The position numbers were made by a program, and so were the translations under genes. The notes under the pieces are model-generated. The model worked only from the letters and a program-made list of their open reading frames with translations, did no database searches and was not told where the DNA came from. Positions 1-35,838 of a stretch of 35,838 nucleotides of DNA are shown here, piece by piece (position 1 is the stretch's first letter; each line of letters starts with the position of its first letter). The DNA comes from Planctomycetales bacterium (GTDB lineage Bacteria > Planctomycetota > Planctomycetia > Isosphaerales > Isosphaeraceae), in assembly GCA_027459775.1 (NCBI GenBank), contig DAIDHE010000140.1, positions 1-35,838 of the forward strand, written 5' to 3'.

Positions 1-732
1 GGATTCGGGCCGGGGGCCATGGGACGACCGGGGGGGGGGTGGGGACCAAGGCCGGTTTTCATCCAGCCCGCGCCCGCGTTTGGATTTGGGCTCATGGCCG
101 CCCCCTTGCTGAATTTCTCTTTCGGCGGCGGCGGAGTCGGCATGGGCGGGCCGATGATGGGTGGTGGACCGGGCATGGGCATGGCGGGCGGCCCGGGAGC
201 GCCGCCTCCGCCCGACAAGGTCGCCATCGAAACCCAGCGGCTCCAGAGCTTCCTCGTCAACACCCGCAAGGAGGCAGCCTACGCCCTTGGCAAACTCGGC
301 GATCCCCGCGCGGTTCCCTCGCTGGTGAACGCGCTCAAACACGACTATTTCAAGGATGTCCGCATCGCCTCGGCGATCGCGCTGGGCGAGATCGGCGGCT
401 CCGAGGCCGCCGTCGCCCTCGAACGGTCCGCGATCTATGACCACAAGGAAGACGTCAAAAAGGCCGCCTCGACGGCACTCGAACGGCTCAACGCCAAGGC
501 CAGAGCCTATGCCCGGGCCCGCACTCAGCAACAGGCCCGAGCACCCATGCCCGCGCCCGCGCCTGCTCCGCCTGGCAATTCTCCGTTCACCCCCAGCTCC
601 TCCGGGTATCCGACAGCGCCATCCAGCAGCGCACCGGCTCCGAACAGCGACCCCGCCGCGACCCCCGCGCCCGGCGGGGATCTTATTCCACCCCCGCCGC
701 CGACCCCCGTCGGACCCTCTCCAGGGCACTAG
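1..732 (+). CDS. HEAT-repeat protein, probably 5' partial
   Basis: The frame is open from the first base of the window, so the gene probably begins upstream. An ATG at 19 is the first visible start and would give 237 residues. A glycine/methionine-rich low-complexity stretch (about residues 35-62) precedes two to three HEAT-type helical repeats (about residues 76-157, with AAYALGKLGDPRAVPSLV and ASAIALGEIGG). The C-terminal third is rich in proline, alanine and serine and looks disordered. HEAT repeats of this PBS-lyase type act as protein-binding scaffolds. No catalytic motif is visible, so no specific function is assigned. It converges with the glycosyltransferase gene on the other strand, with a long inverted repeat between them. 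Confidence 0.75.
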   Translation, partial: GFGPGAMGRPGGGWGPRPVFIQPAPAFGFGLMAAPLLNFSFGGGGVGMGGPMMGGGPGMGMAGGPGAPPPPDKVAIETQRLQSFLVNTRKEAAYALGKLGDPRAVPSLVNALKHDYFKDVRIASAIALGEIGGSEAAVALERSAIYDHKEDVKKAASTALERLNAKARAYARARTQQQARAPMPAPAPAPPGNSPFTPSSSGYPTAPSSSAPAPNSDPAATPAPGGDLIPPPPPTPVGPSPGH

Positions 733-759
733 GAATCAAAGGGATCAGGACTCGTTTGT

Positions 760-826
760 AAGCCTAACAAAGGTGACAGCGATCATTTTAGCCGATAAAA
801 AGGCCGCTGTCACCTTTGTTAGGCTT
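760..826. terminator. 22-bp perfect inverted repeat between convergent genes
   Basis: Arms at 760-781 and 805-826 are perfectly complementary over 22 bases and enclose a 23-base loop (782-804). The inner arm carries AAAGGTGACAGCG. It lies between the stops of two convergent genes (732 plus, 858 minus), which suits a bidirectional terminator, although no clear T-tract follows. The length and perfection also fit a mobile REP/MITE-like palindrome. Which it is cannot be decided from one copy. Confidence 0.7.
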
Positions 827-855
827 GTACGCTTTGCGCCGCGATCCTCTGGGGC

Positions 856-2604
856 TCACTTGGTTTTCTTCCAGGGGTTCTGCTTGTATCCAGCCGTGCC
901 GCGGTAGTCGTGGCAGATCGAGACGTCCCAGGCGCCGACCGCCAGACCGCGCTCGTTCACGATCAGCCGCTCGGTCGACTCCATCGTCTTGAATACTCCC
1001 TTGTCAACCATCTGATTGGCGAAGCTCGGCGGCATGTTCGCGTCGTCGATCAAGACCCCGGTCCGGCCCTTGAACGCCTCGAGGTCGAGTCGCGGATTGG
1101 GCCGCCAAAGATCGTGCTGATTGACCGGGTCGCGGGTCATCCCAAAATTCCAGCTCAGGCAGTACGTCTCGGGCTGCCCTTCGAGCTGGAATTCCAGCGT
1201 GGCCGTGAGGGCGTAGGTCGTCGTTAAGACGAAGGGATCCTCGCCTCGAGCTCGCAGCCGGGTGAGGATTCCGTCGACCTTGTGAGCCAGATCCTTGTGC
1301 CCGCGTAGCCGGGCGGTGGGATCGAATCGCCGTAGCGGGGCTGGCCAACGTTTGGTGGGCTCCGGAACGACATGGGAGGCCAGCGGATACGCCCACTCGG
1401 TATGGTGCAAAAGCGCGATCAAGGCCACGCAGCTGCTCCACGCCAGCACGATCGCCTTTGCCCGGGACCCACGCTCGAAGAGAACCCGCTCCAGGCTCGC
1501 CCCCGAGATCACGAGCAGCGAAATATAGCCTGGCACCATCCAGTTCGCCTCGGTCTCGCCCAGCAAGCTGGCCGCGAAACAGGCCGACCAGATCACGCCC
1601 CAAAGACAAAGCAAGAACAGCAGGCCCGATCTTACGCTCTTGTCAACCAGATCGCTCTTGGAGTGGGTCCGGACGACGCGTTTGAACGTCCCCGCGAGGG
1701 CATAAACGCCCACGAACCACCAGACGATTCCCAGCGCGGCGATCTCGCCACCCAGAAAAGCGAACAGGGGCCCGATCGAGCCCCAGACCGAGCGCCCGGA
1801 CAGGCCGACCCGATCGGCGAGCTGGCCGAACCCGACCCAGTGGTGAATCGCGTTCCAGATTACGATCGGGGCAAGCCCCAGGACGATTCCAATCGTGCTC
1901 ATCAGCCAGAAACCGGGGCTGAACAACCGCGCCCGGCGCCTGGGATCGAGTAACAGATAAAGCCCGACCGAGGCCGGCAGGGCGAGCATCGAGTATTTGG
2001 CGAGGATCCCAGCGGAGATGATCAGCCCGGCGAGGAGCCAGCTCGCCATGTGGTCGTCGCGGCAGGCGCGAAACGACCAGACGGCCGCCCAGGTCCAGCA
2101 GCAAACCAGTGGGGTGTCGCACGTGATCAACACGCCGCCGATGGCCAGCACCGGAATCGCCGGCATCAGCAAGACCGCGATCAGCGCGGCCCGCGGCCGG
2201 CCCAAGACCTCCATCGACAGCCGGAAGACGCCCCAGGCGGTCAGACCACCCAACAAAACCGCCGGAATCCGAACCGCCAGCATCGAATCCACCGTCGAGC
2301 CCGGTGTCAATTGCCGAGCGACCCAGGTAGAAAGCCCGATCAACCACGCGATCAAGGGCCCACGCGCGAAGTAGCTCAGGTCGGGCCTCCGCGACCAGGT
2401 CCAGAACTCGGCCTCGTCGCCGCTCAAATCCCAATCGCAACCCACCGTCAGAAACAGAATCTGCGCGGCCATCACAGCCAAGATCGCGAACAATGCCCAC
2501 CGCGCCGCCCGAAACGAGCCAGCCTCGCTCGTGGAGGCTTCGGAAACCACTGGATGAGGCGCTGAAACCAAGTGAGCGAGAAGAGACATGCGACCCCCGA
2601 CCAT
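856..2604 (-). CDS. GT39-like membrane glycosyltransferase
   Basis: A 582-residue polytopic membrane protein of the PMT_2/ArnT type. Such enzymes transfer a sugar from a polyprenyl-phosphate donor to an acceptor on the outer face of the membrane. A first membrane segment (about residues 34-54) is followed by the acidic first-loop motif GDEAEFWTW and then FARGPLIAWLIG, as expected for the catalytic loop of this family. About ten further hydrophobic segments run to residue 400, followed by a soluble C-terminal domain of about 180 residues. The start may be ATG 2604 or ATG 2589 (MSLLAHL). Neither has a strong Shine-Dalgarno sequence. The gene stands alone on this strand, with a candidate promoter at 2707-2736. 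The acceptor is unknown. Confidence 0.85.
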   Translation of the reverse strand: MVGGRMSLLAHLVSAPHPVVSEASTSEAGSFRAARWALFAILAVMAAQILFLTVGCDWDLSGDEAEFWTWSRRPDLSYFARGPLIAWLIGLSTWVARQLTPGSTVDSMLAVRIPAVLLGGLTAWGVFRLSMEVLGRPRAALIAVLLMPAIPVLAIGGVLITCDTPLVCCWTWAAVWSFRACRDDHMASWLLAGLIISAGILAKYSMLALPASVGLYLLLDPRRRARLFSPGFWLMSTIGIVLGLAPIVIWNAIHHWVGFGQLADRVGLSGRSVWGSIGPLFAFLGGEIAALGIVWWFVGVYALAGTFKRVVRTHSKSDLVDKSVRSGLLFLLCLWGVIWSACFAASLLGETEANWMVPGYISLLVISGASLERVLFERGSRAKAIVLAWSSCVALIALLHHTEWAYPLASHVVPEPTKRWPAPLRRFDPTARLRGHKDLAHKVDGILTRLRARGEDPFVLTTTYALTATLEFQLEGQPETYCLSWNFGMTRDPVNQHDLWRPNPRLDLEAFKGRTGVLIDDANMPPSFANQMVDKGVFKTMESTERLIVNERGLAVGAWDVSICHDYRGTAGYKQNPWKKTK

Positions 2605-2706
2605 CCCTGGTCCCGAGAACTTCTCCCCGCGCGAGAATGCGTCTCATGCAACGCCTGGCACCCACCGCCGGCGCGAAGTCGAGGAGATTCTGGGTCCGTA
2701 ATCCCT

Positions 2707-2736
2707 GTTATCGTCTAAGTCGCACGAATTGATCAA
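2707..2736 (-). promoter_or_regulatory. Candidate sigma70-type promoter for the GT39 gene
   Basis: On the minus strand a TTGATC box (2731-2736) and a GATAAC box (2707-2712) are separated by 18 bases. Each matches the consensus at four of six positions. It would start a transcript near 2700, about 100 bases before the glycosyltransferase gene. The rest of the 2605-2835 gap shows no gene. Confidence 0.35.
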
Positions 2737-2835
2737 CGGCGACTCAGTCGGAATTCCTTGCCTCAACCGCGCCGTCGCGCGGGGACGGATTCCCTCCTGG
2801 CCGCAAGCCAGCGTCTCGATCGCCTCGCACGGCGG

Positions 2836-4137
2836 TCAGTCGAGCTTACGGAGCGGATTCAACACCAAGCCCGTGAGGAGCTTGGGGTAAAAATACGTGC
2901 TCTTGGGTGGCATGGTTTCGAGACGCGAGGCGATGGTCTCGACGTGGTCCATGCGGGCCGGTGGGACCAGACAGACCAGGTCCGAGCCTTGGGCCGAAAC
3001 GTCGGCCTGAACCTCGGCCAGCGAGTGGACATACCGGCACACCGGCTTTCCCTGGCTGGCCAAAAGGTCGCCCAGTACGAGCACATGCAGCACGCTGACG
3101 CCCAGGTCGCGCCAGTCGGGGCTGTGTTCCGGGGCGAGCGATTCCATCCGTTCGTCGGATCGCAGTCGAGCCACGACCCATTTCCCGTCGGCCACGGTTC
3201 CGAATCCAAGCAGATCCTGGTCACCGCCTCGCTCGATCATGTCCCAGGCCGCCCGGCAGCCCTCCTCGCCAGTTCCCAGTGCTCGAACCTCGAATTCCGA
3301 TGCGAGCCGCTCGGCCAAGATGGCCGCGGTCAGGCCGGGAAAGCCCGAGACCAGGCGGTGTGTCGGCAAGATCAAGAGCCCGGGGTCGCTCATCCCCACC
3401 AGCATCATCATGCAGAAATGCGCGGGGTCGTCGGGGCTGGCGGCCCCGCCCTTGGCGACGAGATCCTCAGCGTATCTCAGACCCGTTTCGTAGCGGTGGT
3501 GGCCATCAGCGATGAAGATCGATTTGTCGGACATCAGCCCGGAAATCGCGGTGTGGACTTCGGGATCCGTGACGGGCCAGAGGCAGTTCTCGACCCCAAG
3601 ATGATCGGTCGCCACCAACGGCGCCTGGCCGCGGGCGTGGTCGACGGCCGCCTGAACCTGGCCGCTGGTGTCGGGATAAAGCCCGAAAATGGGGCTGAGA
3701 TTGAACCCCGTCGCATGATACAGGGCCAGCCGATCGGCCTTGGGACCTGAGAGGGTCTGTTCGTGCGGATAGATCCGCCCCTTGCCGATGGGCTCGAGCC
3801 GCACCCGCGCCAGGAATCCCCTGCGCGTATGGGTCTGGCCGTCGACCTGGAAGGTCTGATGATAGACATAAAGGGCCGCCCGGTCGTCCTGCCGCAAGAC
3901 GCCCCCGCGCAGCCATTCGCGCAAGAGCCGGGCGGCCCGGGCGTAGCGGTCGCCCCCCGCGTCGCCGGCCTCGTCGCGATTGAGCTCGAGCCGGATCACG
4001 TTATGCGGGCTCGCCTTGTACAGCCGATCCTGCAAGGCGGCGTCGATCACGTCGTAGGGGGGCGCGACCTGGTCCGAAAGCGACCCGACCTGGGCCACGT
4101 CATAACGAACCCCGCGGAAGGCGCTGACCTGGGGCAT
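2836..4137 (-). CDS. DUF1015 family protein
   Basis: A 433-residue soluble protein recognised by DUF1015 family motifs: VAPPYDVI (residues 24-31), HEQTLSGPKADRL (125-137) and ADGHHRYETGLRY (210-222). The biochemical role of the family is not established. Relatives are often found beside serine-biosynthesis genes, and a link to the ParB/SerK-type fold has been proposed. Here it lies 104 bases downstream of ahcY on the same strand, separated by a strong hairpin (4164-4205), so it may be read at a reduced level from ahcY transcripts. The ATG at 4137 has an AGGA about ten bases upstream. No signal peptide or membrane segment is visible, so it should be cytoplasmic. Confidence 0.85.
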   Translation of the reverse strand: MPQVSAFRGVRYDVAQVGSLSDQVAPPYDVIDAALQDRLYKASPHNVIRLELNRDEAGDAGGDRYARAARLLREWLRGGVLRQDDRAALYVYHQTFQVDGQTHTRRGFLARVRLEPIGKGRIYPHEQTLSGPKADRLALYHATGFNLSPIFGLYPDTSGQVQAAVDHARGQAPLVATDHLGVENCLWPVTDPEVHTAISGLMSDKSIFIADGHHRYETGLRYAEDLVAKGGAASPDDPAHFCMMMLVGMSDPGLLILPTHRLVSGFPGLTAAILAERLASEFEVRALGTGEEGCRAAWDMIERGGDQDLLGFGTVADGKWVVARLRSDERMESLAPEHSPDWRDLGVSVLHVLVLGDLLASQGKPVCRYVHSLAEVQADVSAQGSDLVCLVPPARMDHVETIASRLETMPPKSTYFYPKLLTGLVLNPLRKLD

Positions 4138-4163
4138 GAGTGAAAGATCCTACAAAAGATACG

Positions 4164-4205
4164 GACCGGACCCGAGGGCGAGAGAAGTCTCGCCCGGGTC
4201 CGGTC
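4164..4205 (-). terminator. Strong hairpin between ahcY and the DUF1015 gene
   Basis: Arms 4164-4183 and 4188-4205 form 18 base pairs with a two-base bulge (4174-4175) and a four-base loop. On the minus strand the hairpin is followed by CGTATCTTTTG, a short T-rich run, so it looks like an intrinsic terminator for ahcY. It ends only 26 bases before the DUF1015 ATG, leaving no room for a promoter after it. Partial read-through (attenuation) or RNA processing is therefore likely. Confidence 0.65.
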
Positions 4206-4241
4206 GCTGGTCGCTTGGAACCTTGGACGCGAGCCCCGGGC

Positions 4242-5606
<1,365 letters not shown>

Positions 5607-5616
5607 TCAAGATGAA

Positions 5617-5663
5617 GCGGCGACCAATCACCACACCCCGCCGATTCGCCGCGATCGGCGGGG
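5617..5663 (-). promoter_or_regulatory. Candidate H-type pseudoknot in the ahcY leader
   Basis: Read on the minus strand, a perfect 10-bp stem (5654-5663 with 5636-5645) has an eight-base loop (5646-5653). Seven of those loop bases, GCGGCGA, are fully complementary to TCGCCGC at 5617-5623. The crossing loops would be one base and twelve bases, which is sterically reasonable for an H-type pseudoknot. The second helix ends eight bases before the GAGAGG ribosome-binding site (5603-5608) of ahcY. This arrangement suggests translational control. It does not match the known SAH riboswitch consensus. Confidence 0.45.
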
Positions 5664-5672
5664 TCGTGACCT

Positions 5673-5696
5673 GGTCGCGGCCCTCGAGCCGCGACC
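5673..5696 (-). terminator. Hairpin upstream of the ahcY leader structure
   Basis: GGTCGCGGC and GCCGCGACC (5673-5681 and 5688-5696) form a perfect 9-bp stem with a six-base loop, 10 bases after the stop of the small upstream gene. No T-tract follows on the minus strand. On that strand its 3' arm contains GCGACC, which could pair instead with GGTCGC (5620-5625) near the ahcY ribosome-binding site. It may therefore be a terminator or one arm of an alternative leader fold. Confidence 0.5.
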
Positions 5697-5706
5697 GATT
5701 GTTTCC

Positions 5707-6036
5707 TCACGATAACGGACGCGACAAGCTCATCCCCGGCAAGAGCCGGAGGGCCTTGCTCCGTTCCCAATCGAGCCAGTCGAGCGGGTCGGGGTCGGTT
5801 TTGGCATGGCCGGCGGCCTCGAGCAGCCGCGACACGACCAGCCCATGCGCCCGGGCACGGGTCTCGGTGGTCATCGACGCCCCGGCCGCGAGCGCCTCGA
5901 ACCGCGCCCAATCGGCCTCGGACATCGCCACCCGCAGCACCTTGCTGACCCACTCTTCGGGAAGACTAGGATACAACGGCCGCAGTCCGCGATCCTGACC
6001 CGGCTTTCGCCGCCGCCCCAGCCGATCACGCTCCAT
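5707..6036 (-). CDS. Small protein of unknown function
   Basis: A 109-residue protein that I do not recognise. It has a basic N-terminus (RDRLGRRRKPGQDRG) and is probably helical from residue 27, with acidic and aromatic motifs such as EADWARFEAL and DWLDWERSKAL. No signal peptide, membrane segment or cysteine is visible. It is supported as a gene by GGGGTGGGG just before its ATG and by a well-formed promoter with an operator-like inverted repeat at 6088-6116. It is followed 112 bases later by ahcY on the same strand and could share its transcript. The overlapping opposite-strand frames show no recognisable domains. Confidence 0.6.
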   Translation of the reverse strand: MERDRLGRRRKPGQDRGLRPLYPSLPEEWVSKVLRVAMSEADWARFEALAAGASMTTETRARAHGLVVSRLLEAAGHAKTDPDPLDWLDWERSKALRLLPGMSLSRPLS

Positions 6037-6087
6037 CGCCCCACCCCCCGGTTCGCCTCACGACCTCGCCCCCTGAAGCCAGACACC

Positions 6088-6116
6088 CTTCTATCACACA
6101 CGTACGAACGTGTCAA
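6088..6116 (-). promoter_or_regulatory. Promoter with operator-like inverted repeat
   Basis: On the minus strand a perfect TTGACA (6111-6116) and TAGAAG (6088-6093) are spaced by 17 bases. A perfect inverted repeat, ACACGT-acga-ACGTGT (6098-6113), fills the spacer and overlaps the -35 box, as expected for a repressor site. Transcription would start near 6081, about 45 bases before the ATG of the small gene at 6036. Confidence 0.6.
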
Positions 6117-6139
6117 GGGGGTGAAAAAGGAGGTTGCAT

Positions 6140-6181
6140 GTGGGGTTAAAGCGGTTGTCCGTGGGGTTAAAGCGGTTGTCT
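6140..6181 (+). repeat. Tandem 21-base direct repeat
   Basis: Two adjacent copies (6140-6160 and 6161-6181) are identical except for the last base. Each begins GTGGGGTTAAAGCGG. The first copy is preceded by AAAAAGGAGG, a near-perfect Shine-Dalgarno sequence, six bases before GTG 6140. The repeat is a multiple of three, so it would encode VGLKRLS twice if translated. A paired binding site upstream of the cytochrome gene is equally possible. Confidence 0.6.
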
Positions 6182-6526
6182 GGGATAGCGCCCCGTTACG
6201 TTGGCTGGCATCCATCGTGGTCTGAACTCGCGGAAGATCGCCACTCCCGGGCTCCGACTGTCGCTTTTCCAGCCATTTCAAGTAGACGTGAACGGCCGAG
6301 TCGCCACACGATGGGCTCGTCCGCCATCCCCCACCTACCAGGTGTGGTCGGTCGCGATCGACTCGGTCCAATTGCCGTGAAACCCACTGGTCGACTATCG
6401 TTGACCCGGAAGAGATCGCTGGACTTTCAGGCGTCAGTTCAGTGGATGGAGAGTCTGGCGAATCCTCGAGGCTTACCACGAAGGGGCCTTTCGCCGCGGT
6501 CCTTTCAACCTGGGAGGGTTCGCGGC

Positions 6527-8425
6527 ATGCCACGCCTATCGGGGCGCAAACGAGCGGTGATCGGGATCGTCCTGGCAACGGCCGTGCTGGCGGCCGTCGC
6601 CGGAGGGCTCTGGGCCATGCCGCGGTTCTTTCCGGGTGTGCTTGACCAGGCGCGATCGGCGTACGGGCGGGCCGACTATCGCGCGGCGGCTCATCTCGCC
6701 AGCCGCCGGCTCAAGGACGCGCCTGACGACCCCGCCGCGCTCTTGCTCGCGGCCCGGGCCGCCGCCCGCCAAGACCACGACCAGACGGCCGTCGCGATTT
6801 ACACCCAGCGCGACCCAGGCGCGCTGACCGCCGAGGATTTTTTCCTCCTCGGCCGGGCACTGTCACGCACCGGCCAGGGCGACGCCGCCCTGTCCGCGCT
6901 CGAATCGGCCCAGCAGGCAAACCCCGACAATCCCGAGATGCTCGACTTGCTCTGCCGGCTGTATTATCAAAAGGATCGCTACTACGCCTCGGAGGGAATC
7001 GCCCTGCGCCTGGCCAGACATCCCGAGTGGGAGGCCAAGGCCGAGCTCATGCTGGCCCTCGCCCGCGCCGAGCTCGAGGATCCCACGGGCGTCGCCCAGG
7101 CGCTTGGGCGCTGGCTCGAGCTCGACCCCACCGGCTCCGCGGCCGCGCCCGACCCGCCGCGAACGTATCAGATGATGCTCGCGCGATCGCTGCTCAAATC
7201 GAGCCAGCCGGCGAAAGCCCGGCGGTTCCTGGAAAACCTGCTCAAAACGGGCCCGGACCCGGAGGCGTCGTGGCTGCTCTCGCGGACCTACATCCAGGAA
7301 AAGGACTTTCCTCGGGCCGAAAAAGCCCTGAAGGAGGGCTCGGCCTACAAGCTCGACCATCCCTCGGCCACCGAGCCCGCCCCCTACGTCGGCGAGGCCA
7401 AATGCGCGCGCTGCCATGCCAAGGAAACGCGCGCCGTCCTCGCCAGCCGCCACGCCACGACGTTCGCCCGCGGACGCGACCTGGGCGAGTCGCTCTTTAC
7501 CGGAAAGACGACGCCCGACCCCGGCAATCCCCAGGTCGTCCACCGCTTCGAGCGGGTCGGCCGCACCCCGCGGCTCGAGACCTCGACAGCCGAGCGCGTC
7601 TACCGCGCCGTCATTGATTACGCGTTTGGATCTCTCGATCATTTCACGACCCTGGTCGGACGCGACGACCTCGGGCGGTCGTTCATGATCCGGATGTCGG
7701 CCTACAAGACCGACGCTGCCGTGGCCTGGGATCTGGCGACGGCCCTGCCGCCGCGCCCGGCGACCGACGAAGAGTATCTGGGAACGCCGATCGACGACCG
7801 CGACGGCGCCAGGCGCTGCCTGTTCTGCCATACGACCAGTTTTCGCGCCGTCGAGGACGACGTCGGCCCCGAGTCGGCAGACCACGCAATCGGTTGCGAG
7901 AAATGCCATGGGCCAGGGGGGCATCACACACTCGCGATCGCGGGCAAGTTCGCCGATCCCGCCATCGGAAATCCCCGCAAGGGCTCGTCCGCGGCTGTGA
8001 ACCAGGTCTGCGCTCAGTGCCACGGCTTTCCCAATTCGGGCTTGCTTTCCACGCCCCGGACCGATCCCGGCCTGTATCGGTTCCAGTCGGTCACGATGAC
8101 CTGGAGCCGCTGCTATGCCGAAAGCGCGGGCGCTCTCTCGTGCGCGACCTGCCACGACCCCCACCAGAACGCCGAATCCAGCACAGCGCTCAATGAAGCA
8201 AAGTGCCTCGAGTGCCATGTTCCCAAAGAGAAGCCGGGAGCGACTCGACCGCCCGGTGCGTCCGACCCGGCCCTGGACAAACTGCCCTTCACCCAGGCCA
8301 AGACGGTCTGCCCGGTGAATACCGCCCGGGGCTGTCTGGATTGCCACATGCCCCGCCAGTGGCAAAAGGACACTCACACCTTCAAGACCGACCACTACAT
8401 CCGGGTCCGCGAACATGCGCCTTGA
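6527..8425 (+). CDS. TPR protein with seven-haem cytochrome c domain
   Basis: A 632-residue protein with an N-terminal signal anchor (about residues 8-27), TPR-like helical repeats (about 35-275) and a C-terminal multihaem cytochrome region. Seven CxxCH motifs are visible, starting at residues 293 (CARCH), 431 (CLFCH), 457 (CEKCH), 495 (CAQCH), 539 (CATCH), 560 (CLECH) and 603 (CLDCH). The spacing and HGPGGHH context resemble cytochrome c554-like multihaem proteins. It should act in the periplasm, probably in electron transfer, with the TPR part binding partners. ATG 6527 is chosen because GGAGG lies nine bases upstream and a signal anchor follows. The frame is open further upstream without protein-like character. 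Two secreted TPR genes follow on the same strand. Confidence 0.88.
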   Translation: MPRLSGRKRAVIGIVLATAVLAAVAGGLWAMPRFFPGVLDQARSAYGRADYRAAAHLASRRLKDAPDDPAALLLAARAAARQDHDQTAVAIYTQRDPGALTAEDFFLLGRALSRTGQGDAALSALESAQQANPDNPEMLDLLCRLYYQKDRYYASEGIALRLARHPEWEAKAELMLALARAELEDPTGVAQALGRWLELDPTGSAAAPDPPRTYQMMLARSLLKSSQPAKARRFLENLLKTGPDPEASWLLSRTYIQEKDFPRAEKALKEGSAYKLDHPSATEPAPYVGEAKCARCHAKETRAVLASRHATTFARGRDLGESLFTGKTTPDPGNPQVVHRFERVGRTPRLETSTAERVYRAVIDYAFGSLDHFTTLVGRDDLGRSFMIRMSAYKTDAAVAWDLATALPPRPATDEEYLGTPIDDRDGARRCLFCHTTSFRAVEDDVGPESADHAIGCEKCHGPGGHHTLAIAGKFADPAIGNPRKGSSAAVNQVCAQCHGFPNSGLLSTPRTDPGLYRFQSVTMTWSRCYAESAGALSCATCHDPHQNAESSTALNEAKCLECHVPKEKPGATRPPGASDPALDKLPFTQAKTVCPVNTARGCLDCHMPRQWQKDTHTFKTDHYIRVREHAP

Positions 8426-8564
8426 GAGTCGCTGAATCGCCCCTCGAGATGTTGATGAAAAGACCACCCGCTTGACGGTCGGGCGAGTGAATTCTTAAAT
8501 GGACTTGTGCTGGATGGATGTTCGCGAGGTCGACGACCTCCGCGAGGCAACCGGGGAGCCGCTC

Positions 8565-11333
8565 ATGTCGCGTGTTCGATTCTCGGCCCGATTCGGCCTG
8601 GTCCTGTTCGCGGTCTGCACCCTGGGCCAGCCGTGCCTGGCGGGCGAGGATCCCCGCACTGCCTGGCGGTTCCTCCGCGAACTCCGCGAACGCGGGCTCT
8701 ACGAGCAGTCGCTCGACTATGTGAAGCTCATGCGCGCCGATTCGTCGCTCCCCCCACGCGATCTCGCGCTGCTCGATTACGAAGAAGGCCGCACACTCAT
8801 CGACGAGGCGTCGCGCTCGGGCGACCTCGTGCTTCGGCAAGAGCTGCTTGAAGACGCCCGCGTCAAGCTCGACGCCTTCACCAAGGCCCACGCCGATTTT
8901 ACCGAGGCGCGCGAGGCCCTGGTCCAGATGGCCCGGCTTCTGGTCGAGCGAGGGCACCTGGCGCTGTTGCTCTCCGACGAGGCCAAGGATCCCGCCAAGA
9001 AGGATTCCAAACGGGCCGAGGCGCGGGCGTCGTTCACCGAAGCCCGCGACGCCTACGCCCGGGCCATCGAACCCCTCTCGGCCGCCTACAAGAAATTCGT
9101 CGGTTTCATCCCCGAAAACGACCCCCGCCGCACTGAACGCGACGGGATCTACGCCTCGATGCTCGACGCCATGCTCCAGAAGGGCGTCGCCGAGTACGAG
9201 CTCGGCCAGACCTACCCGGCCAACTCGCCCGAGCGATCCAAATCGGTCAAGGAAGCGCTCGTCGAGTTCGACAATCTGTTCAAGAACTACCGCACCCAGA
9301 ACGTCGGCCTGGCCGCCCAGATGTGGCAGGCCAAATGCTACGAGGAACAAGGCGACGTCGGCTCGGCCATCGGCATCTACAAGTCGTTGCTCGAGCATCC
9401 CGACCCCCGGCTGCACGCCCTTCAGCGCTTCGTGGGCTATTTTTACGTGGTGGCCCTGGGCAAGCGCAAGGAGTACGCCCTGGCCGCGGATCAGGCCGCC
9501 ACCTGGCTCCGGGTCTACAACCAGCGCGACGAAAGGCGCTCGCGCGAGGGGCTGGGCGTGCTCTTCGAGCTCGCCAAAGATATCGACCTACAGATGCCCA
9601 CCATCGCCGCGAAGGACCGCCCCAAGGCCGTCCGCGAGATCATCGACTCGCTCGCCCAGGTCGTCCGCTACGCCTCGCCCTACAAGAACGACGCCCTCGC
9701 CCTGCTCAAGAAATACAAGCCCTCGCTGGCCATGAAGGCCGAGGAGATCGCCCGGCTCAGCTATCCCGAGGCGATCGACGCCGCGGAGGAAGCGATCGCC
9801 TCACACGAATGGGAACGCGCGATCGCCGTGCTCAAAGCCGCCGTCAAGAAGGCGCTCGCCCTTCCCGATATCGAGAAGGTCAACTTCGCGCGGTTTCAGT
9901 TGGCCTTTTGTTATTATATGAACAAGCAGTACTATGAGGCCGACGTCCTGGCCGAGCATCTGGCCCGGCGGTATCCCCAGGCGGGGCTGGCGGGCAAGGC
10001 GACGACGATCGCGATGCAAGCCCTCGCGGACGCCTACAACGCCTATCACGACGTCGACCGCCTGAGCGACATCAACCGGCTGATCGACATCGCGGAATAC
10101 GCGGCGGCCGCCTGGCCCGACCGCGAAGAGGGAGACGAGGCCCGAGTGAACCTGGGTCAGATCCACAGCGGCCGGGGAGATTACGACAAGGCAATTGCCG
10201 CGCTCGAGGGAGTGCGCAGACGCTCGTCGCGGTGGATCGAGGCCCGAAACCGGCTAGGAGTCGCGCACTGGGCCAAGAGCCGCCAGGTCGAGCGCTCGGG
10301 CGACCAAGCCGCGGCCGCCAAGGAGGCCGACGCGGCCGTCGCCATGCTCCGCGAATCACTCAAGGCCCGCACGGACGCCAAGGCCGCTCCGACCGACCCC
10401 GGCTACGTCGGCAATGTCGGCGACCTGGCCATCGTGCTCACCGAGCTCGGCAAGCCGGCCGAGGCGCTCACCCTGATGGCGCCCGTCGTCAAGGCACAAA
10501 CCCAGCGCACCGGCGCGCCCTACGCCCGGCTGATGGAGGCGTCCTTGACGGCGCACATCAAGGCCAACCAGATCGACCTGGCGATCGCCGACATGAAGAG
10601 CCTCGAGCAGGCCGGCGGCGGCGCCACCAAGGCCCAGCTCTATTTCAAGCTAGGCAAACTGCTCGAGGGCGAGCTCGTGAAGCTCCAGGAAAAGGGCGAC
10701 ACGGGCGGCCTCACGCGGACGCGGGCTTCGTACAAGGCGTTTCTGACCACCCTGGTGGCCAGCAAGGTCGGCCAGACCTACGAATCGCTCCAGTGGGCCG
10801 GCGATGCGCTCTTGTCGCTCGAGGAGTCGAGCGAGGCCGAAAAAGTCTATCGCCGCGTGCTCGACGAGTTCGCCAGCGACTCGACCTTCCTCCAGCAACA
10901 AAACGGCCCCAGGCGCGTGCTCCACACCAAGCTCAAGCTCGCCGCGGCCCTGCGCATGAACGGCAAGCTCGACGAGGCCATGTCGCTCGTCAAGGATCTG
11001 AAAGCCCAGAACAAGCGCTTCGTCGAGCCGATCATCGAGGAAGGGCTGATCCTCGAGGCGATCGCCAATTCCACCAAGCGAGCGGGCGCGCCCGCCTGGG
11101 ACAAGGCGCTCGCGCACTGGGATCGACTCGCCCGCCAGATCGAGGCCGTCAAACCCCGACCCCCGTTCTATTACGACGTCTGGTATCACGTCGCCTGGGT
11201 CCACTTCAAGCGCAACGAGGTTCTCAAGGCACGCCAGACCCTGCTGGGCGTGATGCGGCTGGCCCCCTCCGTGGGCGGTCCCGAGATGAAAGCCAAGTAT
11301 CAAGAATTGCTCGCTCGGCTGCATACCAGCTAA
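8565..11333 (+). CDS. Large secreted TPR protein
   Basis: A protein of about 922 residues with a typical signal peptide (RFGLVLFAVCTLGQPCLAG, cleavage near residue 27). The rest is built of many degenerate TPR helical pairs, for example AAQMWQAKCYEEQGDVGSAIGIYKS written in two-helix units, with alanine at packing positions. No enzymatic motif is present. It is probably a periplasmic scaffold. ATG 8565 is preferred over an upstream in-frame start at 8499 because GGGGAG lies eight bases before it and the signal peptide begins there. It lies between the multihaem cytochrome and a second secreted TPR gene, and the three probably form one functional unit. The exact role is unknown. Confidence 0.85.
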   Translation: MSRVRFSARFGLVLFAVCTLGQPCLAGEDPRTAWRFLRELRERGLYEQSLDYVKLMRADSSLPPRDLALLDYEEGRTLIDEASRSGDLVLRQELLEDARVKLDAFTKAHADFTEAREALVQMARLLVERGHLALLLSDEAKDPAKKDSKRAEARASFTEARDAYARAIEPLSAAYKKFVGFIPENDPRRTERDGIYASMLDAMLQKGVAEYELGQTYPANSPERSKSVKEALVEFDNLFKNYRTQNVGLAAQMWQAKCYEEQGDVGSAIGIYKSLLEHPDPRLHALQRFVGYFYVVALGKRKEYALAADQAATWLRVYNQRDERRSREGLGVLFELAKDIDLQMPTIAAKDRPKAVREIIDSLAQVVRYASPYKNDALALLKKYKPSLAMKAEEIARLSYPEAIDAAEEAIASHEWERAIAVLKAAVKKALALPDIEKVNFARFQLAFCYYMNKQYYEADVLAEHLARRYPQAGLAGKATTIAMQALADAYNAYHDVDRLSDINRLIDIAEYAAAAWPDREEGDEARVNLGQIHSGRGDYDKAIAALEGVRRRSSRWIEARNRLGVAHWAKSRQVERSGDQAAAAKEADAAVAMLRESLKARTDAKAAPTDPGYVGNVGDLAIVLTELGKPAEALTLMAPVVKAQTQRTGAPYARLMEASLTAHIKANQIDLAIADMKSLEQAGGGATKAQLYFKLGKLLEGELVKLQEKGDTGGLTRTRASYKAFLTTLVASKVGQTYESLQWAGDALLSLEESSEAEKVYRRVLDEFASDSTFLQQQNGPRRVLHTKLKLAAALRMNGKLDEAMSLVKDLKAQNKRFVEPIIEEGLILEAIANSTKRAGAPAWDKALAHWDRLARQIEAVKPRPPFYYDVWYHVAWVHFKRNEVLKARQTLLGVMRLAPSVGGPEMKAKYQELLARLHTS

Positions 11334-11364
11334 GCCCCACTCAAGCGGAGAGGCCGTCACAGCG

Positions 11365-12429
11365 ATGAAAACCCGGTCCAAGAGTCTGTTCAAGGTGTGC
11401 TCGCTCGTCGTGTTGGGGTTCTTGGCCGCGGCGGTCGGGGCCAGGGCCGACGAGGTTGTGCTCATCCCCGGCGCGACCGTCAAGCAGGCGATCGGCGGCC
11501 GGGTGCGCGGGCAGATCCAGAGCGAGTCGCCGTCCGAGGTCGTGGTCCAGGTCGCCGCGGCGAACGTCAGCGTGCCCGTCGAGCAGATCGCATCGGTTCG
11601 CTACGACGGCCAATCGGCGACGTTTCAGATGGCCGATTCGCGGGCGTCGAACGGTTTGCTCGCCGAGGCGGCCGAGCTGTTCCACAAGGCGGTCGGCGAG
11701 TCGGCCGACAAGCCGCTCCCGCTCCGGGCCGCACTCGCGCGCGAGGCGCTCACGCTCGCCGATCTCGCCATGATCGAGCCCGAACGCTCCAAGGAAGCGC
11801 TCGACAAGCTCAAGGCGTTCGTCCAGAAATATCCCAATAGCCGCCAGGTCACCCTCGCCCGCGACGCCCTGGTTCGCCTCGAGCTCCACGAGGGGGATTT
11901 CACCGCTGCCGCGGCCGCGATCGCCGAGATCGCCAAGCTCCCTCAGGCCGCCGAGCGCGCCGCCGTGCTCAAAACCAAGCTCCTCGCCAAGCAAGGGAAA
12001 TACACCGAGGCCCTGACCGAACTCGACCGCCTGATCGCCGCCGCCCCCAAGGGTTCCAACAGCCGCCGCGCGGCCCTCCTTGCCAAGGCTGAATGCATGG
12101 CCGGGCTCAAGAAGTTCAAGGACGCCGAAACCCTTGCACGACAGGTCATCCTCGAAAGCCCGCCCGAGGACGCCGAGGCCCAGGCGCCCGCCTATAACAC
12201 CCTCGGCGACTGTTTGAAGGCTGCCAACCGACCGAAGGATGCCCTCCTCGCCTACCTACATACCGACTTGCTCTACAGCAAAGACAAGGAAGAGCATCCT
12301 CGCGCACTCCACGAGATCGAGGCCCTCTTTCGCGCGCTCAAGCAAGACGGCAGGGCCGACGAGTTCGCCCAGCGCCTCAAGCAAGAATACCCCAAGAGCC
12401 CTTGGATCGGGGCCAAAGCCACGCGCTGA
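11365..12429 (+). CDS. Secreted TPR protein
   Basis: A 354-residue protein starting 31 bases after the large TPR gene. It has a signal peptide (KVCSLVVLGFLAAAVGARA, cleavage near residue 28), a small beta-rich segment (residues 30-85; GGRVRGQIQSESPSEVVVQV) and about six TPR units to the C-terminus. It resembles periplasmic TPR proteins common in planctomycetes that often accompany ExbB/TolQ-type genes, but no such genes are seen here. GGAGAGG lies about eleven bases before the ATG. The short spacing suggests co-transcription with the gene before. It converges with the sulfotransferase gene, whose stop lies 21 bases away. Confidence 0.85.
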   Translation: MKTRSKSLFKVCSLVVLGFLAAAVGARADEVVLIPGATVKQAIGGRVRGQIQSESPSEVVVQVAAANVSVPVEQIASVRYDGQSATFQMADSRASNGLLAEAAELFHKAVGESADKPLPLRAALAREALTLADLAMIEPERSKEALDKLKAFVQKYPNSRQVTLARDALVRLELHEGDFTAAAAAIAEIAKLPQAAERAAVLKTKLLAKQGKYTEALTELDRLIAAAPKGSNSRRAALLAKAECMAGLKKFKDAETLARQVILESPPEDAEAQAPAYNTLGDCLKAANRPKDALLAYLHTDLLYSKDKEEHPRALHEIEALFRALKQDGRADEFAQRLKQEYPKSPWIGAKATR

Positions 12430-12450
12430 GCGCCTCCCGCGCGGGGACGA

Positions 12451-13590
12451 TCAATCGCGACCACCCGCGTGCTGCGCGGGCGCATCGTGCCGCTGGCGAG
12501 ATCTGCCGGCGGCCGGGCTCCAGGCGATCGCCCCGGCGGGCTCGCCAAGACCCAGCAGCCGCCTCGCGAGCCGGGCCGGCCCCGGCAGCCGCGCGGCTAG
12601 GCTTCCCATCATCAACCGCGCCCGGCCCACCGCAAGGTCGCACTCGTCCTGGATCCGTTCGTAAATGCGCTTGCGCAAGCCAAGCGCGCCCGGCGCGGAT
12701 TCGCGGGCGTAGCCGTGGGACACGAGCCACGGGCCGAACACGCGATCGAGCATCGCGATCTGACGCGGAGTCGCGAGCACTCGCCACGCACCATCGCCCC
12801 CCTCGCGCAAATGGTTCCAGTGCAGGAGCGTGCCAGGATCACAAATCTGAACACCGGCCGCGTTCTCGAGGTCGACGCCGGCCTCGTGCAGCCGATGTGC
12901 GAGCGCCCGCGCCCGCTCCCGATTGGCTTCGCGCGAGTATTCCGCCGCGATTCGCTCGGCCTCGTCCGGCTCGAGCTCGATCCCGAGATGCCGCGCGATC
13001 CGCTCGACGCCCGCCGGGGGATCGGCAAGCAGATCCTCGTAGCGCTCGATCAGAACCCTGGGACGCCGCGTCCAGAAGCGGTCGTTCGCCAGTATCCGCT
13101 GGAGCATCCCTTGCCGCGCCAGCCCGCGAAACGAAAGGCCCCGTTTGTGCATGAGCGAGAAGACGACGTCGCGCGGGTCGCGATACGAATAGAGGCCCAG
13201 CGCGCGGCCCTGCTCGAGCGCGCACCCGAGCGCCGGCGATGCGTCGTGCGATTTGAGCACCCGCGACCGAGCGGGCGAATCCGCTCGAGTCGAGCAGACG
13301 GCCTGGTACTCGGGGCCGGCCAGATAGCCCAGTCGTTCGCCCCCCAGCTTTTGCTCGACCAGATGGGCCGCCACCTCGTATTGCCAGGTCGAGCAGGCCC
13401 GGTACATCCCACAACAAATGACTTCGATCGCCGCGGCGGCGCTGGGCTCCGCCGAGACCGGAACCGCCTCGTCCTCCAGCCCCACTCCAAGCGCCCGCCG
13501 GAAGATCCAGTGCGGGCGCAAGATCCGCGAGGCCAGGTCGAGACGCGGCGGCGTCTTGCCGGGATCGGGCTCTTGATCGGAGCTCGCCAT
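12451..13590 (-). CDS. Sulfotransferase domain protein
   Basis: A 379-residue soluble protein of the PAPS-dependent sulfotransferase fold. The 5'-phosphosulfate loop is seen as GMYRACSTW (residues 61-69) and the 3'-phosphate motif as YRDPRDVVFSL (136-146). Such enzymes move sulfate from PAPS to hydroxyl groups of carbohydrates or small molecules. The substrate is unknown. The ATG at 13590 is chosen over upstream in-frame starts because AAGGA lies nine bases before it and the previous gene ends only 13 bases upstream. The last 30 residues are rich in Ala, Arg and Gln and look disordered. It is the second gene of an operon with the SGNH-like gene, which suggests joint modification of an exported glycan. 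Confidence 0.85.
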   Translation of the reverse strand: MASSDQEPDPGKTPPRLDLASRILRPHWIFRRALGVGLEDEAVPVSAEPSAAAAIEVICCGMYRACSTWQYEVAAHLVEQKLGGERLGYLAGPEYQAVCSTRADSPARSRVLKSHDASPALGCALEQGRALGLYSYRDPRDVVFSLMHKRGLSFRGLARQGMLQRILANDRFWTRRPRVLIERYEDLLADPPAGVERIARHLGIELEPDEAERIAAEYSREANRERARALAHRLHEAGVDLENAAGVQICDPGTLLHWNHLREGGDGAWRVLATPRQIAMLDRVFGPWLVSHGYARESAPGALGLRKRIYERIQDECDLAVGRARLMMGSLAARLPGPARLARRLLGLGEPAGAIAWSPAAGRSRQRHDAPAQHAGGRD

Positions 13591-13603
13591 TCGTGGGTTT
13601 CCT

Positions 13604-14782
13604 TCAGTCAAGGGCCACGCGATCGGCCAGGGCCGCCCGCGATTGATCGAGGTCTTCAACCAGTGAATCGAGCGCGGCCGGAACCGCGGGCGCTGTCGAG
13701 CACAGGTCGACCAGGCGCGGGCCGGGCTCCCCCTTGATCCGCGGCCCAATCGCCCGCGCGACCGCCAGGCTAAACGCGATCGCGCCGTCGCGATTGAGAT
13801 GGGTCGGATCGCGATACGCCCAGGAATCCCATTCCAGCCGCTGGCCGTCGAGCACCGTCAGGATCGGGAATCGAGCCAATCGCTCGGCCGTGAATCGGCC
13901 GAACGCCGCCGCGACGCCCGCTGGCTCGAGCCGCCGCACTCGCTCACCCCGCGCGGGAGGGATCAGCCAGAAAACCGGGATGTTTCGCGCCTGAGCGAGC
14001 TCGAGAAACGCATCGACGTAAAGCATATTCGTCGCATCGGGCCGCCACGACCAGCCGCCCCCGGTATAGGGCTCGGCGAGTGCGCCGGCGACAGCGACGA
14101 AACCGCGAGGCGCGACCTGCGCGCCCTGGTTGACCGCCCAGTTCCGCAAGAGGGCCTCGTGCTCGCCGTTCGCGTTCGAGTCGCTCGTGTGCTCGAGCCC
14201 CAGCCGTCTTCGCACATCCGAGCGCGCCCGCCACGATGGAAACGCCGTCCGCGCGGCGATCACGGCCGCGAGCCAGGGCTCGCCGCCGCGAAAAGCAAGC
14301 TCAGAGCAGACGCGGGCATCGGCGATCTCGGCCCAACAATCGGGATTCTGGCTCGGGGGCACAGTGAGGAGCGGGCAGGCAAAATCGACCAGGACCACAC
14401 GTGGTCGATGGCCGGTCTCGAGCAGCGTCCTGAGCAAGACAAAGCTGCACGGGGCCTGGCCGGCCAGCACCGACAGGTTATAGGCCGACATCCCCAGCTC
14501 GTGCTCGAGCGCGCGGGGGACAATCGCCAGCTTGGCCAGGCTGTCTCCGAAACAGACGATCTCGGCCCGCGCGGCCGGCTCCTCGGCGGCCCGACACGCC
14601 GCCAGCCACGAAAGCGCCAGCCGCGATCGCGGCCCCGAATCGCCGACCAACCCCGCCATCGCCAGCTCGACCCCCACGATCAGCCCGATCGCCCCCACCA
14701 AACCCCAAGGCACTCGTATCCTCCCTCGCGCAAAGCCGCGCCGCATGCCAAGCTTCGCGGCCAGGGAGGATAAAACGCGCAT
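13604..14782 (-). CDS. Membrane-anchored SGNH/GDSL-like protein
   Basis: A 392-residue protein with one N-terminal membrane segment (about residues 26-46) and an SGNH-hydrolase-like domain. Block I is CFGDSLAK (serine at residue 81), and a C-terminal DPTHLNRDGA motif supplies Asp325 and His328. This layout is shared with AlgX/DltD-like and planctomycete SGNH proteins that act on O-acyl groups of exocellular polymers. The acyl target is not known. The catalytic domain should face the periplasm. It is followed at 13 bases by the sulfotransferase gene. The ATG at 14782 has no clear Shine-Dalgarno sequence. ATG 14746 is an alternative that would shorten only the cytoplasmic tail. An operator-like palindrome lies about 50 bases upstream. 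Confidence 0.75.
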   Translation of the reverse strand: MRVLSSLAAKLGMRRGFARGRIRVPWGLVGAIGLIVGVELAMAGLVGDSGPRSRLALSWLAACRAAEEPAARAEIVCFGDSLAKLAIVPRALEHELGMSAYNLSVLAGQAPCSFVLLRTLLETGHRPRVVLVDFACPLLTVPPSQNPDCWAEIADARVCSELAFRGGEPWLAAVIAARTAFPSWRARSDVRRRLGLEHTSDSNANGEHEALLRNWAVNQGAQVAPRGFVAVAGALAEPYTGGGWSWRPDATNMLYVDAFLELAQARNIPVFWLIPPARGERVRRLEPAGVAAAFGRFTAERLARFPILTVLDGQRLEWDSWAYRDPTHLNRDGAIAFSLAVARAIGPRIKGEPGPRLVDLCSTAPAVPAALDSLVEDLDQSRAALADRVALD

Positions 14783-14832
14783 GGTTTTCGGTTCTCGAGG
14801 ATCGAGTCAAGCTCGCCGACCACGATGAATCA

Positions 14833-14849
14833 TCCAGAACACTTCTGGA
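14833..14849. promoter_or_regulatory. Operator-like palindrome
   Basis: TCCAGAA-cac-TTCTGGA is a perfect 7-bp inverted repeat with a three-base centre, 51 bases upstream of the SGNH-like gene. Such symmetry is typical of a dimeric regulator site. No regulator gene lies next to it. The 14783-14983 gap otherwise shows only a minor 5-bp hairpin at 14862-14875. Confidence 0.4.
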
Positions 14850-14983
14850 ACGCGAGGCTTGAGACCTCCCGGTCTTCTCGGACTGCCCAGACGGCGCAGG
14901 GGCGCACAAACTCATCCGCCGGGGTTTTAACGTGGCTCGGAGGATTTGGCCAGAGGAAAAGGGGCGATTGCGAGCGCCCACGA

Positions 14984-15214
14984 TCATGGCGAGTCGAGAT
15001 TCTGGCGTTGGCCTGCCCGGAAATAGAGGATTGTTCCCGCGACCCAGAGGACGAATCCGGTCATGAGGGCGCACCACGCAGGGGAGACCGAGCCCACCCA
15101 GGGGACGGTGACGTTCGCGGCCTTTTCACCGCGCTGGCTGTAGATGCCGATGATGCCGAGGACTTCGAGGAGGAGCCCCGTTCTGCGCAGGATGGATCCG
15201 GCCCGTCGATTCAT
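14984..15214 (-). CDS. Small membrane protein
   Basis: A 76-residue protein with two hydrophobic segments (about residues 13-26 and 45-66) and a basic N-terminus (MNRRAGSILRR). It has no recognised domain. It begins 33 bases after the stop of the Gfo/Idh/MocA gene on the same strand and is probably its operon partner. The ATG at 15214 has only a weak GAG upstream. The amphipathic pattern and positive-inside charges make it more likely real than chance. Confidence 0.55.
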   Translation of the reverse strand: MNRRAGSILRRTGLLLEVLGIIGIYSQRGEKAANVTVPWVGSVSPAWCALMTGFVLWVAGTILYFRAGQRQNLDSP

Positions 15215-15247
15215 GGCGAACTCGATTCGTCGCGATTGGGGCCGAGA

Positions 15248-16603
15248 TTAGACGGCCGGGAGTTCGTATCCCACACGGGGCTCGCGCGCAAGCAGTTGAT
15301 TGGCCTCGTGATCGCCCCTGATAGTCTCGGTGACCACGTCCCACTCGAGCTTGCGGCCGACCTTGTAGGCGATGTTGCCCAGGTGGCAGGTGTTGGTCGA
15401 GCGGTGGGCAATCTCGATATCCGAGGTCGGCCGGGCGCGCGATTTCATGCAGTCCAGGAAGTTGCGGACATGGGCGTTCTGCCCGTCCACCCCTTTGGCC
15501 GTCTGGTGTTTGAGATTGATCTTGCGGATCGGCCGATCGCCGTGGGCGCTCTTGATCCCGTAGGGCAGGACGACGGTGTCGGGGATGACCTCGAAGCCCG
15601 ATCGATCGAGCATCAGGCTGCCGTCGGTTCCGCAAAAGAGGATGCCGTAGTCGTGGCCGTTGAGCTTGAGCCCGTTCCCCTTGTGCATCGAGTAGGTCAG
15701 GGTGCAGCCGGGGAATTCATAAACGACCTGGAGGGTGTCGGGGGTGTCGCGGTCGTCTTCGGTGGTGCGGACGCCGCCCGAGGCGTAGACCGAGGCCGGC
15801 CCCTTGGCGTCAAGCGCCCACAGGACGATGTCGTTCAAGTGGACGCCCCAGTCGCTCATCATTCCGCCGGCATAGTCGAAATACCAGCGAAAGAGCAGGT
15901 GAAACCGATTCGGATTGAAGGCATGCTTGGGGGCCGGGCCCAGCCAGCGATCGTAATCGACGTACGAAGGGGCCTCGGCGTCCGGGTATTTGCCCATGCC
16001 GACAGGGCTGATGTTTTCATAGTTCCATGTCTGCACCCAGAAGACCTTGCCGAGCTGTCCCGACTTCACGATCTCGACGGCCTTCTGGAAATGGGTCGAC
16101 GACCGTTGCTGGGTGCCGACGGCCATGATCTTGTTGGTCTTGCGAGCGGCCCGGATCATCGCCTGGCCCTCGGCGACGTTGTGACCAACTGGTTTTTCGA
16201 CATAGACGTCCTTGCCCGCCAGCACGGCCTGAATGGCCGGCAGGGCGTGCCAGTGGTCGGGGGTGGCGATGATGACGCCGTCGAGATCCTTGCGATCGAG
16301 CATGGCGCGATAATCGCGGGCCGTTGTGGGATCGTTTCCCTTGGCCTTCTTGACGCGTTCGGCGGTCTCGCCGGCGTGGTGGTCGTCGACGTCGGCGATG
16401 GCGACCAGGTCGACCTCGGGGATGGGTAGGAACGAATCGAGCAGTTGATTGCCACGACTCCCCGCGCCGATGATTCCGAGCCGCACCCGCTCGGCGGCCG
16501 ACCCGGCCCGCGCCACCGCGGGCGCTCCCAGGACCGCCCCCGCGGCCGCCGTCGCCAGTGCGCCTTCCCCAAACAAACGCCGCGTGATGGATTCGCCGTG
16601 CAT
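15248..16603 (-). CDS. TAT-exported Gfo/Idh/MocA family oxidoreductase
   Basis: A 451-residue NAD(P)-dependent oxidoreductase with a twin-arginine signal (ITRRLFGEGALATAAAG, residues 6-22), so it should be exported folded. The Rossmann loop is GIIGAGSRGNQ (46-51 core), the family motif EKP lies at 136-138, and the C-terminal domain has YFDYAGGMMSDWGVHLNDI. Such enzymes oxidise or rearrange sugars and inositols. Exported versions are abundant in planctomycetes and are usually linked to glycan breakdown. The ATG at 16603 is chosen because GGGAG lies eight bases before it and the TAT signal begins there. The frame is open further upstream without protein-like sequence. It heads a two-gene unit with the small membrane protein. 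Confidence 0.93.
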   Translation of the reverse strand: MHGESITRRLFGEGALATAAAGAVLGAPAVARAGSAAERVRLGIIGAGSRGNQLLDSFLPIPEVDLVAIADVDDHHAGETAERVKKAKGNDPTTARDYRAMLDRKDLDGVIIATPDHWHALPAIQAVLAGKDVYVEKPVGHNVAEGQAMIRAARKTNKIMAVGTQQRSSTHFQKAVEIVKSGQLGKVFWVQTWNYENISPVGMGKYPDAEAPSYVDYDRWLGPAPKHAFNPNRFHLLFRWYFDYAGGMMSDWGVHLNDIVLWALDAKGPASVYASGGVRTTEDDRDTPDTLQVVYEFPGCTLTYSMHKGNGLKLNGHDYGILFCGTDGSLMLDRSGFEVIPDTVVLPYGIKSAHGDRPIRKINLKHQTAKGVDGQNAHVRNFLDCMKSRARPTSDIEIAHRSTNTCHLGNIAYKVGRKLEWDVVTETIRGDHEANQLLAREPRVGYELPAV

Positions 16604-16748
16604 CACAATCGCTCCCCCGAGGTGATTCGACCCCAATCCGCGCCAGCCCTCGAATGTAACGGAGCCCGGCTCTGAGTGCCAGAGGCAGGGTGGGTCGAGC
16701 AGAGCGCGGCTCACCCAAGAGCTCGCGCCCCCAATCCAATCACCCGAG

Positions 16749-16777
16749 TTGACGCTCTGGCGGGCGAGGGTTAGGCT
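16749..16777 (+). promoter_or_regulatory. Candidate promoter for the HlyD-like gene
   Basis: TTGACG (16749-16754) and TAGGCT (16772-16777) are separated by 17 bases. The -35 box is strong and the -10 box weak. It lies about 85 bases before the ATG at 16865, in the 261-base gap between divergent genes. Confidence 0.3.
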
Positions 16778-16864
16778 AGTTTGTTCCTGTTCGTTCCGCG
16801 CATGTTGCTCAAAGCGTGACCTTTCCACCGCATCCTGCGTCCCGGCCTCCATGGGGGCTTGATC

Positions 16865-18040
16865 ATGATCAAGGCGACGGGTTGGCTGCTCGCGCTTGTT
16901 GTGTTCGCCGGGGTTGGCCGCGCCCAGGCGCCCGCGACCCAGGCGCGGATCGAAACCGCTCCGATCGAGCTCGTCGCCCCCGAGCGATATCAGTTGAGCG
17001 AAGTGCTCGAGCCGGTTCGCAAGGTCACCCTGATCGCGCCCGAGGACGGCGTGATCCGCGGGCTGAGCGCGCACCTGGGCCAGGTCGTGCGCGAGGGTGC
17101 CGAGCTCGCCGAGCTCGACCGCAACGAAGCCCTCGCCCGCGTCAAGATCGCGGCCGCCGCCGTCAAGGAAAAACAGGCCCTGCTCGACAGCAAGACCGCC
17201 GACCCCACCGTCGTGCGCTATCAGCTCGAAGAAGCCGAGGCCCGCGCTGAGCTCGCGCGGATCTTGCTTGATCGATGCACTCTTAAAGCCCCTTTCGCGG
17301 GCCTGATCACGGCCGTCCCCACGACGATCGGCCAGTTCGTCCTGAAGGGGACCGTGATCGCCGAGCTCGCCGACGTCTCGAGCCTGAAGACGCGGCAGCC
17401 GATCGATCGTCGCAAGGCCGCCGTGGGGGGCAAGCTGACCCTCGAGATCGAGGACCAGACCGTCGAGGGGACGATCCAGGCCGTCGTCCCGTTACCCGAC
17501 GATTACGTGGTGCTGCGCGAACTCGCGACGCCGTTCGCCCTGGCGTGGGTGTCGGCCCACAATCTCAAGGGAGATCTCGTGCCCGGCCTGCGGGTCCGCT
17601 CGGCCAGCGTGCCCCGTGCGCCGATCGCCGTCGTGCCCAAACCGTCGATCAAACACGACGATCGCGACTCGGCCGGCGGCGCCATGGTCCAGGTGATTCG
17701 TAACGAATACGTGGTGAACGTACCGGTCCAGATCCTGGGCGAGGTCGGTCCCGAGCGGATGCAGATCACGGGCGCATTTCGGGGCGCTGATTCGCTGGTG
17801 GTGGCGTCGTCTTCACCGCTCTTGGCGGGGACTCTGGTGCGATTTGGCGGCGGCGCTCGAGGAGTCGAGGGAACCGCGCCCAGCCCGCACCTGGGAGGCT
17901 CGACCGCGACCCTGGGCGCGCCGGGTGGAAACGCCGTGATCTCCGGCGGCGGCAGCCCCCCCCCAGGCAGCGTGCCGCCCGCATCCTCGCGCCGCAGGCC
18001 CGGAAACCAACCCCGGACAGGCTCGAACGCCCCGTTCTAG
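16865..18040 (+). CDS. HlyD-like periplasmic adaptor protein
   Basis: A 391-residue protein with a signal peptide (TGWLLALVVFAGVGRAQA) and the lipoyl/hairpin layout of membrane fusion proteins: a first half-lipoyl segment with APEDGVIRGLSAHLGQVVREG, a charged helical hairpin (about residues 80-135), and the second half with KAPFAGLITAVPTTIGQFVLKGT. A beta-rich region and a glycine/proline-rich disordered tail (from about 320) follow. Such adaptors bridge an inner-membrane transporter to an outer-membrane channel. No RND, ABC or TolC-like partner gene is present nearby, so its partner must be encoded elsewhere. ATG 16865 has GGGGG eight bases upstream. An upstream TTG (16859) is in frame but less likely. 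Confidence 0.8.
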   Translation: MIKATGWLLALVVFAGVGRAQAPATQARIETAPIELVAPERYQLSEVLEPVRKVTLIAPEDGVIRGLSAHLGQVVREGAELAELDRNEALARVKIAAAAVKEKQALLDSKTADPTVVRYQLEEAEARAELARILLDRCTLKAPFAGLITAVPTTIGQFVLKGTVIAELADVSSLKTRQPIDRRKAAVGGKLTLEIEDQTVEGTIQAVVPLPDDYVVLRELATPFALAWVSAHNLKGDLVPGLRVRSASVPRAPIAVVPKPSIKHDDRDSAGGAMVQVIRNEYVVNVPVQILGEVGPERMQITGAFRGADSLVVASSSPLLAGTLVRFGGGARGVEGTAPSPHLGGSTATLGAPGGNAVISGGGSPPPGSVPPASSRRRPGNQPRTGSNAPF

Positions 18041-18100
18041 AAGTCTCCGCCCAGAGGAATATCTTGATCCGGCCGGCGAATAGACTGGCGCTGTGAGGGC

Positions 18101-18119
18101 TCGAGCGACGGTCGCTCGA
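18101..18119. terminator. Short perfect hairpin between adaptor and slipin genes
   Basis: TCGAGCGA-cgg-TCGCTCGA forms an 8-bp stem with a three-base loop, 61 bases after the adaptor stop and 64 bases before the slipin ATG. There is no T-tract. It could be a weak terminator, an operator or a leader hairpin. Confidence 0.35.
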
Positions 18120-18182
18120 TCCTCACCGGCCCAATCGAGCGTTCCCGCTCGTCGCCGACCCCGTTCGTCAGGAACTCGTCCC

Positions 18183-19085
18183 ATGGGAAATGGTCCCTCC
18201 GCGGTCAACTACATCTCAGCGCTGCTGTTTCTGGTTCTGTTGCTCTTCGGAGGCGCTGTCACCTATTTCATCGGCCAGGCGAACCCGGCCCTGGCCGTCG
18301 GCTTCGCCATGAGCTGGGTCCTGTTCGACGTCATCGTGTCGTCGTCGATTCGCATGGCCGTTCAGTGGGAAAAGGCCGTCGTCTTTCGCCTGGGCAAATT
18401 CCACACGATCAAGGGGCCCGGGCTGTTCATGGTCGTTCCGCTCTTCGACCAGGTCAAAACCGTCGACACCCGGGTGCTGGTCGTGAACATCCCCAAGCAA
18501 CAGGTGATCACCCGCGACAACGTCCCGGTCACGATCGACGGCGTCTTGTTCTTCCGCGTCGAAAACGCGGCCGAGGCGATCATCATGGTGCAGGACTATC
18601 GCAAGATGATCACCCAATACGCCCAGACTTCCCTGCGCGACGTGATCGGCCAGCTCACGCTGGACCAGCTCTTGACCGAGCGCGAGCAGATCGCCAAGGA
18701 GATCGAGCAGCACGTCGAAAAGGACACCAAGGGCTGGGGGATCGAGGTCACCGGCCTGCGGATGCAAGATGTGGATATGCCGGAGGAGCTCAAGAAGATG
18801 ATGTCGCGGCAGGCGTCGGCCGAGCGTGAAAAACGGGCGACGATCACCAAGGCCGAGGGCGACAAGGAAGCCGCCGTCAACCTCGCCTTGGCCGCCGAGA
18901 CGATGGCAAGGAGCCCGGGCGCGATGCAGCTTCGCACCCTTCAGACGATCGACGGGCTGGGGCCGACCGCGTCGAACACCGTGATCATGGCCCTCCCTCT
19001 GGACATCGTCGAGGGCATGGGGGCGCTCAAGCATCTCGCGTCCACATCGACCTCCCTCGCCGCCACCGAGCAAGCGGCCAAGTAG
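18183..19085 (+). CDS. Slipin-type SPFH/band 7 protein
   Basis: A 300-residue membrane protein of the stomatin/slipin group. Two close hydrophobic segments (about residues 10-28 and 35-52) precede the SPFH domain (VQWEKAVVFRLGKFHTIKGPG, seen as family pieces EKAVVFRLGKF and GPGLFMVVPLFD). A charged helix follows (SRQASAEREKRATITKAEGDKEAA as family hallmark segments). SPFH proteins oligomerise and organise membrane microdomains or regulate membrane proteases. The usual NfeD/ClpP-like partner gene is not seen nearby. ATG 18183 is chosen because AGGA lies nine bases upstream. The frame extends to 18093 without family similarity. Confidence 0.9.
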   Translation: MGNGPSAVNYISALLFLVLLLFGGAVTYFIGQANPALAVGFAMSWVLFDVIVSSSIRMAVQWEKAVVFRLGKFHTIKGPGLFMVVPLFDQVKTVDTRVLVVNIPKQQVITRDNVPVTIDGVLFFRVENAAEAIIMVQDYRKMITQYAQTSLRDVIGQLTLDQLLTEREQIAKEIEQHVEKDTKGWGIEVTGLRMQDVDMPEELKKMMSRQASAEREKRATITKAEGDKEAAVNLALAAETMARSPGAMQLRTLQTIDGLGPTASNTVIMALPLDIVEGMGALKHLASTSTSLAATEQAAK

Positions 19086-19113
19086 CCCCGGCGATGCATG
19101 GATTAAAGGATGG

Positions 19114-19147
19114 CAGGCGCCGTCGTGATGATCCAACACGGCGCCTG
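19114..19147 (+). terminator. Hairpin after the slipin gene
   Basis: CAGGCGCCGT and ACGGCGCCTG (19114-19123 and 19138-19147) form a perfect 10-bp stem with a 14-base loop, 28 bases after the stop. The following bases are only weakly T-rich, so it is a plausible but not classic terminator. Confidence 0.5.
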
Positions 19148-19280
19148 ATGCCCTTTCCGGGCCTCCGCCCGCCAGTCGCGATTGTCAGAATCGGCGACCG
19201 GGGTTAATCTCCCTCTGGCGTCGGTGCGGGATCGTTATCCTGTTGATCGGTAGGGACATTGGTCCAGAGGGGGTGTTGGA

Positions 19281-19694
19281 ATGGCGGCCCGAGTCACGAG
19301 CGTCTTTCTCTACGTCAAGGACGTTCGCCGGTCGCTCGAGTTTTATAACGAGGTCGTGGGCGCCGAGGTCGTGCAGATCCACGCCGAACACGAGGGTGCA
19401 CCCTACAGCCTGGCCATCCTGCGGCTGGACGGGTTCACTCTGATGCTCCATCCCCAGGAGCCCCACGCCGAGGAATTCGTCGACACCCGCGTGGGCGTGG
19501 GCATCCACCTCCAGATCGAAGTCCCCAACGTGGATGCTTTCTACCAGCACTGCATGGACGAGGGAGCGATCCTGGCGGTCTCGGGCGAGCCCACCGACCA
19601 GAGCTGGGGCTGGCGCGAATTCGCGCTCAAGGATCCCGACGGCTACGTCTGGTCGATCTACCAGGATCAGTCCGGCGGCCAGTGGACCAATTAG
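19281..19694 (+). CDS. VOC (glyoxalase-like) family protein
   Basis: A 137-residue cytoplasmic protein with the paired beta-alpha-beta-beta-beta units of the vicinal oxygen chelate fold. The first unit contains FLYVKDVRRSLEFYNEVVGAE and the second ends with FALKDPDGYVWSIYQ. The usual first metal ligand (His near the N-terminus) is replaced in FLYVKD, so metal binding may be altered. His in GIHLQIEV and Glu in WREFAL remain candidates. Related proteins include glyoxalases, dioxygenases and PhnB-like proteins of unknown role. No substrate is assigned. It stands alone and converges with the TauE/SafE gene, whose stop lies two bases away. Confidence 0.85.
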   Translation: MAARVTSVFLYVKDVRRSLEFYNEVVGAEVVQIHAEHEGAPYSLAILRLDGFTLMLHPQEPHAEEFVDTRVGVGIHLQIEVPNVDAFYQHCMDEGAILAVSGEPTDQSWGWREFALKDPDGYVWSIYQDQSGGQWTN

Positions 19695-19696
19695 CA

Positions 19697-20122
19697 TCAT
19701 TCCGGCAGCGTCGGCCCAGGGAGTGGGATCGACTTTCGGGCGGCCACGCCGCTTGGGGCGATCAGGAAATAGCAGGCCACCACGATCAAGAACACGGCGT
19801 AGATTCGCTTCATCGTGAGCGGCGAGAGAGCGCCGGCGAATCGCGCTCCAAAATAGGCGCCGCCGAAGACGCCGAGGGCCACCCAGAGCCCCGCGGCGAT
19901 GTTCAGGTCGCCGCGCTTCCAGTATTCCCAGACGCCGAGTAAGCCGGTCGGCAACAGGATGATGAAGAGCGAGGTTCCGATCGCCGTCTTGGCTTCGAAC
20001 CCGAAGGCGATCACCAGGGCGGGTACGATCACCAGGCCCCCCCCGATGCCAAAAAGGCCGCTCAAGACGCCCGCGCCCACACCCAGGGCGAGCAGTTTGG
20101 CCACTTCCACGGGTCCGGTCAT
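19697..20122 (-). CDS. Half-length TauE/SafE family membrane protein
   Basis: A 141-residue membrane protein with about four hydrophobic segments and the glycine-rich TauE/SafE signature GVLSGLFGIGGGLVIVPAL. The typical transporter is about 250 residues with a repeated half, so this is a single-repeat form that would have to dimerise. The family exports sulfite, sulfoacetate and other anions. The substrate here is unknown. The start codon overlaps the rsmE stop as ATGA (20119-20122), so translation is probably coupled. In-frame sequence upstream of this ATG belongs to the overlapping rsmE reading frame and is not part of this protein. Confidence 0.8.
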   Translation of the reverse strand: MTGPVEVAKLLALGVGAGVLSGLFGIGGGLVIVPALVIAFGFEAKTAIGTSLFIILLPTGLLGVWEYWKRGDLNIAAGLWVALGVFGGAYFGARFAGALSPLTMKRIYAVFLIVVACYFLIAPSGVAARKSIPLPGPTLPE

Positions 20123-20838
20123 GTTCTTGGATGCTCCTCTCGCGCGAACAGGCTCGCGCAGCCGGCGATCGCCGCCGTTTCCATTCGCAGGATGTAAACG
20201 CCCAGGTTGATCGGTTGCCACTCGCGCTCGAGCGCTGTCGAGCGCTCCTCGGGTGAAAAGCCCCCCTCGGGCCCGACCGCCAGAATCACCGGTCTGCCCG
20301 AGACAATCGGCGGCCAGTCGCATGGCGGGCGACCGTCGGGATCGGCCAGCAGCTTGAGCGGGCCGTCGGCGGCACTCATGAGCTCTTGCCAGCTCATGAC
20401 CGGTTCGATCGTCATGAGCGTATCCCGGCGGCACTGTTTGCACGATTCGACGACGGCCCTGCGCAGGCGGGCGAGCTTGGAATCACTGGGGTCGACGACC
20501 GAATAGGCCGTCGAGAGCGGGATGAACCGCTCGACCCCGAGTTCCGTCGCCTTTTCGATAAGCCAATCCAGCCGATCGCCCTTGGGGACGGCCGAGGCGA
20601 TCGACACGGAAAGCGTCGGTTCGCGGGTCACTAGAGGTTCGGAAAGCGTCTGCAACAGAGCTCTGTTCGCACTCGCCTCGAGGATCTCCGCGTTCCAGGC
20701 CGAGCCGCGGCCGTTGAAGACCTGGACTGTATCGCCTGTGCCGAGCCGGCAAACCTTGTGGAGGTGCCGGGCCTCTTCGCGGCCGAGCACAATCCGCCCG
20801 TTTTCCGGGGGCGATTCGCTGAAAAACCGGCTCGACAC
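20119..20838 (-). CDS. rsmE: 16S rRNA (uracil-1498-N3)-methyltransferase
   Basis: A 239-residue SPOUT methyltransferase that uses S-adenosylmethionine to methylate U1498 of 16S rRNA. An N-terminal PUA-like part (SSRFFSESPPENGRIVL, then EEARHLHKVCRLGTGD) is followed by KGDRLDWLIEKATELGV and the knot region with VGPEGGFSPEE and LGVYILRMETAAIAG, which bind the cofactor. GTG 20838 is preferred as start because family members begin at this point and GGAG lies seven bases before it. A TTG at 20862 with GGGAGG is an alternative that adds eight residues. It is translationally coupled to the TauE/SafE gene and diverges from the ATPase gene. Confidence 0.93.
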   Translation of the reverse strand: MSSRFFSESPPENGRIVLGREEARHLHKVCRLGTGDTVQVFNGRGSAWNAEILEASANRALLQTLSEPLVTREPTLSVSIASAVPKGDRLDWLIEKATELGVERFIPLSTAYSVVDPSDSKLARLRRAVVESCKQCRRDTLMTIEPVMSWQELMSAADGPLKLLADPDGRPPCDWPPIVSGRPVILAVGPEGGFSPEERSTALEREWQPINLGVYILRMETAAIAGCASLFAREEHPRT

Positions 20839-20876
20839 GCGCCTTCTCCAAGCTGAGCCCAAAGATCCTCCCTGAT

Positions 20877-20893
20877 CCTATCCGATCGATAGG
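20877..20893. promoter_or_regulatory. Inverted repeat between divergent genes
   Basis: CCTATC-cgatc-GATAGG is a perfect 6-bp inverted repeat immediately before the GTG of the ATPase gene and 38 bases from the rsmE start. It could be an operator. Chance is not excluded at this length. Confidence 0.3.
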
Positions 20894-21760
20894 GTGGACG
20901 CGACTCGCAACGGCGAAACGATTTCGACCGCCGGGCGCGAACCTCTGGGAGGGCTCGAAGAGGTGTGGCGACAGCGCTTTGGACTCGAGAAAGATCCGTT
21001 CCACGAGCATGCGCCCCCGTTCGTGGCCTATGACGGGGCTCGCGAGGCCGTCGACCGTATGGTTCGCGCGCTCGAGGCGGTCGAGCCCCGGATCGTGGTC
21101 GCCGGCGAGTGCGGGGCGGGCAAGACGACGGTGCTCGCGCGCGCCCTCGCCCTTTCCCGACGGCCCGGCCAACGGGTCGCGGCCCTGACCGGCGCACGCG
21201 ATCGTGAGGCTCAGCTCGCGCTTCTGGCGCGGCGGCTGGGGACCAGAGCTTCCCTCGGAACTCCGCTACCAGACCCCTGGGCCACGCTCGATCGTGCGCT
21301 CGCCTCGGCCGCCCTCGACCGCGCGCGACTGGTCGTGGCGATCGACGATGCTTCACACGATCACAATGGTTTTCGTTCATGGATCGATGGACTCCTTCGC
21401 ATGAGCGCCCGCGCCGGCGTGCCGCTTTCGATCGTCGAGACGCTGCGAATCGATGCCGATTCGTTCGCGCCGGCTCTCGATTGGCCCTGGACCAGCGAGT
21501 TTCTCCGGATCGCGCCCTTGACGCGAGACGAGGCCGAACGGTTCGTGACGGCCAAGCTCGCGGCGGCGGGCTGCTCGTCGGCTCTATTCACCCCGCGCGC
21601 CATCACCCGGCTGCATGGCCTGGCTACCGGCGTGCCCCGACGAATCGAGCGGCTGGCGGGGGCGAGTCTGCGCGCGGCCGCCGAACAGGGGCTGGAGATC
21701 GCCGCCGCCGAAACCGTCGACGCGGCCGCGGCCCGCGAGTTCGAGCCGGCGCTTTCTTGA
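20894..21760 (+). CDS. ExeA-like AAA ATPase
   Basis: A 288-residue soluble ATPase. The N-terminal FGLEKDPFHEHAPPF segment is typical of ExeA/GspA-type ATPases. Walker A is GECGAGKT (residues 71-78) and Walker B LVVAIDDA (146-153). A C-terminal helical part with GLATGVPRRIERLA matches the lid region of the AAA_22 group. Members act with secretion systems or transposons, or are orphans. No secretin, peptidoglycan-binding or transposase gene is adjacent, so the partner is unknown. GTG 20894 is the only reasonable start and its ribosome-binding site is weak. Confidence 0.8.
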   Translation: MDATRNGETISTAGREPLGGLEEVWRQRFGLEKDPFHEHAPPFVAYDGAREAVDRMVRALEAVEPRIVVAGECGAGKTTVLARALALSRRPGQRVAALTGARDREAQLALLARRLGTRASLGTPLPDPWATLDRALASAALDRARLVVAIDDASHDHNGFRSWIDGLLRMSARAGVPLSIVETLRIDADSFAPALDWPWTSEFLRIAPLTRDEAERFVTAKLAAAGCSSALFTPRAITRLHGLATGVPRRIERLAGASLRAAAEQGLEIAAAETVDAAAAREFEPALS

Positions 21761-21803
21761 GAAGCACGGCCGGTAAGGGGTTCTCGGGGACCACGCGCGG
21801 CTT

Positions 21804-21809
21804 TAGAAT
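21804..21809 (+). promoter_or_regulatory. Candidate -10 box upstream of the tandem paralogues
   Basis: TAGAAT matches five of six consensus positions, 58 bases before the ATG at 21867. The -35 position (about 21781) is poor (TTCTCG). It is the best promoter candidate in the 106-base gap. Confidence 0.3.
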
Positions 21810-21866
21810 CGACCTCGTAAGCATCGCTCGAGCCCCGCCCTCACGCCCACCCGAGAGACACACCGC

Positions 21867-23135
21867 ATGCCATCCACACGACGAGCCTTTCTGGTCGGGA
21901 CGGCGCAGGCGATCGCCCTGAGCGGTCGATCGCGCGCCGAGAACCCGCGGCCGAAAGTCGCCGCCATCATCACCGTTTTTCATAAGTATTCGCATTCACA
22001 ACATATCATTGATCGATTTCTGGAGGGCTACGGCTGGGAAGGAGGACATCATCGCCCTCCCTTCGACGTTGTCTCGCTGTATGTCGATCAGGTCGGCAAG
22101 AACGACCTCAGCCGCGAGCGCGCTTCGCGGCATCCGGAAATGAAGATCTATCCAACCATCGCTCGAGCTTTGACCATGGGCGGGCGTAAGCTCGCCGTCG
22201 ACGGCGTCTTATTGGTCGGCGAGCACGGCCGCTACCCGGCGAACGAGCTCGGCCAGACTCTCTATCCGCGCTACGAATTCTTCGAGCAAGTCGTCGACGT
22301 CTACAACGCGAGCGGGAAGACCGCGCCCCTCTATAACGACAAGCATCTCTCGTGGAGCTGGGACCACGCGCGGGAGATGGTCGACACGGCCAGGACGATG
22401 GGCTTTGGCCTGATGGCGGGTTCCTCGCTCCCCGTGACCTGGCGCCAGCCCTCGATCGACGTGCCCCTGGGGGCCGTCGTGGAAGAGGCGATGGGCGTCT
22501 GGAACGGCAGCGTGGATGGCGGCGACATTCACGTGATCGAGGCGGTCCAATCGCTGGTCGAGCGCAGACGCGGCGGCGAGACCGGCGTCCGCGCCGTGCA
22601 GGCCCTCGCCGGCGAGTCGTTCTGGAAAGCGCTCGAGTCGGAAAGCTGGGAGGGGGGAGGCTGGGACAAGCGGCTCTTCGAAGCCTGTCTTTGCCGGAGT
22701 CATCAGCTCAAGCCAGCCAGGGCGACCTATGGACATGTCTTGCCATCGATCGAGGATCTCAAGCGGCTCGCGCCCCGATCCCGCGCCTATCGCTTTGAAT
22801 ACAACGACGGCCTCAAGGCCAGCATCATCGAGCTCGACGGCGGCATGGTCGGCGATTGCACGGCCGCCGTCCGGCTCGCGGGGGGCGAACGGCTCTCGCT
22901 CTTGTTTTACCTGCCCTATTACACCATGCGAAATTTTTTCAGCCCCTTGGTTCATCATATCGAGACGTTCTTTCTTACTGGCAAGCCCCCCTATCCGATC
23001 GAGCGAACGCTGCTCACCACCGGGATGACCGCGAGCGCGGCCGCGGCGCTATCCCAGAAGCCGAATCGGCTCGAAACGCCCCACCTGGCGATCAGGTACT
23101 CACCCCCCGCCGAATCCACGTATTGGAGATCGTGA
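21867..23135 (+). CDS. TAT-exported protein, degenerate Gfo/Idh/MocA-like (copy 1)
   Basis: A 422-residue protein with a twin-arginine-like signal (STRRAFLVGTAQAIALSG). It is clearly paralogous to the next gene: both share DVVxLYxDQ, VDGVxxxxEHGxYPxN, LYPRxEFFEQVV, YNDKHLS and AGSSLPVTWR. The order of elements resembles the Rossmann half of Gfo/Idh/MocA proteins. There, VDGVLLVGEH matches the usual VDxVxIATP strand and YNDKH (156-160) stands where EKP normally lies. The glycine-rich NAD loop is missing (VAAIITVFHKYSHSQH). I infer a degenerate, possibly NAD-free relative. The function is unknown. The ATG at 21867 begins the TAT signal. The next gene starts directly after the stop. Confidence 0.8.
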   Translation: MPSTRRAFLVGTAQAIALSGRSRAENPRPKVAAIITVFHKYSHSQHIIDRFLEGYGWEGGHHRPPFDVVSLYVDQVGKNDLSRERASRHPEMKIYPTIARALTMGGRKLAVDGVLLVGEHGRYPANELGQTLYPRYEFFEQVVDVYNASGKTAPLYNDKHLSWSWDHAREMVDTARTMGFGLMAGSSLPVTWRQPSIDVPLGAVVEEAMGVWNGSVDGGDIHVIEAVQSLVERRRGGETGVRAVQALAGESFWKALESESWEGGGWDKRLFEACLCRSHQLKPARATYGHVLPSIEDLKRLAPRSRAYRFEYNDGLKASIIELDGGMVGDCTAAVRLAGGERLSLLFYLPYYTMRNFFSPLVHHIETFFLTGKPPYPIERTLLTTGMTASAAAALSQKPNRLETPHLAIRYSPPAESTYWRS

Positions 23136-24386
23136 ATGCTCACTCGCCGAACCTTCCTGGGGGCCGTCGCCGCGGCCCCGCTCGCCGCGGGCGCAGCCCG
23201 CGCCGCCGACCCCGCTCGCAAGAAAATCGCGATCGTCGCCACCGTCTGGACCTATCTTTCCCACGCCCAGCACATGGGCGACCGGTTTCTGGTCGGTTAT
23301 CCCCGCGACGGCGAATGGCACAAGCCGCCCATCGATGTGGTCGCGCTTTATCTCGATCAGAAACCGGAAAACGACCTGGGCGCCAAGCGAGCGGCCGAGC
23401 ACGGCTTCAGGGTCTACGAGACCATCGCCGAGGCCCTGCGATTGGGCGGGCCCAAACTGGCCGTCGATGGGGTCGTGATCATCGCCGAACATGGGAACTA
23501 TCCCCGGAACCAGAAGGGGCAGATCCTCTACCCGCGCTTCGAGTTCTTCGAGCAGGTCGTGAAGGTGTTCGAGCAAGACGGCCGCTCGGTTCCCGTCTAT
23601 AACGACAAGCATCTGTCGTACAGCGCCCAGAAGGCCGCGCGGATGGTCGCGGACTCGAAGCGCTTGAAGTTCCCGTTCCTGGCGGGTTCGTCGCTGCCCG
23701 TCACGTGGCGCTTGCCGCCCGTCGAGATTCCCCACGGCGCGGTGATCGAGGACGCGCTCATGGTCGGCGTCGGCGGGTCCGACGCCATGGATTACCACGC
23801 GCTCGAGGCGATGCAGTGCATGGTGGAAAGGCGCAAGGGGGGCGAGACGGGGATCAGGTCGGTGCAGTTGCTCGAGGGCGACGCCGTCTGGAAAGCCGGC
23901 GACGAAGGCGTCTGGTCTCGGCGGCTGCTCGAGGCCGCGCTTTCGCGCAGCGATTCCTTGCTGGGGCTTTCCGACCTGGATTCGCGGCCCCAGGATCTGG
24001 CCCATAACGGCGAGCTGCCCCGGCTGGCGAAGAAGCCGGCGGCCTACATCATCGAACGACGCGACGGCTTGCGAACCACGCTGCTCATGCTCGACGGGGC
24101 GCTCCAGGATGACAATTTCGCGGCCCGGCTCGAAGGCGGGCGAATCGTGTCGACGCAGTTCTTCCTGCCGCCGAATCCCAACGTCGCCTACTCGGCCTGC
24201 CTGGTCTCGGGGATCGAGGACATGATCGTGACGGGACGCGCGCCCTATCCCGTCGAACGCACCCAGATCGCCAGCGCCATGCTCGACCGCCTGCTCGATT
24301 CCAAGGTCGACGGACACCGCCGGATCGACACGCCCGACCTCGACATTCATTATCGCGCGCCCAGGGAATCGCGATTTGGCGGGTGA
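23136..24386 (+). CDS. TAT-exported protein, degenerate Gfo/Idh/MocA-like (copy 2)
   Basis: A 416-residue paralogue of the preceding gene, with its ATG directly abutting the TGA of copy 1 and GGAG seven bases upstream, so the two are surely co-expressed. It has a good TAT signal (LTRRTFLGAVAAAPLAAGA). The strand IAIVATVWTYLSHAQH again lacks GxGxxG. VDGVVIIAEHGNYPRN and YNDKHLS (155-161) occupy the positions of the ATP/EKP motifs of Gfo/Idh/MocA enzymes. The C-terminal half has LDGALQDDNFAARLEGG and FLPPNPNVAYSACL and differs more from copy 1. Two diverged copies suggest a heteromer or different ligands. No function is known to me. Confidence 0.82.
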   Translation: MLTRRTFLGAVAAAPLAAGAARAADPARKKIAIVATVWTYLSHAQHMGDRFLVGYPRDGEWHKPPIDVVALYLDQKPENDLGAKRAAEHGFRVYETIAEALRLGGPKLAVDGVVIIAEHGNYPRNQKGQILYPRFEFFEQVVKVFEQDGRSVPVYNDKHLSYSAQKAARMVADSKRLKFPFLAGSSLPVTWRLPPVEIPHGAVIEDALMVGVGGSDAMDYHALEAMQCMVERRKGGETGIRSVQLLEGDAVWKAGDEGVWSRRLLEAALSRSDSLLGLSDLDSRPQDLAHNGELPRLAKKPAAYIIERRDGLRTTLLMLDGALQDDNFAARLEGGRIVSTQFFLPPNPNVAYSACLVSGIEDMIVTGRAPYPVERTQIASAMLDRLLDSKVDGHRRIDTPDLDIHYRAPRESRFGG

Positions 24387-24428
24387 TCTCTAAACGGCCT
24401 CCGCTTCAAGATTCCAGGGGATTCTCTG

Positions 24429-25691
24429 ATGCATGAACAGACGCCACGCGGTAACACGACGGGACCGACCTCAATGGATCGCCGAGGATTCCTGGCCGGC
24501 GTCGGTTTGACGCCGTTCCTGGCCTGCGCACGGGCGTGGGGTGGGGAGGAGCCCAGGCCGGCTCGATTGCTCTTTACCTCGGGCGGTGAAACCGGTTTGG
24601 TGAACGCCGATGGCGGCGGCCTTCGCTACTTTCATTTCGACAAGCCGGGCCAGGCGACCTGGCAACCAGCCGCCGTTTTCCCCGACGGCCGACGGGTGCT
24701 TTTTCTGAGTATGGAACCGCGCCGCGACGGACCAGGACGGCCGTTCGAGGAGTACTACACCCAGACGCCGACGCACCTCTGGATCCACAACCTCGAGACC
24801 GGTTCCCTGGACGAGATCTGTACGCGGGATCGGCTGGCCCCGTTCGTGACGCCCGCGCTTCTGCTCGGTGACGACCGGCTCCTGGTGCAGGTCGTGCGGA
24901 ACAAGCTCGGGCAGATTTTCAGCGTTCGTCTCGACGGCGGCGACCCACGCGAATTCACCCGCGCCGGCGAGGGGCTTCCCTATGGGCTGAGCAAGAGCCC
25001 CGACGGCCGCCGGGTCGCCTTCCATCTCGCGAGCCCGCGCGGCTACGAAATCTGGTCCAGCGATCCCGACGGCACCCACCGGCTCCGCATCGCCGCGCGC
25101 CCGGGCAGCCTCTATTTTGGCACGAGCTGGTCGTCAGACGGGCGCTGGATTCTCTATGTCGACTGCCACTCCGGTGAAGACCCGGGTCACGACTGGGCCG
25201 ACGTTTGCATCGGCCGCGCCGACGGCGGCGAGCGCCGCGTGCTAACGACCGGCCAGTCGATGTGGTTCGCGGCGACCTATGGAGGACCGAAAACGCGCGG
25301 AGGCGGATCGAACACACCCGCCTGGACGCACGACGGCGCCATCCTTTTTCCGCGACGCCTGCCGGGTTCCAAGATCCCCTGGGAATATCAGGCGGGTCGC
25401 CCCGACGTCGACCACTTCAACCGCGATTTTAAGCCCGAGCTCGCTCGCGGCGGAGTTGAGGTCTGCCGGCTGGATCCGCGCGACGGACGCACGGTCGCCC
25501 TCACCGAGAGCAATCCGCCGGTCTGGGATTTCCGCGCCAGCGAATCGCCCGATGGCAGGCATGTCGCTTTTTGCCGTGCGAAAACCGGTGAGCCCCCGGC
25601 GATCTGGGTGATGGATTCGGACGGCCGCAACCCTCGCCTGATCACGCGTGGGATCGACGACCGGGGCGCGGATCACCCGAGGTGGCTTTGA
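24429..25691 (+). CDS. TAT-exported TolB/PD40-like beta-propeller
   Basis: A 420-residue protein with a TAT signal (MDRRGFLAGVGLTPFLACARA, beginning at residue 16). It is built of beta-propeller blades of the PD40/TolB type: SPDGRRVAFHLA, SSDGRWILYVDC, THDGAILFPRR, SPDGRHVAFCRA and VMDSDGRNPRLITRG. Propellers of this kind bind ligands or proteins. Some are oligogalacturonate-lyase-like, but no catalytic set is visible. It starts 42 bases after copy 2 and is probably in the same transcript. ATG 24429 has AGGGG eight bases upstream. ATG 24474 would place the TAT motif at the very N-terminus and is a real alternative. Confidence 0.8.
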   Translation: MHEQTPRGNTTGPTSMDRRGFLAGVGLTPFLACARAWGGEEPRPARLLFTSGGETGLVNADGGGLRYFHFDKPGQATWQPAAVFPDGRRVLFLSMEPRRDGPGRPFEEYYTQTPTHLWIHNLETGSLDEICTRDRLAPFVTPALLLGDDRLLVQVVRNKLGQIFSVRLDGGDPREFTRAGEGLPYGLSKSPDGRRVAFHLASPRGYEIWSSDPDGTHRLRIAARPGSLYFGTSWSSDGRWILYVDCHSGEDPGHDWADVCIGRADGGERRVLTTGQSMWFAATYGGPKTRGGGSNTPAWTHDGAILFPRRLPGSKIPWEYQAGRPDVDHFNRDFKPELARGGVEVCRLDPRDGRTVALTESNPPVWDFRASESPDGRHVAFCRAKTGEPPAIWVMDSDGRNPRLITRGIDDRGADHPRWL

Positions 25692-25819
25692 ATCGCCCGC
25701 TCATGCTCATGAACTGAAGTCCGTGGTCGCCAGCGAGAGGTTCAAATATCGTCCAGGGCTCGCCCGTCGTCTGGAACGCAATGCGCCGCGCCTCGCGCCG
25801 CCCGCAGTCTGGAACATCT

Positions 25820-25849
25820 TTGCCACGACGACTCTGAAGATGATAGATT
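25820..25849 (+). promoter_or_regulatory. Candidate promoter of the histidine cluster
   Basis: TTGCCA (25820-25825, five of six) and TAGATT (25844-25849, four of six) are 18 bases apart. Transcription would begin near 25856, about 70 bases before hisD. The leader shows no run of histidine codons, so classic his attenuation is not supported. Confidence 0.4.
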
Positions 25850-25925
25850 ACGGAACCGGTCGTGGCGGCGGGCGAATGGCGCAAGACCGTCGAGGGCGCG
25901 GGTTGTTTCAAGGTTGAGCGGCGGA

Positions 25926-27299
25926 ATGCGGCGGATCGATTGTTCCAGGGACGACGCGGCCCAGGAAATTGCTCGCTTGCGAGCGGAGCTCGGGCCCAAG
26001 GGCAACGTGGTCAGCCCCGAAGGTCGGGCTCGGACCATCCAGGCGTTCGGCGAGCCGCTTTCACCCCCCCAGGTGGTCGAGCGGATCTGCGAGGACGTGG
26101 CCGCCCGCGGGCTCGAAGCCGTCGTCGATTACACCCGGCGACTCGACGGCCGAACCCTCGAGCCCGCCGAGATCAAGGTCGACCGCGCGGAGCTCGAGGC
26201 CGCCCACCGCCAGGCCGGCCCGGCGTATCTCGAGACAATCGCTCGGGTTCGTGACAATATCCTGACCTATCAGCGGGCCATTCTGCACCAGAACGTCGCG
26301 CTCGAGCCCCGGCCCGGGATCGGCCTGGGCATGCTCTATCGCCCGCTCAGGCGCGTGGGCGTATGCGTGCCCGGGGGCGCTGCCGCGTATCCGTCGAGCC
26401 TGCTCATGACCGTGGTGCCCGCACAGGCCGCGGGAGTCGCGGAAATCGCCGTGATCGCACCCCCCACGCCGCTCGGGGGATATAACACCGACCTCCTGGC
26501 CGCTTGTCATTCACTTGGCATCACGGAAATCTACCGCATCGGCGGCGCCCAGGGAGTGGCCGCGCTCGCGCACGGCGTCCCGGAACTGGGCCTGCGCCCG
26601 GTCGACAAGATCGTCGGGCCGGGGAATCTTTTCGTCGCACTCGCCAAACGGCACGTCTACGGCCTGGTCGACATCGACAGCATCGCGGGCCCGAGCGAGG
26701 TCGTCGTGATCGCCGACCATACCGCCCATCCAGCGCATCTCGCGGCCGATTTGATCAGCCAGGCTGAACACTCGCCGGGCTCGAGCATCCTCATCTCATG
26801 GAGCGGCGAGCTCCTGGACCAGACGGAGCGCGAGATCGAGCGCTTGCTCGGCAGGCTCGAGCGGGGCGCGCTCGCGCGGGCGAGCCTCGAGCGGTTCGGG
26901 GCGCTCATCCAGGCTCGGAACGAGGACGAGGCGGTCGAACTGTCGAACCTGATCGCGCCCGAGCATCTACAAGTGGCGACGGCCGAACCGCGGCGACTGC
27001 TCGAGCGGCTGACGGCGGCGGGTGCAATCTTTTTGGGGCCTTATTCGCCCGTTGCGGCCGGCGACTATGCCGCCGGACCGTCGCACGTCTTGCCCACCGG
27101 AGGGACGGCGCGGTGGGCTTCGGGGCTTTCGGCCAATGACTTCCTCAAGCGGACGAGCGTGATCGAGCTCGACCGCGCGGGGCTGGCGGCGCTCGCGCCC
27201 GACATCCGTTTGCTCGCCGACAAAGAGGGACTGTCCGCTCACCGGCTGAGCGTCGACATTCGACTGGAAAACCGCACGGGAGATCAAGCCCATGGCTGA
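25926..27299 (+). CDS. hisD: Histidinol dehydrogenase
   Basis: A 457-residue cytoplasmic zinc enzyme that oxidises L-histidinol in two NAD-dependent steps to L-histidine, the last stage of the pathway. The zinc ligands are visible as Gln279 and His282 (SQAEHSP), Asp380 (AGDYAAGPSHVLPT) and His439 (LSAHRLSV). The catalytic Glu346-His347 pair is in APEHLQV. VGPGNLFVALAKRHVYG and DSIAGPSEVVVIAD are family hallmarks. ATG 25926 is chosen over TTG 25914, which adds four residues. Both ribosome-binding sites are weak. It overlaps the acetyltransferase gene by eight bases and heads the hisD-GNAT-hisC-hisB cluster. Confidence 0.96.
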   Translation: MRRIDCSRDDAAQEIARLRAELGPKGNVVSPEGRARTIQAFGEPLSPPQVVERICEDVAARGLEAVVDYTRRLDGRTLEPAEIKVDRAELEAAHRQAGPAYLETIARVRDNILTYQRAILHQNVALEPRPGIGLGMLYRPLRRVGVCVPGGAAAYPSSLLMTVVPAQAAGVAEIAVIAPPTPLGGYNTDLLAACHSLGITEIYRIGGAQGVAALAHGVPELGLRPVDKIVGPGNLFVALAKRHVYGLVDIDSIAGPSEVVVIADHTAHPAHLAADLISQAEHSPGSSILISWSGELLDQTEREIERLLGRLERGALARASLERFGALIQARNEDEAVELSNLIAPEHLQVATAEPRRLLERLTAAGAIFLGPYSPVAAGDYAAGPSHVLPTGGTARWASGLSANDFLKRTSVIELDRAGLAALAPDIRLLADKEGLSAHRLSVDIRLENRTGDQAHG

Positions 27300-27840
27300 A
27301 GCCGACTCGGGAGAATCGCTCACTTTCACGATTCGACCGGCCAGGCCCGCGGATGCGCAAACCCTGGTGAACCTGGTTCACGAGCTGGCCGTCTATGAAC
27401 GGTTGGAGGCCCAGGCGCTGGCGACGGCCGACGACTTTCGCCGCCATTTGTTTGGACCCCAACGGGCGGCCGAGGCGGCCCTGGCCGAGATCGACGGCAA
27501 GCCGGTCGGGTTTGCCATCTGGTTCTCGACCTTTTCCACGTTTCGAGGTCAACCGGGTCTCTATCTCGAGGACGTTTTCGTGTCTCCCGAACATCGCGGC
27601 CGGGGCATCGGCCGGGCGCTTTTGGCGACCGTGGCGCGACTGGCCGTCGACCGTGGCTGCGGCCGGCTCGAATGGTCCGTGCTCGACTGGAACATCCCCT
27701 CGATCGCCTTCTACAAGGGCCACGGCGCACGGCCGATGGACGACTGGACCGTCTTTCGCGTCGACGAGGGGGATCTCTTGCGACTGGCCGAGACGCCGGA
27801 AGCGGTCCGTATCGCGGGAACCGAAAAGGACCGCCCATGA
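27292..27840 (+). CDS. GNAT family N-acetyltransferase
   Basis: A 182-residue protein with the acetyl-CoA binding motif HRGRGIGRALL after LEDVFVSPE and the C-terminal WNIPSIAFYKGHGA motif. The overall pattern is closest to diamine/spermidine acetyltransferase-like GNATs (ARPADAQTLVNLVHELAVYE). Its ATG lies inside the end of hisD (eight-base overlap) and its TGA overlaps the hisC ATG by four bases, so it is locked into the histidine cluster by translational coupling. A role in histidine biosynthesis is not established. It may acetylate an amine or amino acid of the pathway, or simply be a passenger. Confidence 0.9.
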   Translation: MAEADSGESLTFTIRPARPADAQTLVNLVHELAVYERLEAQALATADDFRRHLFGPQRAAEAALAEIDGKPVGFAIWFSTFSTFRGQPGLYLEDVFVSPEHRGRGIGRALLATVARLAVDRGCGRLEWSVLDWNIPSIAFYKGHGARPMDDWTVFRVDEGDLLRLAETPEAVRIAGTEKDRP

Positions 27841-28886
27841 GCCGGTTCGTTCAGCCCCACATCCAGGCGATGCAGGGCTACATCCCCGGCGAACAACCGC
27901 GGGGTGTGGGGTTTATCAAGCTCAACACTAATGAAAACCCCTTTCCTCCCTCGCCTCGCGTTTTCGAGGCCCTGACCGCCTCGATCGGCGACCGGCTCAG
28001 GCTGTATCCCGACCCGGTCGCGACCGAGTTCCGCAAGACGGCGGCGGCCTTGCACGGCGTCGAGCCCGACATGATCCTGGCCGGCAACGGATCGGACGAC
28101 CTGCTCACGATCATCACCCGCGCCTTCGTCGGGCCGGGCGATCGGGCGGCGTTCGCATCTCCCAGCTACCTCCTCTATTCAACGCTCGTCTCGCTTCAGA
28201 ACGGCCGGACGGCGGTCGTTCCGTACGGACCCGGCTGGTCGCTCGACGCAGGCTCGTTCCTCGGGCAAGGATTCAAGTTGGCGTTTTTGGCCAATCCCGA
28301 CAGCCCCTCGGGGACCGTTCAGCCCCGCGCCTGGATCGCCGAGCTGGCCGGCCGCCTGGACTGCCCCCTGGTGGTCGACGAGGCGTACGCCGATTTCGCC
28401 GACCCCGACGGGCATGCGATCCCGCTCATCGCCGATCACCCAAACGTGATCGTCACGCGCTCGTTCAGCAAGGGATACAGCCTGGCCGGGCTGCGGCTGG
28501 GCTATGCGATCGCCCGCACCGAGGTCGTCGCCGAGCTCATGAAGATCAAGGACTCGTATAATTGCGACGCCTTGTCTCAGGCAGCCGGTATCGCCGCTCT
28601 GCGCGACCAGGAACATCTCGCCCAGAACCGGGCGAGGATCCTGGCAACCCGGCGGCGGCTGACCGACGCCCTTCGCGGCATGGGTTACACGGTCGACGAG
28701 AGCGCTGCCAATTTCGTGTGGGCGACGGGGGGACGGCCGGCCCGCGAAACGTTCACCTGGCTCAAGGAACGGCTGGTTCTGGTCCGGCTCATGAGCTATC
28801 CCGGATTCCCCGAGGGACTGCGGATCACCGTCGGGACCGATCACGAGATCGACCGACTGCTGGAATTGCTCCGCGAGATCCCTTGA
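27837..28886 (+). CDS. hisC: Histidinol-phosphate aminotransferase
   Basis: A 349-residue PLP enzyme of fold type I that converts imidazole-acetol phosphate and glutamate to histidinol phosphate. [13 protein letters not shown] is the N-terminal substrate motif, NPDSPSG binds [12 protein letters not shown] holds the conserved Asp and Tyr, and Lys212 in [14 protein letters not shown] forms the Schiff base. The length fits the family. ATG 27837 overlaps the previous stop as ATGA. The upstream in-frame extension (from 27672) overlaps the GNAT gene and is not part of the protein. Confidence 0.95.
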
Positions 28887-28913
28887 GCGAGCATCGCCCA
28901 ATTCCGCTACAAT
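28883..28913 (+). promoter_or_regulatory. Candidate internal promoter before hisB
   Basis: TTGAGC (28883-28888) overlaps the hisC stop and TACAAT (28908-28913, five of six) follows after 19 bases. The spacing is slightly long. Transcription would start near 28920, about 47 bases before hisB, and could uncouple hisB and the membrane gene from hisD. Confidence 0.4.
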
Positions 28914-28966
28914 CGGCCGCTCCGGTGAACCTGGAGGCCGGCTTCTTTTCGCAGGGGACTTTCGCC

Positions 28967-29563
28967 GTGAACCCGACGCCTCGCTCGAGCGAGATCAGCC
29001 GGACCACTCGTGAGACCAAGATCGCGCTCGAGCTCTCGATCGACGGCCAGGGTCGGGCCCGGGTCGCAACCGGGATCGGCTTTCTGGACCACATGCTCGA
29101 GCTTTTCGCCCGGCATGCGCTCGTGGATCTGACGGTGGAATGCGAGGGCGACCTGCGCGTCGACGGGCACCACACGACCGAGGACGTGGGGATTTGCCTG
29201 GGGCAGGCCATCGACCGGGCGCTCGGCGACCGGGCGGGAATCAGGCGTTACGGACACGCGGTCCTGCCGATGGACGAGACGCTGGTGACGGTGGCCGTCG
29301 ATCTGGGAGGCCGGCCGTTCTGGGTCTGGAATGCGACGATGCCGACCGCGAAGATCGGGGATTTCGACAGCGAGCTGGTGGCCGATTTCTGGCAGGCGGT
29401 CGCCACCCACGCGCGGATGAATTTACACGTGAATGCCCACTATGTCCGCAATTCCCACCACCTGAGCGAGGCGATTTTCAAGGGGGCCGCGCGGGCGCTT
29501 CGCGACGCGATGGAGCTCGATCCCCGGTCGAGCGAGATCCCCTCGACGAAGGGGACGCTCTAA
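28967..29563 (+). CDS. hisB: Imidazoleglycerol-phosphate dehydratase
   Basis: A 198-residue monofunctional dehydratase that converts imidazole-glycerol phosphate to imidazole-acetol phosphate, the substrate of HisC. Both manganese-binding motifs are present: [10 protein letters not shown] (HHTTED at residues 68-73) and [12 protein letters not shown] (HHLSE at 164-168), together with [13 protein letters not shown]. There is no phosphatase domain, so the histidinol-phosphatase is encoded elsewhere. GTG 28967 is chosen because it gives the normal N-terminus ([12 protein letters not shown]) and AGGGG lies nine bases upstream. An upstream GTG (28925) is in frame. The flippase-like gene begins directly after its stop. 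Confidence 0.95.
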
Positions 29564-30586
29564 GTGGCCTCCGCTGAGCATCCCGCGGCCGCACGCGGCG
29601 CTGGGGTCGGCCGGCTGGTGAACGGGTTCCTGGTCGCGCTGGCGTTCGGGCTCCTGGGCGTGGTGATCTACCGCAATCGAGCGGCCATCGCCGAGGTCGC
29701 CGCGCGCCCGATCGACCCCACTCTGCTCGCGCCCGCGCTTCTTTGCTACCTGGTCGCCATGGTCTCGACCTTCATCCGCTGGCATTTGCTCGTGCGGGTG
29801 ATCGAGCCCCGGTTCCCGCTCCGGTCAACGCTGCTGTTGGGCTTCATCGGGAACGTCTTCAACCTGGTGATCCCAGGCGCTGTCGGCGGCGACGTGATCA
29901 AGGCCGCCTACCTGGCTCGGATGCACATCAAGCGCACCCAGGCAATCGCCTCGATGGTGATCGACCGCATTCTGGGGCTCCTGGGTTTGTTCGTGCTGGC
30001 GTCGATCGCTGGGCTGTTCGCCTGGTCAGACGCGCCCGCGGTCGTCCACCGGCTGATCGTGACGGCGTGGGTCGCGCTTGCGATCGGGCTTGCGCTCCTG
30101 GCGGCGATCTTCACCCAGGCGATCTCCCGGTTCATCCCCGCGCGGGCGATCGCGGGCTCGCGGCTGGGGGTTGTGATGGCCGAGCTCCACGTGATGTCGG
30201 CCACGTATCGCGGCCGGCTCGGGGTGGTGGCCGGGGCCGGGACGATCTCGGTGCTCAATCACGCCCTCAACGTCGTCTCCTTTTATCTGGTCGGCCTGAC
30301 CCTCTATCCCAAGATGACAACGACCCTGATCGATCATTTCTTGCTCACGCCGCTCGTGCTCTTCACGATGGCCGTGCCACTGCCGTTTGGGGCGCTCGGG
30401 GTCACCGAGGGAGTCGGCAAGGAGCTCATGGGGCTGGTCAATCACCCCAACGGAGCGCTCGCGATGATGGGTTTCCGGCTGGTGATGTACAGCGGGGGGT
30501 TGATCGGGGCCGTGGTTTATCTGATCAAGCTGAAGGAAGTTCGCGAGCTGACGTCGGCCCCAAGAGCTGTCGAGAACGACGAATGA
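29564..30586 (+). CDS. Flippase-like (UPF0104/LPG synthase TM) membrane protein
   Basis: A 340-residue integral membrane protein with about eight hydrophobic segments and the signature GNVFNLVIPGAVGGDVIKAAYLAR of the flippase-like/AglD/MprF-N family. ASMVIDRILGLLGLF and PLPFGALGVTEGVG are also typical. The related MprF domain flips lysyl-phosphatidylglycerol, and others move polyprenyl-linked sugars. The lipid here is unknown. The GTG start directly abuts the hisB stop, with AAGGGGA about ten bases upstream, so it is co-expressed with histidine genes for no evident biochemical reason. A role beside the nearby GT39 glycosyltransferases is possible. Confidence 0.88.
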   Translation: MASAEHPAAARGAGVGRLVNGFLVALAFGLLGVVIYRNRAAIAEVAARPIDPTLLAPALLCYLVAMVSTFIRWHLLVRVIEPRFPLRSTLLLGFIGNVFNLVIPGAVGGDVIKAAYLARMHIKRTQAIASMVIDRILGLLGLFVLASIAGLFAWSDAPAVVHRLIVTAWVALAIGLALLAAIFTQAISRFIPARAIAGSRLGVVMAELHVMSATYRGRLGVVAGAGTISVLNHALNVVSFYLVGLTLYPKMTTTLIDHFLLTPLVLFTMAVPLPFGALGVTEGVGKELMGLVNHPNGALAMMGFRLVMYSGGLIGAVVYLIKLKEVRELTSAPRAVENDE

Positions 30587-30693
30587 CGAAAGTGCCCCGT
30601 CGCGAAGCGGCCGGTGGGGCTCTATGATATTGGTCTTGCCGACCGCGAACCAAAAGACGGTGGATTGAACGAACCGGGGAACCCGAAGAGACC

Positions 30694-32388
30694 ATGTCAC
30701 GTTACGCTCGCTTTTTCGCCGGGGTGGGAGTCCTGGCTGGAGTTTTGATTGGGGCCGCGCCCGAGCCGGGGCTCAAGGCCGCCCTTGACAAGATCAATCC
30801 AGGGGCGCTCCTCGAGCACATCAAGGTGCTGGCATCCGACGATTTCGAGGGCCGCGGGCCCGGAACGCCGGGCGAGGACAAGACCGTCGCCTATGTAACG
30901 GGCGAGTTTCAGAAGCTTGGCCTCAAGCCCGGCAACCCCGACGGAACCTACACCCAGGCCGTCCCCCTGGTGGGCTTTCAGGCCAAGACCGTCGCCGGCT
31001 CATTCGAGTGCAAGGGCAAGTCGATCGCGCTTTCGTTTCCCACCGATTTCGTCGCCGTCTCGCGGCGGCTGGCGCAAGAGGTCAACGTCGAGAACTCGGA
31101 CGTCGTCTTCGTGGGCTACGGCGTCGTCGCGCCCGAGTACAACTGGGACGATTACAAGGGGCTCGACGTCCGGGGCAAGACGCTGCTCATGCTCGTCAAC
31201 GACCCGCCGGTCGCCGACCCCAAAAACCCCGCCGCCCTCGACCCCGCCGTCTTCAAGGGTCGCGCGATGACCTATTACGGGCGCTGGACGTATAAGTACG
31301 AAATCGCCTCGGAAAAAGGCGCAGCCGCCGTGATCCTGGTCCACGAAACCGACGCCGCCGGCTCTCCGTTCGAGGTCGTCCAGGGAAGCTGGAGCCGCGA
31401 GAATTTCGAGATCGCCGCCGCACCGACCGGGCAGACCCCCGCGCGGGTCGCCGTCGAGGGCTGGATCCCAGTAGAAAAGGCCCGGCAGATCTGCGCGGCC
31501 TCAGGGCGCGAGCTCGAGGCCCTCAAGAAAGCCGCGGCCCGCCGCGATTTCCGCCCCGAGCCGCTCGACTGCCGCGCCAGGTTCGCCATCTCGAGCACCC
31601 TTCGCGAGATCAAGTCGCGCAACGTGGTCGCCCGGCTCGAGGGGACCGACCCCAACCTCAAGAACGAGTCGGTCGTGTTCACCGCCCACTGGGACCACCT
31701 GGGCCGCGACGAGACGCTCAAGGGGGACCAGATCTATAACGGCGCTGTCGACAACGCCTCGGGCGTGGCCTCGGTGCTTGAGATCGCCCGCGCCTTCACC
31801 CAGGTCCAGCCAGCCCCCAAGCGGTCGATCGTGTTCCTGATCGTGACCGCCGAGGAAAAGGGCCTGCTGGGGGCCAAGTATTACGCCGCCCACCCCCTGT
31901 ATCCGCTCGCGAAAACCCTGGCGAATATCAACATCGACGGCATCAACGTCTGGGGTCCGACCAAGGACGTGATCTCGATCGGGATGGGCCAGTCGACGCT
32001 CGATGACGTGCTGGCCGAGGTCGCCAAGCAGTATGGCCGGGTGGTCCTGCCCGACGCCGAGCCCGAGAAGGGGTATTACTATCGCTCGGATCATTTCGAG
32101 TTCGCGAAGGTCGGCGTGCCCGCGCTCGATCCTGACGGCGGTCGGCAATTCGTGGGGAAATCGGCCGATTTCGGCCAGAAGAAGCACGACGAATATACGG
32201 CTCAGGATTACCACAAGACCAGCGACCAGGTGAAACCCGACTGGGATCTGACGGGAGCTGTCGAGGATCTGCGGCTGCTGTTCGAGGCGGCGTACCGGGT
32301 GGCGCAGGGTGATCGCTACCCCGAGTGGAAGCCGGGGAGCGAATTCCGGGCTCGGCGCGAGGCGATGCTCAAGGCGGTCAAGCCATGA
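30694..32388 (+). CDS. Secreted M28 family metallopeptidase
   Basis: A 564-residue exported zinc peptidase. It has a signal peptide ([19 protein letters not shown]), a PA-like inserted domain (about residues 115-280; [21 protein letters not shown]) and the M28 catalytic domain. The di-zinc ligands and catalytic acid are all visible: His332 (AHWDHLG), Asp353 (GAVDNASG), Glu387 and Glu388 (TAEEKG), Asp415 (NIDGIN) and His507 (YHKTSD). It is probably an aminopeptidase in the periplasm or outside the cell. A TATGAT -10-like box lies at 30623-30628 without a good -35. The next gene starts 55 bases later. Confidence 0.93.
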
Positions 32389-32443
32389 CCAGGCCCGGGC
32401 TGGCGGCCGTGGTCGTGTGGGCTGGGCCCGGGAGCAGCCAGGC

Positions 32444-34315
32444 GTGAAACGCGGGTCGGGGTTTGTGATCGCGGCCCTGGTCGCGGCGGGGATCGCGGCG
32501 GCCGCTGCTGGACTCGACGCCCGCACCCGCTGGGTCGAGACCGCTTTCGACGCGGTCGCTCACCTGTTTTACGAAGTCCCCTTGCTCGAGCGCCTACGCA
32601 GGCCGTCCCAGCTCGCGCTTGTCCGCGAACAACTGGCCATCGGCTCGGCTCTGCTCGTGATGGCTCTCGCCGCCTGCTCGATGCTCGAGCGGCACGGCCG
32701 CCGGCTGGTTCTCATCCTGGGCGTGGCTTACGTCATTCGCGCGACCGTCTGGATCGCCGGCGGGAACTTGCCGCTCGTCCCCGGCGATAGTTGCCATTAC
32801 CTCGAGATCGCCACGTCGGTGCTCCGCGGCGAGGGGCCGGTCAAGCATTACGTCGAGAGCTATTTCCGTGACTATCCCGCCATTCGCGAGGGCAGGGGAG
32901 TGCTCGACGACTGGGCAACCCCGCTCGACGCCTATGTTCGCGCCTTCGCCTTTCGGCTCGCCGGGGAGGGAGGCTCAAGCTCGATCGAGAGCCGGATCAC
33001 GGTCGCCAAGGCGACGAGCTTCCTCACGAATCTGCTCTGCCTGCCCGCGCTCTATCTGTTCGCCGTGCGCAGATACGACCGGCGGATCGCGCTCCTGGCC
33101 ACGGCGGCCCTGGCCGTTCTGCCGGTCCACGCGATCTACGCGGGGTTCATCCTGCGCGAGAGCCTGACAGCGCTCACCGCGATCCTGGCCGTCTGGGCGA
33201 TCGGCGAGATGATCGCGGCGAAAACGTTGGGGCGCTCGTGCGGCTGGGCCGTCCTCGCGGGCGTTCTCGGGGGCCTGGCGGCGCTGTCGCGCAACACCGC
33301 GCTGGCCTTGCTCGCCGCCGCCGGGCTCTACATCCTCGCGACCCACGCACGCAAGAAACTCATCCCGCTCGCAGTCTGGACGCTGACAGCACTCGTCGTC
33401 ATGTTCCCCTGGGCGTGGGCCACGTTCCAGGAATATGGTAGCCCCTTTTATTCCTATACAGGATACTTTGAGTACAACTTTTCCTGGACCGTCCATCATT
33501 ACGAGCAAGGCAACACTCGACCCGACCAGTTCTATACCCTGGCGAACATGCCGTCGATCGTGCGAGTGAAATCCAAATCGCTGGTCTTGATCGCCGTTTA
33601 TTCGACGATGATCGTGGGTTTGCCACTCGTCGCGGGGTTCGCGCGGCGGCTCGTGAAGCCGGGGCCGACCGGGCGCGAGACCGACCGCCTCGTGCTTTCG
33701 ATCGCGGTCCTGTTCGTGATCGCCACCTTGAAGACGATCGCCGACATCACCCAGGTCGAGCAGCTTGGGCGGTATTACCTGCCAGTGTTCGCGCTTTTGC
33801 TGCCAGGGGCGACGGCGGGCGTCGTCGAGTGGCTCGACGGGCTCGACGCCCGACCCGCGCTTTACCGCGCTGTCGGCGTGCTCTGGTGCGCCCTCGTCTG
33901 GGCCGACCCGACCTGGGCCTACGATGCGTCGTGGCTCACGAAGCCATTTCAGCTCCACTGGCCGGGGATCAACGAGTCGGGCGCGTGGATCGAGCGCCAT
34001 CCCGAAATCGTTCCCAAGGACGCACGGATCATGACATGGTTTCCCTGGGAATTGCGCGCGACCAGCGACCGCGCGACCATTCTCATGCCGCGCAATTACA
34101 ATGCCAGGCGGATCCAGGAGGTCGTGCGTCAATACGGCGTGACACACATTCTGTGGGGTTCGTTCGAGCCGCCGCCGTATTTCGAGATCAACCCCGAGGC
34201 GTGGGCGCTCGAGCTCGATCGCCTGCGCGTCGAGCTTGGGCTTACCGAGAGCCGCGAGGTCTATCGCACCACGGGAGACATCTTTTTCCCGGTGCGGCTC
34301 TACCGATTGCGATGA
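32444..34315 (+). CDS. GT39-like membrane glycosyltransferase
   Basis: A 623-residue polytopic protein. After the first membrane segment (about residues 5-23), the extracytoplasmic loop contains VPGDSCHYLEIATSVLRGEGP, which resembles the acidic sugar-donor loop of the PMT_2/ArnT group. About eleven hydrophobic segments and a soluble C-terminal domain (from about residue 500) follow. GTG 32444 is chosen because GGGAG lies nine bases upstream. The frame is open earlier, but that part overlaps the M28 gene. It should transfer a sugar from polyprenyl phosphate in the periplasm. The acceptor is unknown. Its stop overlaps an ATG (34312) of the next glycosyltransferase gene. Confidence 0.8.
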   Translation: MKRGSGFVIAALVAAGIAAAAAGLDARTRWVETAFDAVAHLFYEVPLLERLRRPSQLALVREQLAIGSALLVMALAACSMLERHGRRLVLILGVAYVIRATVWIAGGNLPLVPGDSCHYLEIATSVLRGEGPVKHYVESYFRDYPAIREGRGVLDDWATPLDAYVRAFAFRLAGEGGSSSIESRITVAKATSFLTNLLCLPALYLFAVRRYDRRIALLATAALAVLPVHAIYAGFILRESLTALTAILAVWAIGEMIAAKTLGRSCGWAVLAGVLGGLAALSRNTALALLAAAGLYILATHARKKLIPLAVWTLTALVVMFPWAWATFQEYGSPFYSYTGYFEYNFSWTVHHYEQGNTRPDQFYTLANMPSIVRVKSKSLVLIAVYSTMIVGLPLVAGFARRLVKPGPTGRETDRLVLSIAVLFVIATLKTIADITQVEQLGRYYLPVFALLLPGATAGVVEWLDGLDARPALYRAVGVLWCALVWADPTWAYDASWLTKPFQLHWPGINESGAWIERHPEIVPKDARIMTWFPWELRATSDRATILMPRNYNARRIQEVVRQYGVTHILWGSFEPPPYFEINPEAWALELDRLRVELGLTESREVYRTTGDIFFPVRLYRLR

Positions 34316-34968
34316 ATCGTCCCGGTCGAGCGGGCGGGAACGAGAGGCGAACGACGATGCGGGCTTCACGCTGGATTCTGCTCGGGCTGCTCGTTCTCGC
34401 GGCCTGGTATCGCGCGCACACGTTTGGCCCGAGCGTGCGCGCGGCCGTGGGTTACGATTTCTGGCCGCGCACGATCGGCGAATCCGAGCCGCTCGACTGC
34501 GACGAGGCGGCCTACGCCTATATCGGCAGGCGGATCCTGACGGGCGACGTCCTCTATCGCGACGTCACCGAAAACAAACCTCCGCTCGGATACTGGGTCT
34601 ATGCGGCCGCCGTGGCTCTGGGCGGTTATCGCGAGCTGGCGATCCGGCTGCTTCCTTACCCGTTCATCCTCGGCACGACGGCGCTCGTCTGGTGGATCGC
34701 CGCGCGAATGGGCGGCCGGCTCGCGGCCGCGGTCGCCGCGTGGCTTTTCATCATGCTCTCGACCGATCCCTACCTCTTCGGCAACGGTTCTGATTTTGAA
34801 CACATCATGAATTGTTTTTCGGTCGCCATGCTCGCTCTTTTGGCGTCCGGGCGCCCGAGCCGGCGGCTTGTGTTCGCGGCTGGGGTCTGCCTGGGCCTGG
34901 CGGTCCTGGTGAAGCAAGTCGCGATCGTCCAGGCCCTGCCGGCGGTCCTTTTGCTTGTGGCGAGGAAG
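34312..34968 (+). CDS. GT39-like glycosyltransferase, truncated at the junction
   Basis: The N-terminal part of another PMT_2-type glycosyltransferase, with WILLGLLVLAAWYRA as first membrane segment and the catalytic-loop motif ESEPLDCDEAAYAYIG followed by VTENKPPLGYWVYA. Recognisable family sequence runs to VLVKQVAIVQALPAVLLLVAR (about 34965). Only about 215 of an expected 450-550 residues are present. The frame then runs into RLPLGCGSLLRCRPI and stops at 35019, in DNA of a different character. ATG 34312 overlaps the previous stop as ATGA. ATG 34357, with GAGAGG upstream, is an equally good start. The truncation is probably an assembly join, not a natural pseudogene. Confidence 0.75.
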
Positions 34969-35838
34969 GGTCGGCTTCCTTTGGGCTGTGGGAGTCTCTT
35001 GCGCTGTCGTCCCATTTGAGGAGGTCGCCGCTGGCGTGTGCGCTGCTGCCGTGCATCTGCCCTGAATGACCTGACCTGGGCGCTGAAACTCCGCCCAACT
35101 CCTGCAGACAGCATGTTCGTTGTACGTCATGGTCAGGCACAGACTCCTGCCGTGTCAGAGCTTGATGTTAGCACAGAACCACATCAAAAAACCTTACCAC
35201 CGCAGAAACTCCCATGACATAGACATGCCTGCGCTCGCGAGCAGAGCCGATCTATTCAGGCTCAGGGTGCCAGGACACAGGCCAAGACTGACCTGGCCAG
35301 CTGCCGTGAGCTTTGCTGCGGGTGGTGATGCCTCGGGGTTGCCGCGGCCGGACTGGCCGTCCTGCGCCCAGCCGCTGCATGCATCCACCTCCCTCTCGTC
35401 GCTGCCCCTCCTGCCCTGCTCCTCCTCTGCGCACGCGCGGCGCGGCCACTCCTTGTCCGCCTGCGCCTGCTGCTGCTTCGAGGCAGCCGTCCTGTCGCGC
35501 TCGAAGCAGGCCGCGCACTCCTTGCTCTGCTCCACAGCCGCAGCCGCCGCTGCCGAGAGCTGCTGCGCCCGGTGGTCCGCACTGGCCTGCCTCCCCTTCT
35601 CTGCTGCCCAGGTCAGCCTTGCAGCTGCGTCCGGGACTGCTGGCATGCTGGAGCGCTGCTCAGCTTCCTCGCGTCCCTGGTCAGCACTGGCGCCCCTCTG
35701 GTACACTGCGCTGTCCAGTCGAGCCTGGAATGGGGGCGTTGTGCCGGCCGCGCCAGGGGCGGCCTGCTTCTCTGGTCGCCCAGGAACTTCAACTTGCTCT
35801 GCATGCGAGCTGCCGGCAGGTGCCTCCACCACTGCAGG
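34961..35838. other. Foreign-looking terminal segment, probable chimeric join
   Basis: From about 34961 the sequence loses the TCG/GCG-rich codon periodicity of the rest of the window and becomes rich in TG, CA, CTG and CAG. It has a moderate-A+T stretch at 35090-35215 and long Ala/Gln/Glu-rich frames after it. This resembles GC-rich eukaryotic DNA such as that of green algae, an inference from composition only. The join interrupts a glycosyltransferase gene. Confidence 0.6.
35194..35838 (-). CDS. Low-complexity Ala/Gln/Glu-rich frame, possibly a eukaryotic exon
   Basis: On the minus strand a frame open to the window edge encodes about 214 residues, including QLSAAAAAAVEQSKECAAC and ASKQQQAQADKEW, and predicted coiled-coil-like segments. 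It stops at 35194. There is no Shine-Dalgarno sequence or recognised domain. If the terminal segment is eukaryotic, this could be part of an exon. It may also be chance in GC-rich DNA. Confidence 0.25.
   Translation of the reverse strand, partial: PAVVEAPAGSSHAEQVEVPGRPEKQAAPGAAGTTPPFQARLDSAVYQRGASADQGREEAEQRSSMPAVPDAAARLTWAAEKGRQASADHRAQQLSAAAAAAVEQSKECAACFERDRTAASKQQQAQADKEWPRRACAEEEQGRRGSDEREVDACSGWAQDGQSGRGNPEASPPAAKLTAAGQVSLGLCPGTLSLNRSALLASAGMSMSWEFLRW

Follow-up and report, generated by a model that had tools for sequence, protein, structure and literature searches.

The Gfo/Idh/MocA proteins form a large group that is considered to be NAD(P)-dependent, and the locus described here raises the question of whether two adjoining genes encode proteins that use the fold of this group without its classical dinucleotide site. 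The window, the whole stretch of DNA that was analysed, comprises 35,838 nt of contig DAIDHE010000140.1 from a Planctomycetales bacterium (GCA_027459775.1). An earlier note, made from the sequence alone, had proposed that these genes encode divergent, exported and perhaps cofactor-free relatives of Gfo/Idh/MocA enzymes that work as a pair.

Organization and paralogy of the two genes

The two genes are located as follows.

21867..23135, + strand: gene A (P0001, 422 aa), the first partner, a TAT-signal protein with a predicted Gfo/Idh/MocA-like fold
23136..24386, + strand: gene B (P0002, 416 aa), the second partner, a TAT-signal protein with a Gfo/Idh/MocA-like fold according to AlphaFold and Foldseek

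B begins with its ATG immediately after the TGA stop codon of A (23133-23135), without a gap. The deduced proteins are paralogues with 45% identity over 398 residues (E 3e-116), which is far above chance. VDGVxxxxEHG, LYPRxEFFEQVV, YNDKHLS and AGSSLPVTWR occur in the same order in A and in B, and a twin-arginine motif is present at both N-termini (RRAFL and RRTFL). The abutting arrangement, the four shared motifs and the TAT signals described in the earlier note were thus confirmed for both genes. B scored 15.7 bits with the NCBIfam TAT model, slightly below the cut-off of 16.7, and Pfam TAT_signal matched 25 of 110 homologues. A Pfam search assigned no family and an NCBIfam search no curated name to A or B, and a PDB sequence search with B alone gave no match.

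Predicted fold of the proteins

An AlphaFold2 model of B was built on an alignment of 110 homologues (mean pLDDT 94.0, pTM 0.90). It contains a two-domain fold, with an N-terminal Rossmann domain and a C-terminal alpha/beta domain. When this model was compared with the PDB by Foldseek, all 50 of the 50 matches listed were of the Gfo/Idh/MocA type and aligned across both domains, with identities of 9-14% and TM-scores by target length of 0.50-0.67. The best match was GenD2 (6nor, E 2e-13), followed by inositol dehydrogenases and glucose-fructose oxidoreductase (GFOR). The structure search therefore supports the proposed Gfo/Idh/MocA fold and did not give an unrelated one, the outcome that the note had named as speaking against it. 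For A, the same fold is predicted from its homology to B and from the A half of the model of a fused homologue described below.

The A/B proteins share with Gfo/Idh/MocA proteins (PF01408/PF02894/PF22725; 3nt2 myo-inositol dehydrogenase, 6nor GenD2 and 1h6d GFOR) the overall two-domain fold, the succession of strands and motifs, an aligned catalytic lysine and, probably, the second-domain His; GFOR is also TAT-exported, like the TAT-signal proteins of the window. On the other hand, A/B lack GxGxxG and EKP, have other invariant loops and show no Pfam match: PF01408 matched neither A nor B nor any of the 110 homologues. Furthermore, Gfo/Idh/MocA proteins are homo-oligomers, whereas A/B consist of two paralogues that form an apparent heterodimer. 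The sulfoquinovosidases (8qc5-8qc8, 8zn9), which are NAD-dependent glycoside hydrolases, have the same fold and are among the best structural matches; they contain NAD in their solved structures, whereas A/B lack the motif.

The window also contains a genuine Gfo/Idh/MocA gene on the minus strand (ORF 15248-17074; PF01408, E 4.5e-18) with both GxGxxG and EKP, in agreement with the earlier note. BLAST of its product against A and B detected no similarity. The genome to which the window belongs (G000) carries 38 Gfo/Idh/MocA genes and four members of the A/B family.

Putative active site residues and loops at the classical NAD(P)-binding places

The sites considered here are listed below.

22221..22229, + strand: EHG of gene A (residues 119-121), where the fourth strand ends
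22338..22346, + strand: DKH of gene A (residues 158-160), aligned with EKP
23241..23264, + strand: first loop of gene B (residues 36-43, TVWTYLSH), at the place of GxGxxG
23487..23495, + strand: EHG of gene B (residues 118-120)
23604..23612, + strand: DKH of gene B (residues 157-159), aligned with EKP so that K158 corresponds to the catalytic lysine
23796..23798, + strand: H221 of gene B, a conserved residue proposed as the counterpart of the second-domain catalytic His of inositol dehydrogenases, with D216 and D219 nearby

A profile of the family matched the Gfo/Idh/MocA protein 6z3b at E 1e-3, and FNDKHLS was aligned to FCEKPIA. Comparison by hhalign with 12 genuine Gfo/Idh/MocA proteins from the same genome gave E 0.0014 over the whole length and E 9.3e-5 for the Rossmann half, with the same DKH/EKP register; the second domains alone gave no significant alignment. 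The lysine of EKP is one of the K-D-H catalytic residues of the Gfo/Idh/MocA family (PMC5969746). According to these alignments, the lysine is kept, Glu is replaced by Asp, and Pro is replaced by His. The earlier statement that YNDKH replaces EKP was thus correct as to the position, but the lysine remains in register and the active site is thus partly retained. Both the Gfo/Idh/MocA-type fold and the lysine register were established by computation with high confidence. Since the second-domain sequence alignment was insignificant, it is from the order of structural elements that H221 and D216/D219 may be taken as the classical second-domain His/Asp.

H43, E118, H119, D157, K158, H159 and H221 were each present in 107-109 of the 110 homologues (K158 in 108, H221 in 109), and D216 and D219 are conserved. 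A divergent family with a conserved His/Asp/Lys set, as had been supposed, was therefore found. Classical members bind NADP through the loops that follow strands 1, 2 and 4 (PMC9795676). The corresponding places in the A/B family are occupied by near-invariant residues, namely (in B numbering) T36, S42 and H43; Q75 and D80; and E118, H119, G120 and Y122. The absence of GxGxxG from A and B was extended to 231 homologues, none of which had GxGxxG in its first loop or EKP at the position aligned with DKH; homologues with these motifs intact were what the note had named as contrary evidence.

Judged by sequence, the classical NAD site is absent from the A/B family, and the loops agree with the suggestion that the proteins are cofactor-free. 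NAD may nevertheless be bound by a Rossmann domain that lacks GxGxxG. NAD(P) binding by A and B would fit the in-register lysine, the overall Gfo/Idh/MocA fold, the TAT signal and the acidic residue ending the second strand (LYxDQ), which is the ribose-binding place in NAD enzymes. However, it is rather unlikely in view of the missing glycine-rich loop (0 of 231 homologues), the invariant S42-H43 at the helix start in the first loop, the fourth strand that ends in EHG instead of TP, and the failure of PF01408 to match any of the 110 members.

From their places at the strand ends, the conserved residues would form one pocket. It is conceivable, but quite improbable, that H43, E118, H119, D157, H159 and H221 bind a metal ion in the place of NAD and that the proteins are a metal-dependent lyase or epimerase; several invariant His and acidic residues at strand ends are in keeping with such a site, whereas similarity to a known metalloenzyme was not found.

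Pairing of A and B across phyla

A scan of GTDB genomes with B alone yielded 106 relatives, and the best 80 of these 106 were taken to define loci. Nearly all of the genomes are MAGs, and by the phylum names in their records the loci belong to about eight phyla, namely Planctomycetota, Verrucomicrobiota, Acidobacteriota, Poribacteria, Latescibacterota, Chloroflexota and Gemmatimonadota, with one record labelled Actinomycetota. Among the best 80 loci, one was at a contig edge, two were fused, one (L050) had no A gene, and 76 had A upstream. Thus, A precedes B in 76 of the 77 testable unfused loci, and the two genes are no more than 150 bases apart in 72 of those 76; whether the pair is always tandem had been raised as a check in the earlier note. 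In the two Chloroflexota loci, A and B constitute one 810-residue ORF with a linker. In a phylogenetic tree, A and B formed separate groups with the same phyla in each, and the fused halves fell into A and B, respectively. In this tree, the A/B duplication predates the phyla sampled.

To model a fused homologue, 19 readings were aligned that were either natural or in-frame across A-stop-B. These replaced single A and B rows, all of which had landed on the second half of the protein. The model had a pTM of 0.86 and a disordered linker. Two freely hinged domains of such size are expected to give a pTM of about 0.5. The observed value is above that of loosely tethered halves, and therefore a defined arrangement of A and B is predicted. 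The natural fusion and this pTM argue for a complex, and a physical heterodimer is likely. Together with the gene order and the tree, the fusions and the fused model bear out the view that A and B work as a pair, and we regard the pair as a functional unit with high confidence.

In G133 and G064, the B-position gene overlaps an intact A-like gene; H43 is changed to P, EHG is lost, and DKH is changed to AGR or VGD. The same losses were seen, again next to an intact A, in a B-position ORF of G305, the first third of which is out of frame. The loss of these cleft residues together, with the B gene kept, is as expected if they make up one site and the partner is needed as a subunit. The three B-position partners without the cleft residues are located at L013:2685-3758, L026:345-1520 and L224:349-1485; in the L224 ORF the first third is in another frame, owing to a MAG error or decay.

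TAT signals and predicted export

In a pattern-based search of the 76 pairs, TAT signals were found on neither partner in 30 pairs, on both in 22, on A only in 14, and on B only in 10. After doubtful cases were dropped (L088 and L111 as chance matches, L051 as marginal, and L075 as truncated), 12 A-only and 8 B-only pairs, 20 in total, carried a signal on one partner. Both partners of the window pair carry one. Export as the common function of the family, as the earlier note had suggested, was rejected, as both partners lack a TAT signal in about 30 of the 76 pairs. Because these pairs have no signal and others have one or two, export is, as far as the signal patterns indicate, a lineage trait and not intrinsic to the pair.

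Signals on one partner, on either side, would fit the carriage of a folded heterodimer. Heterodimeric hydrogenases and formate dehydrogenases are known to use such hitchhiker export (PMC10924467), and as in those Ni-Fe hydrogenase and formate dehydrogenase complexes, the signal is on one partner in the 20 A/B pairs. Unlike in those complexes, the signal-carrying side of A/B varies by lineage, and in many pairs either both partners or neither partner has a signal. Few lineages supplied the single-signal pairs, which perhaps represent four or five events. In Planctomycetes and some Acidobacteria, the TAT system would export the folded pair, with one partner at times taking the other along, and in other phyla the pair would stay cytoplasmic.

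Substrate hints and gene neighbourhood

Single-gene members of the family are abundant, and one genome may contain as many as 11 family members. Three genomes, all from one planctomycete class, encode single-gene members (at L028/L196, L218 and L220) that are fused at the C-terminus to PF06439 (3-keto-disaccharide hydrolase); this domain was detected by Pfam in one of them (E 2.1e-43), and the others are strongly similar to that one. PF06439 proteins cleave 3-keto-glycosides (PMC9007349). The fusions point to sugar chemistry for the family, a link that comes from the single-gene relatives and not from the A/B pair. They suggest the same kind of substrate as in the 3-keto-glycoside pathway with DUF1080/PF06439 (3-ketotrehalose hydrolase BT2157; LacABC with CCNA_01705; PMC9007349), but the A/B proteins are neither PF06439 nor LacABC proteins and the A/B pair has no PF06439 fusion. 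The abundance of Gfo genes in these genomes also counts against the sugar link.

Gene neighbourhood was rejected as a pointer to the substrate, as no neighbour is common across phyla. Poribacterial pairs are accompanied by MBL-fold, VOC and PhyH genes, pairs elsewhere by creatininase, DHDPS, SDR or amidohydrolase genes, and the neighbours of single-gene members are also mixed. In the window, the following gene may be associated with the pair.

24429..25691, + strand: P0003, a TAT-type beta-propeller protein (PD40 repeats), directly 3' of the pair

Close homologues of P0003 follow the pair in Singulisphaera GP187 (L037) and lie beside the pair in L041 (phmmer E 2e-218 and 8e-179, respectively), and these were the only two other loci with one. 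The family relatives at L014 and L030 are fused to N-terminal propeller-like segments.

The Gfo/Idh/MocA fold has a non-catalytic use in Gal80. A and B might similarly be a sugar sensor, carrier or chaperone that perhaps acts together with the beta-propeller protein encoded next to them. The presence of P0003, the propeller-like segments of relatives and the persistence of B partners without cleft residues are in line with such a role, but it seems improbable; the cleft residues are 97-99% conserved across phyla, more strictly than simple binding would lead one to expect, and fusions to a hydrolase domain occur among the relatives.

Several other genes were recorded. A homologue with 32% identity is encoded at 12001-13176 of L143 (AP014720.1, a conjugative Arthrobacter plasmid); genes with the annotations phosphoenolpyruvate phosphomutase and phosphonopyruvate decarboxylase lie about 8 kb away. 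In Verrucomicrobia-type loci, a gene of about 265 aa without a Pfam match lies directly upstream of the pair (L045:3924-4724 and its relatives in L036, L040 and L043). Upstream of the pair in the window, the gene at 20894-21760 resembles an XrtA/PEP-CTERM-associated ATPase (NCBIfam TIGR03015, E 4.9e-12, below the cut-off), and 25914-29563 contains histidine genes in a row (HisD, HisC-like aminotransferase and HisB-type IGPD).

Proposed mechanism and significance

We consider that there is an even chance that the A/B proteins represent a branch of the Gfo/Idh/MocA fold that functions as a heterodimer and probably uses (keto)sugars as substrates without binding NAD in the classical way. A and B would be the two subunits of a heterodimer derived from two anciently duplicated copies of the fold. 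Each subunit keeps the lysine with which the fifth Rossmann strand ends (EKP to DKH) and probably the second-domain His/Asp, which constitute the proton-transfer part of the classical K-D-H site, and the classical NAD(P)-binding loops have been rewritten (T36, S42-H43; Q75, D80; E118-H119-G120-x-Y122-P). The substrate bound in the cleft may be sugar-like, with a keto-sugar of the 3-keto-glycoside type as the most likely candidate, and K158/H221 and the added His/Glu/Asp residues would perform acid-base chemistry there (an isomerisation, a hydration or an elimination) that uses no dinucleotide bound in the classical manner. This keto-sugar chemistry is put forward tentatively, at appreciably less than an even chance. 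Doubtful in its entirety is the wider picture of ancient, multi-phylum heterodimeric enzymes that exchanged the dinucleotide for an invariant His/Glu/Asp site of a new kind, perhaps containing a metal, took up non-redox keto-sugar chemistry, and in some lineages turned one subunit into a non-catalytic scaffold.

No paper linking the A/B fold with Planctomycetes was found. The A/B family is present as a pair in about eight phyla by record labels and has no Pfam model. The fusion of its relatives to 3-keto-disaccharide hydrolase means that the family may provide a step, as yet unassigned, in a glycan pathway that was recognised recently, and the loss of cleft residues in some B partners makes a division of labour directly testable. 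A conserved and widespread pair that shares the fold and the lysine but lacks the NAD motif would provide a test case for a dehydrogenase scaffold turned to other chemistry.
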